Shown one piece after another: positions 1 to 64,000 of a stretch of DNA of 64,000 bases (position 1 is its first letter; the number at the start of each line of letters is the position of its first letter). This stretch comes from Merismopedia glauca CCAP 1448/3 (GTDB lineage Bacteria > Cyanobacteriota > Cyanobacteriia > Cyanobacteriales > CCAP-1448). Under the pieces are notes generated by a model that was given only the letters and a program-made list of their open reading frames with translations, was not told where the DNA came from and did no database searches. Made by a program: the position numbers and the translations under genes. The stretch covers positions 1-64,000 of the forward strand of contig NZ_PVWJ01000001.1 of assembly GCF_003003775.1 (NCBI RefSeq), in the 5' to 3' direction.

Positions 1-821
1 GCTCTAGTTAGTCTAATTTGTGCTAAATATATGATAGTAGGAATGATGCGACCATAGTTAGTGGCGATCGCCCTCCAACCCAAATCCGCGAAAAACCACA
101 TCCACATCACTGGACCGAGTAAACCCAAAGCACTCCTAACAGTGCCATAACGAGCCGCATTAACCGCCATTCCTCTACCTGCTGTTTGCAACAACAGATA
201 ATTTTGAAACTGAGTCGCTGCCGCCACTCCACCTTGAATGATACTTTCTCTGGCTACTTGATAGCTAGCAAAATGAAGGGCAAATTGACGAGCTATTTGT
301 TGCAATAAAATGGGTTGAATAATTGAACTAATAGCTAAAGCACCGCCACCCTTGACGATCAAGCCAACCGGATCTCTTTGTAGCTGTACGGGTAAAGGCT
401 CTTGACACTGAGATTTGATGAGACATTTCTGCACTCTGGTCGTGAGAGCTTGTTTTTCTGAAGCTGGCAGACGTTTCCAAGCTTTTCCCATCAAATTGAG
501 AAATAGCTCCGCTTCTAAGTCTATGGTAGAGAGCTTATGAGAATAAGGAATTTTCAGATAACGACACACCTGAATTAATACTTGCCTATAGCTCACTTGA
601 CGAGTCCGCTTTCTTAACACTGTTAACCCATCAGCAGCCAAAAACCGGAATCTTTCTTCTACCGCATCAACCCAAGCTTTTCTATCTTGGCTTTGCACAT
701 CTATTGGTTCAGGGGTTTGTAAATAATCCAGTGGGTTGAATTTACGACAAAACAGAATTTGCGTCAGGTGTTGCAGTTCTTCTTCTGTCGTTAACTCCAA
801 CACTGCTCTCAGTTCGTCCAA
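1..821 (-). CDS. YaaW-family (UPF0174-like) protein, 3' end outside the window
   Basis: I translated this reading frame by hand; it is open from a TTG at 821 to the window edge (about 273 residues, C-terminus missing). A good GGAGG ribosome binding site lies 8 bases upstream of the TTG. The region with ERFRFLAADG, then VCRYLKIP, then MGKAWKRLPASEK, parallels the E. coli YaaW pattern (GELQHFGGD, VSKRLKLK, NTWKKMDEEHK), and the tail PTIIYLAQIR parallels the YaaW end. The second half has Ala/Gly-rich hydrophobic stretches that could be membrane-associated. The function of the family is unknown. The family call is by remembered similarity and is fairly confident; the start is less certain because the frame stays open upstream. 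Confidence 0.72.
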   Translation of the reverse strand, partial: MDELRAVLELTTEEELQHLTQILFCRKFNPLDYLQTPEPIDVQSQDRKAWVDAVEERFRFLAADGLTVLRKRTRQVSYRQVLIQVCRYLKIPYSHKLSTIDLEAELFLNLMGKAWKRLPASEKQALTTRVQKCLIKSQCQEPLPVQLQRDPVGLIVKGGGALAISSIIQPILLQQIARQFALHFASYQVARESIIQGGVAAATQFQNYLLLQTAGRGMAVNAARYGTVRSALGLLGPVMWMWFFADLGWRAIATNYGRIIPTIIYLAQIRLTR

Positions 822-1015
822 GGCGATTACCTCCAGCGTCGGTAGATTCCTATCGTTCTTTATTTTACTACTGTAATCAATGGTAGTTTGCCCCGATCGA
901 TCTTCTTGCTCAAATATAAAATTTTTCTGAAATTATGTGTTAAGGACTACTCTAGTGAGGGATCGGACTTTAATTTAGTTAAAATTAGTTATCACTGCTT
1001 TTTCGGCAAAATTTG

Positions 1016-1561
1016 ATGCTTAAATCCAATTTAAAGAAAAATTTAATCTTCTTAAGCTTGTATAGCACAGTTGCGTTGGTGAGTGGGTGTGATGGATTAG
1101 CAGATGCCACAAATTCCAATGAGATGCTATTGTTAACCACTCAAAAGCTAGAAGATAAGCCACCTAATTACAGACCTATTCCTCATAGATACGATAACGT
1201 TAAGCAAGTTGCGAAATCTAGCCCAAATTATCCACCTATTACTACTACTTCTAATAAATCTCAAATTGCCTTAGCGAAACACTTGAGGCGAAAAAGAGTC
1301 AAATTTTATGGCGCTTGGTGGTGTCCTCATTGTCACGAACAAAAAGAGTTATTTGGTAAACCAGCTTTTAAGTTGGTGAGATATATTGAATGTGCTGATG
1401 CCAACGAAGGCAGACAACAAACACCTGTTTGTGCCAAGGCAAAAATTCAAGCTTATCCCACTTGGAGAATTAAAAGCAAAACAGTTGAAGGGGTTCAATC
1501 TTTAGAAACTCTAGCTAATTTATCTGGCTATCGCGGTAGCCGCAATTTCACATCTCCTTAA
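1016..1561 (+). CDS. Thioredoxin-like lipoprotein (VKOR C-terminal-domain type)
   Basis: The 181-residue product starts with a lipoprotein signal peptide ending in the lipobox VSGC, so Cys25 would be lipidated. A long linker follows, then a small thioredoxin-like domain with the active-site motif WCPHC (Cys103 and Cys106) and a second Cys pair (YIECAD, TPVCAK). The block resembles the thioredoxin-like domain fused to the C-terminus of cyanobacterial vitamin K epoxide reductase homologues, here stand-alone and membrane-anchored. That suggests a periplasmic thiol-disulfide role. The ATG at 1016 is chosen over the adjacent TTG at 1013; no strong ribosome binding site is visible. The gene downstream starts 23 bases after the stop and is probably co-transcribed. 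Confidence 0.75.
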   Translation: MLKSNLKKNLIFLSLYSTVALVSGCDGLADATNSNEMLLLTTQKLEDKPPNYRPIPHRYDNVKQVAKSSPNYPPITTTSNKSQIALAKHLRRKRVKFYGAWWCPHCHEQKELFGKPAFKLVRYIECADANEGRQQTPVCAKAKIQAYPTWRIKSKTVEGVQSLETLANLSGYRGSRNFTSP

Positions 1562-1584
1562 CTCGATCTATTCATCAAAAAAAC

Positions 1585-2487
1585 ATGATTTATCCTGTTT
1601 ATGTTAAAGTTCCTCTAGTTACTGGTGTAGTAGTTTCTCTAATTTCTATTTCTATTACTTCTGGTATTTCTCAAACAGTAGAAAAGCAAATATTAGGAAC
1701 TTGGCAAACTGAAGTAAAAGGTCAGAAAATTTTATTTGTTTTCACTTCTGAAAATAAACTATTCGTAGTTTCTCCAACTAAGTTTGAAGACCCAGAGCAG
1801 AAATCTCCACCTTTAACGGCAATCGAATTTAAGTATCAAATTAACAGTCAAACTCAACCCATACAATTGGATTTTTTTGATGGTTCTAACCCTAAAGATA
1901 AAGCACTTACAATTTTAGAAATAGCTCAAGATAACTCTCTAAAAATTCAATTAGAAGGAGTTCAACCCAATCAACCTCGTCCTACTGACTTTGTTCCAAA
2001 TGCTACCATTTTTGCCAGAGTATCTAACTCAACTATATTACCGGCTAATGTGGTGAGAGTAGATAAACTGCAAGAGTACATAGCTAGAGAAAACCAAAAT
2101 TCAGCTAAAATAAATGTTCTTTATGAGATTCGTGCTGTTAATAGAAATCAGACAGCATACCGTGCTGAAAAATCTCGATTTGCCAATACTTTTGACGCTC
2201 TAGCATTAGAGATTCTCCGAGGAAAAAGCAGATACCAAACAACTGATTATTCATACCAGCTATTTGGTCGAAAAAATCGAGCTTATATTACTGCTGCTGC
2301 GAAAACTAAGGGTTTACAGAGTTACGTAGGTGCTACTTTCTTTTACCTTAATTCTGCGAAGCAATCGGTTATATCAAGTATAATTTGTGAAACCGAAAAA
2401 CCTACTAAAACTCCACCTAAATTCCCTAAGTTTGTCGGTGGAAATAACCCAATTAAATGCCCGATTGGTTCTAAACAAGTAGATTAA
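1585..2487 (+). CDS. Type IV pilin-like G/H family protein with N-terminal lipocalin-like region
   Basis: The 300-residue product has a hydrophobic N-terminus (about residues 8-28, signal peptide or anchor). Residues about 35-150 contain ILGTWQTEVKG and look like a lipocalin-type beta domain as found in many cyanobacterial secreted proteins. The C-terminal half contains AVNRNQTAYRAEKSRFA, then YITAAAKTKGLQSYVGATFF and a final SSIICETEKP, the signature of the cyanobacterial type IV pilin-like G/H family. The canonical pilin N-terminal helix is replaced by the lipocalin-like region. Role in secretion or surface adhesion is inference. It lies 23 bases after the thioredoxin-like lipoprotein gene. 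Confidence 0.65.
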   Translation: MIYPVYVKVPLVTGVVVSLISISITSGISQTVEKQILGTWQTEVKGQKILFVFTSENKLFVVSPTKFEDPEQKSPPLTAIEFKYQINSQTQPIQLDFFDGSNPKDKALTILEIAQDNSLKIQLEGVQPNQPRPTDFVPNATIFARVSNSTILPANVVRVDKLQEYIARENQNSAKINVLYEIRAVNRNQTAYRAEKSRFANTFDALALEILRGKSRYQTTDYSYQLFGRKNRAYITAAAKTKGLQSYVGATFFYLNSAKQSVISSIICETEKPTKTPPKFPKFVGGNNPIKCPIGSKQVD

Positions 2488-2520
2488 ATTAAAGCAAACC
2501 CCACCCAGACAACTTAGGTA

Positions 2521-2675
2521 GGACAGCCGAGACGGCTATCCCACAATAACAATTTATCAAAATCAACTGCGATCGCCTAATTAAGTAGGGTAGGCATTGC
2601 CTACCCTACTCTACATATAGTGTATAATTTGGCAATTTGCGTAAGTCCCGATCAACTGCGATCGCCTAATTAAGT
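2521..2675. repeat. Repeat cluster: two palindromes and a 25-bp direct repeat
   Basis: Three elements are packed here: an imperfect palindrome GGACAGCCG/CGGCTATCC (2521-2541), a palindrome GTAGGGTAGGC/GCCTACCCTAC around 2585-2610, and two identical 25-bp copies of a HIP1-containing sequence at 2562-2586 and 2651-2675. The first palindrome recurs near 40620-40645 and the second at 18396-18420. The right-hand direct-repeat copy contains the TAA stop codon of the DUF2301 gene. Confidence 0.8.
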
Positions 2676-3326
2676 TGACTGTAATTTATTCCCTTTTTTC
2701 TGGGCTTTTAAATAGGCAAAAACGCTCTTATCACCGATATCTGGATCGATCGCCTGTACGAGTTTCCGCACGGCAAATACCATAAACAAAATTGCCCAAA
2801 TACTGAGTAATGTTTGTTCTACAACTAAAGGTAAAACACCAAATAAATGTCCTAGCAATAAAGCTGGAACTATCGGTGTGAGGAGTTTAGTTTCAAGTCG
2901 ATTGAAACACATCCCTTCTTTGAAATAAATCCCTGTCAAAGCAGCGAAAGTAAACCCAACGCCGAACAAAGTTAAGGGATGGTTGTAGACATATAATGCT
3001 AAAGGTTCGGAACTTTGTAACCCAATTACAACCGAACTGACTGCACCGATTCCTAGAAATACCTGTAAAAGTCGGTGTAGAGGTGCTAAATAAATATGGA
3101 TGGTAGCGAGACTAACTGCTAAACCTATACAAAAAGTAGCATATAGGAAGGTAATTGCGTTTAATACAGTGGTGTCTGTGGGAAATTTGATGGCTAAAAA
3201 GGTAGCAATACCAAAACAGACAGCAGCTACCATTAAACCAGCACGGTAAATAATAACACTCAGGCGATCGCTTTTATCAATTCTAAACTCGCCAAATTGA
3301 CCTTGATATACAGTGGCTTCTGACAT
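2670..3326 (-). CDS. DUF2301 integral membrane protein
   Basis: The 218-residue protein has a short soluble N-terminus (YQGQFGEFRIDKSDRLSVIIYR) followed by about six hydrophobic segments between residues 28 and 190 and a basic tail. This pattern matches the cyanobacterial DUF2301 family, whose function is unknown. The ATG at 3326 is preceded by GGAG. It begins 12 bases after the stop of the SAM hydroxide adenosyltransferase gene, so the two form an operon on the minus strand. The stop codon lies inside a 25-bp direct-repeat copy (2651-2675), so the last residues may be repeat-derived. Confidence 0.8.
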   Translation of the reverse strand: MSEATVYQGQFGEFRIDKSDRLSVIIYRAGLMVAAVCFGIATFLAIKFPTDTTVLNAITFLYATFCIGLAVSLATIHIYLAPLHRLLQVFLGIGAVSSVVIGLQSSEPLALYVYNHPLTLFGVGFTFAALTGIYFKEGMCFNRLETKLLTPIVPALLLGHLFGVLPLVVEQTLLSIWAILFMVFAVRKLVQAIDPDIGDKSVFAYLKAQKKGNKLQST

Positions 3327-3338
3327 TTTCTTTTCTCC

Positions 3339-4184
3339 CTATCTATCTTCCAGGATAACTCGCACACGATCGCCCCAACCAATTTGTAACTTCAACCCAG
3401 CATTTCCACAGTTAACGGCAATTTCCACCCATCCATGACTTCCCATCACAGCTACAGGTTCTCCTACATTCACATCACTATAGCTATTGTGACTGGGAAT
3501 TTTTCTCTCTTGAACTTCTACCCACCAGCTTTTTTCTGTTACTGCTTGGTGAGGAATGTTGGTAATTAAATTTCCAAAACCATCTACATACTGAATTACA
3601 CCATCAATCCGATTTCCCATGAGATGGTATGGAGAAAGAGAGAGAGTGACTAAACTCTGGGCATCAATTTTGGTTCCCAACTCTAGTAACGGAATACCAC
3701 TGGCTAAATGTGCGCCTACAGGAGCAAAAATATCTCTACCATGAAAGGTTGTACTAGGTGCTGAAGTGCGCCAATACTGACTATTAGTTAATTCTACAGC
3801 TAATATAGCGTGATGTTGACTTAAAACACCACTAAATATCCCATTATCTGGTCCGACTAAATATCCTTTCGTTAATTGCACCGCTACGGATCTTCTCTGA
3901 CTCCCGACTCCAGGATCGACTACTGCAATATAAACCGTTCCTGAAGGGAAATATGGGTAAGCCTCCATTAAACAATACCTCGCCGCCGCAATGTTTTGGG
4001 CAGGGATTTGGTGTGTTAAATCGATAACTTGAATATTTGGATCGATTTGAGCAATTACCCCATGCATTACCCCGACATACACGTCACTCAAACCAAAATC
4101 TGTCAGTAAAGCGATACCCGCCTTGGGGGAGTTATTGGAAGCGATCGCACTGCTGTTCACTAGCGGCTTAATTGATCCTACCAA
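3339..4184 (-). CDS. SAM hydroxide adenosyltransferase (DUF62 family)
   Basis: The 281-residue protein contains the family blocks ALLTDFGLSDVYVGVMHGVI, DLTHQIPAQNI, VVDPGVGSQRR, GPDNGIFSGVL and TFHGRDIFAPVGA. These belong to the fluorinase/chlorinase-like DUF62 family, whose ordinary members hydrolyse S-adenosylmethionine to adenosine and methionine. It is expected to be cytosolic. No ATG precedes the first conserved block: the start is either TTG at 4184 or GTG at 4160, neither with a convincing ribosome binding site. DUF2301 follows 12 bases downstream. Confidence 0.88.
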   Translation of the reverse strand: MVGSIKPLVNSSAIASNNSPKAGIALLTDFGLSDVYVGVMHGVIAQIDPNIQVIDLTHQIPAQNIAAARYCLMEAYPYFPSGTVYIAVVDPGVGSQRRSVAVQLTKGYLVGPDNGIFSGVLSQHHAILAVELTNSQYWRTSAPSTTFHGRDIFAPVGAHLASGIPLLELGTKIDAQSLVTLSLSPYHLMGNRIDGVIQYVDGFGNLITNIPHQAVTEKSWWVEVQERKIPSHNSYSDVNVGEPVAVMGSHGWVEIAVNCGNAGLKLQIGWGDRVRVILEDR

Positions 4185-4300
4185 AATATTTTAAGATTTT
4201 CATACTATTTTCTTTATAAAAATTCCGTAAAAATTGATACAGTTTTTTTAAAAAATGGTATCTTAGAAATAGATAGTTTACTAAATATACCAAAAGTCCC

Positions 4301-4456
4301 ATGAACAAAAATCGCCAAGACCTATTAAAGCAAACTGCTGCTGCCCACCGCGACAACTTGCGGAAAAACTTGCAACACAGATTGGAAGTTGCTAGATCTA
4401 GAGGCGATCAAGACTTAGTGCGTCAACTAGAAGCTGAAGCCAACTACCTGAGATAA
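4301..4456 (+). CDS. Small conserved basic/helical protein, 51 residues
   Basis: Short reading frame found by eye: ATG at 4301, TAA at 4454-4456. The product is almost entirely polar and predicted helical: it begins MNKNRQDLLKQ and ends QLEAEANYLR, with many Arg, Gln and Leu in heptad-like spacing. Similar tiny proteins with HRxNL and RQLEAEA motifs recur in cyanobacteria as hypotheticals, from memory. The minus-strand frame across this region is a shadow. Function unknown; a transcript or comparative check would settle it. Confidence 0.6.
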   Translation: MNKNRQDLLKQTAAAHRDNLRKNLQHRLEVARSRGDQDLVRQLEAEANYLR

Positions 4457-4485
4457 GTAAACAGTGTGGATTCCCAAAATGTGTC

Positions 4486-4580
4486 AGTAGGGGCATAATA
4501 CATTATGTCCCTGCTGTTTTGCCTTTAATTAACCTCGATTAAGGCGGGCTTTTCTGCCCACCCGATCAAGGTTTAATTAA
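4486..4580. repeat. Two consecutive inverted repeats between convergent genes
   Basis: The first is a near-perfect palindrome at 4486-4515 (AGTAGGGGCAT... / ...ATGTCCCTGCT). The second, 4525-4580, has arms starting and ending TTAATTAA with a core GGCGGGC/GCCCACC and a TTTTCT loop. They sit between the small plus-strand gene and the minus-strand tldD-like gene and could act as a bidirectional terminator. Confidence 0.6.
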
Positions 4581-4611
4581 ATTAGAAAATGCAACTCACA
4601 GGTGTTTTAGT

Positions 4612-5979
4612 TTACCTACCACCGACTACCACGTTTTTAATTCTCAAATGAGGTCCCCCGACACTCACAGCTAAGGGCATTTGTCCCCCTTTCCCGCAAC
4701 CTCCATTCAGATAAACTGAATCGTTACCGATCGCCTCAATATCCTTCAAAGTTTGGAATACATTACCGCTTAGAGTCACATCGCTGACAGGTTCTGCTAT
4801 TTTCCCATTGCGGATGTTATAGCCTTCAGCAGCAGAGAAGGTGAACATTTCTCCATTAGTTTGTCCCCCTAGCATTCTGACTGCATATACTCCTTCTTCG
4901 ATATCTTTAATCATCTCTTCAAAGGTATGCTCTCCAGCTTCAATCCCTGTATTTGTCATCCGTACAATTGGGGGATAAGCAGCATTTAAAGCCCTGGCGT
5001 TACCAGTAGGCGCTTCGTGCATCTTGCCAGCAGTTTCCCGACTGTGGAGGCGTTGGGAGAGGATGCCATCTTTAATTAGATATTTGCGTTGTGCTGGTAC
5101 TCCCTCATCATCGTATTTCAACGAACCAGGTAAACCAGGAATAGTTGCGTCGTCTACTACATTTAGCTGTTCGATTCCCAAGGGTTTACCCAAAACCAGT
5201 AACTCTTGCATTCTGGGGTTTTCGTAGACAAAATCAGCTTCCGAAAGATGTCCGAAAGCCTCGTGAATGAATACGCCAGCCAGATATGGATCTAAAACTA
5301 CCGTATGCTGTCCGCCTTTGACTGGTTTTGCTTCCAATTGCCGAATAGCGCGTTCTGCTGCCGAACGAATCCGATCTTCAATCCCAACGACATCGTTAAA
5401 ATCAGAGCGAGAATAGAAGCTTTCGTAACCTTGGCGAACTATGCCCCCTTCTCCACGAGCGATCGCCCCAAATCCACCAGAGATACTCAACTTTTCTTGA
5501 ACGATACAACTTCCTTGGGAATTGACAAAGTAGCTGATACCAGCGCGATCGCCTAAACTAGCAGAAGTAGTTTGAATTCTGGGGTCAAATTCCAGGAGCA
5601 AGCGGTTGTATTCTTCGACGATGCGACGCTTTTCATCTAAAGATACCCCGCGCGGATCTCGTTTAATCTCCAGTTTCACATAATCCTGGATCGTTTCCAC
5701 AGGCGCTAAACTCGTGGTTTCAGTTCCGACTAGCTTAGCCTGAGAAATTGCTTCTTCTATGCGATCGTTTAGCTCCTCTACGCCGTTGAAAGTGACAAAA
5801 CTCCATCCCCCCTTATGACAAGCCCTAATCCCCCCAGAGAGCGAGAAACTGCGGTCTATCGCATCTAATTGAGCGCCACGAAAGGAAATAGATGTAGATT
5901 CGCTCTGGTCTAACCGAAGTTCCAGGTAATCAACTTGTTTTTGGTAACGGGAAACTGCCGCTTGTAATTGCTCTTGCAT
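4612..5979 (-). CDS. tldD: TldD/PmbA-family metalloprotease (TldD type)
   Basis: The protein (455 residues from the ATG at 5979) carries the zinc-binding HEAFGH motif of TldD, followed by the usual C-terminal blocks PTGNARALN, GGQTNGEMFTFSAAE and SGNVFQTLKDIEAIGND. TldD and TldE/PmbA together degrade peptides, for example in modified-peptide maturation and CcdA turnover; TldD carries the metal site. The frame extends to a TTG at 6051, but that region overlaps the preceding antitoxin-like gene, so the first ATG is preferred. No PmbA partner is in the window. Confidence 0.85.
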   Translation of the reverse strand: MQEQLQAAVSRYQKQVDYLELRLDQSESTSISFRGAQLDAIDRSFSLSGGIRACHKGGWSFVTFNGVEELNDRIEEAISQAKLVGTETTSLAPVETIQDYVKLEIKRDPRGVSLDEKRRIVEEYNRLLLEFDPRIQTTSASLGDRAGISYFVNSQGSCIVQEKLSISGGFGAIARGEGGIVRQGYESFYSRSDFNDVVGIEDRIRSAAERAIRQLEAKPVKGGQHTVVLDPYLAGVFIHEAFGHLSEADFVYENPRMQELLVLGKPLGIEQLNVVDDATIPGLPGSLKYDDEGVPAQRKYLIKDGILSQRLHSRETAGKMHEAPTGNARALNAAYPPIVRMTNTGIEAGEHTFEEMIKDIEEGVYAVRMLGGQTNGEMFTFSAAEGYNIRNGKIAEPVSDVTLSGNVFQTLKDIEAIGNDSVYLNGGCGKGGQMPLAVSVGGPHLRIKNVVVGGR

Positions 5980-6001
5980 GGAAATATGTACCCTAGGATC
6001 T

Positions 6002-6256
6002 CTATTTCCAGTGTAGGCGGTGAATGAGGGGATGGCGATCGCACTGCTCAATCGGTGTTGCTAGTCCTTCCCGAATTGATTCTCGCATCCCTGGAATTGA
6101 GAGAAGATATAACGTTTCCTGCACCGATTCCCAATCAGCTTCAGATAATAGTACTGCATTGCTACTTTCTCCTGCAATAACAATGGGTTGATGGGACTGA
6201 CTCACCGAATCTATCAAATCTGGCAACTGTTGTTGAGCTTCATTTACAGGGATCAT
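6002..6256 (-). CDS. Phd/YefM-type antitoxin, orphan
   Basis: An 84-residue protein from the ATG at 6256. It has the Phd/YefM pattern: an N-terminal strand-helix (VNEAQQQLPDLIDSV), PIVIAGESSNAVLLSEADW, then SIPGMRESIREGLATPIEQC. In the family the tail normally neutralises a RelE/YoeB-type toxin encoded immediately downstream; here the tail switches to DRHPLIHRLHWK through a HIP1 site and the next gene is the TldD protease, with no toxin. GGAGG sits three bases upstream of the ATG; a TTG at 6271 is an alternative start. Probably a decayed remnant of a toxin-antitoxin pair. Confidence 0.7.
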   Translation of the reverse strand: MIPVNEAQQQLPDLIDSVSQSHQPIVIAGESSNAVLLSEADWESVQETLYLLSIPGMRESIREGLATPIEQCDRHPLIHRLHWK

Positions 6257-6303
6257 AATCCTCCATGACAACGCTCTGGGATTTACTTAGCTTCTTTGAT
6301 ACA

Positions 6304-6540
6304 CTACCAATCATCACTTGGTAGCAACATAAGTTGCATCTTTAATAAAACTTGGTCTGGTTGAGAAGATTCTTCATCATAGATTTGATTTAGTTTATTT
6401 AAAATTTGATCGCGGTTATATTTTCGTAAATACGCTTTCAATGCCTTTGTGTAAAGCTGACTACGGGATATACCTAGCTCTCTGGAAAGTGATTCTGCCT
6501 CTTCAAAAACTGAGTCTGGTAGTGAAATCGCTGTTTTCAT
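6304..6540 (-). CDS. Ribbon-helix-helix (MazE/CopG-like) antitoxin, orphan
   Basis: The 78-residue protein starts MKTAISLPDSVFEEAESLSR and continues GISRSQLYTKALKAYLRK, the ribbon-helix-helix DNA-binding domain found in MazE-like antitoxins encoded upstream of MazF toxins. The C-terminal half is acidic. No MazF-type toxin follows; instead a Phd-type antitoxin begins 47 bases downstream on the same strand. It would normally autorepress its own promoter in the 6541-6569 region. Confidence 0.72.
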   Translation of the reverse strand: MKTAISLPDSVFEEAESLSRELGISRSQLYTKALKAYLRKYNRDQILNKLNQIYDEESSQPDQVLLKMQLMLLPSDDW

Positions 6541-6850
6541 CGCTACTCTTACTAAGGCTATTAGAGGTTATACCAAATCACTATAGCTCTGCTACATATT
6601 AACCCTCTGTAGGGGCGCAAAGCTTTGCGCCCCTACCCAAGATTTGTAGCGTTTTCAAGGTGAATTGGTATTAATCATACCCTAGTTATACTAAAATTGC
6701 TCGAAAATAGCCACATGAGCAGATCGAGATAAAGTTAGAATGCTGGTCGTAGCGATCGCCTATTCATTGCCTAGCAGCATTGCTATTTGGCTAAAGTTTA
6801 TTTGATTCTGGATCTATCTAACCGTTCTTTGTCCAATAGTGCTACTGGAT
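6541..6850. other. Intergenic region holding a MITE-like element
   Basis: Most of this 310-base gap is the 102-bp element at 6570-6671. The rest (6672-6850) is AT-rich with one HIP1-like site near 6750 and no convincing gene. Confidence 0.6.
6570..6671. mobile_element. MITE-like element, 102 bp
   Basis: The ends are ATACCAAATCA and GAATTGGTAT in inverted orientation. Inside are GCTACAT near the left end, a perfect central palindrome (GTAGGGGCGCAAAG and its complement, about 6609-6636) and GATTTGTAGCG near the right end. The element at 54343-54444 has the same length, ends and internal order, with a different central palindrome. No transposase is encoded. Confidence 0.75.
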
Positions 6851-7432
6851 TTAAATTTGTTTAGCTAATTCTACCCAGTGTTCTATCCCTTTTTTGGTGG
6901 GTTGGCGTTGAGGTGTGAATGCCCAAATATCTCGCTTCTGTCGAGGACCATAACTGATATGAATTGGTCTATCTGTAGCGTAAAAATAGAGAGAATCAAA
7001 CGGAAGTTTGGCTTGCAAAATCCATTGAACTAGTTCTTCTGTAGCTAAATCTTTAATCAAGAAATCGCTAGCTGCACCTAATCTTTGACAGTAATAATTA
7101 CCTTTAATATTAACTTCGTGAGCCATATGTTGGTCTAATTCTGGAGCGACGCGACCATTTTTTTGACCCGTAATTGGATCTTTTTTCTGCAAATAACTTT
7201 TTAAATCACTGGAGCAAAATCCGTAAGTTAGTTTAAATTTTTCTAATCCAAAATAGTCAATAATTGGATCGATAATGAATTGATTCAGATCTTTAATAGC
7301 ATCGATTGTTGGCTCTCTATTTTTGGGAAATGGGTCTATTTTATCAGCATAATTCTGATAAGTTAGAGTACATTTACAAAAATCATCAAGAGTTAAATAT
7401 TTCCCAACTTTGATCTGTGGCAGGGAGTTCAT
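6851..7432 (-). CDS. Peptidase M15-like (DD-peptidase/hedgehog fold) protein
   Basis: The 193-residue protein resembles M15-type zinc D-Ala-D-Ala peptidase-fold proteins: LTYGFCSSDL, a middle block QHMAHEVN followed by RLGAASDFLI (His and Asp candidate metal ligands) and a late HISYG (third His ligand). Members of this subfamily are widespread, usually as hypotheticals; substrate unknown. It lacks a signal peptide, so it appears cytosolic, which is unusual for a wall peptidase. Its ATG overlaps the TGA of the upstream receiver-histidine kinase gene (ATGA), implying translational coupling to the signalling operon. Confidence 0.65.
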   Translation of the reverse strand: MNSLPQIKVGKYLTLDDFCKCTLTYQNYADKIDPFPKNREPTIDAIKDLNQFIIDPIIDYFGLEKFKLTYGFCSSDLKSYLQKKDPITGQKNGRVAPELDQHMAHEVNIKGNYYCQRLGAASDFLIKDLATEELVQWILQAKLPFDSLYFYATDRPIHISYGPRQKRDIWAFTPQRQPTKKGIEHWVELAKQI

Positions 7433-8526
7433 ATTAAACTACTCAAGGGGAGCTTAACCGTAAATGTCGTACCTTTGCCTAATTCAGATTCTACCTCAAT
7501 TTTACCTTCATGAGCATCTAGAATATGGCGCGATAAATACAAGCCTAAACCACTTTCAGATAAGTTATGTTGTCCTTGACGAAAACGTTGGAATAGTTGA
7601 GAGCGATCGCTTTGAGCAATTCCCGATCCTGTGTCTTGAATTTGAATTGCCACCTCGGTGGAATCGGTACTTAAAGCCACATTAACTCGTCCAGCTTCTG
7701 TAAATTTAATCCCATTACCGATAATATTAGTAAAGACACGACGCAACTCGCTGCGATCGCCCATCACATAAATCTCTGTATATTCTGCGGCATCTAGTTC
7801 TAATCTTAAACCTTTATCTTCGGCTAAAACTCTTAAATTCTGGACGACTTCCTGAACCAATTCGCACAGGTTAAAACGAACAAAGTCAAAGTTTTTATAA
7901 TTAGCTTCGTGGCGATAAATTTCAACTAAGTTATTCACCATTTGCAGCAAATCTTGATTGCTACCAATCATACTGTCAATCATTTGATCTAAAGGTGAGC
8001 TAACCTCAAAATATCTGCCTTCACGCATCAATTTGAGGAGGCGATTAGCTGCTACTAATGGGGTACGCAAATCGTGAGCTAAACGGGAGGCAAAATCTTC
8101 TCTTAACTTTGCCATAGAGTCTCGTTCATCAATGCTATGTTTGAGCCTTAACAGACATCTGACTCTGGCTTCAAGTTCATCTGGATCTACAGGTTTACGA
8201 ATAAATTCATCTGCACCTGCATCTAATCCTTGTACTACACTAGAGCGATCGTGAGCCGTAATCAGTAAGATAGGGAAGAAGGGTAGAGATGAATTTCGAC
8301 GCAGGCAACGGGTAAACTCATAACCATCGAGTCCCGGCATCATCACATCTAACAGTAATAGATCGGGAGGTTCTGCTTGAGCTAATGCTAAACCTCTTTG
8401 ACTATCTGGCTCCAAAATCAGTTCGTAATCTTGCTCTTCCAGAATAGCTTGGACGACTAACAAATTGTCGTAGATATCATCTACCACTAAAATGCGATCG
8501 CGTCTACCAGCTTGAGAGAAAGTCAT
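7429..8526 (-). CDS. Hybrid response regulator-histidine kinase (REC-HisKA-HATPase)
   Basis: 365 residues without membrane segments. The N-terminal receiver has the acidic pair VVDD, phospho-acceptor Asp60 in LLLLDVMMPG, and Lys111 in RKP. A HisKA domain follows with His151 in LAHDLRTPL, then an HATPase domain (N box NIIGNGIKF, DTGSGIA, GLGLYLSRHI). Receiver-first kinases usually act inside a phosphorelay, receiving phosphate from another kinase. It is the fifth signalling gene of a same-strand cluster, 24 bases after the upstream hybrid, and overlaps the M15-like peptidase gene downstream. Confidence 0.92.
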   Translation of the reverse strand: MTFSQAGRRDRILVVDDIYDNLLVVQAILEEQDYELILEPDSQRGLALAQAEPPDLLLLDVMMPGLDGYEFTRCLRRNSSLPFFPILLITAHDRSSVVQGLDAGADEFIRKPVDPDELEARVRCLLRLKHSIDERDSMAKLREDFASRLAHDLRTPLVAANRLLKLMREGRYFEVSSPLDQMIDSMIGSNQDLLQMVNNLVEIYRHEANYKNFDFVRFNLCELVQEVVQNLRVLAEDKGLRLELDAAEYTEIYVMGDRSELRRVFTNIIGNGIKFTEAGRVNVALSTDSTEVAIQIQDTGSGIAQSDRSQLFQRFRQGQHNLSESGLGLYLSRHILDAHEGKIEVESELGKGTTFTVKLPLSSLI

Positions 8527-8550
8527 AGTTTTAAAGGTTACGTCATTTAT

Positions 8551-9777
8551 TTAAACAACTAGATTAACTATTTGGCTACTCACGTAGCGGGGTAACTCAA
8601 CTCGAAATACTGAACCTTTACCAACTTCACTTTCTACCGAGATACTACCTTGCATCATTTTCAAAAGAGAATTAGTAATCGCTAAACCTAATCCCGTACC
8701 CAAATAATTTCGGGAATTACTTTGGTTAATTTGGTGAAATGGTTCAAAAATATCATCCATGTCCTCTTGTCTAATTCCTATTCCGGTATCTCGGACTGAT
8801 ATTTCAATTTTCTCAGGACAAATCTCTTTTAATTCTATCGTTACTCCTCCACTTTCAGTAAATTTAATCGCATTAGAAATAAGATTTACCAGAACTTGTC
8901 GAACTCTATTTAGATCGTTAACTATCTCATGATTTTGGATGTTTAAATCTACTTCGATTGATAGTTTTTTTTGCTCAGATAAAGAACGTAATTCATCCAC
9001 AGTTATGGTGACTAACTGAGTTATATCAAAAGGTTCGGGAGATATTTGGAGCTTACCAACTTCGATTCTAGATAAGTCCAAGATATCATTAATTAGTACC
9101 AATAAATTTTGACCATTATTAAATATTCTTTCTACCATATCTGCCTCAGATTTTGTCAACTTGTCTTTAGTTTTTCTGAGCAGAATTTGCGAAAAAGCGA
9201 TAATCGCATTTAAAGGAGTTTTTAACTCATGAGACATCGTAGCTAAAAATCTTGATTTCAACTCAGATGCGGCGACTAATTTTAAGTTTTGCAGGTGAAT
9301 TTGCTGTTGTCTAAACTCTAATTCTTGGTTTTGGCGTTTAAGTTGTTCATTAGTTTTACGTAATTCTAAATTAAAGCGTTCTATTTGCTGTTCGGCTTTA
9401 TAGATCCGGATCGCGTTTTGGACAGTCTTTAATAATAATTCGCCACTAATTCGAGATTTATTCAGATAGTCTGATGCTCCAGCTTTCATCAATTCTACTG
9501 CTGTTTGTTCGTCTCCTTGTCCTGTCAACACTATCAAAGGTACTCTATTACCCAAATCCCTAATTTCTTTGACTATAGATAAACCATCTTTTCCTGGAAG
9601 AAAGTAATCTAGAAAAATACAATCATAAGTAGTAGCATCTAGCAGAGCGATCGCTTCAATACTATCTACAGCCTCGTGAATGGTAACATTAATTCCTATT
9701 TTTTTAAATGCCCGATGCACTGCGATTCTATCTACTTCATCATCGTCAACAACGAGAATTTTTAAGATTTCATCCAT
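8551..9777 (-). CDS. Hybrid response regulator-histidine kinase (REC-coiled coil-HisKA-HATPase)
   Basis: 408 residues, soluble. The receiver carries DDDEVD and phospho-acceptor Asp57 (FLDYFLPG), but the usual KP motif is replaced by NKSR. A coiled coil of about 50 residues, rich in Gln and Leu (about 125-170), links it to HisKA with His183 in MSHELKTPL and a complete HATPase domain (NLISNAIKF, DTGIGIR, GTGLGLAI). The gene lies between the stand-alone receiver and the second hybrid and is likely part of one phosphorelay with them. Confidence 0.92.
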   Translation of the reverse strand: MDEILKILVVDDDEVDRIAVHRAFKKIGINVTIHEAVDSIEAIALLDATTYDCIFLDYFLPGKDGLSIVKEIRDLGNRVPLIVLTGQGDEQTAVELMKAGASDYLNKSRISGELLLKTVQNAIRIYKAEQQIERFNLELRKTNEQLKRQNQELEFRQQQIHLQNLKLVAASELKSRFLATMSHELKTPLNAIIAFSQILLRKTKDKLTKSEADMVERIFNNGQNLLVLINDILDLSRIEVGKLQISPEPFDITQLVTITVDELRSLSEQKKLSIEVDLNIQNHEIVNDLNRVRQVLVNLISNAIKFTESGGVTIELKEICPEKIEISVRDTGIGIRQEDMDDIFEPFHQINQSNSRNYLGTGLGLAITNSLLKMMQGSISVESEVGKGSVFRVELPRYVSSQIVNLVV

Positions 9778-9914
9778 CAGTACACTTTCCTACACAGAAA
9801 CTTTTTTTTATAAAGTATTTAGAGATGATTCAGTCATAAAACACTCTTCCTAAAAACTGATTATGGCTACGTTTTATCACTTTTTCTTTGCCATTTTATC
9901 TGTCAATTAGAAAT

Positions 9915-10364
9915 TCACTTATTAGGAATTTCTGAACCCTCCCAATAGTGGGTGAAAGATAGCATCATTTCGACAAACTTGGAAAAACTAACTGGTTTAA
10001 GCAGATAGCCAGCTACATTTAGCTCGTATGCTTCTACCAAATCTCGATCTTGATTGGAAGTAGTCAAAACTACTACAGGAATCGATTTCAAATGGGAATT
10101 GGCTCGTAACTGACGTAAAAACTCGATTCCTCCCATTTTTGGCATATTTAGATCTAGTAAAATTAGCCTCCGATTTAGAGGAATTTGAGATATTTTGCTA
10201 CTAGTTCCTAACAACATTTGGAGAGCTTCAAAGCCATTGTTAGCTATATATAATGGGTGATCGATGTTACCTCTTTTAAAGGCACGTTTCACATTCATTA
10301 TATCTACTTCATCATCTTCAACTAGTAGAATGTTAGTTAATCTGTGTTCATTATTAATTGCCAT
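9915..10364 (-). CDS. Single-domain response regulator, Rcp1-like
   Basis: A 149-residue stand-alone receiver (ILLVEDDEVD, Asp71 in LLDLNMPK, VVLTTSNQ, Lys in LLKPVSF). The motif order and the C-terminal MMLSFTHYW resemble the Rcp1 family, which accepts phosphate from phytochrome-type kinases; the two neighbouring PAS kinases have the matching phytochrome-like HisKA/HATPase type. The ATG at 10364 gives a family-sized N-terminus; the frame extends to a GTG at 10406. It has no output domain, so it probably works by protein contact. Confidence 0.88.
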   Translation of the reverse strand: MAINNEHRLTNILLVEDDEVDIMNVKRAFKRGNIDHPLYIANNGFEALQMLLGTSSKISQIPLNRRLILLDLNMPKMGGIEFLRQLRANSHLKSIPVVVLTTSNQDRDLVEAYELNVAGYLLKPVSFSKFVEMMLSFTHYWEGSEIPNK

Positions 10365-10595
10365 TGTCGTCAGAAGTATTTTTGAGGTTAAACTTTGGTG
10401 ACACAATTTTTCCGACTTTTTTAAGTAATTAAACTTAAATTGGGGGTAAAAATCACCAGTTAGCCTTTTAGGTTAACTCCCATCAGACCAAAAGGGCAGG
10501 TGTTCCTAGGAAGATCCTAAGCTCTATTCTGTTTAGATGCGATCTCTCGTTAGTCATAAGAATAAATTATCTTATGTCATACTGTAGAGTGAGCT

Positions 10596-12392
10596 TTAGT
10601 AGTCTCTAGGTTCTTTACACCATGTAAAACTGAAAGTTGCTCCTCTTCCTACATCAGACTGAACCTGGATTTTTCCCCCTTCGGATTCTACTATTTTTTT
10701 GACTATAGCCAATCCGATTCCTGTGTTTTCTTGAGTATCTCTAGCCTCAAGAGTTTGGAAAATTTTGAAAATTTGCTCTTGATATTCGGGTGCTATCCCA
10801 GGTCCTGTATCAGTAACTCCAAACTCGTAAAATTTATCTAACTCTTTAAATGAAATTTTAACGCTACCTTCAGAGCTACGCTGGTGCTTAATCGCGTTAC
10901 TGATTAGATTAGCAAAAACTTGCCTCAATAATAAGGTTTTTGTCGTGCATTTAGGCATATCGGGTTGAACTTCTACCTTAAAAGTAGATGGTATTCCTAG
11001 AGAATCAATGATTTCCCTCAGTAAAACCCCAACATCTACAGTTTCTGTTTGAGTTTGAGTTCTACCTACTCTACAGTATTCTAGTAATCCATTAATCAAT
11101 GCTTGCATACGACTAACCCTTTGTCGCAAAAGCTGCATTTGATACTGGGTATCTGCTGCTAATTTATCTCCCAAATCTTCTTCTATCCATTCAGAAAGGC
11201 TAGAAATAGCACGTAAAGGAGCCTTAAGATCGTGAGAAGCGACGTATGCAAATTGATCTAGTTCTTGATTTCGCTCCATTAAAGTTTGGTTGGTTTTAGA
11301 TAACATCAAGCTGATGCGAGATAATTCCTTAACATGAGCTTCAAGTTTTCTTTGAGCTTCTTGACGCTCAGTTATATCTCTAAAAATTAATATTTTCCGG
11401 TTTCCAGATGGTAATTTACTCACCGAAACTTCCATCGGAAATTTACTGCCTACTTTTCGATTTCCTTGAGCTAAAAAAGGCGAATTAGAATTACTAAATA
11501 ACATTTCCAAAGGTTGATCTTTAACTGTACTTTCCGGAAAAATTAAACTTTGAAACTTTTGACCTATAATCTCCTCTGTGGGATATGCCAACATCGTAGA
11601 TGCAGCATAATTACAACTATCTATTTCATCACGTTCATTTAAGGTAATTACTCCGTCTACGACATTATCTATCACTCCCTGTAGTAAAGAGTTACTTTCA
11701 GCTAATTCTAATTCTTGTCCTGCTAAACGCCAGTCAACTTTACTAAAAAGATAAATTATTTTTAAATAAATTAATAGACTAATACCTGCTGTTACCCAAA
11801 TCACGATCCGAGTTATTTCTTGAATCCTAGCTAAACGTTGTTCATATGTTTCTAAATTATGAGATTCTTCGGTTTCTAATTCATTGACTAACACCCGTAT
11901 TTCATCCATGACTTCTTTTGCTTCATAGAGGAATTTTTTTTCGGCGGGTGGTAGATATGGTGGTTTTTTATTAGTTTTAACTAAGTCTAGTCTATTTATG
12001 ATTATTTGGAGTTTTTCTTGAGATAAACGCTTGACTTTATCTATCTTTTGTTGTTTGGGAACATCGCTAGATCCTTGTTCTAGCTGAGTTAGAATAATAG
12101 GAATTTGACTAGTGGCAAGATTATAGGGTTCAAGATATTGAGGATCGTGCGTCAGATTAAAACCACGGCTCCCAGTTTCAGCATTTAATAGATTAATTAG
12201 TAACTTTTCAACATTAGAAACTCGAGCTCTAGTTCGATTTATGTCTTGATAAATACTATTATTTAGCTGTTGTGAAACTATCCATACTCCCATTATCGTA
12301 GTCAAGCAGAGGGCGGGAATTACAATCAAAGTTCCCCCTGCATAACGGATTGGTAAGTTAGACCAAAGAGCATTTGCTTTCTTAAAAAGCAA
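10596..12392 (-). CDS. Membrane histidine kinase: CHASE3-PAS-HisKA-HATPase
   Basis: 598 residues. Transmembrane segments at about 17-40 and 194-215 flank an extracytoplasmic CHASE3 sensor (NAETGSRGFNLTHDPQYLEPY near its start). A PAS domain spans about 236-345, followed by a coiled linker and a phytochrome-type HisKA with His387 in VASHDLKAPLRA. The HATPase domain has NLISNAIKH, DTGPGIAPE and GIGLAIVKKI. The start is TTG at 12392 behind GAGGAAAGGAAAA. It is probably an input kinase for the receivers downstream; its ligand is unknown. Confidence 0.92.
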   Translation of the reverse strand: MLFKKANALWSNLPIRYAGGTLIVIPALCLTTIMGVWIVSQQLNNSIYQDINRTRARVSNVEKLLINLLNAETGSRGFNLTHDPQYLEPYNLATSQIPIILTQLEQGSSDVPKQQKIDKVKRLSQEKLQIIINRLDLVKTNKKPPYLPPAEKKFLYEAKEVMDEIRVLVNELETEESHNLETYEQRLARIQEITRIVIWVTAGISLLIYLKIIYLFSKVDWRLAGQELELAESNSLLQGVIDNVVDGVITLNERDEIDSCNYAASTMLAYPTEEIIGQKFQSLIFPESTVKDQPLEMLFSNSNSPFLAQGNRKVGSKFPMEVSVSKLPSGNRKILIFRDITERQEAQRKLEAHVKELSRISLMLSKTNQTLMERNQELDQFAYVASHDLKAPLRAISSLSEWIEEDLGDKLAADTQYQMQLLRQRVSRMQALINGLLEYCRVGRTQTQTETVDVGVLLREIIDSLGIPSTFKVEVQPDMPKCTTKTLLLRQVFANLISNAIKHQRSSEGSVKISFKELDKFYEFGVTDTGPGIAPEYQEQIFKIFQTLEARDTQENTGIGLAIVKKIVESEGGKIQVQSDVGRGATFSFTWCKEPRDY

Positions 12393-12529
12393 TTTTCCTT
12401 TCCTCTTCTATCTGGGGTTTAAATGACAGGACATGACCAATAAGTAAATGAAATCTGCGGTGATAATTTCTATTTCTAATTTAGGTAAAAATAATTGACG
12501 TTAACTATAAACTAATCTCTAAAACTCAA

Positions 12530-13729
12530 CTACTTGAGCCAGGTAAACTGAAAAACTGAACCTCGATCTAGCTCTGATTCTAAGCTAATTTTACATCCTT
12601 CAGTTTCCAAGATTTTCTTGACTATTGCTAGTCCCATACCAGCAGTTTCTAGAGTATCTCTAGAAGATACCGTGTTAAACATGGTGAATATGCGATCGCC
12701 ATCTCTTAAATCAATTCCTAAGCCATCATCTTTCACCGCAAATTCATAAAACTTTCCCCGATCTTGCACAGAGATATACACCCTACCATCATAGCGAGGA
12801 TGATGCTTAATGGCATTATCGATCAAATGGGTAAATACTTGGGCTAAAGGGGCTTTTTTCGTGGTAAAAATTGGCATTGGCGCTGCCACTTCCACCAAAA
12901 ACTGAGGTGGTGGTTCTAGGCGATCGACAATTTCGGAAATTAACGCCGATACATCCACTAATTCTACTGGATGTTGAATCTTCCCCACACGGGAGTATTC
13001 TAAAAGACCTTCAATCATCATTTCCATTCTCTGAACTCTGCGTCGCAGCATTTTTAACTGATGCTGGCTTTCGACGGGAAGCAAGTCCATTAAATCTTCT
13101 TCGAGCCATTCTGCTAGATTAGATATAGCTCTCAAAGGAGATTTGAGATCGTGAGAAGCGAGATAGGTAAACTGCTCAAATTCGCGATCGCGTTTGTCTA
13201 ATAACCCCTGCATTTGCTTCAGTTGCTTTTCTAGAGAAACTTTGTCTGTCGCAATGATTTCGCCGATCGCTTGTGTAGTGGAATTGTGTGAGTTAGTTCG
13301 AGTGTAAGTACCTACCCATTGGATCTCTCTTCCTTCCTCTATAATGATTGGTTTAGCTTGGCATAAAAACCAATAATAAAACCCATCTAGCCGCCTTAAT
13401 CTACATTGTGTTTGATAGAATTCCTGTTTTTTAACCGCTTTGTTCCACTTCTGCCTGGTTAATAAGCGATCTTCGGGATGAATTGCCTGCCAAAAAGTAT
13501 CCTCTAGGGAATCCGATCCTTTCAATCCTGTAAAATTAAACCATTGCTGATTGAGATAGGCGATCGCGCCAGAACCATCAGCCACCCAGACAATATTTGG
13601 TAATGCTTCTAGCAAAGAAATACCTTCAGAGTATTTTAACGGCTGAGATGGGCTAGAAGTTTGATATTCTTGATTAGTTGGCAAAATAATGGGGTTTAAA
13701 CCCTGACTCAGCCTGTTTTGTAACTGCAT
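12530..13729 (-). CDS. PAS-domain histidine kinase (PAS-HisKA-HATPase)
   Basis: 399 residues, no membrane segment. A PAS fold covers about 38-145 (PNIVWVADGSGAIAYLNQQW, HPEDRLLTRQKW). After a short coil the phytochrome-type HisKA has His193 (LASHDLKSPLRA) and the HATPase has HLIDNAIKHH, DDGLGIDLRDGD and GMGLAIVKKI. Its catalytic half closely resembles that of the CHASE3 kinase next door, suggesting duplication with different sensor parts. First gene of the minus-strand signalling cluster. Confidence 0.92.
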   Translation of the reverse strand: MQLQNRLSQGLNPIILPTNQEYQTSSPSQPLKYSEGISLLEALPNIVWVADGSGAIAYLNQQWFNFTGLKGSDSLEDTFWQAIHPEDRLLTRQKWNKAVKKQEFYQTQCRLRRLDGFYYWFLCQAKPIIIEEGREIQWVGTYTRTNSHNSTTQAIGEIIATDKVSLEKQLKQMQGLLDKRDREFEQFTYLASHDLKSPLRAISNLAEWLEEDLMDLLPVESQHQLKMLRRRVQRMEMMIEGLLEYSRVGKIQHPVELVDVSALISEIVDRLEPPPQFLVEVAAPMPIFTTKKAPLAQVFTHLIDNAIKHHPRYDGRVYISVQDRGKFYEFAVKDDGLGIDLRDGDRIFTMFNTVSSRDTLETAGMGLAIVKKILETEGCKISLESELDRGSVFQFTWLK

Positions 13730-14284
13730 ATTCAGCTAGTTTTACTATTTGGTTAACAGTGAATCAACCTGGTATCCTAGACTTAAATACTAGTTAAGCT
13801 GATTCAGCGTGTAAATAGCACTTACACCTTGATATTCTAAGCTAAGTCGATTTGCAGATGAAATAGTCATATGGATCATCTTAAGTGCCGTTTAACTCTC
13901 TCTTTAAGATGAACTCATAGCCTGAATGTATATATCGGAAGATTTAACTGCTATGATACTTCAAGAGTAGTTAATTAAGTAAAACTCCCAACATCTAATT
14001 TTTTCCTGTTAGTCAAGGCTATCTTTTTAGTAGATCGCAAAGCGACTAAATTTCACCGTCTTAAATAGATCTCTTGCCAAAGTATTTGAGAAATCGATCC
14101 CTTCTTCCCTCTTCCTTCTTCCTTCTTCCTTGACTCAACTAACAATTCTAGTATTTATGCAAGAGGTCTAATGTATATTTTTAGCCAATTAAAATTTGAT
14201 TGTGTCGAAATATTAGATGCAGAAAACCACCTTATTTTAAAATTTACTAACTAATCAGCCAAAGTCTAGCTAAGGATACCAAGT
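13730..14284. other. 555-base divergent intergenic region
   Basis: This gap separates the minus-strand kinase cluster from the plus-strand NarL-type regulator and must hold both promoters. It contains a MITE-like element (14064-14172) with a CTTCCTT tandem repeat inside. AT-rich stretches at 13880-13990 and 14180-14260 are plausible promoter DNA. No gene was found. Confidence 0.5.
14064..14172. mobile_element. MITE-like element with AGATCTCTTGC ends
   Basis: Inverted ends AATAGATCTCTTGC (left) and GCAAGAGGTCTAAT (right) bracket about 109 bp. A tandem array of TTCTTCC-type heptamers lies inside (about 14100-14131). A second element with the same ends is at 60951-61133. No coding capacity. Confidence 0.55.
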
Positions 14285-15004
14285 ATGAGTCAAGTTAAGG
14301 TTCTAATCATTGAAGATCACAACCTCACCAGAATAGGTTTAAAAGCGGCTTTACAAACTAAAGCAGAAATTGAGATCTTAGGAGAAGCGGCTAATGCAAC
14401 AGAAGGTTTCAAGCTGTTACAGATGCTCAAACCAGATGTAGCTACAGTGGATATTGGTCTGCCTGACTTTGATGGAATCGAACTTACGCGTCGATATAGA
14501 GAGTTCCAAGAGCAAAATCCAGAATATCAAACTAAAATTCTGATTTTAACCATGCAAAACAGTGAAAATGCTGTATTAGCCGCTATGGGTGCTGGTGCAG
14601 ATTCTTACTGTATGAAAGATATAGAAAGTGACAAGCTAATCGAAGCTATTTGGGAAACCAATGCAGGTAACTCTTGGATAGATCCAGCGATCGCTGATGT
14701 GATTTTACGCCAAATTCGTCAAGATTATTCTCTAGCTCAAGGAGAAAAAATTAGTAAAACCATTGCCATTAATGCTGTTGAACCAGAACTAGAAAGAATT
14801 ATCGATACTTATCCCTTAACTCAACGAGAACTTGAAGTTTTAGAATTAATTGTCGGTGGATGTGATAATGCAGAAATTGCCAAACGGCTATATCTTACCA
14901 TTGGCACTGTCAAAACTCATGTGCGGGGAATATTGAGTAAACTATGCGTAGACGATCGCACTCAAGCGGCTGTTAGAGCCTTAAGATCTGGTTTAGTGCC
15001 ATAA
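14285..15004 (+). CDS. NarL/FixJ-type response regulator
   Basis: 239 residues. The receiver has IIEDHN, phospho-acceptor Asp56 in TVDIGLP, ILTMQ and Lys in MKDIES. A LuxR-type helix-turn-helix occupies about 175-237 (LTQRELEVLELIVGG, LTIGTVKTHVRGILSKL). It is a DNA-binding regulator transcribed divergently from the kinase cluster, and the most obvious transcriptional output for it. An AGGA sits before the ATG. The START-like gene begins 51 bases downstream and may be co-transcribed. Confidence 0.92.
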   Translation: MSQVKVLIIEDHNLTRIGLKAALQTKAEIEILGEAANATEGFKLLQMLKPDVATVDIGLPDFDGIELTRRYREFQEQNPEYQTKILILTMQNSENAVLAAMGAGADSYCMKDIESDKLIEAIWETNAGNSWIDPAIADVILRQIRQDYSLAQGEKISKTIAINAVEPELERIIDTYPLTQRELEVLELIVGGCDNAEIAKRLYLTIGTVKTHVRGILSKLCVDDRTQAAVRALRSGLVP

Positions 15005-15055
15005 ACCTCGACTAGATGTAAATTTAGAGATAATTAACATTTTTTGAGGCGAAAC

Positions 15056-15631
15056 GTGGGTGAATCAACCGAATTAGATTTAGAAACAGAACTAGAAGAG
15101 TCAGAAATTGACTTAGAGCCTGCCGATGTTCAAGATGTTAGCCTAAAAACAGAACAGCTAGAAGGAAGAAAGCGACGACTGACCGCTTGTATCGATATTC
15201 CTCATCCAGTTGGGCAAGTTTGGCAAGTATTGAGTGATTATGAAGCTTTATCTGAATTTATCCCCAACTTGGCTAAAAGTAAGTTAATCGAACGTCCTGA
15301 TGGTGGAATCCGCTTAGAACAGGTGGGAAGCCAAAAAGTTTTGCGACTCAAATTTTCAGCGCGGGTTGTTCTAGATTTAGAAGAAACATTTCCTCATACC
15401 ATCAACTTTCAGATGGTAGAAGGAGATTTTAAAAGTTTTGCAGGTAGTTGGAATTTAGAACCAATTAATAACTCTAACTCACCCCAAACTCACCTTTGCT
15501 ATATCTTAGAAGTGACACCTAAACTAACCATGCCAGTCGGTTTTATTGAAAGTCGCATCCGCAAAGATTTACCCGCAAACTTGCTGGCTATTCGTCAGCG
15601 AACCTCTCTTCTAGAAGGAGAGAGGCTTTGA
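15056..15631 (+). CDS. SRPBCC/START-like (polyketide cyclase, COQ10-type) protein
   Basis: 191 residues from a GTG at 15056, chosen because GAGG lies six bases upstream; a TTG at 15044 overlaps that site. After an acidic N-terminus (about 35 residues, very rich in Glu) comes a START-like fold: ACIDIPHPVGQVWQVLSDYE, FIPNLAKSKLIER, GSQKVLRLKFSARVVLD, PKLTMPVGFIESRIRKDLP. Such proteins bind hydrophobic ligands in a helix-grip pocket; the ligand is unknown. Probably cytosolic. Confidence 0.82.
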   Translation: MGESTELDLETELEESEIDLEPADVQDVSLKTEQLEGRKRRLTACIDIPHPVGQVWQVLSDYEALSEFIPNLAKSKLIERPDGGIRLEQVGSQKVLRLKFSARVVLDLEETFPHTINFQMVEGDFKSFAGSWNLEPINNSNSPQTHLCYILEVTPKLTMPVGFIESRIRKDLPANLLAIRQRTSLLEGERL

Positions 15632-15897
15632 ATTACCCCAAGGCAACCCCACCAGCAATGATTCCACTTCACTGACTTCAACTCGCCCAAGATCTGGTTT
15701 CCTTAATGGTTTGTTAACTGTCATAGCGCGGCTACTCCAGGGACAATCTCTGACCCTTGGTCGTTTATTTCCTTTACCCTTTAGTCATTTCAGCGATTTT
15801 CCTGGTCTCAATTCTTCGTAGATTGTAAAAAACCTACCCTTCTGAGCGCAGTGAGGGGAGGTTGGATTCTCCGTCTCTTTGCGTCTTTGCGCCATCC

Positions 15898-16107
15898 CTA
15901 CACTGGGCTGACTCCCGTACCTAGCATAGCCCGTAGAGTCAGAAACACGAAACTAAAACTTGCTAAGACTAAGCCTATCAGAGCGATCGCCGTCACTGGG
16001 CGCTCAAGTAATGGTTTGAGCCACCCAAATAAGGCGAAAAATATACCCAAAGAGATGGTAATTAGAAACCGAGGGTAACGGGAAATGTTATTGAAAAATT
16101 CATTCAT
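15898..16107 (-). CDS. DUF751 (Ycf33-like) small membrane protein
   Basis: 69 residues: a short N-terminus (NEFFNNISRYPRFLITI), one hydrophobic segment, LKPLLERPVTAIALIGLVLA and a second hydrophobic segment ending LRAMLG. This is the pattern of the DUF751/Ycf33 family found in cyanobacteria and some plastids, function unknown. The ATG at 16107 fits the family start; the frame extends to a TTG at 16125. A plus-strand frame over the same DNA is a shadow. Confidence 0.82.
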   Translation of the reverse strand: MNEFFNNISRYPRFLITISLGIFFALFGWLKPLLERPVTAIALIGLVLASFSFVFLTLRAMLGTGVSPV

Positions 16108-16397
16108 ATCCGATCGCGGGTGCAAACTAATATAGTCAATACTACAGCCTATTATCCGTTTTAAGTTTATAACTTTGCTGCACTAACTAGAAAAACTTTC
16201 TTGGCTAATTTCTAAGTTTGTCCCCTGTAATTTGGATTTTCACATGGATTTTGAACTTACATTTATAATTTACTCTGACTCTAATTAAGTTTAAATCAGA
16301 CAAATTATTCAGATATATTGGCATCCAGATATTTTTTAATAGGTCGGGTATATTAGTTATAATACAAGTAGAAATGTTTGAACTTGAGGCAAAAAAT

Positions 16398-17066
16398 ATG
16401 TGTGGTAGATATGCCCAATTTCACGCCGATTCAGAAATTGCAAATTTATTTCAAATCGAGGAAATAACAGAGTTAAAACCTCGATATAACATTGCGCCAA
16501 CTCAGCAAGTAGCAACTATTAGTTTAGAGCGAGAAAGTGGCGATCGCCAACTTAAATTTAGGCAATGGGGTTTAATTCCCAGTTGGGCAAAAGATGCGAC
16601 AATTAGCGCCAAATTAATCAACGCCAGAGCCGAAACAGTGGCAGAAAAACCTTCCTTTAGAACGGCATTTCGTCGCAGGCGCTGCTTGATTATTGCTGAT
16701 GGTTTTTATGAATGGCAGAAAGTTGGTCAAACTAAACAGCCATTTTATATTCACCTCAAAAATGAGCGTACTTTTGCTTTTGCTGGATTATGGGAAGCGT
16801 GGAAAAATCCTCAAAATGAGATGTTAGAAACTTGCACTATCCTAACAACTACAGCTAATGAAGTAGTGGCACCAATTCATGAAAGAATGCCAGTGATTTT
16901 AGCTCAAGAAAATTACGATTTGTGGCTAGATTGTCAAGAAGATAATCTAGAAAAATTGCCAGAAATTCTTCGCCCTGTTCCTGATGGAGAAATAACAGCA
17001 AAACCTGTTAGTACCAGAGTAAACAATGCCAAATACGATCGCCCAGATTGCCTAGAGAAAAACTAA
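16398..17066 (+). CDS. SOS response-associated peptidase (SRAP; YedK/HMCES family)
   Basis: 222 residues. The start must be the ATG at 16398, because the family needs Met1-Cys2: after Met removal, Cys2 is the residue that crosslinks abasic sites in single-stranded DNA. A GAGG lies eight bases upstream. Family blocks are MCGRYAQF, RYNIAPTQQV, WGLIPSWAK, INARAETV, RRCLIIADGFYEW and IHERMPVIL, which includes the conserved His. An in-frame ATG at 16374 would bury the catalytic Cys and is rejected. Role: shielding abasic sites during replication. Confidence 0.93.
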   Translation: MCGRYAQFHADSEIANLFQIEEITELKPRYNIAPTQQVATISLERESGDRQLKFRQWGLIPSWAKDATISAKLINARAETVAEKPSFRTAFRRRRCLIIADGFYEWQKVGQTKQPFYIHLKNERTFAFAGLWEAWKNPQNEMLETCTILTTTANEVVAPIHERMPVILAQENYDLWLDCQEDNLEKLPEILRPVPDGEITAKPVSTRVNNAKYDRPDCLEKN

Positions 17067-17154
17067 CTTAGTGACATAGACCGTGGTAAGCTGAGCAAAA
17101 GGTCTAAAGATTTCTCACTTGCAAAAAAGCTCTATTGACAAGGAATGCGATCGG

Positions 17155-17796
17155 ATGTCATCACAACCCAGAATTTTGGTGGTGGCTAATGGTAAAGGTG
17201 GTGTCGGCAAAACCACAACAACTATGGCTCTAGCGGCAGAATTTGCCGAAAAATATAAAGTTTTGGCAGTTGATGCCGATCCGCAACAAAGTTTGTCTTG
17301 GTGGGCTGGGCGGAGTGAAGCACCAGGAAAATTTGAAATTATCCCAGAAACCGAGCCGCAAAACTTGCGAAAGTTGAGAAAGATTAAGGACTACGATTTA
17401 TTAGTCATAGATACACCTCCAGCGTTAGGATCGGAAACATTGGGGGCAGTACTTGCGATCGCCGATTACCTAGTTTTGCCGACTCCCTGCGCGCCGATGG
17501 ATTTAGCTGCGTTGATTACTACAGTTCAAGCAGCAGTAATCCCCAAGGCGATTCCTCATCGCGTCATCTTGACTAAAGTCGATGTGCGCTCTTTAGGAGA
17601 AGCATGGGAAGCTCAAAATACTTTGCGGGAATTGGGTATTTCTACTTGTCATACTTTAGTCAGAGCCTATAAAGCTCATGAAAAAGCCGCAATAGAAGGA
17701 TTAGCGATCGCTCAGTGGCGAGGCAAAAATGCTAAAGAAGCAGCTAAAGATTACCGCAGCGTAGCTAAAGAAATTGAAAGTGATTGGAGAAAGTAA
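17155..17796 (+). CDS. ParA-family ATPase
   Basis: 213 residues with the deviant Walker A motif GKGGVGKTTT (signature Lys present), DADPQQS and Walker B LLVIDTPPAL. It is a short, single-domain ParA lacking an N-terminal DNA-binding domain, like ParA/McdA-type ATPases that pattern on the nucleoid and position a cargo. The ATG at 17155 is chosen; the frame extends to a TTG at 17119. The next gene overlaps its stop (TAATG) and encodes a coiled-coil protein, presumably the partner. No parB or parS candidate is nearby. Confidence 0.88.
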   Translation: MSSQPRILVVANGKGGVGKTTTTMALAAEFAEKYKVLAVDADPQQSLSWWAGRSEAPGKFEIIPETEPQNLRKLRKIKDYDLLVIDTPPALGSETLGAVLAIADYLVLPTPCAPMDLAALITTVQAAVIPKAIPHRVILTKVDVRSLGEAWEAQNTLRELGISTCHTLVRAYKAHEKAAIEGLAIAQWRGKNAKEAAKDYRSVAKEIESDWRK

Positions 17797-18326
17797 TGGC
17801 AACTGGTAGAAGAAATCTGAAAGATGTTATCACCTCAGAAGGCGAAAAACTGAATAATACAGCCGCTAAAGATGACTCAGATGGTGCAGATACCGACAAA
17901 CAAGATTTGGCGGAAATTGTGGCTGAATTAAAAGCAGCTTTAGCAGCAGCTAATCAGAAAGAAGATGCTTTGCAAAAACAAATTACTTCTTTGCAAACAG
18001 AAATGCACGAACAAAAAGTTCAGGTCGAAAAATTAGAAAGATTGGAACTCAAATCTGAGCTAGATGAAGCTAAACAAACAGCTTTAAAATTAGCAGAAAA
18101 GAATTCCGAATTACAGGCGGAAATTAAAGCTTTAAAAGCAGAAAAATCCGATAAATCGCAAAAAGCTGAAAAAGCTGAGAAATTGGCAAATACAAGCCTC
18201 AAGAATCGCGATCGTAGCATCTACGACCGTCCCATCGGTTATGCAGATCATCGCCCAGACGGCGAGCAAAATAGAGAAACAGGCGATCGCAAATCTCAAT
18301 CTAACTTTAAAATGTGGCTCGATTAA
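17796..18326 (+). CDS. Coiled-coil protein, candidate ParA partner/cargo adaptor
   Basis: 176 residues, start overlapping the ParA stop (TAATG) with GGAGA upstream. The N-terminus is polar (TGRRNLKDVITSEG), then a long Ala/Lys/Glu/Gln-rich coiled coil spans about 40-135, followed by a charged disordered tail (DRSIYDRPIGYADHRP) ending KMWLD. A Trp just before the C-terminus is reminiscent of McdB carboxysome-positioning adaptors, but there is no further recognisable similarity. Function inferred from coupling to ParA: it would stimulate the ATPase and link it to a cargo. Confidence 0.7.
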   Translation: MATGRRNLKDVITSEGEKLNNTAAKDDSDGADTDKQDLAEIVAELKAALAAANQKEDALQKQITSLQTEMHEQKVQVEKLERLELKSELDEAKQTALKLAEKNSELQAEIKALKAEKSDKSQKAEKAEKLANTSLKNRDRSIYDRPIGYADHRPDGEQNRETGDRKSQSNFKMWLD

Positions 18327-18395
18327 AATAGCTGGGAAATCCTGGGGGATTACTTACTAAAATAACCACGAAGCTAACTCTCTCTTGTGGAAGTG

Positions 18396-18420
18396 GTAGG
18401 GTAGGCAGTGCCTACCCTAC
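18396..18420. repeat. Palindromic repeat GTAGGGTAGGC type
   Basis: GTAGGGTAGGC, three-base centre, GCCTACCCTAC. A second copy with nearly the same sequence lies near 2585-2610. It is an intergenic dispersed palindrome between the coiled-coil gene and the GST gene and could end the former transcript. Confidence 0.75.
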
Positions 18421-18449
18421 CATTGATCGTGATTTCTTAAGTTAATGCA

Positions 18450-19235
18450 ATGCTAGAACTATATCAATTTGAACTATCACAGTATTCAGAAAAAGTCAGG
18501 TTTATCCTTGACTATAAAGGTCTAGCTTATCGGAAAATAGAAGTGACTCCAGGTGTAGGGCAGTTAGAGCTTTTCCTCCTGTCTGGACAAAGACAAGTAC
18601 CAGTTTTGAAAGACGGAAATCGGGTAATTGCTGACTCTACCTCTATTGCTATGTATCTAGAGGAGAATTATCCAGAAAAACCAATTATTCCGCTTCAATC
18701 TACCCGTAAAGCCCTATGTTTGATGATGGAAGAGTGGGCAGACGAATCTATTGGGACGAAAAGCCGTAAGGTCTTGTTTGGCGGATTAAGCAAGGATATG
18801 AACCTGCGAAACTCGGTCTTACCTAGCAATACACCAGATTTTCTCAAAAATATCCTTACCAATGTGCCTAGAGAATTGGTTGATATATTAGGATTTGGGG
18901 TAGGTTTAAGTCCAGAAGCCGTCAAAGCAGCAGAAAAAGCCCTGAAGCAAGATCTAGAAGCCTTGTGTTTGCTTTTAAAAGATAGCCCCTACCTGACTGG
19001 AGACACCCCCACATTAGCCGATTTGAGTGTGGCTGGTTTGAGTTTATTACTGAAGTTCCCATCAGGACCGTATTTGAATATACCGGAAAATATGAGAGGT
19101 AAAGGCGTGCCTGGATTTGCTGATAATCCAGAATACGAGACATTTTTCCAATGGCGCGATCGCTTCTATACTGATTACCGCCGTCCTATATATGCTAGCT
19201 CTCCCAGTAGCCCTAACAGTATCGAAATCGAATAA
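18450..19235 (+). CDS. Glutathione S-transferase family protein
   Basis: 261 residues. The N-terminal thioredoxin-like GST domain has LYQFELSQYSEKVRFILDYK, RQVPVLKDGNRVIADSTSIA (cis-Pro and the Ser of the glutathione site) and YLEENYP. The helical C-terminal domain ends with LTGDTPTLADLSVAGLSLLL, the usual N-capping block. A Ser rather than Cys occupies the active-site turn. A loop of about 25 residues in the middle is longer than in typical GSTs, and the tail is polar and disordered. Substrate unknown. Confidence 0.85.
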   Translation: MLELYQFELSQYSEKVRFILDYKGLAYRKIEVTPGVGQLELFLLSGQRQVPVLKDGNRVIADSTSIAMYLEENYPEKPIIPLQSTRKALCLMMEEWADESIGTKSRKVLFGGLSKDMNLRNSVLPSNTPDFLKNILTNVPRELVDILGFGVGLSPEAVKAAEKALKQDLEALCLLLKDSPYLTGDTPTLADLSVAGLSLLLKFPSGPYLNIPENMRGKGVPGFADNPEYETFFQWRDRFYTDYRRPIYASSPSSPNSIEIE

Positions 19236-19260
19236 TATAGCAGAGATCGCAGACGTAGCT

Positions 19261-19289
19261 GTAGAGACGTAGCACTGCTACGTCTCTAC
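19261..19289. repeat. Palindrome GTAGAGACGT(A)GC type
   Basis: A perfect 29-nt inverted repeat, GTAGAGACGTAGCA/TGCTACGTCTCTAC around one central base, between the GST and folP genes. It closely resembles the core palindrome of the MITE-like element at 54343-54444. Confidence 0.75.
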
Positions 19290-19322
19290 TTCCCAAGGAG
19301 TAAATTAAATGTGTGATGGTCT

Positions 19323-20183
19323 ATGACAGCACCTAGAGTTCTTAATTTACGCTCTAGCCAATTCATCTGGGGAAAACGCACCTACCTGATGGCGGTAGTG
19401 AATGTGACTCCAGATAGCTTTAGCGATGGCGGTGAATATAATACTCTGGAAGCTGCTGTAAACCACGCTGAGCAGTTGGTTCGAGGTGGGGCAGACATCC
19501 TGGATATTGGTGGAGAATCTAGCCGTCCTGGGGCTAAATCAGTGGATTTAGCGGAAGAATTAGACAGAACGATCCCAGTAATTTCGGCTTTGCGCCAAAA
19601 TCCTGAAACCGCCAAGATCCCGATTTCAATAGACACTACCAAAGCGATAGTAGCTGAAAAAGCGATCGCCTTTGGTGCGGATCTAGTTAACGACATTTCT
19701 GGCGCTACTTTTGACCCCCAAATGTTAGCAACTGTAGCTAGATTGGGGGTTCCCATTATCTTGATGCATTCGCGGGGGACACCTCAAACTATGCAAACCC
19801 TGACGGATTATCAGGATGTGGTAGCAGAGATTTGCCAATTCCTCAAAGCTAGATGTAGCGAAGCGATCGCTTGGGGTATTTCTCCAGAAAACATCATTAT
19901 CGACCCTGGTGTCGGTTTTGCCAAAACATATCAGCAAAATATTGAAATATTTCAACATTTAAACCTATTTAAACAGCTAGGCTTCCCTTTACTAGTGGGG
20001 CCATCTCGCAAAAGCTTTATCGGTCATATTCTCAGGCAAAGCGACCCTCAACAGCGAATTTGGGGCACAGCAGCCGCTTGTTGCCGCGCGATCGCAGGGG
20101 GTACAGATATCTTACGGGTTCACGATTTACCTGCTATGTTTGAAGTATCTCAGGTAGCTGATGCTTTGTTTCGTACTGAGTAG
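19323..20183 (+). CDS. folP: Dihydropteroate synthase
   Basis: 286 residues. Signatures: MAVVNVTPDSFSDGGEYN (first conserved loop), DILDIGGESSRPGA (second), PISIDTTKA, LVNDISGA, PIILMHSRGTPQTMQ, IIIDPGVGFAKT and LVGPSRKSFIG with the substrate-binding Ser-Arg-Lys-Ser. It condenses 7,8-dihydropterin pyrophosphate with p-aminobenzoate in folate synthesis, in the cytosol. Length is normal. No other folate gene adjoins it. Confidence 0.95.
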   Translation: MTAPRVLNLRSSQFIWGKRTYLMAVVNVTPDSFSDGGEYNTLEAAVNHAEQLVRGGADILDIGGESSRPGAKSVDLAEELDRTIPVISALRQNPETAKIPISIDTTKAIVAEKAIAFGADLVNDISGATFDPQMLATVARLGVPIILMHSRGTPQTMQTLTDYQDVVAEICQFLKARCSEAIAWGISPENIIIDPGVGFAKTYQQNIEIFQHLNLFKQLGFPLLVGPSRKSFIGHILRQSDPQQRIWGTAAACCRAIAGGTDILRVHDLPAMFEVSQVADALFRTE

Positions 20184-20235
20184 ATTATTTACAATAGAGT
20201 CTGACTCAGATTTTGCACTAGTGCCAACAACCGCC

Positions 20236-20346
20236 AGGGGTTCAAAACCCCTGTCTGATAGCGGAAGTCCTCTGAAGAGGACTAGTAGATAATAATTTCA
20301 GTCCACTTGAGTGGACTTTAGCTATTAGCCCAGAACTTGAGTTCTG
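20236..20346. repeat. Four tandem hairpins in 111 bp
   Basis: Four perfect or near-perfect stems follow one another: AGGGG/CCCCT (20236-20252), AGTCCTCTGAAGAGGACT (20266-20283), AGTCCACTTGAGTGGACT (20300-20317) and CAGAACTTGAGTTCTG (20331-20346). Spacers are AT-rich. The block lies between folP and the acyl-CoA-synthetase-like gene, and its last hairpin ends 15 bases before that gene's ribosome binding site. Confidence 0.8.
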
Positions 20347-20372
20347 TGCGAGTGCTTATCGGAGCGATCGCT

Positions 20373-22376
20373 ATGAGAAAACCACTTTCTCTCACCGAAA
20401 TCCTTGATTGTGGTCTAGATGCTGAAATAGCAAGCTTAATTCTCGCAGAAATCAATCAATGGCTGGGTTCGGCTTCATCTGTAGAATGCTGGCAGCACTT
20501 CAGCCGCAATCTCCTCAAGCCAGAATACCCTTTTTCCTTCCATCAACTGCTCTACACAACTACTTTTCCTGATGGTGAAGCACCTGCGTGGTTTCCTACT
20601 ACTGAAGAAATCCAGGAAACTAATCTTTGGGAGGTGATGCGATCGCTCAACATTTCTACTTATCCAGAGTTACATACTTGGTCTGTAGCAAATCGGGCGG
20701 ATTTCTGGGAATTGATGATTAAAAGGCTAAAAATCAAGTTTCAAAAACCTTACACTACCATTCTAGATTTATCTCAAGGTTTAGAGTCACCTCAATGGCT
20801 GGTAAATGCCCGTTTTAATATTGTAGAAAGTTGTTTTTTGGCTCCAGAATCGGCTTTAGCTATCGTTTTTCCTGGGGAAAAAGGTAATTTATCAAGTTGG
20901 ACTTACGGGGAACTCCATATTCTCACCAATCGGGTGGCTAATGGTTTGAAACAGATGGGGATGCAACCAGGGGATGCGATCGCTATTACAATGCCGATGA
21001 CACCTACTTCTGTGGCGATTTATCTGGGAATTATAGCTGCTGGGTGTGTGGTGGTGGCAATAGCAGATAGTTTCGCACCGCCAGAAATTGCGACTAGGTT
21101 GCGGATTGGTGGCGCAAAAGCGATTTTCACCCAAGATTGCACCCAAAGAGGTGGTAAATCGTTACCTCTATACTCCAAGGTAATAGAAGCAAATGCACCC
21201 CAGGCGATCGTCCTGGCTCAGTCTGCTTTATCTATACCAGTTTTGCGCCCTGGAGATCTGATTTGGTCAGAATTTCTGAGTTATGAGTTCGATTTTACGC
21301 CTGTACTAGCCCAGGGTTCAGATCGCCTTAATATTCTCTTCTCTTCGGGGACGACTGGGGAACCGAAAGCCATTCCCTGGAATCAGACTACACCGATCAA
21401 ATGCGCTGTAGACGGACATTTACATCAAGATATTCATCCTGGCGATGTCGTAGCTTGGCCCACTAATTTAGGCTGGATGATGGGACCTTGGTCAATTTAC
21501 GCCAGTTTCATCAATCGAGCTACCCTCGCCTTATACGATGATTCTCCCACAACTAGAGCTTTTGGTGAATTTATTCAAGCGGCTGGAGTCACCATGTTGG
21601 GGTTAGTCCCCAGTTTGGTGAGTGTTTGGAAAAGCAGCAATTGTATGCAAGGACTAGATTGGAGTCAAATTCGGGCGTTCAGTTCTACTGGTGAATGTTC
21701 CAACCCTCAAGATATGCTCTATTTGATGTCTTTAGCGGGATATAAACCCATAATCGAATATTGTGGCGGAACGGAAATAGGAGGCGGATACATTACGGGA
21801 ACGGTAATTCAACCTTGCATTCCAGCTACCTTTTCTACACCAACTTTGGGGCTAGATGTCATTATTTTAGATCCAGATGGGAATGCTAGCGATCGCGGGG
21901 AAGGATTTATGTCTCCTCCCTCCATTGGTTTATCTACGGAGTTATTAAATCAAGACCATCATCAAGTCTATTTTGCCGATGCACCTCCATCTTTGCGCCG
22001 TCATGGAGATCGATTCCAGCGCCTAAGCAACGGCTATTGGCGCTCTTTAGGACGAATTGATGACACGATGAATTTGGGGGGCATCAAGGTCAGTGCAGCC
22101 GAAATTGAGGGAGTTTTGAATGGTGTTACAGGAGTATGTGAAACTGCGGCGATCGCTCTTTCACCCCCTACAGGTGGCCCCAGTCAACTAATTATTTATG
22201 CGGTGGTAGATTTAAGTAATCTGCCAGTTGCAGAACTCAAATCTTTATTCCAAACAGCCATTAAAACCCATCTCAATCCCTTATTTAAAATTCATGAGGT
22301 TGTGGTGGTAGAAAGCTTACCCCGAACGGCTTCCCAGAAAATTATGCGGCGGCTTTTACGAGATCAAAGTCAGTAA
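20373..22376 (+). CDS. AMP-dependent acyl-CoA/acetyl-CoA synthetase-like enzyme
   Basis: 667 residues from the ATG at 20373 (GGAG eight bases upstream; a frame extension to 20337 runs into the hairpin block). It has an ANL-superfamily fold: an N-terminal acetyl-CoA-synthetase-like region (PEYPFSFHQ, RADFWELMIKRL), P-loop ILFSSGTTGEPKAI, EYCGGTEIGGG, hinge RIDDTMNLGGIKVSAAEIE and catalytic Lys near PRTASQKIMRR. The layout resembles the plant AAE17/18-like acyl-activating group more than classical acetyl-CoA synthetase. It activates a carboxylic acid as an acyl-adenylate then CoA thioester; substrate unknown. Confidence 0.85.
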   Translation: MRKPLSLTEILDCGLDAEIASLILAEINQWLGSASSVECWQHFSRNLLKPEYPFSFHQLLYTTTFPDGEAPAWFPTTEEIQETNLWEVMRSLNISTYPELHTWSVANRADFWELMIKRLKIKFQKPYTTILDLSQGLESPQWLVNARFNIVESCFLAPESALAIVFPGEKGNLSSWTYGELHILTNRVANGLKQMGMQPGDAIAITMPMTPTSVAIYLGIIAAGCVVVAIADSFAPPEIATRLRIGGAKAIFTQDCTQRGGKSLPLYSKVIEANAPQAIVLAQSALSIPVLRPGDLIWSEFLSYEFDFTPVLAQGSDRLNILFSSGTTGEPKAIPWNQTTPIKCAVDGHLHQDIHPGDVVAWPTNLGWMMGPWSIYASFINRATLALYDDSPTTRAFGEFIQAAGVTMLGLVPSLVSVWKSSNCMQGLDWSQIRAFSSTGECSNPQDMLYLMSLAGYKPIIEYCGGTEIGGGYITGTVIQPCIPATFSTPTLGLDVIILDPDGNASDRGEGFMSPPSIGLSTELLNQDHHQVYFADAPPSLRRHGDRFQRLSNGYWRSLGRIDDTMNLGGIKVSAAEIEGVLNGVTGVCETAAIALSPPTGGPSQLIIYAVVDLSNLPVAELKSLFQTAIKTHLNPLFKIHEVVVVESLPRTASQKIMRRLLRDQSQ

Positions 22377-22617
22377 TAACTCATAAATGAGTAACTACAA
22401 GCACCTGTCTCATCAGTAATAACACGGTTGTAAAAATATCTAGTTTCCCAACAAATTCAGTGATTATACGGTTCTAAAATCAGCTTTTAAGCCTAAAAAT
22501 AGAAGATAAGCTTCAATATCTTGAGTATCTATTTAAGCCAATCAATTATTTTGATACTTGTTGGCTATTTAGAGAAATTTCTTCCACCAATGAAAGTTAT
22601 TCACCAGGAAATTCTTC

Positions 22618-23352
22618 ATGAAACGTTTTCTCATTCCCGCATTAGCTGTTGGGGTGGTGCTTGCAACTACAAGCCAATCCCAAGCAGCAAGCTTGACCCC
22701 ACCAACACCACTAGTCCTTGATACTTTTGATACTGGTAATTTTAGACTGGATAAGTCCGCAGGAACAACAACCGGTACATTTAGTACAACCCAAACGGGG
22801 TCTGGGATTTTAGGTACAGAGAGAAGAGTACAATTTACTATTTCAAATCACCCAGATAATCGTTCGGCGATCGTTGAGGTCAGAGACGGTGAATTTACCC
22901 TTGATACAGGTCCAAACGTACTGACTTCAGTCCTAATGACCTGGGATGGTATCGGTAATGGTAGTTTGAATAAAGATTTAACTACAGGTGGTTTGGATGC
23001 TTTTAGAGTAGGAATCACTGATATTGACCAGGATGCTAATCTAAAATTTACCGTAACTGATACTTTAGGACGTAGCTCCTTCCTAACAAAGAATAACTTA
23101 GGATTCGGCGATTCTTTCTTCAACTTCGCTGATTTTGTGGCAGTTGGTACTAACCCCAGCGCTGACTTTACCAGTGTCAAGTCAGTCAAATTACAAGTTA
23201 CATCACCTACAGCCATTGATATGCAACTGCAATTTTTGGAAGCAGCGAAGGTTCCACCAGCAACGGTTCCTGAACCTTTCACCATGCTAGGTTCTGTCGC
23301 CGCGCTTGGTTTTGGAGCCGCCTTTCGCCGCAAGTACCAAAAAAAGGCTTAA
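22618..23352 (+). CDS. PEP-CTERM sorting-signal exported protein
   Basis: 244 residues. A signal peptide (about 1-23, ending SQAA) is followed by a beta-rich body full of Thr, Ser and Asp. The C-terminus is a PEP-CTERM signal: VPEP, a hydrophobic helix (TMLGSVAALGFGAAF) and a basic end RRKYQKK. Such proteins are processed by an exosortase and associated with exopolysaccharide or the cell surface. AGGA is near the ATG. No exosortase is in the window. The terminator at 23372-23419 follows. Confidence 0.88.
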   Translation: MKRFLIPALAVGVVLATTSQSQAASLTPPTPLVLDTFDTGNFRLDKSAGTTTGTFSTTQTGSGILGTERRVQFTISNHPDNRSAIVEVRDGEFTLDTGPNVLTSVLMTWDGIGNGSLNKDLTTGGLDAFRVGITDIDQDANLKFTVTDTLGRSSFLTKNNLGFGDSFFNFADFVAVGTNPSADFTSVKSVKLQVTSPTAIDMQLQFLEAAKVPPATVPEPFTMLGSVAALGFGAAFRRKYQKKA

Positions 23353-23371
23353 AAACAATGGAAAGATGAGG

Positions 23372-23419
23372 GCGATCGCTTTAAGTGTTGATAGAATAGT
23401 TGAAAGCGATCGCTTTTTT
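23372..23419 (+). terminator. Rho-independent terminator built from two HIP1 sites
   Basis: Two copies of GCGATCGCTTT/AAAGCGATCGC form an 11-bp stem with a roughly 15-base loop, followed by TTTTTT. It lies 19 bases after the PEP-CTERM gene stop. Confidence 0.65.
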
Positions 23420-23438
23420 AGTGTTTATGTCAAAAGGT

Positions 23439-24002
23439 TCACCTTCTCATATAAAAATAACTGATTATATAAACTAAATTAACCATAACAATTAAGCTTT
23501 TTCCCACATAAGAACTAACCCAAGGAAACACATAAAAACTAGCTACCAAAACTATTAATCGTTCAATTGGAGACACGATATTTCCATAGTGCCTGGGGTT
23601 CCAATAAGAAATAGGACTAATAAATCTATAGTTACTAAAAGGGAAAAAGTGCCGATGTGCATCTTCGCTATGCACTGGGATATCTAATAAAGAATGCCAA
23701 ACTAGACTTAAACAGATAATTTCTGCTAGCTTCCAACCTTGATAGCGAGCAATTCCCCAAGCAATTAAAGCTAGAGGAAATGAATGGAAAGTAGCAATTA
23801 GATCTTGCCACAAGGGTTGATAATAAGCTTCAGTCCAAATCGTTTTTTCTGGTAACTTAGAGATAAATTTACTGACAAAATAGAAAATAAAAATGGGGAT
23901 ATCGGGTAAGATAGCCCCAATTACAATTGCTAAATTAAACTGAGGTTTGTGTTGTTGCCCCAAGATAGCCAAATTGAGGATAGCGTGACTGGGCGTATTC
24001 AT
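23439..24002 (-). CDS. YdjM/DUF457-like membrane protein (metal-dependent hydrolase-like)
   Basis: 187 residues from the ATG at 24002. It begins MNTPSHAILNLAIL, followed by GAILPDIPIFIF (Asp in a membrane-embedded motif), SLVWHSLLDIPVHSEDAHRHFFPFSNYRF and HYGN, with about five hydrophobic segments. The His/Asp motifs match the LexA-binding, membrane-bound metal-dependent hydrolase family (DUF457/YdjM). Enzymatic activity is unproven in the family. Its start overlaps the start of the divergently transcribed acyltransferase by 18 bases. Confidence 0.7.
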   Translation of the reverse strand: MNTPSHAILNLAILGQQHKPQFNLAIVIGAILPDIPIFIFYFVSKFISKLPEKTIWTEAYYQPLWQDLIATFHSFPLALIAWGIARYQGWKLAEIICLSLVWHSLLDIPVHSEDAHRHFFPFSNYRFISPISYWNPRHYGNIVSPIERLIVLVASFYVFPWVSSYVGKSLIVMVNLVYIISYFYMRR

Positions 24003-25013
24003 AAATATCAATTCTCTTGGTTTGACTGGTTTTGTCTGTGGTATCCACCAGGTTGGCTAATTATATTTAATCGCCATTGGCAACACTATTATGACGATCC
24101 AGATGGGTGGAAATGGTGGGAATATTGGCTATTTTTAATCCCTGGGGGGTTTTATCTGGCGCTACTGATGCGTTGGGTGCGTTTGGGTTTTCGTTCTCCC
24201 AAATCTCAAGATCGAAAATTCGATCCAGACTATCAACAAGCTTTTGTTAATGAAGTCATAGGGCAAATAGTTACCTCCTATTTTCAAGCAGAACTAGAAT
24301 CAATCGAGAATTTACCAATAGATGGCTCTTTAATTGTGGCAATTAATCACGCAGGGATGTGTTTCCCTTGGGATTTTTTAGCTTTAGCATACTTATTAAA
24401 TCAACATCAAGGTTGGCAAATTGAACCCCTGGCTCATTTAGCATTATTTAATCACCCTTGGATGTTATGGTGGTTTCCGCCAGATTGGGCAAATGTTTTG
24501 GGGGCAATTCCCGCTAATACTAGTAGCTTGGAAGTAGCTTTAAAAAATCAGAGAATTGTATTATATGCCCCAGAAGGAGTGCGAGGCCCAGGAAAAGGCT
24601 GGAATCAGCGCTATCAGTTACAAAAGTTCGATCCTAGCTTTATTCGTTTGAGTCAACGGTATCAAATTCCGATTTTGCCGATTATTTGCCTTGGTAGCGA
24701 AAATTTGCACCCTTTCGCGTTTAATATGCCCAAAGTGGCCCATAAACTCCAATTACCGGTTTTTCCTGTGTCTGGGTTGATGATTTGGTTTGGTTTGTTT
24801 CCTTCTATGGGGGTGTGGGCAGCAAAAACTCATTTACGATACTATATGGAACCAATACTTGATTTTAGTACCAAGAAATTTCCCCTGAGTACTTCTCAAG
24901 CTTATCGACAAGCCCAGAAATTGCGATCGCATTTACAAGTTAAAATTGACAAAATTAAGGAAGAAGGAAGAGGGGGACTAGGGAGACACGGGGACGCGGA
25001 GAATGATTTGTAG
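23985..25013 (+). CDS. PlsC-like lysophospholipid acyltransferase family protein
   Basis: The GTG start at 23985 follows GAGGA by four bases; the frame remains open to 23949. 342 residues: an N-terminal aromatic hydrophobic region (PPGWLIIFNRHW, YWLFLIPGGFYLALLM), then the acyltransferase box INHAGMCFPWD (NHx4-D variant), LYAPEGVRGPGKGW and PILPIICLG. It would transfer acyl groups to a glycerol-type acceptor at the membrane. The last 18 residues, KEEGRGGLGRHGDAENDL, come from tandem-repeat DNA and are unlike the rest. Confidence 0.75.
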   Translation: MTGRIHKYQFSWFDWFCLWYPPGWLIIFNRHWQHYYDDPDGWKWWEYWLFLIPGGFYLALLMRWVRLGFRSPKSQDRKFDPDYQQAFVNEVIGQIVTSYFQAELESIENLPIDGSLIVAINHAGMCFPWDFLALAYLLNQHQGWQIEPLAHLALFNHPWMLWWFPPDWANVLGAIPANTSSLEVALKNQRIVLYAPEGVRGPGKGWNQRYQLQKFDPSFIRLSQRYQIPILPIICLGSENLHPFAFNMPKVAHKLQLPVFPVSGLMIWFGLFPSMGVWAAKTHLRYYMEPILDFSTKKFPLSTSQAYRQAQKLRSHLQVKIDKIKEEGRGGLGRHGDAENDL

Positions 25014-25039
25014 CGGGGTTAAATGAAATTGGGATAACC

Positions 25040-25074
25040 CAATCAACAATTAACAATTAACAATTAACAATTAA
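25040..25074. repeat. Heptamer tandem repeat CAATTAA
   Basis: One CAATCAA followed by four CAATTAA units, just upstream of glucokinase. The same heptamer family occurs inside smc (32418-32450) and at 42300-42328. Confidence 0.85.
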
Positions 25075-25083
25075 CCAAAATAT

Positions 25084-26118
25084 ATGTTAATTCTGGCAGG
25101 CGATATCGGCGGTACTAAAACTATCCTCAGATTAGTCAAGACTTCAGAGTCAAGTTCTCAACTCGAAACATTGGCTGAAAAACAGTATCCCAGCCAAGAG
25201 TTTCCCGATCTAGTACCAATGGTGCGGCAGTTTTTACAAGGGGTAGATGTACTGACTCCAGATGTTGCTTGTTTTGGCATTGCTGGCCCTGTGGTGGATG
25301 ATACAGCCCAGTTAACTAATTTAAACTGGTTTTTAGATGCACCTAGGTTACAGAGAGATTTAGGTATCTCTCAGGTGTCTTTAATTAATGACTTCGCTGC
25401 TGTTGGTTACGGAGTTTTGGGGTTAGAACCCACAGATATACACACACTGCAACCTGGAAAGCCAAAACCAGGTGCGCCTATAGCTGTAATTGGTGCTGGA
25501 ACTGGATTAGGGCATTGTTTTTTGATTCCCCAAGGAGATAGCTATCAGGTTTTTAGTTCCGAAGGGGGACACGCAGATTTTTCTCCCCGCAATCAGTGGG
25601 AATTTCAGCTATTAGAATATATTTTAGAAACTAAAGAGCTAGAAAGAGTTTCTATCGAGCGAGTCATATCTGGTCCTGGAATTAGTATTATTTATCAATT
25701 TTTCCGCGATTTACAGGTTAGTGATGAATCTCCAGAAATTGCTCAATTAGTCAGAAGTTGGGAAAAGCAAGCAGAAACTCCAGAAATTGAGATTAATCCG
25801 GCGGGTGCAATTGCTCAAGCTGCAATAGAAAAACGCGATCGCCTCTGTGAAGAAACTATGCGTTTGTTTGTTCAAGCTTATGGTGCGGAAGTTGGTAATT
25901 TTGCTTTGAAATTATTACCTTATGGCGGAATGTATGTCGCTGGAGGGATAGCTCCTAAAAATCTTCCTTTGCTAAAAACAGAGGGGTTTTTAGACGCTTT
26001 TGTGAATAAAGGACGAATGAAACCTTTATTAGACAGCATTCCCTTGCACATAGTACTTAATCCCAAGGTAGGATTAATCGGAGCCGCAATTCACGGCTCC
26101 CGAATTAAACTAAGCTAA
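25084..26118 (+). CDS. glk: Glucokinase
   Basis: 344 residues. Phosphate-1 motif LAGDIGGTKTILRLV, LNDFAAVGYGV, phosphate-2 VIGAGTGLGHCFL, FSSEGGHADFSPRN (sugar-binding Glu-Gly-Gly-His), VISGPGI and GGMYVAGGIAPK (adenosine motif). These are the hallmarks of the Proteobacteria/cyanobacteria-type glucokinase (Glk), which phosphorylates glucose with ATP in the cytosol. Length is normal. The gene is solitary, preceded by a heptamer tandem repeat. Confidence 0.95.
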   Translation: MLILAGDIGGTKTILRLVKTSESSSQLETLAEKQYPSQEFPDLVPMVRQFLQGVDVLTPDVACFGIAGPVVDDTAQLTNLNWFLDAPRLQRDLGISQVSLINDFAAVGYGVLGLEPTDIHTLQPGKPKPGAPIAVIGAGTGLGHCFLIPQGDSYQVFSSEGGHADFSPRNQWEFQLLEYILETKELERVSIERVISGPGISIIYQFFRDLQVSDESPEIAQLVRSWEKQAETPEIEINPAGAIAQAAIEKRDRLCEETMRLFVQAYGAEVGNFALKLLPYGGMYVAGGIAPKNLPLLKTEGFLDAFVNKGRMKPLLDSIPLHIVLNPKVGLIGAAIHGSRIKLS

Positions 26119-26153
26119 AAAACATCTAATCTGCATTATTTATAGCTCTTATG

Positions 26154-26174
26154 GGGCGGGCATCTTGCCTGCCC
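26154..26174. repeat. Palindrome GGGCGGGCA/TGCCTGCCC
   Basis: A 21-nt inverted repeat with a three-base loop in the 84-base gap between the convergent glk and permease genes; it could terminate either transcript. Confidence 0.6.
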
Positions 26175-26202
26175 AAGTTCTGCAATTTAAATGTGGCACA
26201 GC

Positions 26203-27660
26203 TTACCCTAAATTAGCCTTACTTATGCTGCTAGCCAATAAGGCAGCTTTTTCTTCTGGCGCTTTGGCGACTATTTCATGTCTACTAAAAGCCAAGAAGT
26301 AGAAAATAGATAATCCCATCACCACTGCAATTCCAATTAAACCAGGGCGATAACTTGGTTCTGAAAAGCAGGCGATAAAAGCAACTACAGCCAGAATTAA
26401 GCCCACAAATCCACCGAAAACTCCCAATGGACTGTGATAATTTTTTAGCAGTTCGGGACGGGTCATTTTTAACTTCAAGTAGCTCAGCATGACCAAAATA
26501 TAGGAAATTACCGCTCCAAATACCGACATATTCAACAAGATTGAACCGACAGCCGCATCACTGAAGATTTTAATCAGTGCAGCACAAGCTAATCCCACTC
26601 CAGCCCCCAATAATAGCGCTCGATAGGGAGTATAAGTTTTACTAGTTACGGAAATCCAACGAGGAATATATCCAGCGCGAGACATAGCAAATAAAGAGCG
26701 GGCGTAGGCAAAAGTTATGCTATGGAAGGTAGAGATCACACCACAAAGAACGGCTATATTAATCAAATAACCAGTATTGTAGTATATTTCTAAACCATAA
26801 CCTAGAGGAATAGTTGACTTACTGACAGCCATAGCTCCCCCACCAACACCACTATTAAGGATGAGAACTAAGAAAGATAAGATAATCAAAGTGAAAATCC
26901 CACTAATTAGACCTTGTGGTATGTTTTTAGCGGGATTTTCTGTTTCCTCAGCAGCTAATGGGACTTGCTCGATCGCTAGATAAAACCAAATAGCATAGGG
27001 GATAGCTCTAAATGCTCCTTCCCAGCCAAAAGGTAACCAATGAGTATTACCTGGAGTTGGTGGAATATTAAACAGTAGTTCCGTTTGAAATAATCCAGTC
27101 GTCAGCGCTGTCACAAAAAAGATGACTAACACTAAAATTGCTGATAGACATAAATACAAACTTAATTGAATCGTTTGTGACATTCCCCAAATGTTAATTG
27201 ACACAAAGATGGCATAAGCTGCTATCCAGATTACCCAAGGTGGTACTTGAGGTAAAACCGGTTGCATATAGTCACTAATACTAATAACTGTAGTTGCGAC
27301 TGTCAGGACGTATTCAATAATCAAAGCCATCCCACAAATGAAAGCCCAAAAAGGACCAAATGCTTGGCGAGTGTAGGAATAAAAACCACCTGCATGGGGA
27401 AAACTCGCTGACATTTCGGAAATGCTATAGACTAGGCAAACGTACATGATTGCCATCAAAATAGTGGCAATACCTAAGCCTACTACTCCACCTTTATCTA
27501 AACCAAAATTCCAGCCAAAGAATTCTCCCCCAATAACTGCACCTACTCCTAAACTCCAGAGTAGCCAACCATTGGCATTACCTTTCAGCTTTCGCTGTCT
27601 TAAGTAACTTTCGTGAACTTTTTCGTAAGAAACTAGTCCTAAATTATTTGCTCTTAACAT
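26203..27660 (-). CDS. APC-superfamily amino acid/amine permease (ethanolamine permease-like)
   Basis: 485 residues with about 12 hydrophobic segments. The N-terminal block SLGVGAVIGGEFFGWNFGL is the substrate-binding first helix of the APC fold and resembles the EutP/Eat ethanolamine permease group; SEMSASFPHAGGFYSYTRQAFG is the conserved second block. It sits in the inner membrane. It lies 125 bases downstream of the PLP decarboxylase gene on the same strand, so they probably form an operon in which the permease moves the decarboxylase substrate or product. Confidence 0.85.
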   Translation of the reverse strand: MLRANNLGLVSYEKVHESYLRQRKLKGNANGWLLWSLGVGAVIGGEFFGWNFGLDKGGVVGLGIATILMAIMYVCLVYSISEMSASFPHAGGFYSYTRQAFGPFWAFICGMALIIEYVLTVATTVISISDYMQPVLPQVPPWVIWIAAYAIFVSINIWGMSQTIQLSLYLCLSAILVLVIFFVTALTTGLFQTELLFNIPPTPGNTHWLPFGWEGAFRAIPYAIWFYLAIEQVPLAAEETENPAKNIPQGLISGIFTLIILSFLVLILNSGVGGGAMAVSKSTIPLGYGLEIYYNTGYLINIAVLCGVISTFHSITFAYARSLFAMSRAGYIPRWISVTSKTYTPYRALLLGAGVGLACAALIKIFSDAAVGSILLNMSVFGAVISYILVMLSYLKLKMTRPELLKNYHSPLGVFGGFVGLILAVVAFIACFSEPSYRPGLIGIAVVMGLSIFYFLAFSRHEIVAKAPEEKAALLASSISKANLG

Positions 27661-27785
27661 AATTAGCTATTGCCAAAACTATACTATCGATCGCCAGTTG
27701 CTAAATAGACCTAAGCATCAAAATATTGATATCTCAACTACGTGGAGTAACTAAGTCTCCAGTTGCTGTTTAGAATTGGTATTAG

Positions 27786-28913
27786 TTATACAATTGTTCT
27801 TGCTGGTTTTAAAATCCCGATTTCTTCTAAAAACGTATCTAGTAGCATTTTTGTATGATTTTGCATCACAATAATATGGGCAATATTGCCATAAGTAGCT
27901 AATTGCCATTTGGACTCGATCGCTTTTCCAGGACGATTGAAAACTACGGTAGTAGAAAAATCGTTTAATAAAGCCTTTTCGTCACTGTGTTTCAGGGAAT
28001 TGTAGAGATGCTCAGCCCGTTGGCGACAAATATTAACCTCTTCCGAAAATAGGTGTTGCTTTCTTTCAATTGCATCCCAAAGTAAGACTGGAGTTATTCC
28101 ATTTCTACTGCCCATAATGGTAGTATCAGTAGAACCAATGTATTCCACATCAAAGGATTGAACTTGAGATTTACGAGCAATAACCACTCCACAAGGAATT
28201 GGCGAACCGATAAATTTATGCCCGCTAATTGCTAAAGAACCAATGGGATAGCGCTCAAAATCTAAAGGCGTGGCTCCTTTCATGTAAGGAACAAACATTC
28301 CTGCTAAAGCTCCATCAACGTGGATGTGGAAGCGGTTAATTTTGAGATCTTCTAATATCTCTACTACTTTGCCTACATCATCTACTGCACCTTTGACTGT
28401 ACTACCAACATTTAAGTTAATAATTGCTGGAGGGTTTCTATTAGTAGCAAGGACTTGATGTAAGGCTGAATAATCAATTTCGCCATTACTTTGAGAGCGA
28501 ATTTGCACGAATGGTAAACGGAACATCCGAGAGGCTTTGACAACTGAATAATGAGAATCTTCAGAACCATACAAGATTCCGTTAGGATAGAGTTCGCGGG
28601 CTAATAGCAAACCGTAAAGATTCCCTTCTGTTCCTCCGGCTGTAACGTAACCCCAAGAATCCTCTTGAGGTAAATTATACAATCTGGAGAAAAATCCGAT
28701 CACCTCCCGTTCAAAATCTTTAGAATTGATGCCATAATTACCTTCAACGAAAGGATCGCCGAGGTTAATAACTGCATACTGTAAAAGTTCAATTAGGTGT
28801 TGGTAGTTAAACTCTAAGTTAAAAGGATAACCAGTATGTACTTCTGATTTTTGTCTTAACCTTTCTAATAAAAGTTTAATAGAGAGTTTGGCAGATAAAG
28901 TAGACGTACTCAT
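27786..28913 (-). CDS. PLP-dependent group II decarboxylase (histidine/serine decarboxylase-like)
   Basis: 375 residues. Blocks: NLGDPFVEGNYGINSKDFER, GYVTAGGTEGNLYGLLLAR, HYSVVKASRMF, HVDGALAGMF, SGHKFIGSPIPCGVVIAR with the PLP Lys in SGHK, and GSRNG. These match the PLP-dependent histidine decarboxylases and the closely related plant serine decarboxylase; both substrates are possible. With the ethanolamine-permease-like neighbour, serine to ethanolamine is attractive, histidine to histamine equally possible. Cytosolic, normal length. Confidence 0.85.
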   Translation of the reverse strand: MSTSTLSAKLSIKLLLERLRQKSEVHTGYPFNLEFNYQHLIELLQYAVINLGDPFVEGNYGINSKDFEREVIGFFSRLYNLPQEDSWGYVTAGGTEGNLYGLLLARELYPNGILYGSEDSHYSVVKASRMFRLPFVQIRSQSNGEIDYSALHQVLATNRNPPAIINLNVGSTVKGAVDDVGKVVEILEDLKINRFHIHVDGALAGMFVPYMKGATPLDFERYPIGSLAISGHKFIGSPIPCGVVIARKSQVQSFDVEYIGSTDTTIMGSRNGITPVLLWDAIERKQHLFSEEVNICRQRAEHLYNSLKHSDEKALLNDFSTTVVFNRPGKAIESKWQLATYGNIAHIIVMQNHTKMLLDTFLEEIGILKPARTIV

Positions 28914-29040
28914 AAGCTATGGCTGAGAGCATTAAATGACTATATATTTAAGTGTGTAATATATTACCTAAACTCTCATCCGTATAAATACAGAAATAGC
29001 TACCTGTCAATCTTGGGAGTAGGGAGGTTTTACTGAATTA

Positions 29041-29078
29041 AGGAAGAAGGGAAGAGGGAAGAAGGAAGAAGGAAGAGG
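29041..29078. repeat. Heptamer tandem repeat GGAAGAA/GGAAGAG
   Basis: An array of GGAAGAA, GGGAAGA and GGAAGAG units between the decarboxylase and a sugar-binding lipoprotein gene, ending at the latter's stop codon. Same family as 42161-42292. Confidence 0.8.
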
Positions 29079-29079
29079 T

Positions 29080-30372
29080 TTACTTGAAAATTAAGTCTAA
29101 GCGTTGTTGTGCCGTTTGGAGAGCTTGTTGAGGAGAATTTCGATTGAGCAAGACTGATTCGATCGCTCTTCCCAGGCGATCTGAGAGCCGAGAATAACCT
29201 GGAAACAGAGGACGTGATCGCCCGTATTGAGCCTGTTCTAAAAATACCCTAACTGCTGGCTGTTCTTGTGTAAAATCTCGGTATTTTTCACTATTTCTCG
29301 CCTTTAAATTAACTGGTAAATATCCAGTTCCCATCGCCCATTCGGTTTGAAATTCTTCACTAAGAACGTATTCTAGAAACTTCAAAGCTGCTTGTTCTTT
29401 AACTGAATTGGTTTTGAACAAAAACAGGTTTTCTCCCCCAATTCCGGTAGCCGATTTGACACCTTTAGGGATAGGAAAAACACTGAAATCGACACCTGTA
29501 GCGGCTAATTGCGCTAAAGTCCAAGGTCCTGTAATTTGCATGGCAACTTTACCAGCTAAAAAGCCATCGGTTTCAAAACCTCGTTCTGGTAAAGACAAAA
29601 TTGCCGAACCGTCTTGAATCAAATTTTGCCAGAATTGGAGAGCGGCGATCGCCCCTTGATTGACTAATGTTGGTTGTTCCGTCTTCACATCAACTATTTC
29701 TCCGCCACCAGCCCACATAAAAGGCAGCCAGAGGAACACGGCGAACTCCCCCTTACCCAAAGGTAAAACCAGCCCGTGCTGGTCAATTTTGCCATCGCTG
29801 TTGGTATCTTTGGTGAGGCGACGGGCGACCTCGCGAAACTCATCCCAAGTCTTGGGTAATTCAGTAATTCCAGCAGCTTTGAATAAACTGGGGCGATAGA
29901 AAACAGCCGTATTATTAGTTGCAAACGGGATTGACCAGGTTTGACCGCGATATTGCATACCTTCCCACAAAGACGGGTCAATTTCCTCTTTTAGAGGACT
30001 TTTTGTCAGCCAATCATCTAAAGGGCGAATTCCATCTAATTCTACTAACTGTCCGGTAATAGTCGAATTAAACCACAATAACTCAGGCGGGGCATTGCCA
30101 ACTACTGCGGCTAAAATTTTGGGCAATTGCTGGTCTGCTTGCCCCACATACAAAGATTCTACCTGAATTTCTGGGTGTTGCTGGTTGAATCTATCTACGA
30201 GTTTTTGCAATATATCTCGGTTAGCAGGTGGATTGACCCCCTGCCATAACGTCAAATGAACTACATTAGGGGTTTCTGTATCTGTTGATAGCCATTGACA
30301 CCCCGTCAAACTCATCAGACAGATTCCCAAAACTAGCCAACGAGTCAAACCACGCCAGAAATTTCCGAACAT
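29080..30372 (-). CDS. ABC transporter sugar-binding lipoprotein (family 1)
   Basis: 430 residues from the ATG at 30372 (a TTG at 30381 is also in frame). A signal peptide ends in the lipobox LTGC. The mature part is an UgpB/MalE-type solute-binding protein: LTLWQGVNPPANRDILQKLV, PPELLWFNS, ELPKTWDEFREVARRLT, GKVAMQITGPWTLA, LKFLEYVLSEEFQTEWA. It binds a sugar or glycerophosphodiester outside the inner membrane. No permease or ATPase gene adjoins. It is divergent from a second binding protein 83 bases away. Confidence 0.88.
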   Translation of the reverse strand: MFGNFWRGLTRWLVLGICLMSLTGCQWLSTDTETPNVVHLTLWQGVNPPANRDILQKLVDRFNQQHPEIQVESLYVGQADQQLPKILAAVVGNAPPELLWFNSTITGQLVELDGIRPLDDWLTKSPLKEEIDPSLWEGMQYRGQTWSIPFATNNTAVFYRPSLFKAAGITELPKTWDEFREVARRLTKDTNSDGKIDQHGLVLPLGKGEFAVFLWLPFMWAGGGEIVDVKTEQPTLVNQGAIAALQFWQNLIQDGSAILSLPERGFETDGFLAGKVAMQITGPWTLAQLAATGVDFSVFPIPKGVKSATGIGGENLFLFKTNSVKEQAALKFLEYVLSEEFQTEWAMGTGYLPVNLKARNSEKYRDFTQEQPAVRVFLEQAQYGRSRPLFPGYSRLSDRLGRAIESVLLNRNSPQQALQTAQQRLDLIFK

Positions 30373-30455
30373 CTGGAACAAAAGCTCAATAGTTTAGATC
30401 TCAAGATACAATCTTATTCACCTCACACACAAGCCGAAGCCGGAGAAGAATTTCT

Positions 30456-31724
30456 ATGAAATTAATTAATTATTTTTCTAGAAGTTTCTTGAGCTTAATT
30501 TTGATTTCTACCTTTGTATTTGCTGGGTGTACTTCTTCGCAACGAGATGCGCGATCGCCTAAAACCATTCTAACTCTCGCCGGATGGCAAAGCACTCCCC
30601 AAGAAAAACAAGCTTTACAAAAATTGATTCAAGATTTTGAGACAGAAAATCCTGAAATTGACGTTCAATACGAGACAATCAACTCTCAATATATGGACGT
30701 AATTCAAACCAGATTGGCTGGAGATAATGCCCCAGATATTTTCTATTTAGATGCCTTAGAAGCGCCAGCTTTAATTAAACAAGGAGTTTTAGAACCTTTA
30801 GATAGTTATATTCCTAAAAACTTTGCTCTGGAAGACTTTGAACCATCTTTAATTAAAGCTTTCAAATACCAAGATAAAATCTACGGCATCCCGAAAGATT
30901 TTTCCACTCTCGCCTTATTTTATAATCGCAAGTTATTGGCATCAGCCGGAATAACGCAACCGCCCAAAACCTGGACAGAATTATTAGAATTTTCTAAAAA
31001 GCTGACCCTGACATCTTCAAATAAAACAACACGATATGGCTTAGGAATTTCTCCAGAATTAGCCCGACAATATTTTACTATTAAAGCTTTTGGAGGCGAG
31101 TTAATTAATCAAGAAGGTGAGGCTGTCTTTGCTGAATCTAATGCTATTAAAGGCTTGCAATTAATAGTAGATCAATATCAAAAAGATAAATCTTCTATCC
31201 AACCTGCTGATGTTGGCGCTAATTCTGGTAGCGATTTATTTGGTCAAGGTAAAGCTGCTATGGCGATCGAAGGACCTTGGGCAATTCCTTATCTAAAAGA
31301 GAATTTTCCTAATTTAGAATTTGCTACAGCCGAAGTTCCAACTATTAATAATAAAAAGGGAACGATGGCGTATACGGTTGCTTATGTCATGAATAAAGCT
31401 GCGAAAAATAAAGAAGTTTCGTGGAAGCTGATCGATTATTTAACTAACAAATCGGGCATGAAAAAGTGGGCGAGTTCTGGCTTGGTTTTACCGAGTCGTA
31501 AATCGACTTTGGCAGAAATTAATTACGACAAAGATCCTTTATATAGCCCTTTTGTTCGCGGTGCTAGCTATGCAACTATTTGGCAAGCTGGAGATAATTT
31601 ACCGATTATTATGAATAATTTTAATAATCAATTTCTCAGTGCAATTTTAGGTCAACAATCTTTATCGGATGCGATGCAAAAGGCTCAAGATACTGCTAAT
31701 AAAGAAATTAAAGCGATTCAGTAG
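30456..31724 (+). CDS. ABC transporter sugar-binding lipoprotein (family 1), second copy
   Basis: 422 residues; GGAGAAG precedes the ATG. Lipobox VFAGC at about residue 24. Blocks LTLAGWQSTPQEKQALQKLI, APDIFYLDALEAP, QPPKTWTELLEFSKKLT, GKAAMAIEGPWAIPYL and WKLIDYLTNKSGMKKWAS match the same family as the divergent neighbour but the two are clearly diverged. It would deliver a sugar to an ABC permease encoded elsewhere. The AT-rich 83-base space shared by the two genes must hold both promoters. Confidence 0.88.
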   Translation: MKLINYFSRSFLSLILISTFVFAGCTSSQRDARSPKTILTLAGWQSTPQEKQALQKLIQDFETENPEIDVQYETINSQYMDVIQTRLAGDNAPDIFYLDALEAPALIKQGVLEPLDSYIPKNFALEDFEPSLIKAFKYQDKIYGIPKDFSTLALFYNRKLLASAGITQPPKTWTELLEFSKKLTLTSSNKTTRYGLGISPELARQYFTIKAFGGELINQEGEAVFAESNAIKGLQLIVDQYQKDKSSIQPADVGANSGSDLFGQGKAAMAIEGPWAIPYLKENFPNLEFATAEVPTINNKKGTMAYTVAYVMNKAAKNKEVSWKLIDYLTNKSGMKKWASSGLVLPSRKSTLAEINYDKDPLYSPFVRGASYATIWQAGDNLPIIMNNFNNQFLSAILGQQSLSDAMQKAQDTANKEIKAIQ

Positions 31725-32061
31725 GCTTATACCAATTTACTAAATAAAGGGTGTTGGGTTTCCTATCGTCAACCCAACCTACTTACGGCAAAACCTAGCT
31801 CCCACCACTCCGACTGGAGCAGCAGCAGCTAGGTATACTAACCCAACCTAAGATTATAGATTGGATTTAATACTTAAATAATAGCAAATATATTTAGATA
31901 ATGCAAGTATTTTTAGTGAAAAAACTGTGTTTTAATTGTAAATTATTTTAAACAATTTATTATTGAGAAAATTGAAGGTTAATTTAGATCGATAGAGAAA
32001 GATCTCAACTCTTGCGATCGCTGCTACACTCTAACTGAAAAGACCTGAGTAACTAGCGCCG
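31725..32061. other. 337-base intergenic region with palindromes
   Basis: It holds an ATACCAATTTAC end like those of the MITE-like elements (31729), a palindrome GTTGGGTT/AACCCAAC (31753-31778), and an inverted pair CCTAGCT/AGCTAGG (31794-31833). The remainder, 31860-32040, is very AT-rich and probably contains the smc promoter. No gene was found. Confidence 0.5.
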
Positions 32062-35000
32062 ATGGTATATATCAAGCGCGTTGAATTATCTAACTTCAAA
32101 TCCTTTGGCGGTACGACAGCTATTCCGTTTTTACCAGGATTTACCGTCGTTTCCGGGCCAAATGGTTCGGGAAAATCGAATATATTGGATGCATTATTGT
32201 TTGCGCTAGGGCTTTCTAGTTCTAAAGGAATGCGCGCCGATCGCTTACCCGATTTGGTGAATAATAATCAAAGTCAGCGCCGCACAGTGGAAACAAGTGT
32301 TACTGTCACGTTTGATTTGGAAGGCGAGAATCGGGAATCGGGAATCGGGAATCGGGAATCGGGGGAAGAGAAAGACAAAGGAGATAACGACGAACACCCA
32401 ACACCGAACTCTTTACCCAATCAACAATCAACAATCAACAATCAACAATCCTCAGAATGGACTATTACTCGCAAACTCCGAGTTACTGCCCAAGGGAGTT
32501 ATACCTCTAATTATTACCTGAATGGGGAATCTTGTACTCTGACGGAATTGCATGAAAAGTTGAACGATTTGCGGGTTTACCCAGAAGGCTACAACGTGGT
32601 TTTGCAAGGGGATGTGACGAGTATTATTTCGATGAATGCTCGCGAACGAAGGGAAATCATTGATGAATTGGCGGGAGTAGCCGCATTTGACCGCAAAATT
32701 GTGCAAGCAAAGAGAACTTTAGAAGAAGTTAAGGAAACCGAAGATAAATGTCGGATTGTGGAAGCTGAGTTAGTTAGTCAACGCGATCGCCTGTCGCAAG
32801 ATCGCATTAAAGCCGAAAAGTATCAGAAACTCCGCGCCGAACTTCAAGAAAAGACGATTTGGGCAGCAGTCATTAAATGGCGACAGTTGAGGGCGCAAAA
32901 ATGGCAATTACAAGAGCAAATCGCCTTGGGCGATCGCCAGCAAAGCGAGATCGCGACTCAACTGACTCACATCAAGCAGGAAATAGAAGTCAGCAGTCAG
33001 AAACTGGAGCAACTCAATACCTTAGTTAAATCTTTGGGTGAAGAAGAACTATTAAAGGTACAATCCACCCTAGCCAACCAAGAAGCGGAACTGAGACAGC
33101 AACAGCGACAGCAGCAAGAACTAGAAAATGCGATCGCTCAACATCAAACCTACATTCGCCAAACCCAGCCAGAAATTGACAGCTACGAGCAAAAGTTACA
33201 AGAAATTGCTAGCAGCGCTCAAATCCAAGGCAATCTAATTCTCAATCTGCGTCAAGCTAGAGATAGCGCCAAACAGAAACTAGAAACGACTAAAGAGCAG
33301 GGAAATGCGATCGCCTCTGCTTCTGAAGCTTGGGTACAGCAACAAACCGCCCTATCGCGCCAAATAGAAACCTTACTCCAACAAATTGAACCCCAACGCA
33401 CCGAACAAGCCCAACTAGCAGAACGTCACGCCCAGTTAACTCAAAAAATCTCCGAACAAACCCAACTTTTAGAGTTTTCCACCCCCGAACTCTTCGCCAA
33501 AGAAGTCTATGAAGGAGATTTATCCAGACAACTCACCGCTATTACCCAGCAAGTTCAATCCCTAGCTGCGACTATAGCCACCCAAGAAGCCCAACTCAAA
33601 ACCCATCAAGAAACCCAAAAACGCCTGTTACTAGAACAAAGAGATAAACAGCGTCAGCTAGACAAACTAGAAGCCCAAGCCCAAGCCCAACAGGAAGCCC
33701 AAGGTACAAATGCCACCATTACCATCAAAGAAGCCCGAATTCAAGGAGTTTGCGGACTAGTCGCCCAATTGGGAACCGTCGAACCCCGCTATCAATTAGC
33801 CTTAGAAATCGCTGCGGGAGCAAGATTAGCCAATTTAGTCGTCGAAAGCGATGTCGTCGCTGCTGAAGCGATACAATTACTCAAGCAAAAGCGCGCTGGA
33901 AGAGTTACTTTCCTTCCCCTGAACAAAATCCGCCCACCGCGCTTTAATCCCAATGCAGCTTTGAATCATACGCGGGGATTTGTAGACTATGCGGTAAATC
34001 TAATCGACTACGAATCTCGCTATCAGGATGTATTTTCCTACATTTTTGGCAATACAGTCGTTTTTGAAGCCTTGGAACCCGCCCGCAGCTACCTGGGAGA
34101 ATATCGCATTGTCACTTTAGATGGGGAATTATTAGAAACTAGTGGTGCGATGACTGGTGGAAGCATTTCTCAGCGTTCCAGCTTGCATTTTGGAACTGGA
34201 GATCTAGCAGAATCTGAAGAAGCCAGAACTTTAAGAGAACGTTTGGGCGAAATAGAAGTCATCTTGGAAAAATCTACTGAGCAAATAGAGACAATTAGCC
34301 AAGAAGATCGACGTTTGAGTCAAGATTTAGCCGAAGCTAGGGGTCAATATCGAGAAAGCGAACTCCAACTTCAGCAAACCCAGAAAGAAATCGCCAGCAT
34401 TACCAGCCAACAAACCCAAGTGCGATCGCAATTAGAGCAAAATCAGAAAAACTTCGCTCTATCTCAACACCGCTTGCAAACCATTGAAACAGAATTACCA
34501 GCCTTAGAAAATCAATTACAATCCTGCCGGATCGAGCTAAAAGAACTAGAAGACACCCAAACCACCGAAGAATGGCAAAAAATCCGGTTAATTATTCAAA
34601 CCCAAGAAGCCCAACTCCAAGAAATCGAGCAACAGCTTAAAGCAGCCCAATTACAGCAAAAAGAAGCCCAAAATCAGCAACAAAGACTACAAGACCAAAT
34701 AGATCGAGCTAGAGAACAAATCGCCACACGCGATCGCCAACAAATTGAACAAGAGGAACAGTTAAACCTCAATAGCGCCCAGCAACTCGAACTGATCGCC
34801 GAAATTAAGGAAATCCAAGCTGGATTAAAGGAATTAGAACAGCGACTGGGGCAAGAAAAACAAGAACGCGATCGCCAAGAGCAAACCTGGCGTTCTCTCA
34901 CCCAAACCCACCAAGAACAAGAGTGGAAGCTCGAAAAACTCAAAGAGACGCTGATTCATCAAAAAGAACAACTCACCACCCTGGAAGCCGAACTAGTCGC

Positions 35001-35715
35001 CCAAACCGAAGAACTACCAGATCCCATACCCGAAGTTCCCGAAGCGATTGAAAAAGAAAAACTGAGTAGCTTAGAAGAACAAATGCGATCGCTCGCTAAA
35101 CGCCTTCAAGCGATGGAACCCGTCAATATGCTGGCTCTTGAAGAATACGAACGCACCACCACCCGTTTAACTGAGCTAACCGACAAATTAGCCACCATCG
35201 CTGCCGAACGCACCGAATTACTCCTGCGGATCGAAAACTTCCGCACTCTGCGTTTCCAAGCCTTTAAAGAAGCCTTTGACGCAGTTAACGAAAACTTTAA
35301 AACCATCTTCGCCGAACTCTCAGAAGGCGATGGCTTCCTCCAACTAGAAGATCCTGAAGATCCCTTCAACGGTGGTTTAAACCTAGTTGCTCACCCCAAA
35401 GGTAAACCCATACAAAGACTCGCTTCCATGTCAGGAGGAGAAAAATCTTTAACCGCATTAAGTTTTATTTTCGCACTCCAACGCTATCGCCCTTCACCCT
35501 TCTATGCTTTTGATGAAGTAGATATGTTTTTAGACGGTGCAAATGTGGAAAGGTTAGCCAGAATGATCGAAAAGCAGGCTCAGCAAGCACAATTCATCGT
35601 CGTCAGTCTCCGTCGCCCCATGATTGAATCTTCAGAGCGTACTATCGGGGTGACGCAAGCTAGAGGTGCTTATACTCAGGTATTGGGATTGAAGTTATCG
35701 AAGGCTGCGAAATAA
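32062..35715 (+). CDS. smc: Chromosome segregation protein SMC
   Basis: 1217 residues. Walker A VVSGPNGSGKSNILDALLFA near the N-terminus, long Gln/Glu-rich coiled coils (about 205-550 and 710-1020), a hinge (about 560-700: IQGVCGLVAQLG, RAGRVTFLPL, EYRIVTLDGELLETSGAMTGG) and a C-terminal head with the ABC signature LASMSGGEKSLTAL and Walker B SPFYAFDEVDMFLDG. It is the ATPase core of condensin. Residues about 89-130 in the N-terminal head are an insert encoded by two heptamer tandem repeats (see 32328-32450), not present in ordinary SMC proteins. The stop codon falls in the attC-like inverted repeat downstream. Confidence 0.96.
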   Translation: MVYIKRVELSNFKSFGGTTAIPFLPGFTVVSGPNGSGKSNILDALLFALGLSSSKGMRADRLPDLVNNNQSQRRTVETSVTVTFDLEGENRESGIGNRESGEEKDKGDNDEHPTPNSLPNQQSTINNQQSSEWTITRKLRVTAQGSYTSNYYLNGESCTLTELHEKLNDLRVYPEGYNVVLQGDVTSIISMNARERREIIDELAGVAAFDRKIVQAKRTLEEVKETEDKCRIVEAELVSQRDRLSQDRIKAEKYQKLRAELQEKTIWAAVIKWRQLRAQKWQLQEQIALGDRQQSEIATQLTHIKQEIEVSSQKLEQLNTLVKSLGEEELLKVQSTLANQEAELRQQQRQQQELENAIAQHQTYIRQTQPEIDSYEQKLQEIASSAQIQGNLILNLRQARDSAKQKLETTKEQGNAIASASEAWVQQQTALSRQIETLLQQIEPQRTEQAQLAERHAQLTQKISEQTQLLEFSTPELFAKEVYEGDLSRQLTAITQQVQSLAATIATQEAQLKTHQETQKRLLLEQRDKQRQLDKLEAQAQAQQEAQGTNATITIKEARIQGVCGLVAQLGTVEPRYQLALEIAAGARLANLVVESDVVAAEAIQLLKQKRAGRVTFLPLNKIRPPRFNPNAALNHTRGFVDYAVNLIDYESRYQDVFSYIFGNTVVFEALEPARSYLGEYRIVTLDGELLETSGAMTGGSISQRSSLHFGTGDLAESEEARTLRERLGEIEVILEKSTEQIETISQEDRRLSQDLAEARGQYRESELQLQQTQKEIASITSQQTQVRSQLEQNQKNFALSQHRLQTIETELPALENQLQSCRIELKELEDTQTTEEWQKIRLIIQTQEAQLQEIEQQLKAAQLQQKEAQNQQQRLQDQIDRAREQIATRDRQQIEQEEQLNLNSAQQLELIAEIKEIQAGLKELEQRLGQEKQERDRQEQTWRSLTQTHQEQEWKLEKLKETLIHQKEQLTTLEAELVAQTEELPDPIPEVPEAIEKEKLSSLEEQMRSLAKRLQAMEPVNMLALEEYERTTTRLTELTDKLATIAAERTELLLRIENFRTLRFQAFKEAFDAVNENFKTIFAELSEGDGFLQLEDPEDPFNGGLNLVAHPKGKPIQRLASMSGGEKSLTALSFIFALQRYRPSPFYAFDEVDMFLDGANVERLARMIEKQAQQAQFIVVSLRRPMIESSERTIGVTQARGAYTQVLGLKLSKAAK
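32328..32450 (+). repeat. Two heptamer tandem repeats inside smc
   Basis: Five copies of GAATCGG at 32328-32362, a unique spacer, then four and a half copies of CAATCAA at 32418-32450. Both are in frame within smc and encode a polar stretch (NRESGIGNRESGEE, then NNQQSS). The same CAATCAA repeat is intergenic elsewhere in the window. Confidence 0.92.
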
Positions 35716-35797
35716 CGGCCTGCGCTTAACCGGACGGAGATAATATTTGCATCATACCGATAGCGTTTGCCTCCGTTCCGTGTGCACGCGCTTGTTA
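35713..35797 (-). other. attC-like imperfect inverted repeat
   Basis: 85 bp with outer ends TAAC/GTTA and two 27-nt imperfect arms (35713-35739 and 35771-35797) around a 31-base loop. Read on the minus strand it starts GGTAACAAGCGCGTGCAC and ends CTCCGTCCGGTTAAGCG then GGCCGTTA, the arrangement of integron attC sites; the 7-bp outer core sites only partly fit the RYYYAAC/GTTRRRY consensus. It lies 12 bases past the stop of the minus-strand GTPase gene, the expected position for a cassette. Alternative: a shared terminator for convergent smc and GTPase genes. Confidence 0.5.
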
Positions 35798-35808
35798 CCG
35801 ACGAGACA

Positions 35809-36600
35809 TTATTTTGAGGTTGGCACTCCAACTTCACCCAATAAAAGTGTTGCCTCTTCCCGCGAAAACCCTATACGAATTAATAACTGTATCAGGGGTT
35901 CGTTAAGTTGAAACATAAGCTTATCTACACCTAACCATCCAGCAAGCCAATTCCAAGATCTTTTCAAGAGTATCATAAATGATTCCATAGTCGTGTACAA
36001 CTTGACTGGTTCCACTGTTGCATAAGCTTCAATCGCCTCAATCACTGCCTGACGAGATTCATCTCTCAATTCATCGTATACCGATGCAAGCCGTCCACCA
36101 CTTGCAAAACAACTACAGATAATATCTTTATATTCCAAACCCATTCTTTCAAAAGTATTTCCGTTCTCTTCTTTCCATTTAGACATGGGTTCTAAATTCT
36201 CACAACCTGAAGCAACTAAAATTGTAGGAATTTTAGAGCCTGATATAGTCTTCACAAAAAACTCATAGTTATTTTCCTCGGCTTGAGTAATGCGAGGAAT
36301 ACGAAATGATTGAATCAATAAGTTATACCCTTCCTTGGAATCTTGAAGAAGCTTAATAAGTGCTTTGACTGCATCTCTTGATGGCACACTTCCACGCGCT
36401 GATTCATTAAGACCAACAGTATCTGTAATAATTAAAGACTTACCTTCAGAAATTTCAACTTCTTCGTAAGTATAGGACTTAAATGTAACACCTAAAGCAT
36501 CATTGCTAACTTTTTGATTCTCTCCCGTTAGTGCGTTACACAAACTTGTTTTGCCAGTGCCAGTAGTTCCAAAAACAAGTACACGGATGGTTTGTGACAT
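35809..36600 (-). CDS. TRAFAC-type GTPase (AIG1/MMR_HSR1-like), possible integron cassette gene
   Basis: 263 residues. G1 motif VFGTTGTGKTSLCNAL (Lys17), a switch region VTFKSYTYEEV, G3 ITDTVGL, but no standard G4 NKxD: the corresponding strand reads TILVASGCENLE. This and the helical C-terminus (WNWLAGWLGVDKLMF, possibly membrane-binding) resemble AIG1/dynamin-like GTPases rather than translation factors. Function unknown; such GTPases occur in defence and membrane stress. It is transcribed away from a broken integron-type integrase and followed by an attC-like repeat, so it may be a gene cassette. Confidence 0.72.
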   Translation of the reverse strand: MSQTIRVLVFGTTGTGKTSLCNALTGENQKVSNDALGVTFKSYTYEEVEISEGKSLIITDTVGLNESARGSVPSRDAVKALIKLLQDSKEGYNLLIQSFRIPRITQAEENNYEFFVKTISGSKIPTILVASGCENLEPMSKWKEENGNTFERMGLEYKDIICSCFASGGRLASVYDELRDESRQAVIEAIEAYATVEPVKLYTTMESFMILLKRSWNWLAGWLGVDKLMFQLNEPLIQLLIRIGFSREEATLLLGEVGVPTSK

Positions 36601-36660
36601 TCTTATACTCCGTAATGTTCAAGAAGTAAAAATTAGCAGCTAGAAGTTGGGAATGGCAGG

Positions 36661-36963
36661 CAATATGTATTCCCTTCACCGACTCGTTCAATCGATCCTC
36701 AAACTGGACGTAGAGGACGACACCACTTATCAGAAGATCGGATTCAAAGAGCCATGAAAAAGGCAATCAAACTAGCAGAAATTCATAAAAATGCGACTCT
36801 TCATACATTGTGACACAGTTTTGCGACACACTTGTTAGAAGTTGGTTACGATATCCGCACAGTTCAAGAGTTGCTAGGACACAAAGAAGTGAAGACGACG
36901 ATGATTTATACCCATCTTCTCAATCGAGGGGGACAAGGCGTGAAAAGTCCTCTGGATCTTTGA
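36661..36963 (+). pseudogene. Integron-type tyrosine recombinase (IntI-like), C-terminal remnant
   Basis: Reading frame from CAA at 36661 to TGA at 36961-36963, about 100 codons. It encodes QYVFPSPTRSIDPQTG, HHLSEDRIQRAMKKA, then HTL-stop-HSFATHL, [25 protein letters not shown] and [10 protein letters not shown]. These are the box II region of integron integrases; HTLRHSFATHL is expected, but the catalytic Arg codon is TGA at 36811-36813 (CGA to TGA). The final Tyr in MIYTH is present. The N-terminal two-thirds and any attI are missing. It is clearly non-functional. Confidence 0.85.
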
Positions 36964-36998
36964 AAAATTGTGTGTCAATAAAGTTGAATCGCTGGGCA

Positions 36999-37214
36999 TT
37001 ATGCATTGTGTGCCCTTCGATCCGATTCGAGAAGTTGGCTGAGTTTATGAGCCGCTTCATGAGAATTGAGAGGCGACCAAAGGGAATATGTTGCTCCAGC
37101 TTGAAGCGTCGGCTCTTCTTCTTGGGCTAGCTCCGCAATCAGAAATTGCATGACTTTCAATTTTTCCACACGCGGTAGCCCTCTTAGCGTTGGAAATAGG
37201 TCTGCTGTAGTCAT
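36999..37214 (-). CDS. Small conserved cyanobacterial protein, antitoxin-like
   Basis: 71 residues starting MTTADLFPTLRGLPRVEKLK, then FLIAELAQEEEP, then ATYSLWSPLNSHEAAHKLSQLL. Proteins of this pattern are very common in cyanobacteria as isolated small hypotheticals, often beside toxin-like genes; the helix-then-motif layout resembles an antitoxin. No toxin-like partner remains next to it. Its stop lies 36 bases beyond the end of the integrase remnant on the opposite strand. Confidence 0.65.
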   Translation of the reverse strand: MTTADLFPTLRGLPRVEKLKVMQFLIAELAQEEEPTLQAGATYSLWSPLNSHEAAHKLSQLLESDRRAHNA

Positions 37215-37253
37215 AGGAGAAAAAAAATAAGTAATATTACATGACGCGAGTTT

Positions 37254-37412
37254 TCACGCGCCTCCCACCGATCGCGATGCCCAACGGTCTAGTTGAGCCG
37301 TCGCAGACAATCTTTGACCTTTACAGATCGTTTTGTAAATCTTTCCTTCAGAGTCACATATCGATAGCGAGATAATTGCCTCAAAATCTGCATTAACAAT
37401 TCCTGCGATCAT
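37254..37412 (-). pseudogene. Truncated clan AA aspartic protease-like gene
   Basis: 52 codons from an ATG at 37410-37412 that overlaps the upstream stop (ATGA). The first 25 residues (MIAGIVNADFEAIISLSICD) match the start of the small cyanobacterial aspartic proteases that normally follow the upstream gene; the sequence then becomes unrelated (RLSATAQLDRWASRSVGG) and lacks the catalytic DTG motif. Most likely the rest of the gene was lost by deletion. Confidence 0.6.
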
Positions 37413-37681
37413 ACTAATCTCTTTGTACGTCCACCAAATCGGCGAACATAGCGAGAACCGACTCGAACAATCCAGATTTGAGCATCTGGGTGACGGGCTT
37501 CGAGTCTATTGCAAGCAGATATTTCACGCGCATCAATTTCAAAGTCGCCAGTTTCAAGGTCAATTGCTACAATTTTGCCCTGATTACCCAATTCGACTTG
37601 TGGACGTATTTGAGTTTCATAAATCAGATCGCCACGTTGGGCAAATTCTTCTTTGCTATAGCGAGGTTGTTGGACTGTCAT
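37409..37681 (-). CDS. Conserved hypothetical, partner of aspartic-protease-like gene
   Basis: 90 residues: TVQQPRYSKEEFAQRGDLIY, then GKIVAIDLETGDFEIDA, then ACNRLEARHPDAQIWIVRVG and YVRRFGGRTKR. This family recurs in cyanobacteria, usually immediately upstream of a small clan AA aspartic protease gene with overlapping codons, as here (although that partner is truncated). Toxin-antitoxin-like behaviour has been suspected from the pairing; there is no direct evidence in the sequence. Confidence 0.65.
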   Translation of the reverse strand: MTVQQPRYSKEEFAQRGDLIYETQIRPQVELGNQGKIVAIDLETGDFEIDAREISACNRLEARHPDAQIWIVRVGSRYVRRFGGRTKRLV

Positions 37682-38380
37682 AGGATTGATCTTGTTTGAG
37701 CTTACACGTCTATTTTAGCTTGGGTGATGAACCTAACAAGATCAGTCCTTTGGGGCTACAGATTCAGTTGCAGGTTAGCGATCGCATTAGTAAAGGGATT
37801 CGTCTGTTGAGCAAATGCCACTATTTCTCAATCCTATAGAGATAATATCAAAGGAAGAGCTTTCTTTAACTCCAAATTTCTGAGCTAGATTGGCACCAAT
37901 TAATCGAATTGATTTATGCAATAAGTTGCATATCCGAGCGACATCTGCAACTAAGTTGATAATACGGGCGATCTGGTTACAGCATTGGTGGCGCGATCGC
38001 CTTAACTTCAAATAGTTTGCACGATAAGCGATCGCCGAAGTGTCACTAACTAGACTCTAAATTAATTGCTGTGGTTTAAACTAAAAGTAATAAACCAATG
38101 CCGAAATAGCGTCCCAAGTGCCTGCAAGCCCCTTAGAGCCAAGGTGATTCGGGCTTGGGCAGAGTTACAATTACCACTTGAGGGAGATATCGGGATTATT
38201 TAGGTTATTATTGGAAGATAAATGTAATAAAGAGCCAATACTTACGTTGTATATTCTCTTCTCTCTCTAATTTCCAGCTTTAGAATTAAATTTGTGAATG
38301 GCAAGAGCGATCGCTCGGTAATTGCTAAACTTAACAGATACAGGTATTAATAACAGTTTAATATCCAAACCTTACCTCCA
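37682..38380. other. 699-base gene-poor region
   Basis: Only weak reading frames. A 74-codon minus-strand frame (37787-38011) has no recognisable motif. A GC-richer patch at 38100-38160 contains an imperfect inverted repeat (CCCAAGTGCC... / ...GGGCTTGGGC) and a short frame AKVIRAWAELQLPLEG that could be debris of a lost gene. 38200-38380 is AT-rich and probably holds the promoter of the PRC-barrel gene. Confidence 0.45.
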
Positions 38381-39412
38381 ATGACATCAGAAAATATCCG
38401 TTACCGCGCCGACATCATTAACACTCAAGTGATTACCAACGACAACGCCAAGCGCTTGGGAGTGGTGAAAGACTTACTTGTAGACATAGATCGGCGGGAG
38501 GTTGTCGCTCTCGGTTTGCGAGACAACCTGCTGTCTGTCGCGGGAATGCCTCGCTATATGGTAGTCGAAAGCATTCGGCAGTGGGGCGACGTGATTTTAG
38601 TCGATAATGAAGATGCTATAGAAGATATTGACGTAGATGCTTATAGTAGCTTAATAAACAGCGAAGTTATTACCGAAACCGGAGAAATGCTCGGTAAAGT
38701 TCGCGGTTTCAAGTTTGATGTGGAAACCGGAAAACTCACCTCCATCATCATTGCTACCCTAGGACTACCCCAAATTCCAGATCGCGTCCTCAGTACCTAC
38801 GAACTATCCATCGAAGAAGTCGTCAGTAGTGGTCCCAATCGCCTGATTGTGTTTGAAGGCGCAGAAGAGCGCTTAATGCAGCTTACCGTCGGCTTCTTAG
38901 AACGCATCGGTATCGGTAAACCTCCTTGGGAAAGAGACGATGAAGATGGCTACTATACACCCCAAGTTAGACCAGATAATCAATTAGGCCCTGGTGCGCC
39001 GATCCGTCAGCAAGTTTCCCCACCACCACGACGCAGCCAAACCCCTGTCAAACAAAAATCCTGGGATGAGGACGATTACGAAGAGCAACCCCTCCAACCC
39101 CTGCCCCGCCGTCAGCGTGAAGCTGATTACTACGAAGAAGAGTATGCAGAAGATAATTGGAGTGAAGCGACGAATACTACTCGCAAACCCCGCTATCAAC
39201 AAGCTCCTTACCCCCAACCCCCAGAACCAGTCCAAAAAGCACCTCAACCCCAAGCTAACCCCCCCAAAGATGAAGATGACTATCGCTATGATGACGATGT
39301 AGAAGGAGATTTGTGGGCAGAACAGAATGAACCAGCCGCCTATAAGCCTCAAAAGCTGAATATTACTGATAAAACCAAACAACCAGAGTACGAAGAAGAA
39401 GAACTTTATTAA
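38381..39412 (+). CDS. PRC-barrel domain protein with acidic disordered tail
   Basis: 343 residues. Two PRC-barrel-type repeats: about 8-75 (RADIINTQVITNDNAKRLG, VVALGLRDN) and 85-160 (SLINSEVITETGEMLGKVRG, TSIIIATLGLPQIP). From about 190 the protein becomes disordered, rich in Pro, Gln, Asp, Glu and Tyr (DEDDYEEQP, DDYRYDDDVEGDLWAE). PRC-barrels occur in photosynthetic reaction centre H subunits and RNA-processing proteins; this conserved cyanobacterial form is of unknown function. A terminator follows. Confidence 0.88.
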   Translation: MTSENIRYRADIINTQVITNDNAKRLGVVKDLLVDIDRREVVALGLRDNLLSVAGMPRYMVVESIRQWGDVILVDNEDAIEDIDVDAYSSLINSEVITETGEMLGKVRGFKFDVETGKLTSIIIATLGLPQIPDRVLSTYELSIEEVVSSGPNRLIVFEGAEERLMQLTVGFLERIGIGKPPWERDDEDGYYTPQVRPDNQLGPGAPIRQQVSPPPRRSQTPVKQKSWDEDDYEEQPLQPLPRRQREADYYEEEYAEDNWSEATNTTRKPRYQQAPYPQPPEPVQKAPQPQANPPKDEDDYRYDDDVEGDLWAEQNEPAAYKPQKLNITDKTKQPEYEEEELY

Positions 39413-39429
39413 AGCAGGTAAGTCAAGCA

Positions 39430-39464
39430 AACCCCCAGCTAATCTATAGTTGGGGGCTTTCTTC
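39430..39464 (+). terminator. Rho-independent terminator
   Basis: Stem CCCCCAGCTA... / ...TAGTTGGGGG (one mismatch, short AT loop) followed by CTTTCTTCT, 18 bases after the PRC-barrel gene. Confidence 0.75.
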
Positions 39465-39632
39465 TGTCAAGGTAAAGTAGGGATATTTCGCTATTTTGTG
39501 GCGGTAAACAAACAGCTAGATCTAGTCAGGAAAAGATATATTAGCGATCGTAGATAAAAATAAAACGACAAAAATGACTTTGGATCGCCAGAGCCGCTAA
39601 AGTTGGAAAAAGTAAGCAAGCAGGCTAAGTTT

Positions 39633-40601
39633 ATGCGTTTTAAAATATTCTCTCATTGGAAACCAGTTTTAAAGTCTTTACTGGCATTAACCCTAGTTTT
39701 CACCTTAATATTAGGAAATGCTCATAGCGCCTTTGCCGCTCGCAGTGGTGGGCGGATTGGTGGAGGTTCTTTCCGCGCTCCTTCTCGCACCTATACTGCT
39801 CCTAGTTCTGGCTACAGACAACCAGGTGGTTACTATCCAGGTGGGGGATACTACCCAGGTGGCGGATTTGGTTTTCCGTTCCTTTTCCCCCTATTTGGAT
39901 TCGGTGGCGGATTTGGCGGATTATTTAGCATCTTAATTGTAATTGCGATCGCCAATTTCCTCGTCCGCAGTTTCCGCAATATCAATGGTGGTGAAGATTT
40001 CGGCTCTTTGGAATCTGGTAATCCTAAAGTCTCTGTTGCTAAAGTACAAGTAGGTTTACTCTCCCAAGCTCGTGGCTTACAATCAGAACTAAATGAATTG
40101 GCTCTCAGCGCTGATACCAGTTCTCCAGTAGGACAAGCCCAAGTTTTACAAGAAGCTACCTTAGCCCTCCTGCGTCATCCAGAATACTGGGTGTATGGAG
40201 ATGCTGAGGCTCAATCAACTCCTTTAGCCCTAGCAGAAGCTAAATTTAATCAATTAGCCCTAGCAGAACGCAGTAAATTCTCCCAAGAAACCCTATCTAA
40301 CTACAATAACCAACTGCGTCAAGCTTCACCTCAAGCTGCTTTGACAGGTGAGGGTGAAAGTGAATTACTCAAACCATCTGGAGAGTACCTTGTTGTCACC
40401 ATTGTGGCTGGTTTCCAAGGGGATATCAAACTACCAAAAATCAATAGCAGTGAAGATCTCAGTCAAACCTTGCGTCAGATTGGTAGTATGTCTAGCGATC
40501 GCTTGTTGGGTGTAGAAGTACTTTGGACTCCTCAAGCTGAAGGCGATACCCTCACCACTGATGATATCATCGCCAATTACCCCGAACTCAAACTTGTATA
40601 G
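39633..40601 (+). CDS. DUF1517 family membrane protein
   Basis: 322 residues from the ATG at 39633 (a TTG at 39603 is also in frame). Signal peptide-like hydrophobic segment about 13-32, ending AFAARSGGRIGGG; a Gly/Tyr-rich region (GGYYPGGGYYPGGGFGF), a transmembrane segment (ILIVIAIANFLVRSF) and a C-terminal domain starting VSVAKVQVGLLSQARGLQ. This is the DUF1517 family of cyanobacteria and plants, function unknown. Its stop codon lies within the left end of the MITE-like element at 40597-40700. Confidence 0.85.
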   Translation: MRFKIFSHWKPVLKSLLALTLVFTLILGNAHSAFAARSGGRIGGGSFRAPSRTYTAPSSGYRQPGGYYPGGGYYPGGGFGFPFLFPLFGFGGGFGGLFSILIVIAIANFLVRSFRNINGGEDFGSLESGNPKVSVAKVQVGLLSQARGLQSELNELALSADTSSPVGQAQVLQEATLALLRHPEYWVYGDAEAQSTPLALAEAKFNQLALAERSKFSQETLSNYNNQLRQASPQAALTGEGESELLKPSGEYLVVTIVAGFQGDIKLPKINSSEDLSQTLRQIGSMSSDRLLGVEVLWTPQAEGDTLTTDDIIANYPELKLV

Positions 40602-40700
40602 CAATTTTAAGTGATTTGTGGGATAGCCGTCCCGGCTGTCCCACAGCCAGCAAGATGCTTGCCCTACAGTACATCTTATAAATCATTTAGTACTGGTATA
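40597..40700. mobile_element. MITE-like element, 104 bp
   Basis: Terminal inverted repeats TATAGCAATTTTAAGTGATTT and (inverted) TATACCAGTACTAAATGATTT match at about 14 of 21 positions. Inside are a palindrome GGGATAGCC/GGCTGTCCC (40620-40645), related to the one near 2521, and a second pair GCAAGATGCTTGC. The left end contains the TAG stop of the DUF1517 gene. Confidence 0.65.
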
Positions 40701-40802
40701 GAAACGAAGAGGTTAAAATTTAACCTCTTTTTTTGACATTTATGTCACCGTTTATCAAAGGCATTTTTCTATCTTCTCTTCTCTCTTCCTTCTCTTAGTT
40801 CT

Positions 40803-42149
40803 TTAATCAGGGGATAGAATTTGATGGGAAATAGCTAACTTTTGCAACTCTTGATAGCGATAATTTTGCCAACTTAAGCCGATGATACTAGCAATAGAAA
40901 GCATATATCCAGGCTCTTCAATTTGAGACAGAATAAACCCAAAACATAAAATTGTAATCACTAAAAATCTAGTTAGATCGTTGTGACAAAGTTTTTGCCA
41001 AATGACTATCCACAAATAAAGGTAGGTTGCTAAACCCAAAAATCCCAGATCGCCCCAAATTCCCAACCAACCAAACAAGGGACTAAACCAACTAGATTTG
41101 TCTCCTAATCGATGATGCTCTACTATGTACCAAACGCGATCGCTTACTGGTGATAAAGTCACTCCAAAGGGAGATAGTAAGCTATAGTATTTGTCGATCA
41201 TCCACCCGCCTAATCTCCCAACTGTATGACCGGGACCTAAACCTAAAAACCAGTTTAATGGTGATTCAAATTGCGATAAAATCACCGGAATTGCTGATAG
41301 CTTTAAACCCATTCCTTCTACTTGGACATCCCAATTTGCCCAGGTATTCAAAGAGGGAAATACAGTGTTAGCCATCCAGATAATAATTCCTATAAAAATA
41401 GAAGTAATGGCTAGGTATTGCACCACAGTAGCTATACTTTTAGCCTTAAATAATATTAAGATAATTAAGGCAGCTAAACAGATAGCTAGTACTTGTTTTG
41501 CATCAGATTTAACAATATGAATTAAAGCTCCTATTAAGACAGCTAAACGCAGCCACAAAGGGCTATTCTTAGCCGCATAAAAGTAATAAACAGCAAAAGT
41601 AATGGAAACAGAAGCTCCAACTACGTGACCAGAAAATTGACCAATAAATACTCCTTTAATAAAATCAGGGTGAATTTTTTGATCTAAACGTAGGACGAAA
41701 GTTTGAAAAAAGGCAAATAACAGATTAACTAAGGCAAAAATGCTGAGCCAATTATGCAACTTTTCCTGACTCGCTACAGGCATAGGAATGCTAATAATTG
41801 CTAGTAATAGTAAAAATGGCTCGGCGAGGAGTAAAAAATCGAGGATAATATTAATAGCACCAGCATCATTTAAAAAAGCACTGGCAGCAATAATCATTAA
41901 TAGTAAGGTTACTCCCAGCAGCATTTCTTGAGTAATGGCTATTTGCTTGGGGTCTTGAGTTCGAGTTTTAGATAAAATAAACCCGCAAGTAAGAGGTAAG
42001 ATCCCAAAGTGTAGAAAATTAACTATGGGTGGAAATCCTATCTCATCTAGGACTCTGGGAAAAAAAGCACTAGCAAAAGCAATAATCACTAGAGTTGTGT
42101 GACTAATAGTACTAGTACGCTGTCTGGGAAGAGAAATAGGGGCGCTCAT
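40803..42149 (-). CDS. O-antigen ligase/polymerase-like membrane protein
   Basis: 448 residues with about 11-12 hydrophobic segments and a large loop near 285-345 (GPGHTVGRLGGWMIDKY, PLFGWLGIWGDLGFLG), the layout of Wzy/WaaL-type O-antigen polymerase or ligase proteins. It would act on undecaprenyl-linked glycans at the periplasmic face. A family-4 glycosyltransferase gene lies upstream on the same strand, separated by tandem repeats, supporting a polysaccharide role. Exact type cannot be told from the sequence. Confidence 0.65.
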   Translation of the reverse strand: MSAPISLPRQRTSTISHTTLVIIAFASAFFPRVLDEIGFPPIVNFLHFGILPLTCGFILSKTRTQDPKQIAITQEMLLGVTLLLMIIAASAFLNDAGAINIILDFLLLAEPFLLLLAIISIPMPVASQEKLHNWLSIFALVNLLFAFFQTFVLRLDQKIHPDFIKGVFIGQFSGHVVGASVSITFAVYYFYAAKNSPLWLRLAVLIGALIHIVKSDAKQVLAICLAALIILILFKAKSIATVVQYLAITSIFIGIIIWMANTVFPSLNTWANWDVQVEGMGLKLSAIPVILSQFESPLNWFLGLGPGHTVGRLGGWMIDKYYSLLSPFGVTLSPVSDRVWYIVEHHRLGDKSSWFSPLFGWLGIWGDLGFLGLATYLYLWIVIWQKLCHNDLTRFLVITILCFGFILSQIEEPGYMLSIASIIGLSWQNYRYQELQKLAISHQILSPD

Positions 42150-42160
42150 CGATTATTTAA

Positions 42161-42328
42161 GGAAGAAGGAAGAAGGAAGAGGGAAGAAGGAAGAGGGAAG
42201 AAGGAAGGGGGAAGAAGGAAGAGGGAAGAAGGAAGAGGGAAGAAGGAAGAGGGAAGAAGGAAGAGGGAAGAAGGAAGGGGGGAAGAGGGGGAGGACAATC
42301 CAATCAACAATCAACAATCAACAATCAA
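42161..42328. repeat. Long heptamer tandem-repeat array GGAAGAA/GGAAGAG, then CAATCAA
   Basis: About 130 bases of alternating GGAAGAA and GGAAGAG (a 14-bp higher unit repeated with few changes), ending in a G-rich stretch, then about four CAATCAA units at 42300-42328. One strand is almost pure purine. It fills the gap between the glycosyltransferase and the polymerase-like gene. The 99-codon frame across it is an artefact of the repeat. Confidence 0.92.
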
Positions 42329-42333
42329 CTTAC

Positions 42334-43494
42334 TCAAGAACAAACAGAATGGTAAATTTCCATCATTTGTTGGTAGTTTACCTCGGCTGTATACTTAGTT
42401 TCATACTCTAGTCTGGCGTGTTGTCGCATTTCTTGCCAGGTTTGTGAGCGATCTAGTAGCCATTCTACTTGAGTCATTAAGTCCTCATCATTTCCTGGTT
42501 CAAACAAAAGTCCAGTACGCCTGTGGTCTATAAGTTCTGCGATCGCCCCAATATTAGCACCAATCACTGGGGTTCCTTTCGCAAATGCTTCCACCGCCAC
42601 TCGCCCAAAGGTTTCATACCACTTGGAAGGAAAAATCACCATCATTGCCTCTCCCATTAACTCATACACTTGGGATGGAGGTAAACGTCCTAAAACCTCG
42701 ACTTGAGGCATTTGAGCCGCAGCTAGGTGTACTGATTCAGCTAAGGGACCATCTCCAATAATTTTTAAGGGTATGTGACCTGCTAATCCTTTCCAAGCCT
42801 CTAGAAGAGTATCTACACCTTTCTCAACTGACAATCTACCCACATATAAAGCATATCCTCCGCTTCCTGTTCCCATTCCTGGATCGGGAGAGAGAAAATT
42901 AGGCTTAACTTGGATTTTGGCGGCTGGTAACCCTCCTTGAACCAACTTTTGTTTGGCAAATTCGGTCAAAGTAATATAGGCATCAACCATCTTTGTCCAA
43001 GTTTGTAGTCCTCGATGTACGCTTAGCATCGCCGCAACCCCCGCAGTCGCCAACTGGCTTTCTCGATAACAGCCGTGAATTATCCCAGAAATGGGCACAA
43101 ATTGACCGATACAATCTTCACAAACCTTTCCATTTCGGAAAAACAAAGCATTTGGGCATAAAAGACGATAATTTCGCAAAGTTTGGACAACCGGAATCCC
43201 CGCTTCTTTAGCTGCATAGTAGAGGGATGGGGAAATTAACGGAAAAAAGTTTTGGACGTGAACTAGGTCATATTTGGTGGCTTGGAACTGTTGTTTGAGG
43301 TGGTGATAAACCTCGCTAGACCAAATGCTGGTTTGGGCTAGTTGCAAACTAGATAAACTGGAGATGCGATCGTTGTGTTCTTCATAAGCTTCTACCTGAT
43401 GACCCATAGTTTGCAACAGTTTTTTCTCGGCTGTATATGATTCATCTTCACCACCACGAATTTGATAGTAATTATGGGCTGTCAGGATTTGCAT
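42334..43494 (-). CDS. Glycosyltransferase family 4 (GT-B)
   Basis: 386 residues from the ATG at 43494. N-terminal domain: ILTAHNYYQIRGGEDESYTAE, HVQNFFPLISPSLYYAAK, PVVQTLRNYRLLCPNA and a cluster of cysteines (KVCEDCIGQ). C-terminal nucleotide-sugar domain: ALYVGRLSVEKGVDTLLEAW, LKIIGDGPL, VEVLGRLPPSQVYEL and the E-x7-E motif ETFGRVAVEAFAKGTPVI. It transfers a sugar to a growing glycan; donor and acceptor unknown. Likely part of an extracellular polysaccharide locus with the polymerase-like gene. Confidence 0.88.
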   Translation of the reverse strand: MQILTAHNYYQIRGGEDESYTAEKKLLQTMGHQVEAYEEHNDRISSLSSLQLAQTSIWSSEVYHHLKQQFQATKYDLVHVQNFFPLISPSLYYAAKEAGIPVVQTLRNYRLLCPNALFFRNGKVCEDCIGQFVPISGIIHGCYRESQLATAGVAAMLSVHRGLQTWTKMVDAYITLTEFAKQKLVQGGLPAAKIQVKPNFLSPDPGMGTGSGGYALYVGRLSVEKGVDTLLEAWKGLAGHIPLKIIGDGPLAESVHLAAAQMPQVEVLGRLPPSQVYELMGEAMMVIFPSKWYETFGRVAVEAFAKGTPVIGANIGAIAELIDHRRTGLLFEPGNDEDLMTQVEWLLDRSQTWQEMRQHARLEYETKYTAEVNYQQMMEIYHSVCS

Positions 43495-43651
43495 CAACGT
43501 TTGGAGATTTTTTACCAGTTTTAAACATAACTTACAAGTGCCTGCTTCAAGGCAGCAATCCTTGAACTGAAGATAGTTTTAACTTAGTTTCTCGATCGCG
43601 CTTTGGTCGTAGAAGCTAGCTACAATTTCAGTAGTTATAGTCAAAGGCGTT

Positions 43652-44446
43652 ATGTTGAATTATCAACCTCAGCTATACTACCCTTCTTCTGAAGAGCTAC
43701 CCGACTCAGACGATACTCCTGTGGATAATGAACTGCAAGATTTGATGCCTGGAATGCTGAAGGCGATTCTCGCTATGTTGTGGGCAGATCGCCGAGATTG
43801 GTTTTTTGGGGTGGACATGGGAATCTACTACGATCCCAATCGACCTGCCATAGTCCCAGATGGATTTTTAAGCTTGGGAGTCGAGAGGGTTTTTGATGAA
43901 GAATTGCGCTTGAGTTACGCCATTTGGGAAGAGAATGTCGTCCCCAATTTAGTGCTGGAAGTCGTCTCGCAAACTTATCGAGGAGAGTATAGCGACAAAA
44001 AAAACCAGTATGCTCAATTAGGCGTGAAGTACTATGTCATTTATTCTTCTCGTCGTCGCCGGAAACCACATTTAGAAGTACATCAATTAGTAAATGGTAG
44101 CTATGTATTGCTCGAAGGCAATCCAGTTTGGTTATCAGAAATTGGTTTAGGAATTGGGACGCAACGAGGTATTTATCAGGGAATCGAGCGGGAGTGGCTG
44201 TATTGGTATAACCAGCAAGGACAAAGATGTCTCACGCCAGAAGAACTTGCTCAGCAGGAGCAGCTACGCCGCCAGGAAGCTGAGCAATTGGTACAGCAGG
44301 AGCAGCAATACCGCCAAGAAGCCGAGCAATTGGTACGGGAGGAACAGCAACGCCGTCAACAAGCTGAGGAAAGGTTACAAATATTGCAGGCTCAGTTGCG
44401 TTCTTTGGGCATTGAGCCAGAAATTAATCTCAATGATGAAGGTTGA
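43652..44446 (+). CDS. Uma2-family (DUF820) restriction-endonuclease-fold protein
   Basis: 264 residues. The Uma2 core shows PDGFLSLGVER, PNLVLEVVSQTYRGEYSDKK (the Glu-Val-Ser with Asp-Lys-Lys of the PD-(D/E)xK-like site), YAQLGVKYYVIYSS and LEVHQLVNGSYV. From residue 195 a tandem repeat encodes Gln/Glu heptads (AEQLVQQEQQYRQEAEQLVR). Uma2 genes are very abundant in cyanobacteria; their function is unresolved. The gene stands alone. Confidence 0.9.
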   Translation: MLNYQPQLYYPSSEELPDSDDTPVDNELQDLMPGMLKAILAMLWADRRDWFFGVDMGIYYDPNRPAIVPDGFLSLGVERVFDEELRLSYAIWEENVVPNLVLEVVSQTYRGEYSDKKNQYAQLGVKYYVIYSSRRRRKPHLEVHQLVNGSYVLLEGNPVWLSEIGLGIGTQRGIYQGIEREWLYWYNQQGQRCLTPEELAQQEQLRRQEAEQLVQQEQQYRQEAEQLVREEQQRRQQAEERLQILQAQLRSLGIEPEINLNDEG

Positions 44447-44672
44447 ACGGGACTTACGGTGAGGCTCGTTCGCAGATCCCTTAGAGTATGCTTGAAAAGT
44501 CGGCTAGGAGCTTTGCCAGAAGGATCTTTCAGCGATTTATGTTGATTAAAGGTATTGAGCGATCGCACCCTTGGTTTCTCAAACCAGAAAGTGTGGATCG
44601 GATCTCGAAAAAGCGATCGCCTTAAATCCTTGTTAAGAGCGTAAAATAGTATTGGTAGAGATAGATGTAACT

Positions 44673-44918
44673 ATGAGCATTATCGTTCCTGACGAAGTTT
44701 TAACCGCAACTCGCATGACTGAAGCTGAAATGCGTCAGGAAATTGCTATTATGCTCTTCCAAAAAGAAAAATTAACCTTGGCTCAAGCGAGTCGATTCGC
44801 AGGTATACACCGAGTTGCTTTTCAACACTTATTAGCTAGCCGTCACATTTCAGTGCATTATGGTATAGACGATTTTGAGCAAGATATTAAGAACTTACGG
44901 GAGATGGGCAGGCTGTGA
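44673..44918 (+). CDS. UPF0175 family antitoxin-like protein
   Basis: 81 residues from the ATG at 44673 (frame open to a TTG at 44652). EAEMRQEIAIMLFQKEKLTLAQAS, then FAGIHRVAFQHLLASRHISV and YGIDDFEQDIKNLREMG are the UPF0175 pattern, a helix-turn-helix protein usually paired with a DUF3368 PIN-domain toxin. Its stop overlaps the GTG start of that toxin gene (GTGA), but the toxin is truncated. Confidence 0.85.
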   Translation: MSIIVPDEVLTATRMTEAEMRQEIAIMLFQKEKLTLAQASRFAGIHRVAFQHLLASRHISVHYGIDDFEQDIKNLREMGRL

Positions 44919-45040
44919 TTGTTGTCAGCGACACGTCACCTATCAATAATCTAGCGGCGATCGACCACCTTCACCTTTTACAGCAACTTTTCGGCACAGT
45001 TCTGATTCCTGAAGCTGTTTATCGAGAACTAACTGACTAA
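44915..45040 (+). pseudogene. Truncated DUF3368 PIN-domain toxin
   Basis: GTG at 44915 overlaps the UPF0175 stop. The frame gives IVVSDTSPINNLAAIDHLHL, then FGTVLIPEAVYREL, then a TAA at 45038-45040: 41 residues against roughly 150-160 for the family. The first catalytic Asp (VSDTSP) is present but the later acidic residues are lost. Downstream DNA gives no recognisable continuation and begins the xisH-like segment, so a deletion or rearrangement is likely. Confidence 0.8.
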
Positions 45041-45168
45041 GACAGTACCAGCCGCCGTGCCATTACTCTTTTTTTACCCAATAATCTCTTGACGCGATAA
45101 ACGCGATCGCTCTGTCTAATTACTAAAAGTGCTGTAATCCCTCAGCTAATAATCTTAAATTGCCAACA

Positions 45169-45312
45169 ATGCCAGCCAAAGATCTATTTCACAATGCAGT
45201 CAGATGTGGACTAGGAAAAGAAGGTTGGCGGATTACCAATCTTTCAGCAAGCTTTGATTCAGAAAGTCGTGGCAAGACAGCAAGTTAAATTAATAATTTA
45301 TGACAGCGATCG
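45169..45312 (+). pseudogene. xisH pseudogene with internal deletion
   Basis: From the ATG at 45169 the sequence is nearly identical to the intact xisH at 46238 for about 70 bases (MPAKDLFHNAVRCGL), then jumps at about 45239 to sequence matching 46556 onward (TCTTTCA, CAAGCTTT, CAGCAAGTTAAATTAAT). About 247 bases are missing and the frame is broken. About 20 bases upstream of the ATG also match the intact copy. It is a partial direct duplicate. Confidence 0.88.
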
Positions 45313-45338
45313 CTTCCCACAATTTGGTAAAGTATCTT

Positions 45339-45716
45339 TTACAATGTAGAAGCTGGAGTCTCACTTTTGATAGCTTCTGAAGCAAGTCTGAGTTTTAGCT
45401 TTTCTGTTGCTGGTTTCTGCTGTTGCCAAAACTCTTCCAACAAATCAAAGAAACTTGTAAAAGCGCGATCTTCATCCGTGCTAAAAAGTAATATTATCTT
45501 AGCCCAAGAAGCTGAAGTTTTAACTTGAAATTTTTCTTGTAACCAAGGCTGAAACTTTTGAAACTCTTGTTCTTGCTCGCTAATAGGAAGTTGCAATTCT
45601 TGCAATGAATATTGATAACCACACAAAAACATGAACAAGTTACTAATCGAAGGATATCCTATATATAGTCCTGGTTTCTCTTGAATTTTTTTCAGCAGAT
45701 CGTACAGTGGTAACAT
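45339..45716 (-). CDS. Candidate immunity protein for the adjacent papain-fold toxin
   Basis: 125 residues: LLKKIQEKPGLYIGYPSISN, LFMFLCGYQYSLQELQ, WLQEKFQVKTSASWAKIILL, DRAFTSFFDLLEEFWQQ. The 'KxPGLYIG' start, short helical layout and acidic patches resemble small immunity proteins of polymorphic-toxin systems; I do not recognise a precise family. It lies 17 bases downstream of the papain-fold toxin gene on the same strand, the usual toxin-then-immunity order. It could instead be an unrelated hypothetical. Confidence 0.6.
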   Translation of the reverse strand: MLPLYDLLKKIQEKPGLYIGYPSISNLFMFLCGYQYSLQELQLPISEQEQEFQKFQPWLQEKFQVKTSASWAKIILLFSTDEDRAFTSFFDLLEEFWQQQKPATEKLKLRLASEAIKSETPASTL

Positions 45717-45733
45717 TTATATTACTCCTATTT

Positions 45734-46099
45734 TTAGATAAATTCAAGTTTTTCTATTTCTTCAATATTAAACCTACCACTTGGACAAGTGAAGTCATTA
45801 ATCCAATCTTTTCTAGATAAACCTGTAGCAGATAAATTATCAAAAACTTTCCCACAAACTTCAACTCCATAATGAGTTCCGTTTTGAGTAATTGAGTTTT
45901 TACTACCATCCCATCTCTCACTCAAAATGAAGTTGCCGCGACCTATTATTGTCAGCTTTAAATGAGTGTAGTTAATTCTATTTTGCCTTAACCATATTTT
46001 AACTGCTTCAGCACACTCAGCACATTGAAATATTCCAAACCCTGAAACTATTTTGGTTACTTGTTTGTAAATCTCTTCGTTAGACTTTTGGTCAGCCAT
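45734..46099 (-). CDS. Papain-fold toxin domain protein (Tox-PL-2 type)
   Basis: 121 residues, entirely one domain. IFQCAECAEAVKIWLRQN places candidate nucleophiles Cys26/Cys29 at a helix start; ITQNGTHYGVEVCGKVFDNL supplies His76 and Asp87; GLSRKDWINDFTCPSGRFNIEEIE is the conserved tail. This matches the papain-fold toxin 2 family of polymorphic toxins, expected to cleave a peptide or amide bond in a target protein. There is no signal peptide or secretion domain, so it is either a lone intracellular toxin-antitoxin-like gene or a displaced toxin tip. Confidence 0.78.
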   Translation of the reverse strand: MADQKSNEEIYKQVTKIVSGFGIFQCAECAEAVKIWLRQNRINYTHLKLTIIGRGNFILSERWDGSKNSITQNGTHYGVEVCGKVFDNLSATGLSRKDWINDFTCPSGRFNIEEIEKLEFI

Positions 46100-46237
46100 A
46101 CCATTGATAATATAATAAATTGCTCTTAATTAAGCTACTATGGCTCCCGCGATCGCTCTGCCAAATTCCCAAAAGTGCTATAATTTCTCTATCTTCGTAA
46201 TATACTAGCGTAAGCTAATAATCTTAAATTGCCAACA

Positions 46238-46654
46238 ATGCCAGCCAAAGATCTATTTCACAATGCAGTCAGATGTGGACTAGAAAAAGAAGGTTGGCGG
46301 ATTACCAACGATCCACTTCACTTGCGGGTTGGTAAAATTGATATGTATGTAGATTTAGGTGCAGAAAAAGTTTTAGCTGCCGAGAAGGGAAATCGGAAAA
46401 TTGCGGTTGAAATCAAAAGCTTTTTGAGAACTTCAACTATCACAGAATTTTATCTAGCTTTAGGACAATTTATTCCTTATCAAATAGCGCTAGAAGAGTT
46501 GGAACCAGATAGAGTCTTATATTTAGCAATTCCTGAAGATGTTTACGAACTTTTCTTTCAACAAGCTTTTATTCAAAAAGTTGTGACAAGACAGCAAGTT
46601 AAATTAATAGTTTATAACAGTGATCGCCAGGAGATTAGACAATGGATAAATTAG
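46238..46654 (+). CDS. xisH: XisH, fdxN element excision controlling factor family
   Basis: 138 residues from the ATG at 46238. MPAKDLFHNAVRCGLEKEGW, LRVGKIDMYVDLGAEKVLAAEK, KIAVEIKSFLRTSTITEFYLALGQF and DRVLYLAIPEDVYELFF are the XisH pattern; the Asp, Glu and VEIKSF motif resemble a PD-(D/E)xK nuclease fold. It overlaps xisI by 13 bases. XisH and XisI were named for fdxN-element excision in heterocysts, but homologues are dispersed in many cyanobacteria with unclear roles. Confidence 0.93.
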   Translation: MPAKDLFHNAVRCGLEKEGWRITNDPLHLRVGKIDMYVDLGAEKVLAAEKGNRKIAVEIKSFLRTSTITEFYLALGQFIPYQIALEELEPDRVLYLAIPEDVYELFFQQAFIQKVVTRQQVKLIVYNSDRQEIRQWIN

Positions 46655-46977
46655 CTTTTTATCGCCAATGCGTGGTAGATTTATTGACTAAATATGCCAG
46701 TTACAATTCTTCTGATTCAGGTGTAGAGACTCAGCTAATCTTTGACCGAGAACGGGATCGTTATCTACTAGCTTATGCTGGTTGGGAAAAGAATTTGAGA
46801 GTTTATGGTGTTGCCATTCATATAGATATCAAAAATGGTAAAGTATGGCTTCAGCATAATGGAACTGAAGGTGAAATTGGCGAAGAATTAGCAGAGATGG
46901 GGATACCCTATGAAGATATAGTAGTGGGTTTCCACTCTCCTTCTAAGCGTCAGTTTACTGCTTATGCAGTAGGTTAA
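46642..46977 (+). CDS. xisI: XisI, fdxN element excision controlling factor family
   Basis: 111 residues: MDKLAFYRQCVVDLLTKYAS, ETQLIFDRERDRYLLAYAGW, RVYGVAIHIDIKNGKVWLQH and GIPYEDIVVGFHSPSKRQFT, the full XisI pattern. It overlaps xisH, so the two are translated together and probably form a complex. Length is normal. Confidence 0.93.
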   Translation: MDKLAFYRQCVVDLLTKYASYNSSDSGVETQLIFDRERDRYLLAYAGWEKNLRVYGVAIHIDIKNGKVWLQHNGTEGEIGEELAEMGIPYEDIVVGFHSPSKRQFTAYAVG

Positions 46978-47208
46978 CTCTGTCACAGGTTAATAAATCT
47001 GTTCATGATTATCAAATGCATTCAACTCAAAGCGATCGCACCTCTCCTGTTTTTATCAGTTAGCGATCGTTCAGAAACTACCAGATCTGCTAGGCTAATG
47101 CACGACCGCTCTCATAGACGTAGAATAATCAGTGCGATGACTTTGCCTGGAATATTGTCCACAAGTTTAGTCTATTTGATTGAGGTAAGCACTAATTTAT
47201 AAGAAAAA

Positions 47209-47658
47209 TCATAACTGCCATTTGTGGTTTGGATTTTGCAAAGCCTGTCTAAATTGCTCTGAATTGGGCAATTGCTTGAAAGGGCTATGTTTTACAATTT
47301 CAGTTATACTAGATAAAATCGCTGCAAGTTGCTCAGTGTTATTTGACTCAATTGCCTGATCGGCAATCTTGAATAAATACTCAAAGTTATTCTTTCTCTC
47401 ATCAAAAGATTTATCGAGATGATGTATTGATACCTCTCGTTGAGCCTTGATTGCAGCTAATAGAACTTCTTTCTTTATAGCAAGTTCGCTCTGGTAGCGA
47501 TCTTGTAATTGCTTCAATTCCAAATAATCAAACAGTCTAGACATGAATGCAGATAAATTTGGGGGCATAACGTCGTTGAATGATTCCGCTGATTCTTTAT
47601 TACTCTGGATTACGTCAACTTTTGGTGCGGCTTCTTCAAATGATTTTTCATTAAACAT
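47209..47658 (-). CDS. Unrecognised helical cytosolic protein, second gene of a two-gene operon
   Basis: 149 residues, no membrane segment. A disordered acidic N-terminus is followed by long amphipathic helices (MPPNLSAFMSRLFDYLEL, ELAIKKEVLLAAIKAQREVS, IADQAIESNNTEQLAAIL). I recognise no family. Its ATG starts two bases after the stop of the membrane-protein gene, so the two are certainly co-translated. It may be a cytosolic partner or regulator of that protein. Confidence 0.55.
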   Translation of the reverse strand: MFNEKSFEEAAPKVDVIQSNKESAESFNDVMPPNLSAFMSRLFDYLELKQLQDRYQSELAIKKEVLLAAIKAQREVSIHHLDKSFDERKNNFEYLFKIADQAIESNNTEQLAAILSSITEIVKHSPFKQLPNSEQFRQALQNPNHKWQL

Positions 47659-47660
47659 AT

Positions 47661-48650
47661 TTAGATACCTATTGAGAGAGATCTGTATTTATTACTCTTA
47701 ATTGCTATACTACTGAGTCCCCAGTTTCCTTCAATTTCGATTGGAGAAGATAGTATATCAGTAATCGCTCGGCTAATAAGATATAAGGAATGCAATTGTT
47801 GGTAATCGTGTTCTGGCTCAAATGATTGTATTTTAGCTTTCAACTCGTAATAGAGTTTATTGTGTAACCTCTCCAAATCCCCAAGAACTTCCTTAATCTG
47901 CCTGATATACTTCACTTGCTGATGGCATAGATCACTTGCGGTTTGACATTCCTCAATAAAAAATCTTTTTTCAAGCTCATATGATCGTGCTTTATTCAAA
48001 GCATTATGCCCTTTGTAGGCTAAAGCTAGTCCCCCAGCCAAAATGCCTACTCCTGCTGCTACTACCAAAACAGAAGTGGTTGTAAGAGCAATCCCAACCC
48101 CCATATGGCTAGGCAACGCCCCTACAACACTCATATGGAAAGCTGCTGTACTACCGCAACCAACGACAGGACAAGCGGTAGCAGCTTGCAAAGTAACACT
48201 ACTAGCACTAAGGACTAGAAAGTGACCTGATATAGTTGAGAGAACTCCTGCTGTTGCAAACATTCCTGAGATAGCAGACCATTTTACTGCCTCAACAGTA
48301 ATTTCTCCTTTATCACTGATAGAGCCAAATTCTGGTTTAGGCAAGATATCTATAGCGTCTAGGGCTTCTAGTTTTCTTACATCAACTTCCTGTCCTATTT
48401 GTTTGAACAACTTGACTGTGTTTCCAACTACTTCTTTATAAATCTTTTCGGAATAATCTGAAAGATTAGAAAGTTCAAAATTAAGAGAAGATTTAGAATG
48501 ATCCAGGATTAACTGGGCTTTATCAGCATCATGGTCAACACATTCTTTAAGTTTCTCTGCCTTATGACTATTGTGTACTCCTACTCCACCAGCCGTTACC
48601 CCAATACCCCCAGTCCCTGCTAAAATCCACCATACAAGCGGTGCTACCAT
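47661..48650 (-). CDS. Unrecognised membrane protein with Gly-rich helices, first gene of a two-gene operon
   Basis: 329 residues; GGAGG seven bases before the ATG. An N-terminal Gly-rich hydrophobic stretch (WWILAGTGGIGVTAGGVGV) is followed by a coiled-coil region (about 28-125), a long Ala/Gly/Ser-rich membrane region (about 125-215, SGMFATAGVLSTISGHFLVL through VVAAGVGILAGGLALAY) and a C-terminal coiled coil (about 225-290). Similar Gly-rich helix/coiled-coil proteins are scattered in bacterial accessory regions without known function. Pore-forming or membrane-stress roles are speculation. Confidence 0.55.
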   Translation of the reverse strand: MVAPLVWWILAGTGGIGVTAGGVGVHNSHKAEKLKECVDHDADKAQLILDHSKSSLNFELSNLSDYSEKIYKEVVGNTVKLFKQIGQEVDVRKLEALDAIDILPKPEFGSISDKGEITVEAVKWSAISGMFATAGVLSTISGHFLVLSASSVTLQAATACPVVGCGSTAAFHMSVVGALPSHMGVGIALTTTSVLVVAAGVGILAGGLALAYKGHNALNKARSYELEKRFFIEECQTASDLCHQQVKYIRQIKEVLGDLERLHNKLYYELKAKIQSFEPEHDYQQLHSLYLISRAITDILSSPIEIEGNWGLSSIAIKSNKYRSLSIGI

Positions 48651-48748
48651 CGAAGCCTCCTAACCAGTAGAGGTAAACCTAATTAAATTATAAGATCAGT
48701 CTTTGAACTTGGGCGATACGTTGCTCTGCAATAGTCTACGCCAACGCC

Positions 48749-48994
48749 CTACGGTAATGGTAAGCGATCGTATGGTTCTGGCTCGACATCGGGCACCTTT
48801 GCCAAAATAGCATCATAGGCTGTTCGACTTCCTTGCTGTGCCAAATCTTCTAAATACTTCTCAGTTGTCAATGCGGCAATTTTCTCTGCTACCGCCGTTG
48901 CAATAAACCGATCTATTGAGATTCCGTCCTGTTGAGCCAGTATTTGTAAGCTTTTGTAGAGTGAGTTAGGAAGGCGAAAGCTTACATCAGTCAT
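48749..48994 (-). CDS. Ribbon-helix-helix antitoxin
   Basis: 81 residues: TDVSFRLPNSLYKSLQILAQ, GISIDRFIATAVAEKIAALT, then a Pro/Glu-rich tail. The N-terminal strand and two helices are the ribbon-helix-helix DNA-binding fold. Its ATG overlaps the stop of the PIN-domain gene by four bases, so it is the second gene of the pair. It likely neutralises the toxin with its tail and represses the promoter. Confidence 0.85.
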   Translation of the reverse strand: MTDVSFRLPNSLYKSLQILAQQDGISIDRFIATAVAEKIAALTTEKYLEDLAQQGSRTAYDAILAKVPDVEPEPYDRLPLP

Positions 48995-49419
48995 GATAAA
49001 ACTCCAATTATTCTCAGAAGTTCAACTGGACCTATCGCAGTCAGCCCAAATCGTTCAAGCCCTACAAAATCGCGGGTATTGTATGTTACTATGCTATCGC
49101 ATCTAGCTTTAACTGCTAACTCTAGCACCATATCGTCCTTGGGATCGGGTAAATAAGGTCGCCATAAAAAGAAAATCTGGTGACGAGTGGCTACAGAGCA
49201 GTGAAACGCCACTAAGTTTTCAATATCTTCGGCTGTAATGTAGAGATTTGGTAGTTCGCGGTGCAAAACCTCTTGGTACTCTAGCACTAGTGGAATGGAT
49301 AGATGAATGTCAAATTTTCCTGTTCCTACTAACGACAATATCTGAAAAGAACTACCGCGCCTCGATCGCAATCCAGCAACAAGAACATTTGTGTCTAGAA
49401 CAATTTGTGGAATTGACAT
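48991..49419 (-). CDS. PIN-domain toxin (PIN_3 type)
   Basis: 142 residues: IVLDTNVLVAGLRSRRGSSF contains the first catalytic Asp, LVLEYQEVLHRE the Glu, and LPDPKDDMVLELAVKARCDSIVTYNTRDF the later acidic cluster. This is the PIN ribonuclease family annotated as a putative toxin component; it would cut RNA. The order is toxin first, antitoxin second, the reverse of most type II systems. Confidence 0.88.
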   Translation of the reverse strand: MSIPQIVLDTNVLVAGLRSRRGSSFQILSLVGTGKFDIHLSIPLVLEYQEVLHRELPNLYITAEDIENLVAFHCSVATRHQIFFLWRPYLPDPKDDMVLELAVKARCDSIVTYNTRDFVGLERFGLTAIGPVELLRIIGVLS

Positions 49420-49554
49420 TCCAAAAGATTATAAGACTTTGACTCAAGCATTAATAGTAACATTACACTTTAGAGAAATTGCCTGTAAGTTAGGAATTGT
49501 AAATAACTTCAAACAATTTGGTAAAGTACCTTCATAACTAACCAATGGTGAAAC

Positions 49555-51282
49555 ATGAGTTATAGAATGGATCGGCGTGCCTATGCAGAAACCTATGGAC
49601 CTACGGTAGGCGATCGCATTCGCCTTGCAGATACCGAACTCTTCATTGAAATCGAACGAGATTTCACTACCTATGGCGATGAAGTGAAGTTTGGTGGTGG
49701 TAAAGTAATTAGAGATGGTATGGGACAATCGCCCATTTCTAATGCCGATGGCGCAGTGGATTTAGTTATTACTAATGCTGTAATTCTGGATTGGTGGGGT
49801 GTAGTTAAAGCCGATATTGGGATTAAAGACGGGAAAATATATAAGATTGGGAAGGCTGGAAATCCCTATATTCAAGATAATGTAGATATTATTATTGGTC
49901 CTGGAACCGAAGCTTTAGCAGGGGAAGGGATGATTTTAACTGCTGGGGGAATCGACAGCCATATTCACTTTATTTGCCCCCAACAGATAGAAGTTGCGAT
50001 CGCATCCGGTATCACTACTATGATAGGTGGTGGGACTGGCCCTGCTACTGGGACTAATGCTACCACTTGCACCCCAGGTCCTTGGAATATATACCGAATG
50101 TTGCAAGCTGCTGATGCATTTCCCGTGAATTTGGGCTTTTTGGGTAAGGGAAATACTAGCCAACCCCAAGGTTTGGTAGAACAAGTTGAAGCAGGGGTGA
50201 TGGGGTTGAAACTCCATGAAGATTGGGGCACTAATCCGGCGACAATTGATACTTGTTTGAGTCTAGCTGATGAATATGATGTGCAAGTAGCGATTCACAC
50301 AGATACTCTCAATGAAGCTGGATTTGTCGAAGATACCATCGCCGCGTTCAAAAATCGCGTCATCCACACTTATCATACCGAAGGCGCAGGAGGAGGACAC
50401 GCACCGGATATTATCAAAGTATGCGGGGAAAGTAACGTTTTACCTTCTTCTACCAATCCAACTCGTCCTTATACTCTGAATACCTTAGACGAACACCTCG
50501 ATATGTTGATGGTGTGTCATCACCTCGATCCAGCGATTCCTGAAGATGTAGCCTTTGCTGAATCAAGGATCAGAAGGGAAACAATTGCGGCTGAAGATAT
50601 TTTACACGATTTAGGCGCATTCAGTATGATTTCCTCAGATTCCCAAGCTATGGGTAGAGTCGGTGAAGTAATTATCCGCACTTGGCAAACTGCCCATAAA
50701 ATGAAGGTGCAAAGGGGAAACCTCTCCCCAACCCCTCTGCTGCAAGGAGAGGGGCAAAAAGCAGATAACTTTCGGGCAAAAAGGTATATTGCCAAATATA
50801 CGATTAATCCCGCCATTACTCACGGAATATCAGCTTATGTCGGTTCTGTAGAAGAGGGAAAACTGGCAGATTTATGCTTGTGGAAACCAGCGTTTTTTGG
50901 GGTAAAACCAGAGATTGTAGTAAAAGGCGGGTTAATAGCTTATGCTCAAATGGGAGATGCTAACGCCAGCATTCCCACACCTCAACCCGTGCATATGCGT
51001 CCGATGTTTGCTAGTTTTGGAGGTGCAGTTGCAAATACTTCTCTAACTTTTGTTTCTCAAGCAGCTTTGAAAAGCGGAATTCCAGAACAATTAAAGTTAC
51101 AAAAAAGGGCAGTTTCTGTGTCTGGAACTCGCGATATTAGCAAGAGAGATTTAAAATTAAATGATGCTTTACCTCGTATGGAAGTAAATCCAGAAACTTA
51201 CGAAGTAAGGGCAGATGGCGAGTTATTAATTTGCGAACCAGCGACGGTTTTACCTATGGCTCAAAGGTACTTTTTATTTTAG
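49555..51282 (+). CDS. ureC: Urease alpha subunit
   Basis: 575 residues. It has [34 protein letters not shown], the carbamylated-Lys region [49 protein letters not shown] (flap with catalytic His) and the C-terminal [20 protein letters not shown]. It hydrolyses urea to ammonia and carbamate at a di-nickel site. Residues about 388-400 are encoded by a palindromic repeat (50721-50754) and replace the usual loop between KMKVQRG and [11 protein letters not shown]. ureA, ureB and accessory genes are absent from the window. Confidence 0.95.
50721..50754 (+). repeat. Palindromic repeat inside ureC
   Basis: CCTCTCC and GGAGAGG arms around a CCAACCCCTCTGCTGCAA centre. This CCTCTCC-CAACCCCTCT type is a dispersed intergenic palindrome in many cyanobacteria; here it lies in frame within ureC and encodes about [12 protein letters not shown]. 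Confidence 0.75.
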
Positions 51283-51321
51283 GTTTCGCGCATTAGCTGC
51301 AAAGTCATAAAGGAGGGAAGG

Positions 51322-51856
51322 ATGAGAGTTAATGGCTTGGTGTTAGCTACTATTTTAGGTGGTTTGATAGTAGTAGTTCAGCCACAATTAGTTAAAGCAT
51401 TATCGCCAGTTGAGGTGGGGGCGATCGCTAGTTATTATACTCAGTTATTGGCTCAAAGTTCGACAGTTAATTCTACTCCTACTCCCGATATAAATAAAAC
51501 TTTATCTGCGTCGGAAGTAGGTAAAATTGGGAAGTCGATAAAATATACCTGGAGTTTATGCACGTACTGCTAGAGGTAATGTTACGATTATTAAATTTAC
51601 TCAAAGCCAAAACGTAGGGAAATGTGTGTTAATAGCAGGGCGATTTCAACAGAATTATGACAACGGTAGTTTGAGAACTATAAGAAGTGCTAAATTAGGA
51701 AATGAAAGTGTTATTTGTGCGCTTCGATCTGGAAGCGATTCGTGCACAGAAAAAACAGTTCTGTTTGCTGTCCCACCTGGTCAAGACCCTAATACAATAA
51801 TGCGAAGGCTATTAGATAGCAATGGCCTTGCTGCTGGTAATTTAGTTGAACTTTAG
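51322..51856 (+). pseudogene. Frameshifted small secreted protein gene
   Basis: The first part (from ATG 51322, GGAGG upstream) encodes a signal peptide (MRVNGLVLATILGGLIVVVQ...) and LSASEVGKIGKSI, then hits a stop at 51573. In the +1 frame, from about 51545, the sequence continues smoothly as IPGVYARTARGNVTIIKF, QNVGKCVLIAGRF and then the final 60 residues to 51856. So one gene of about 179 residues is broken by a single-base shift near 51535-51548 (AAAA run). Function unknown. Either a real mutation or a sequencing error. Confidence 0.7.
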
Positions 51857-52371
51857 CTGGAACTAAATTGCTTAGCAATTAGTGTCATTGGTAAATATAG
51901 TCGTTGTGGGTGACTAGTAAAAGAAGTAAAGCGATGGTGCTTGTAAAAAGTCGCTGCTTTTTCGTCTTTGGCATCAACAACAACAGCCATTGCTGCAATT
52001 TCACTAATTAAGCTGCGTCGCAAGGCATCAGCGAGGAGAAATGCACCCAATCCTTGCCCTTGATAACCTTCATCCATAGCCAGTCTGCCTAGTAAGATGG
52101 CAGGAACCAAAGGATAGCGAGGCAGCTTTTTTTGGATCGCCTCTGGTAATTCTATCAACTCAATCGCAGTAGATGCCAAGGTGTAATATCCAGCAATTCT
52201 CTGTGCTTCAAGATCGTACAAAACAAAGGGAGTTGCTACATAACGTTTCAAGTCTTGAGTGGCGCGTTCTTTTAAATAACGATCTAGAGGTTCGCTTCCA
52301 GAGTGAAAATCAGACCGATTGTGTTCTGCACCCAGTAACTCTATTCTATGAGCAAAAGGCGGAAAACTCAC
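51853..52371 (-). CDS. GNAT acetyltransferase toxin (TacT-like)
   Basis: 172 residues: FHSGSEPLDRYLKERATQDLKR at the start, VPAILLGRLAMDEGYQGQGLG (the acetyl-CoA R/Q-x-x-G-x-G/A loop is YQGQGLG), and MAVVVDAKDEKAATFYKHHRF. This is the type of GNAT toxin that acetylates aminoacyl-tRNA and is paired with DUF1778 antitoxins. Its ATG overlaps the stop of the DUF1778 gene by four bases. Confidence 0.9.
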   Translation of the reverse strand: MSFPPFAHRIELLGAEHNRSDFHSGSEPLDRYLKERATQDLKRYVATPFVLYDLEAQRIAGYYTLASTAIELIELPEAIQKKLPRYPLVPAILLGRLAMDEGYQGQGLGAFLLADALRRSLISEIAAMAVVVDAKDEKAATFYKHHRFTSFTSHPQRLYLPMTLIAKQFSSS

Positions 52372-52688
52372 GATATCTCCTGACTTTCCTGATAACGAGC
52401 GATCGCCCGTGCTAATGGGTCATCATCTTCTAGATCTGGGGGATTGAGCAGCGATTCGACAAAGGCTATACTATCTTCTCGATCTAGCTTGATGATGGTA
52501 CGATTCTCAATCGTCCGCAGTGCTGCGCTTTGGGCATGGCTGACGACGAAATCTGTCAAGCTTCTACCTTCAAGATCTGCTGCCCACTGTAACAATTCCT
52601 TCTGTTCAAAGGTAAGACGCGCTTCCAGTCTCTCTGATTTACTCTGTTTTTCTTCACCAGAAATGGCAGGTGTCTTTGGCTGGTGCAT
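52368..52688 (-). CDS. DUF1778 antitoxin (TacA-like)
   Basis: 106 residues from the ATG at 52688 (a TTG at 52700 is in frame). SERLEARLTFEQKELLQWAA, LEGRSLTDFVVSHAQSAALRT is the ribbon-helix-helix part of DUF1778; the C-terminus (DREDSIAFVESLLNPP) wraps the GNAT partner in known structures. It precedes the toxin gene and overlaps it, as in classical tacAT operons, and would repress the shared promoter. Confidence 0.9.
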   Translation of the reverse strand: MHQPKTPAISGEEKQSKSERLEARLTFEQKELLQWAADLEGRSLTDFVVSHAQSAALRTIENRTIIKLDREDSIAFVESLLNPPDLEDDDPLARAIARYQESQEIS

Positions 52689-52954
52689 GGTTCTGGTCAA
52701 TATGGTACGCTATTTCTATTATAGTACGTCTTTAAGCCGTACATATCCAGAATATGCGTTCCTACTGGAGCAAGAGTAGCCACAAATTGCCCAAGGTGAG
52801 GCGATCGCATTTCTTCGCCCGCCATAACCTAATATAATGGCACAGGATGTTAATCAAATTCTGCCTCATTGAACTTACACTGACAAATTTCAGTCAATAA
52901 ATCTAGCGTATGTAAAAAATGCGTTAGCTTTCAATCTGGCAGCAGTTAGGAATT

Positions 52955-53980
52955 ATGAAATTATCAACAGCATTAATTTGGGGCGTTCCAATTCTGGCTC
53001 TCGCCTCTAGCATACCGTTAATCCTGGCTCGTTCCGCACCGGAAAATCCGCCAATAGTCACTTCAATTACTCCTTCTCCCACTGTAGAACCACCAAAAAC
53101 CCCAAAGATCGCCCCTCAAGTTCCCAAATTAGCACGTCAGTTAGCAGAAAAAGCGATCGCCGCTACTCATTTTGCAGTTACCCCCACACCCACAACTAAA
53201 TCCAATAAATCCAAACCCAAGAAAACTACCAAAACCGCCAAAATTGCCCCTTACAAGCCACCATCAGTCCAAATTCGGGTGGCTGTATCCCAAAAAACTC
53301 CCTCAGTTGCGATCGGTACTTCTACTCCAGCTAGGCTAAAAACCCTAAACGGACAAAGAGTGGGTTTTTTACAGACTATGCAAGGGGTTAACGTCCAAAT
53401 GCAACCTCAAGGCTTGCAAATTGGCGAACAAATCTTTCCAGGAGTGATTTGGGTAGAACCTACTGCTGGAGGTGCGGTTTACGTCGGTGACAGGTGGTAT
53501 CGAGGACGGTTGCTATTAGTTGCCCAGAAAGAAGGTATTCTGGCTGTGAACGCGGTCGATTTGGAACAATATCTCTATAGCGTCGTTGGTAGTGAAATGC
53601 ACTCCCAAGCCCCTATAGAAGCCCTCAAAGCGCAATCTGTAGCAGCCCGTTCCTATGCAATGGTACACATCCTGCGTCCTGCTTCTGATTGGTACAATCT
53701 AGGTAATACCGAGCGTTGGCAAGTCTATAAAGGGATTAAATCTGAGTATCCCAGCACCTATCAAGCCGTTAATGAAACTGGCGGACAAATTCTCAGCGAT
53801 CGCGGTCGCGTTGTAGAATCTCTCTATGCTTCTACTGCCGAAATCGTCAATAAAGTCCATAAAGGCTGGGGAATGAGCCAAACAGGAGCTTATCAACTAG
53901 CAAATCAAGGCTATAACTATCAGCAAATTCTGGGAAACTATTATCCTGGGGTACAACTATCAAGGTTAGGCGCGCAGTAA
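52955..53980 (+). CDS. SpoIID/LytB domain-containing protein
   Basis: 341 residues; AGGA precedes the ATG. A signal-like hydrophobic N-terminus (about 5-25) is followed by a long Pro/Thr/Lys-rich linker to about 105 and a SpoIID domain: LNGQRVGFLQTMQGVNV, AVYVGDRWYRGRLLL, NAVDLEQYLYSVVGSEM, APIEALKAQSVAARSYAM and the tail GWGMSQTGAYQLANQGYNY. SpoIID proteins are lytic transglycosylase-related and act on peptidoglycan stems stripped of peptides. It is likely a periplasmic wall-remodelling enzyme. Confidence 0.9.
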   Translation: MKLSTALIWGVPILALASSIPLILARSAPENPPIVTSITPSPTVEPPKTPKIAPQVPKLARQLAEKAIAATHFAVTPTPTTKSNKSKPKKTTKTAKIAPYKPPSVQIRVAVSQKTPSVAIGTSTPARLKTLNGQRVGFLQTMQGVNVQMQPQGLQIGEQIFPGVIWVEPTAGGAVYVGDRWYRGRLLLVAQKEGILAVNAVDLEQYLYSVVGSEMHSQAPIEALKAQSVAARSYAMVHILRPASDWYNLGNTERWQVYKGIKSEYPSTYQAVNETGGQILSDRGRVVESLYASTAEIVNKVHKGWGMSQTGAYQLANQGYNYQQILGNYYPGVQLSRLGAQ

Positions 53981-54043
53981 GCTCTGAGGGGCTGAGGGGA
54001 GGCTTTAACTATAAATCATCTAGGATTGCTCTAGGAAAAGAAC

Positions 54044-54343
54044 ATGACTCAAACAACTGTACGAATATTGGCGAGAATGTCTGCATTTCCCGATCGCCTA
54101 GAAGAAGCAAAAGCTTTACTAATAGGACTTGTGGAACCAACTCGCCAAGAATCAGGATGTATCAGGTACGAATTATTACAAAATCTATCAGATCCAACAG
54201 AATTTACTTTTATTGAAGAGTGGGAGTCGGAAGCCGCTTTAAATGCTCATCTCAGTTCAGCACATATCTCTCAAGCATTCGCGCAAGTGCCCTTGTTAAT
54301 TGCAAGTGGTCCTGATATTATGCGCCATACACTCTTGATTTAA
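54044..54343 (+). CDS. Antibiotic biosynthesis monooxygenase (ABM) family protein
   Basis: 99 residues: VRILARMSAFPDRLEEAKALL, PTRQESGCIRYELLQN, PTEFTFIEEWESEAALNAHLSS and HISQAF form the ABM dimeric ferredoxin-like fold. Family members are quinol monooxygenases or small oxygenases without cofactors. The substrate is unknown. The TAA stop overlaps the first base of the MITE-like element. Confidence 0.85.
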   Translation: MTQTTVRILARMSAFPDRLEEAKALLIGLVEPTRQESGCIRYELLQNLSDPTEFTFIEEWESEAALNAHLSSAHISQAFAQVPLLIASGPDIMRHTLLI

Positions 54344-54444
54344 TACCATTTTCATTTTATTGGGCTACATAATTGGTGTGTAGAGACGTTGCAATGCAAC
54401 GTCTCTACGTTTGGATCTGTAGCGTGACTTTCAAGAATTGGTAT
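54343..54444. mobile_element. MITE-like element, 102 bp
   Basis: Ends ATACCATTTTC and (inverted) ATACCAATTCT; internal GCTACAT, a perfect central palindrome GTAGAGACGTTGCA/TGCAACGTCTCTAC (54380-54408), and TCTGTAGCG near the right end. Same length and order as the element at 6570-6671. Its right end contains the stop codon and last codons (DTNS) of the glycerate kinase gene, and its left base overlaps the ABM stop. Confidence 0.75.
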
Positions 54445-55783
54445 CAAGTAAAACGATAACTAGATCGTTGACGTTAGTAAAGGTGGCTCCAGTGACAATG
54501 CGATCGCCTAATCTGGCAAAAAAGCTGCCGGAATCATTATTCTCAAGCATCTGTTGAGGATTCAACCCTAATTCTCTAGCTCTAATTACAGTGTATCCGT
54601 CTAAGATCGCCCCCGTAGCATCGCTGTTACCATCTCCACCGTCAGTTGCTGCACTCAATATGGTAATCCCATCTACTCCCTCTAATGCGATCGCTGCGGC
54701 TAAAGCTAATTCCTGATTTCGTCCCCCAATCCCTTTCCCTGTAACCGTAACTGTCGTTTCACCACCTGCTAGCAAACATAGTTTTTGCGCTCCAAGTTGC
54801 TGTTTACTGCGGGCGATTGCTACCATTTCTTGAGCCACTAATCGCGCTTCCCCAGTTAAACTAGTCGTCAAAATTTCGACTTGATAGCCTAATTCTTGAG
54901 CTTGGTAGGCTGCACTATCAATAGCTAGCTGATTGCTCGCGATGACTAAATTATACACCTTTTCAAATACCCGATCTCCAGGTTTAGGTGTCTCTGGTAA
55001 TTGATTTTGGACACCCTGCTGGAAGTAATCCCAAATTTTGGTGGGTACTTGACGTTCGCGATCAAACTGTTGCAAAACTTGTAATGCATCAGCAAAGGTG
55101 GTTGGATCGGGAACTGTGACACCAGAGGCGATCGCAGATAGGTCATCTCCCACTACATCTGATAAAATTAATCCACATACTCTAGCTGGGTACGCCCAAC
55201 GAGCTAATTGTCCGCCTTTAATCAAGGATAGATGTTTGCGGACAGTGTTGAGAGCCACAATATCTGCACCTTGATGCATCAGAATTTGGGTAGTAGCTTG
55301 CAAATCTTCTAGATTGATTCCGAAAGGTAAAACTTCCATCAAAGCGGAACCCCCACCAGAAATCAAACATAGGATCAGATCCTCTGCGGTAGCTTGCTGA
55401 CAATACTTGAGAATTTGTTCTCCATTCGCCAAACTCCTGCGATCTAGTTGCGGGTGACTGGCTTCCTTGATCGTAATACGTTGAGTGGGTTTACTGTGTC
55501 CATCTTTGACAGAAACTATGCCACCTGCAATTCGACTACGCTCATTGCAGGAGAGTCTATCTTCTAAAATATTCTCTACCGCTTGTGCCATGTAAGCACT
55601 CGCTTTTCCAGCACCCACTACAAAAATTCGACTTTTATCCGTTAATGAAACCGATAATTTCCCAATAATTAAGTTATTTCCCTCAATTTGCAGATGACTT
55701 TGGATTGCTTCATAAGGATCGACAGCCTCTAACACTGCTTGATATATTTGTTTAGCATGGACTTGGGTGGACATATAACTCAT
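54431..55783 (-). CDS. Glycerate kinase, MOFRL/type-2 family
   Basis: 450 residues. VVGAGKASAYMAQAVE, SLANGEQILKYCQQATAEDL, LCLISGGGSALMEVLPFG, LRKHLSLIKGGQLARWAYPA (reads NTVRKHLS), LILSDVVGDDLSAIASGVTVPD, and a C-terminal MOFRL domain (LLAGGETTVTVTGKGIGGRNQE, SAATDGGDGNSDATGAILDG). It phosphorylates D-glycerate, usually to 2-phosphoglycerate, linking glycolate metabolism to glycolysis. Length is normal. The last residues come from MITE DNA. Confidence 0.9.
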   Translation of the reverse strand: MSYMSTQVHAKQIYQAVLEAVDPYEAIQSHLQIEGNNLIIGKLSVSLTDKSRIFVVGAGKASAYMAQAVENILEDRLSCNERSRIAGGIVSVKDGHSKPTQRITIKEASHPQLDRRSLANGEQILKYCQQATAEDLILCLISGGGSALMEVLPFGINLEDLQATTQILMHQGADIVALNTVRKHLSLIKGGQLARWAYPARVCGLILSDVVGDDLSAIASGVTVPDPTTFADALQVLQQFDRERQVPTKIWDYFQQGVQNQLPETPKPGDRVFEKVYNLVIASNQLAIDSAAYQAQELGYQVEILTTSLTGEARLVAQEMVAIARSKQQLGAQKLCLLAGGETTVTVTGKGIGGRNQELALAAAIALEGVDGITILSAATDGGDGNSDATGAILDGYTVIRARELGLNPQQMLENNDSGSFFARLGDRIVTGATFTNVNDLVIVLLDTNS

Positions 55784-55969
55784 TTAACAAGAATATTTAA
55801 CTAATTAGGGATTAATTATCTAGTATTTACTGAATTAAGCGCCCATTAGTCGATATTTGCCCATATATGTCGGATTGAAGAAGAGCGATCGCCTCAAGCT
55901 CTAGAATTCAACTTAGGTTAGAATGGATACTGTTGCCATCAATTTCCCTAGATAGGGCAGAATTTTGCT

Positions 55970-56434
55970 ATGAATCGGATTATTTCGGTAATTATAGGGA
56001 TTATATTGGCTCTGAATCTTATTTTAATTTCCCCTGCGGCTACTTGGGCAGCTTCTTCTAACTTAGGAGTCAAGGATGGCTATTTATCAGCTTGCCCTAA
56101 TTCTCCCAATTGTGTAGTTAGTCAAAATGCAGATGAAGCTCATTCTATTTCCCCTCTTGTTTATCACACAGATCTAGCTAAAGCACGGGAAATATTGCTG
56201 AAAGTGCTAACAGTTGTGCCTCGTACTCAAGCGATCGCTCAAACACCAGATTACATCCATGCTGAGTCAAAAAGTCGGATCTTCGGGTTTATTGATGATG
56301 TAGAATTCTATTTTCCTAGTAATGAGAAAATAATTCACGTCCGCTCTGCCTCTCGCGTCGGAGAATCAGATTTAGGCGTAAACCGCCGACGTATAGAGCA
56401 AATTCGTTTAGCTTTGCAGGATTTAAACGTATGA
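55970..56434 (+). CDS. DUF1499 family exported protein
   Basis: 154 residues. Signal peptide about 1-26 (ending TWAAS). The mature part has LGVKDGYLSACPNSPNCVVS, then LLKVLTVVPRT, then YIHAESKSRIFGFIDDVEFYF and IHVRSASRVGESDLGVNRRR, the DUF1499 pattern found in cyanobacteria, plants and proteobacteria (function unknown). A 186-base upstream region separates it from the divergent glycerate kinase gene. Confidence 0.88.
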   Translation: MNRIISVIIGIILALNLILISPAATWAASSNLGVKDGYLSACPNSPNCVVSQNADEAHSISPLVYHTDLAKAREILLKVLTVVPRTQAIAQTPDYIHAESKSRIFGFIDDVEFYFPSNEKIIHVRSASRVGESDLGVNRRRIEQIRLALQDLNV

Positions 56435-56484
56435 TCGAGATCAAAAACTATTCCCATAATTTTTAGTTACCAGACAATTCAACC

Positions 56485-56721
56485 ATGCAATGTACAGTTT
56501 TGAGCCGTTCCGGACAAGTTTTAGCTAGAGGAAAACTGATTCTACATCCAGAAGATAGAGGTAAAATGCGATTAAATCTGCAAACTAACGGCGGAAGGTT
56601 AATCGAAGGGGGAATCGTTGAGGATAATGGGGATTTAACTAGTGCTAGCGAAGCATTATTTCAACAATGCTATGAAACTTGGGGAATGACAGGTTTAACT
56701 TTGACGGTAACTATTCGCTAA
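56485..56721 (+). CDS. Conserved small hypothetical protein
   Basis: 78 residues: CTVLSRSGQVLARGKLILHP, EDRGKMRLNLQTNGGRLIEG, YETWGMTGLTLTVTIR. Beta-rich, no signal peptide. I recognise no family. It follows DUF1499 by 50 bases and may be in the same transcript. Confidence 0.5.
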   Translation: MQCTVLSRSGQVLARGKLILHPEDRGKMRLNLQTNGGRLIEGGIVEDNGDLTSASEALFQQCYETWGMTGLTLTVTIR

Positions 56722-57049
56722 AATAGTCGGCGATCGCCGACTATCATCTTATTAATTGGGTACGATTTAACCAAGGTTAAGCGTCTCAAAATCCAAATTC
56801 GCCACCAGCAGTTGAACCATTGACTCGAATTGCTAGAGATGGTGGAGGTGTATCAATTACATCTAACCAAATTGTCATCAGCAAAGGACAAACTATTTTG
56901 GTTCCGGTCTAATCGCATATCTATCATAGCGATAAACAGGAGCAATTTTGGCTAAGTGTCACGTTGAGCATTCCCAACACCAGCTTAACTGACCCGATTG
57001 TAATTCGCTCTGCGCGCTTGAATCACTCCTTGAAGATCGAACCAATTTT
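56722..57049. other. 328-base intergenic region with a coding remnant
   Basis: A start-less reading frame at about 56788-56912 encodes NSPPAVEPLTRIARDGGGVS then SNQIVISKGQTILVPV and a stop, which looks like the C-terminal end of a lost gene, family not recognised. A palindrome CGGCGATCGCCG lies near 56728. The rest is likely the antiporter promoter. Confidence 0.4.
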
Positions 57050-58261
57050 ATGTCACCAGAGCAGCTATTTATCATCACTGGAGTCCTTTTGCTGGCTAGC
57101 ATCTTTGCCAGTAAAGCCGCAATCAAATTTGGAGTTCCCGCACTGCTTTTCTTTTTGACCATTGGTATGGTAGCAGGTTCAGAAGGAATTGGTGGCATTT
57201 ACTTCGACGATCCCACATTAACGCAACTAATCGGGAATGTGGCGCTAACCTTGATTCTGTTTGCAGGTGGGTTAGATACACAATGGAGACAAATTTCTCC
57301 GGTTCTATATCAAGGTTTGATTCTATCGACGGTTGGAGTCATAATCACTACCCTCATGGTTGGCTTCTTTGCCTGGTTGATGCTGGGTTCCTTTTCGTCC
57401 TTTAATGTGGGACTACAAGGAATTAGCTGGCAGCAGGGGCTGTTATTGGGTGCAATTGTGTCATCTACGGATGCTGCTGCTGTGTTTTCCATTCTCCGTG
57501 CTAGTAACCTGAATCTGAAAGGGAATTTGCAACCGTTATTAGAACTAGAATCAGGTAGTAACGATCCAATGGCAGTATTGCTCACAGCAGAGTTGGTTCA
57601 AATTCTGACTACAGCTAATACCTCACTTATTACTCTAGGTCTATCCCTGATTCAACAACTCCTGGTGGGGATAATTCTAGGCTACGGTGCAGGTCGAGGA
57701 ATGGTTTGGGTGTTAAATAATCTGCGTCTTAGTACTCAGGGGTTATACCCTGTAGCGACGCTGGCTTTAATGTTGCTAACATCTGGTGTAACGACGGCTC
57801 TGGGGGGTAATGGATTTTTAGCTGTGTATATTGCGGGAGTCGTCATGGGTAATCTTCCATTTGCCTGTCGAGACACAATTATCAGCTTCCACGATGGTTT
57901 AAGTTGGTTGATGCAGATTACAATGTTCCTAGTTTTAGGTCTACTTGTTTTTCCATCACAGTTGTTGCCAATAGCATGGGTGGGGTTAGCAGTTGCCCTA
58001 TTTCTCATTTTTGTAGCTCGTCCCGCTAGCGTTTTCCTGTGTCTTTTGCCATTTCACGTCAATCTCCGAGAGCAGGTTTTCATTTCTTGGGGGGGATTAC
58101 GGGGGGCTGTACCTATTGTCCTGGCTACCTTTCCCCTAGCAGCAGGAATTGCTGATGCTGCCCAGTTGTTTAATGTAGTGTTTTTTGTAGTGCTAATTTC
58201 TGTGTTAGCTCAGGGCTTATCGTTGGCTCGTGTTGCCCGTTGGTTGGGACTAGCAATGTAG
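57050..58261 (+). CDS. CPA1 cation:proton antiporter (NhaP-type), membrane domain only
   Basis: 403 residues with about 12 hydrophobic segments. FGVPALLFFLTIGMVAGSEG, NVALTLILFAGGLDT, GAIVSSTDAAAVFSILR (the conserved Thr-Asp unwound helix) and LESGSNDPMAVLLTAEL (Ser-Asn-Asp of helix 6) are the CPA1 signatures; the SWGGLRGAVPIVLATFPL block follows. It exchanges Na+ or K+ for H+ in a membrane. NhaP2-type proteins carry a C-terminal TrkA_C domain of about 150 residues; it is absent here. Confidence 0.9.
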   Translation: MSPEQLFIITGVLLLASIFASKAAIKFGVPALLFFLTIGMVAGSEGIGGIYFDDPTLTQLIGNVALTLILFAGGLDTQWRQISPVLYQGLILSTVGVIITTLMVGFFAWLMLGSFSSFNVGLQGISWQQGLLLGAIVSSTDAAAVFSILRASNLNLKGNLQPLLELESGSNDPMAVLLTAELVQILTTANTSLITLGLSLIQQLLVGIILGYGAGRGMVWVLNNLRLSTQGLYPVATLALMLLTSGVTTALGGNGFLAVYIAGVVMGNLPFACRDTIISFHDGLSWLMQITMFLVLGLLVFPSQLLPIAWVGLAVALFLIFVARPASVFLCLLPFHVNLREQVFISWGGLRGAVPIVLATFPLAAGIADAAQLFNVVFFVVLISVLAQGLSLARVARWLGLAM

Positions 58262-60113
<1,852 letters not shown>

Positions 60114-60125
60114 TAACGCTACGCG

Positions 60126-60159
60126 GAAGTCAGAAGTCAGAAGTCAGAAGTCAGAAGTT
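60126..60159. repeat. Heptamer tandem repeat GAAGTCA in the atpD-atpC spacer
   Basis: Four full GAAGTCA units and a partial fifth, 12 bases after the beta-subunit stop. It sits within the transcribed spacer of a core operon. Confidence 0.9.
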
Positions 60160-60236
60160 CTTATAGCATAGAGCTTTTGTGTTTTGATCGATGAATTACC
60201 TAATTTCCGCTTCCTTATTCCTCAAAATAGTGAAAT

Positions 60237-60656
60237 ATGACATTAACTGTGCGTGTAATTGCCCCAGATAAGACCGTCTGGGATGCTTCAGCCGATGAAG
60301 TGATTTTACCTAGCACGACTGGTCAACTCGGTATCCTTACAGGTCATGCTCCTCTGCTGACAGCGTTGGATACAGGGGTGATGCGGGTGCGTGCTAATAA
60401 AGATAAAGACTGGGTAGCGATCGCCTTAATGGGTGGCTTTGCTGAAGTTGAAAATAACGAAGTCACCATTTTGGTTAATGCTGGAGAACGGGGTGACTCC
60501 ATTAACTTAGAAGAAGCCCGCACTACTTACAGCCAAGCTGAAACTAAATTCAGTCAGATGCAAGCTGGTACTAAGCAAGAACAAATCCAAGCTACTCAGG
60601 CATTAAAACGTGCCCGCGCTAGGTTTCAAGCTGCTGGCGGGATGATACAAGCTTAG
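60237..60656 (+). CDS. atpC: ATP synthase F1 subunit epsilon
   Basis: 139 residues: [60 protein letters not shown] and a C-terminal helical pair ([31 protein letters not shown]). It is the central-stalk epsilon subunit, whose C-terminal helices inhibit ATP hydrolysis. Named atpE in many cyanobacterial genomes. A terminator follows. Confidence 0.96.
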
Positions 60657-60686
60657 AGATAGAGAGATTAAAAACCTTTTCCATAC

Positions 60687-60718
60687 TCCTCCTGAATCGA
60701 TTAACAGGAGGATTTTTT
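60687..60718 (+). terminator. Rho-independent terminator of the ATP synthase operon
   Basis: Perfect 8-bp stem TCCTCCTG/CAGGAGGA with a 10-base loop, followed by TTTTTTG, 31 bases after the epsilon stop. Confidence 0.9.
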
Positions 60719-61185
60719 GTTTAGAAGTCATTTATTTGATCGTCTCACTCACAAATATTGGGTACTATGAAACTATTGATGGCGTTAACCAGGAATATGA
60801 AAGATGTTTGAAGATGAGTTAGACTTTGCCTATCCGGTCATTGATGGTGTTGGCGAGGAAACTACATTACAGAGCCTGAAATTTGACTCCCATCCTTCTC
60901 CTTAACTTTTACTCACATACATTTAAATTGTTCCACAGACTTACTTATACAATAGACCTGTTGCAAAACTCAAGCCATATCAATTGGAGTAACGAGTAAC
61001 GCGTAAGAAGTAAAATCGTGATATTTAGCTATTTTAGCGGCTTATTTTGGATATATTAAGCTAATTGTCTTAATATATGACTGAATATGATAGTTAATTT
61101 AGACAAAAATACGACTTATGCAAGAGATCTAATATTAAATGCACAGTAATGTACTAGTTTATCAAAGTTACTTCTCATCTAAATC
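60719..61185. other. 467-base gap with a MITE-like element
   Basis: A short frame at 60804-60905 (MFEDELDFAYPVIDG, 33 codons) has no recognisable partner and may be a remnant. The second half is the element at 60951-61133. 61134-61185 is AT-rich and probably includes the sulfotransferase promoter. Confidence 0.4.
60951..61133. mobile_element. MITE-like element, second GCAAGAGATCTA family member
   Basis: Left end AATAGACCTGTTGCAAAAC, right end (inverted) TTATGCAAGAGATCTAATATT, about 183 bp between. The ends are the same family as the element at 14064-14172. No coding capacity. Confidence 0.5.
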
Positions 61186-61989
61186 ATGAAAAAGCATCTT
61201 ATATTTACTAATGGTCGTAGTGGCAGTAACTATTTAGTTAATCTCCTAAATACCCATCCTGAAGTAGTTAATTATGGTGAAGTATTAGGTTCATGGACTT
61301 TACCGTATCAGATATATAAAAAAATTACTTTTGGTGGGGAACCAGGAGTTGAATATTTAAGATACATATATAATAACCAAAGCTTTTTTTGGGGGGCACA
61401 AATATATTCTGCATGGTCACACTTGAAAAGAAGAGAAAACATTAACTTTAAATTTCCCCACCAAATCAAGAGTATAGGAGTCAAGGATTTTTCGATCAAT
61501 TTTTTGAAACAAAATATCGAAAGTTTTATTTGGAAAACTGACGATCTAGCAGTGATTAATTTATATAGGGAAAACTCACTTCAGAGGTTTGTTTCATACT
61601 TAATGTTGAAGAAAACTAATGTAGTCAAAGTTGATTCAAGCAATACATCTACCAGTAAAAGGGGAAAAACTTACTTTGATACCAAAGAATTCATGAAAGG
61701 TTTAGAAATAGTTGATCGAGAAACTGAAGAACAACTAGCTATAGCAGCTAAAATTCCCTCTCATCGAGTTTTCAATGTGTCTTATGAAAACTTGTTTTCT
61801 GCGGAAAATAACCAAAAATGTCAAGAATATATTTTAGAGTTTCTGGGGGTAAAACCCTTGAATTTAACCAGCAACCATAAAAAGATTCTTCCAGTCAATT
61901 TGGCTGATATTATTGAAAATTACGACGAAATTTTGCCAGAACTTCAAGCCTCTAAGTACGAAAAATATGTTGCCAGAATTTCCTCGTAA
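61186..61989 (+). CDS. Sulfotransferase family protein
   Basis: 267 residues: KKHLIFTNGRSGSNYLVNLL contains the PAPS 5'-phosphosulfate loop (GRSGSNYL), followed by NTHPEVVNYGEV, and a mid-region VINLYRENSLQRFVSYLML that holds the 3'-phosphate-binding Arg-Ser type motif. The C-terminus shows PSHRVFNVSYENLF. It resembles Stf0/sulfotransferase-family enzymes that transfer sulfate from PAPS to a sugar or lipid. More AT-rich than its neighbours, which hints at transfer. Acceptor unknown. Confidence 0.8.
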   Translation: MKKHLIFTNGRSGSNYLVNLLNTHPEVVNYGEVLGSWTLPYQIYKKITFGGEPGVEYLRYIYNNQSFFWGAQIYSAWSHLKRRENINFKFPHQIKSIGVKDFSINFLKQNIESFIWKTDDLAVINLYRENSLQRFVSYLMLKKTNVVKVDSSNTSTSKRGKTYFDTKEFMKGLEIVDRETEEQLAIAAKIPSHRVFNVSYENLFSAENNQKCQEYILEFLGVKPLNLTSNHKKILPVNLADIIENYDEILPELQASKYEKYVARISS

Positions 61990-62019
61990 AAGTATAACTA
62001 GCCAAAAAAGTGTGTATCA

Positions 62020-63864
62020 ATGACCATGATCGGTCAAACTTTAGACGGACGCTATAAAATAATTGAATTGCTTGGTCAAGGAGGGTTTGGGCAAACTTAT
62101 ATTGCTGAAAACACCCGCATCCCAGGTCATCCTAGATGTGTAGTCAAACATCTTAAACCTAGTAGCAACGATCCAAATTTGTTCGTCACTGTCAAGCGAC
62201 TATTTGACAGTGAAGCAGAAATGCTATCGAGGTTAGGAAATCACGATCGCATTCCCAGAATTATCGATTTCTTTGATGAAAACCAAGAGTTCTACTTAGT
62301 TCAAGAGTTAATAGAAGGACATCCTTTAAGCAAGGAGTTAACATTAGGAAAAAGGCTGAGTGAATCTTATGTAATTGCCCTACTAAAAGACTTACTGCCA
62401 GTTTTAGAATTTATCCATCAACAAAATGTGATTCATCGGGATATTAAACCCGATAATATCATTAGACGCAAACAAGACGGCAAGTTAGTTTTAATTGATT
62501 TTGGAGCAGTTAAGGAATTACAGGGTTTAAACACCGCAGTTGCTGGTTCCACAGTTGCTATTGGTACTCCTGGGTATATGTCTACCGAACAAGGGCGAGG
62601 GAAACCCCGTCCTAGCAGCGATATTTACGCTTTGGGAATCATCTGCATTCAAGCTTTGACAGGGCGATCGCCTCTAGAATTAACAGAAGATCCAGATACA
62701 GGAGAAGTACTTTGGCAGGGTTTTGCCACTGTCAGTCCTGGATTAGCGGCAATCATCAACCAAATGGTGCGCTATCACTTCAAAGATCGCTATCAATCCG
62801 CCACAGAAGTCTTACAAGCCCTCCAACAGCTTGAAAATCCTCTTCCTCCGACACAACCTATTTCAGCCCATCCACCGCCAGTTAACCCTCAAGGGTATAC
62901 GCCAACTATACCAGTCAGCCCACCACCATTGAATCATCAGGGGTATCACCAAGCCATACCAGTCAATCCACCACCAGTTAATCCCCAAGGGCATCAACAA
63001 ACCATACCTGTTCCCATAAATCCGCTACCAACTAGACGAAAATCACCTCTAATAGCAGTTTTAGGAATCTTGGGGGTAGGGGCGATCGCTGCTGCTGCCT
63101 ATTTCATTTTGCCTAAGATTTTTACAGGTGGTGGAGGGAATAATCTAAACGAGAATCCTAATAATAGCGACTTTCAGCAGCAATTACTGACAGAAAACTG
63201 TCGTATTATTTCCCCAAGTCAAAATAAAACTAAAGCCAGATTAAGAGAAAATCCAGAGAGAAATTCGGACGATCTGAAATCCTTAACGAAAGGAGATAAA
63301 GTAGTTTTTATCAGCGAACAAGATGCCTTTATTCAAGTAAAAACTGAAGATAATACTACAGGATGGATCTTTCGTTCAGAAATTCAATCTTGTAATTCAT
63401 CTGTAGTTAGCGATCGAAGTCCTGAAGTTATTCCTAGTACTACTGAATCACCATCACCAGAACCTACACCTAGTCCCGAAACAACGACAAGTTTAACCAA
63501 AAAAGAAGCCGTAGATGTAGTTAGTAATTGGCTTAATAGCAAACCTCAAGTTTTTGGTCAATCTTATGATGTGTCGCCAATTAATGAGTATACAACTGGG
63601 AGTTATTATCAAGATAATTTAGATAGTTTAGAGAAACAAAAGCGAACTGGGGAATATTACGAGTTTGGGACACCTGTGATTGAGGACGTGGGAGAATTTT
63701 CAGTGTCTGGCGATCGCGCTACCATTGTATTAACTATCACCGAACAAACGATACTTTATCGTGATGGTAAAGAACCACTCATCCGCAGACCTAGTAGTAC
63801 TCGTCGTTGGGATTTAAGCTATGTTGATGGTAAGTGGAAAATTGCCAATAATCCTAAAGTTTAA
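62020..63864 (+). CDS. Ser/Thr protein kinase with SH3 and ARC6-type IMS domains
   Basis: 614 residues. Kinase domain about 10-265: LLGQGGFGQTYIAENT (P-loop), CVVKHLKPS, HRDIKPDNII (catalytic loop), LIDFGAVKEL (DFG), GTPGYMSTEQGRGK (activation). A Pro-rich repeat region follows (HPPPVNPQGYTPTIPVS, near-identical units), a transmembrane segment about 348-365, an SH3-like domain (KARLRENPERNSDD, VVFISEQDAFIQVKT) and a C-terminal IMS domain (LTKKEAVDVVSNWLNSKPQVF, RRWDLSYVDGKWKI). The start may be the second Met (62026). A membrane-anchored signalling kinase; substrates unknown. Confidence 0.92.
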   Translation: MTMIGQTLDGRYKIIELLGQGGFGQTYIAENTRIPGHPRCVVKHLKPSSNDPNLFVTVKRLFDSEAEMLSRLGNHDRIPRIIDFFDENQEFYLVQELIEGHPLSKELTLGKRLSESYVIALLKDLLPVLEFIHQQNVIHRDIKPDNIIRRKQDGKLVLIDFGAVKELQGLNTAVAGSTVAIGTPGYMSTEQGRGKPRPSSDIYALGIICIQALTGRSPLELTEDPDTGEVLWQGFATVSPGLAAIINQMVRYHFKDRYQSATEVLQALQQLENPLPPTQPISAHPPPVNPQGYTPTIPVSPPPLNHQGYHQAIPVNPPPVNPQGHQQTIPVPINPLPTRRKSPLIAVLGILGVGAIAAAAYFILPKIFTGGGGNNLNENPNNSDFQQQLLTENCRIISPSQNKTKARLRENPERNSDDLKSLTKGDKVVFISEQDAFIQVKTEDNTTGWIFRSEIQSCNSSVVSDRSPEVIPSTTESPSPEPTPSPETTTSLTKKEAVDVVSNWLNSKPQVFGQSYDVSPINEYTTGSYYQDNLDSLEKQKRTGEYYEFGTPVIEDVGEFSVSGDRATIVLTITEQTILYRDGKEPLIRRPSSTRRWDLSYVDGKWKIANNPKV

Positions 63865-63915
63865 ATTCATCATTTAAGTTGTAATCAAAGGCTTTCAGCC
63901 AAGCTTTTCGGTCTA

Positions 63916-64000
63916 ATACCAATTCACCTTGAAGATGCTACAAATCTTGGTTAGGGGACGGTCGCTGAAGTTTTGCCGTGCGACGACAAAACCAAGGGCC
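63916..64000. mobile_element. MITE-like element, one end, window edge
   Basis: Starts ATACCAATTCACCTTGAAGA then TGCTACAAATCTTGG, which is the reverse complement of the right end of the element at 6570-6671 with few changes. The rest continues to or beyond the window edge, so only one end is seen. Confidence 0.6.

Follow-up and report, generated by a model that had tools for sequence, protein, structure and literature searches.

Tox-PL-2 (papain fold toxin 2) was described by Zhang et al. (2012; PMC3482391) as the partner of Imm73, an all-alpha immunity protein that sometimes occurs in tandem and was listed for cyanobacteria. The same survey did not find the Tox-PL2 and Tox-PL3 peptidases outside polymorphic toxin systems (PMC3482391). 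A 2023 classification treats PF15643, the Tox-PL-2 family, among the transglutaminase-type toxins (PMC10318531), and deamidation or transglutamination would therefore be at least as likely a chemistry as proteolysis. The locus considered here belongs to Merismopedia glauca CCAP 1448/3 and lies in the window, the whole 64,000-nucleotide stretch of DNA that was analyzed. It comprises two small genes on the minus strand, flanked by two copies of xisH:

45102..45313, plus strand: degenerate xisH with a 245-nt internal deletion and no xisI (repeat search and alignment)
45339..45716, minus strand: probable cognate immunity or antitoxin gene, 125 aa, all-alpha, Imm73-like (downstream of the toxin in relatives; AlphaFold model)
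45717..45733, minus strand: 17-nt spacer from toxin stop to partner start, with a Shine-Dalgarno-like AGGAG (sequence read directly)
45734..46099, minus strand: stand-alone Tox-PL-2 (papain fold toxin 2), 121 aa (PF15643; triad Cys26/His76/Asp87; AlphaFold2 model)
46238..46654, plus strand: intact xisH (PF08814, E 5.9e-57)
46642..46977, plus strand: intact xisI, overlapping the end of xisH (PF08869, E 1.2e-42)

Their sequences make it almost certain that these minus-strand genes encode a toxin and the matching immunity or antitoxin protein, as a stand-alone variant of the known polymorphic toxin pair. The original prediction of a stand-alone cassette, made up of a papain-fold toxin with a Cys-His-Asp triad and a cognate gene, is supported by the PF15643 match, the triad, and the conserved partner.

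The Stand-Alone Tox-PL-2 Protein

The 121-aa open reading frame matches the Pfam family Tox-PL-2 (PF15643) with E 1.2e-24 and 86.9 bits, against a curated cut-off of 25. The catalytic signature of the family (C, NxxH, DN) is present as C26, N73-G-T-H76, and D87-N88. Cys26, Cys29, His76, and Asp87, all proposed earlier, are each found in the sequence, and an alignment of homologs gathered without a motif filter shows Cys26, His76, and Asp87 to be invariant in 25 of 25. Within a set of 106 homologs a single full-length toxin carries Tyr at position 26 (L096), the remaining exceptions being fragments; invariance of His76 in the larger toxin set is partly imposed, because that set was found largely via the motif around this residue. 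The L096 homolog (L096:6001-6357), in which Tyr replaces the catalytic Cys, has kept its partner and is possibly an inactivated toxin.

As to the proposed papain-like fold, the AlphaFold2 model of the toxin is confident (pLDDT 91) and of alpha+beta type, with Cys26 at the start of a helix and both His76 and Asp87 on consecutive strands, but the nearest solved folds, those of protein-glutaminase (2ksv), NTAQ1, and SseI, are all weak matches (best E only 0.05, TM 0.49) with 10-17% identity. Sequence searches of the PDB with the toxin and partner profiles returned no relatives of either protein.

The 121-aa reading frame contains no delivery module, and in the window the toxin domain does not form the C-terminus of a delivered protein, an arrangement found only in relatives from Burkholderia ubonensis and the cyanobacterial genome G065. 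On the B. ubonensis plasmid pRF23 the C-terminus of an RHS protein is a Tox-PL-2 domain, and a gene of the partner family (E 3e-19) follows 3 nt downstream. In G065 a protein of 312 aa has an N-terminal part resembling RHS (profile match below cut-off), ends in Tox-PL-2, and precedes two tandem partners. In G447 the toxin lies behind a repeat-like N-terminal stretch and precedes a tandem-fused partner. A search of plasmids for the toxin gave one RHS protein as its sole match, and the toxin was not found in the phages or viral contigs searched.

The Partner Gene

The 17-nt spacer with its AGGAG motif implies that toxin and partner form a single operon, toxin first. The 125-aa partner has no family match in Pfam, NCBIfam, or PADLOC, and profile searches revealed no recognizable DNA-binding domain. 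Its AlphaFold model (pLDDT 87) consists of eight helices and zero strands, and a fold search with this model gave no match. These properties fit the description of Imm73, in that the protein is all-alpha, lies directly downstream of Tox-PL-2, and is tandem in some relatives. Because the partner family also follows the Tox-PL-2 tips of RHS toxins, the partner is very probably an Imm73-type immunity protein, a name assigned by context and description. A family without a profile in the libraries searched thus gains an assignable role.

Conservation of the Pair

An immunity gene just behind the toxin had been anticipated, and the order of the two genes is strongly conserved. An alignment query of genome contigs defined a set of 80 named loci, whereas a single-protein query gave no match. 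In each of these 80 loci the partner is encoded behind the toxin and in the same direction; in L096, where the start is ambiguous, the two overlap. Searches of 149 related genomes produced 73 toxin matches in 39 of them, and in 67 of the 73 the partner is directly downstream. In the remaining six, the toxin match is a fragment or sits at the end of a contig. No full-length toxin without a partner was found in the loci and relatives examined. Co-occurrence across cyanobacteria, suggested earlier as a check, extends beyond adjacency to the sequences themselves: the distance matrices of toxin and partner correlate with r = 0.83 over 71 pairs, compared with at most 0.10 in 1000 permutations. This correlation includes shared host ancestry and therefore shows joint inheritance, not contact, of the two proteins.

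Tox-PL-2 is present in 45 of 386 cyanobacterial genomes. None of the 81 matches lies in an open frame longer than 217 aa, so that a gene standing alone is the usual state in the phylum. That the stand-alone form is the commoner one in cyanobacteria, almost always as a complete small gene with a partner, contrasts with the 2012 survey (PMC3482391). These sequence comparisons show toxin and partner to be a real two-gene unit, old and common among cyanobacteria.

Loss from the unit is one-sided, with the toxin lost rather than the partner. A simple search gave about fifty partner matches without a toxin. A sensitive search at such lone partners recovered a toxin for a few and none at most others, with toxin remnants beside the partner at L192, L196, L197, L199, L200, and L231. 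At L142 an apparent frameshift in the partner lies behind an intact toxin; this locus comes from a MAG of approximately 4x coverage and the frameshift may be an assembly error. Fused tandem copies of the partner occur at L018, L128, L129, L223, and L247.

An antitoxin or immunity gene would be expected to occur alone in some places, or behind a deleted toxin. Orphan immunity would give rise to such loci as well, the partner then protecting the cell against Tox-PL-2 tips injected by the RHS-type systems of neighbors, with the stand-alone toxin a displaced tip, spare or disappearing. RHS proteins do show the same toxin-immunity order, and many partners have unrelated genes for neighbors and no toxin, or lie beside toxins bearing deletions. 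This explanation is nonetheless unlikely, as the stand-alone toxin retains its own start and also its triad, which is intact in almost all copies long enough to include it (L096 being the exception). The toxin is inherited with the partner, unlike a discarded tip, and this genome yielded one toxin and one partner, with no delivery module seen with them.

The presence of housekeeping amidases such as NTAQ1 among the nearest folds raises a further alternative, in which the first gene would encode an ordinary papain-like protein-modifying enzyme, either deamidase or peptidase, and the second a chaperone or accessory subunit for it. A non-toxin role of this kind is highly improbable given the patchy distribution among the 386 genomes, the use of the domain as an RHS tip, and the partners that outlive their toxins, all of which are typical of toxin-immunity rather than housekeeping genes. 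The reading preferred here is that of a toxin with its immunity or antitoxin gene.

xisH Copies around the Pair

Two xisH copies in the same orientation, one intact (46238-46654) and one internally deleted (45144-45313, with upstream homology from 45102), flank the pair as first described. Only the 121-aa and 125-aa reading frames, both on the minus strand and separated by the 17-nt gap, lie between them, which likewise agrees with the earlier account. The internal deletion is real, but its length is 245 rather than 247 nt; the missing segment corresponds to 46309-46553. The degenerate copy aligns with the intact one in three blocks, 45102-45143 (83% over 42 nt), 45144-45239 (99% over 96 nt), and 45240-45313 (89% over 74 nt). 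The 96-nt block contains one mismatch (E about 1e-42), a similarity far beyond chance.

Entry of the cassette had been proposed as the cause of the xisH duplication. Insertion could have made both direct copies in the manner of a target-site duplication, and the repeats do bracket the cassette exactly, with HIP1 octamers (GCGATCGC) placed precisely at both inner edges (45306-45313 and 46149-46156). Several observations make this origin very unlikely. The copies are unequally diverged, with mismatches at 1/96 positions in the core versus 8/74 and 7/42 in the flanking blocks (Fisher p 0.011 and 0.001). Flanking copies of equal age would not be expected to differ so unevenly (1%, 11%, and 17%), and the pattern suggests an older duplication with later homogenization of the core, not simultaneous copies made by insertion. 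Fragments of xisHI exist without the pair, and pairs elsewhere mostly lack xisH. The octamer occurs 78 times in 64 kb, or once per 820 bp, and its position at the repeat edges is possibly due to chance because it is so frequent here. HIP1-mediated insertion of the cassette was considered as well, and HIP1 is too frequent for a conclusion.

The wider distribution of xisH agrees with its being a multicopy family that decays independently of the pair. This genome has four intact and five partial xisH copies, and the family is present in 50 of 60 relatives, at 1-28 copies each. On contig C2, joined pieces of xisH and xisI (G000:C2:70118-70253, L191) match the intact copy at 93% and 88% identity with approximately 385 nt missing, and no toxin pair is found there. 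This fragment is further evidence of xisHI copies decaying by internal deletion in this genome. The stretch separating the degenerate xisH from the cassette was searched for a remnant of xisI and gave an 11-base match of doubtful significance at 45325-45335 (P ~0.01 for the spacer, 0.07 for a longer stretch).

Proximity to xisH or xisI (within about 6 kb, surroundings of ~12 kb) is seen for just 6 of the 80 other pairs, where chance would predict about one xisH. The enrichment is therefore mild, of the kind found among genes located in common accessory regions. In two near-identical Hormoscilla loci (L133 and L134) xisHI lies directly upstream of a Tox-PL-2 pair, and in L030 xisI is placed likewise, as if xisHI and Tox-PL-2 pairs shared accessory regions in distant cyanobacteria. 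An empty site with a single xisH, sought as a check on the insertion, was not found among related genomes, no relative being close enough to show one; the best xisHI DNA match elsewhere is 68% identical. The cassette has a GC content of 33.6% versus 41.0% for the window, and this AT-richness is consistent with acquisition. The doubled xisH beside the pair looks like unrelated gene decay, a matter separate from the cassette.

Other Genes in the Window

Additional genes, some of apparent toxin-antitoxin character, lie nearby. At 44673-45040 (plus strand) a UPF0175 gene (PF03683, E 2.5e-23) precedes a PIN-like fragment of 41 aa that is cut short by an early stop. This is an apparent second toxin-antitoxin pair, antitoxin intact and toxin broken, which adjoins the broken xisH. 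A similar UPF0175-like gene with a short PIN-like reading frame is found beside the lone partner at L232. Two adjacent genes occupy 47209-48650 (minus strand), the longer with a weak match to SLATT-like membrane effectors (E 0.0023, below cut-off). At 48749-49419 (minus strand) a small gene with a weak CopG-type match, also below cut-off, overlaps an upstream 142-aa gene that is PIN-domain-like by eye; these are a possible further toxin-antitoxin pair.

Proposed Function

The pair probably constitutes a stand-alone cytoplasmic toxin-immunity pair of the Tox-PL-2/Imm73 type, working like a toxin-antitoxin module. The toxin would be a small papain-like enzyme of the transglutaminase or deamidase type, with a Cys-His-Asp triad, predicted to be toxic by deamidating or cleaving a cellular protein as its target. 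The all-alpha partner, produced from the same message, probably binds the toxin and holds it inactive, and loss of the partner alone would on this proposal be harmful. The module may derive from the tips of RHS polymorphic toxins or have its genes in common with them. The xisHI genes are a separate matter, a multicopy, decaying gene pair in this genome, and the cassette is flanked by one intact and one broken copy of xisH.

A broader proposal is advanced tentatively and is somewhat doubtful as it stands, namely that stand-alone Tox-PL-2/Imm73 is a distinct and widespread cyanobacterial type of toxin-antitoxin system with a deamidase-like intracellular toxin, and that RHS toxins and chromosomal toxin-antitoxin loci exchange the cassette. 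The pair is a good subject for testing the interconversion of delivered toxins and intracellular toxin-antitoxin modules, and possibly also for discovering a toxin of the deamidase type that an antitoxin restrains.

Comparison with Known Systems

Most type II antitoxins have a DNA-binding domain and are encoded first, DNA binding and autoregulation being common though not universal. The present locus resembles type II modules in having two small adjacent cytoplasmic genes and in the finding of no full-length toxin without a partner, and differs in that the toxin comes first and the partner has no recognized DNA-binding domain, a point against reading the partner as a type II-like antitoxin. 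Papain-like deamidases of the protein-glutaminase (2ksv), NTAQ1, and SseI type share the Cys-His-Asp residues and are the nearest solved folds, although as weak matches (E 0.05 or worse) of low identity. RHS toxins with a Tox-PL-2 tip (pRF23 and G065) have a homologous toxin domain and a homologous downstream partner, arranged in the same order, whereas the RHS delivery part is missing from the window. Compared with the Tox-PL-2/Imm73 pair of Zhang et al. (2012; PF15643), this toxin and most cyanobacterial copies are complete genes of 115-130 aa rather than the tip of a secreted protein, while the toxin family, the catalytic signature, the all-alpha downstream partner, and the tandem copies in some relatives are all held in common.
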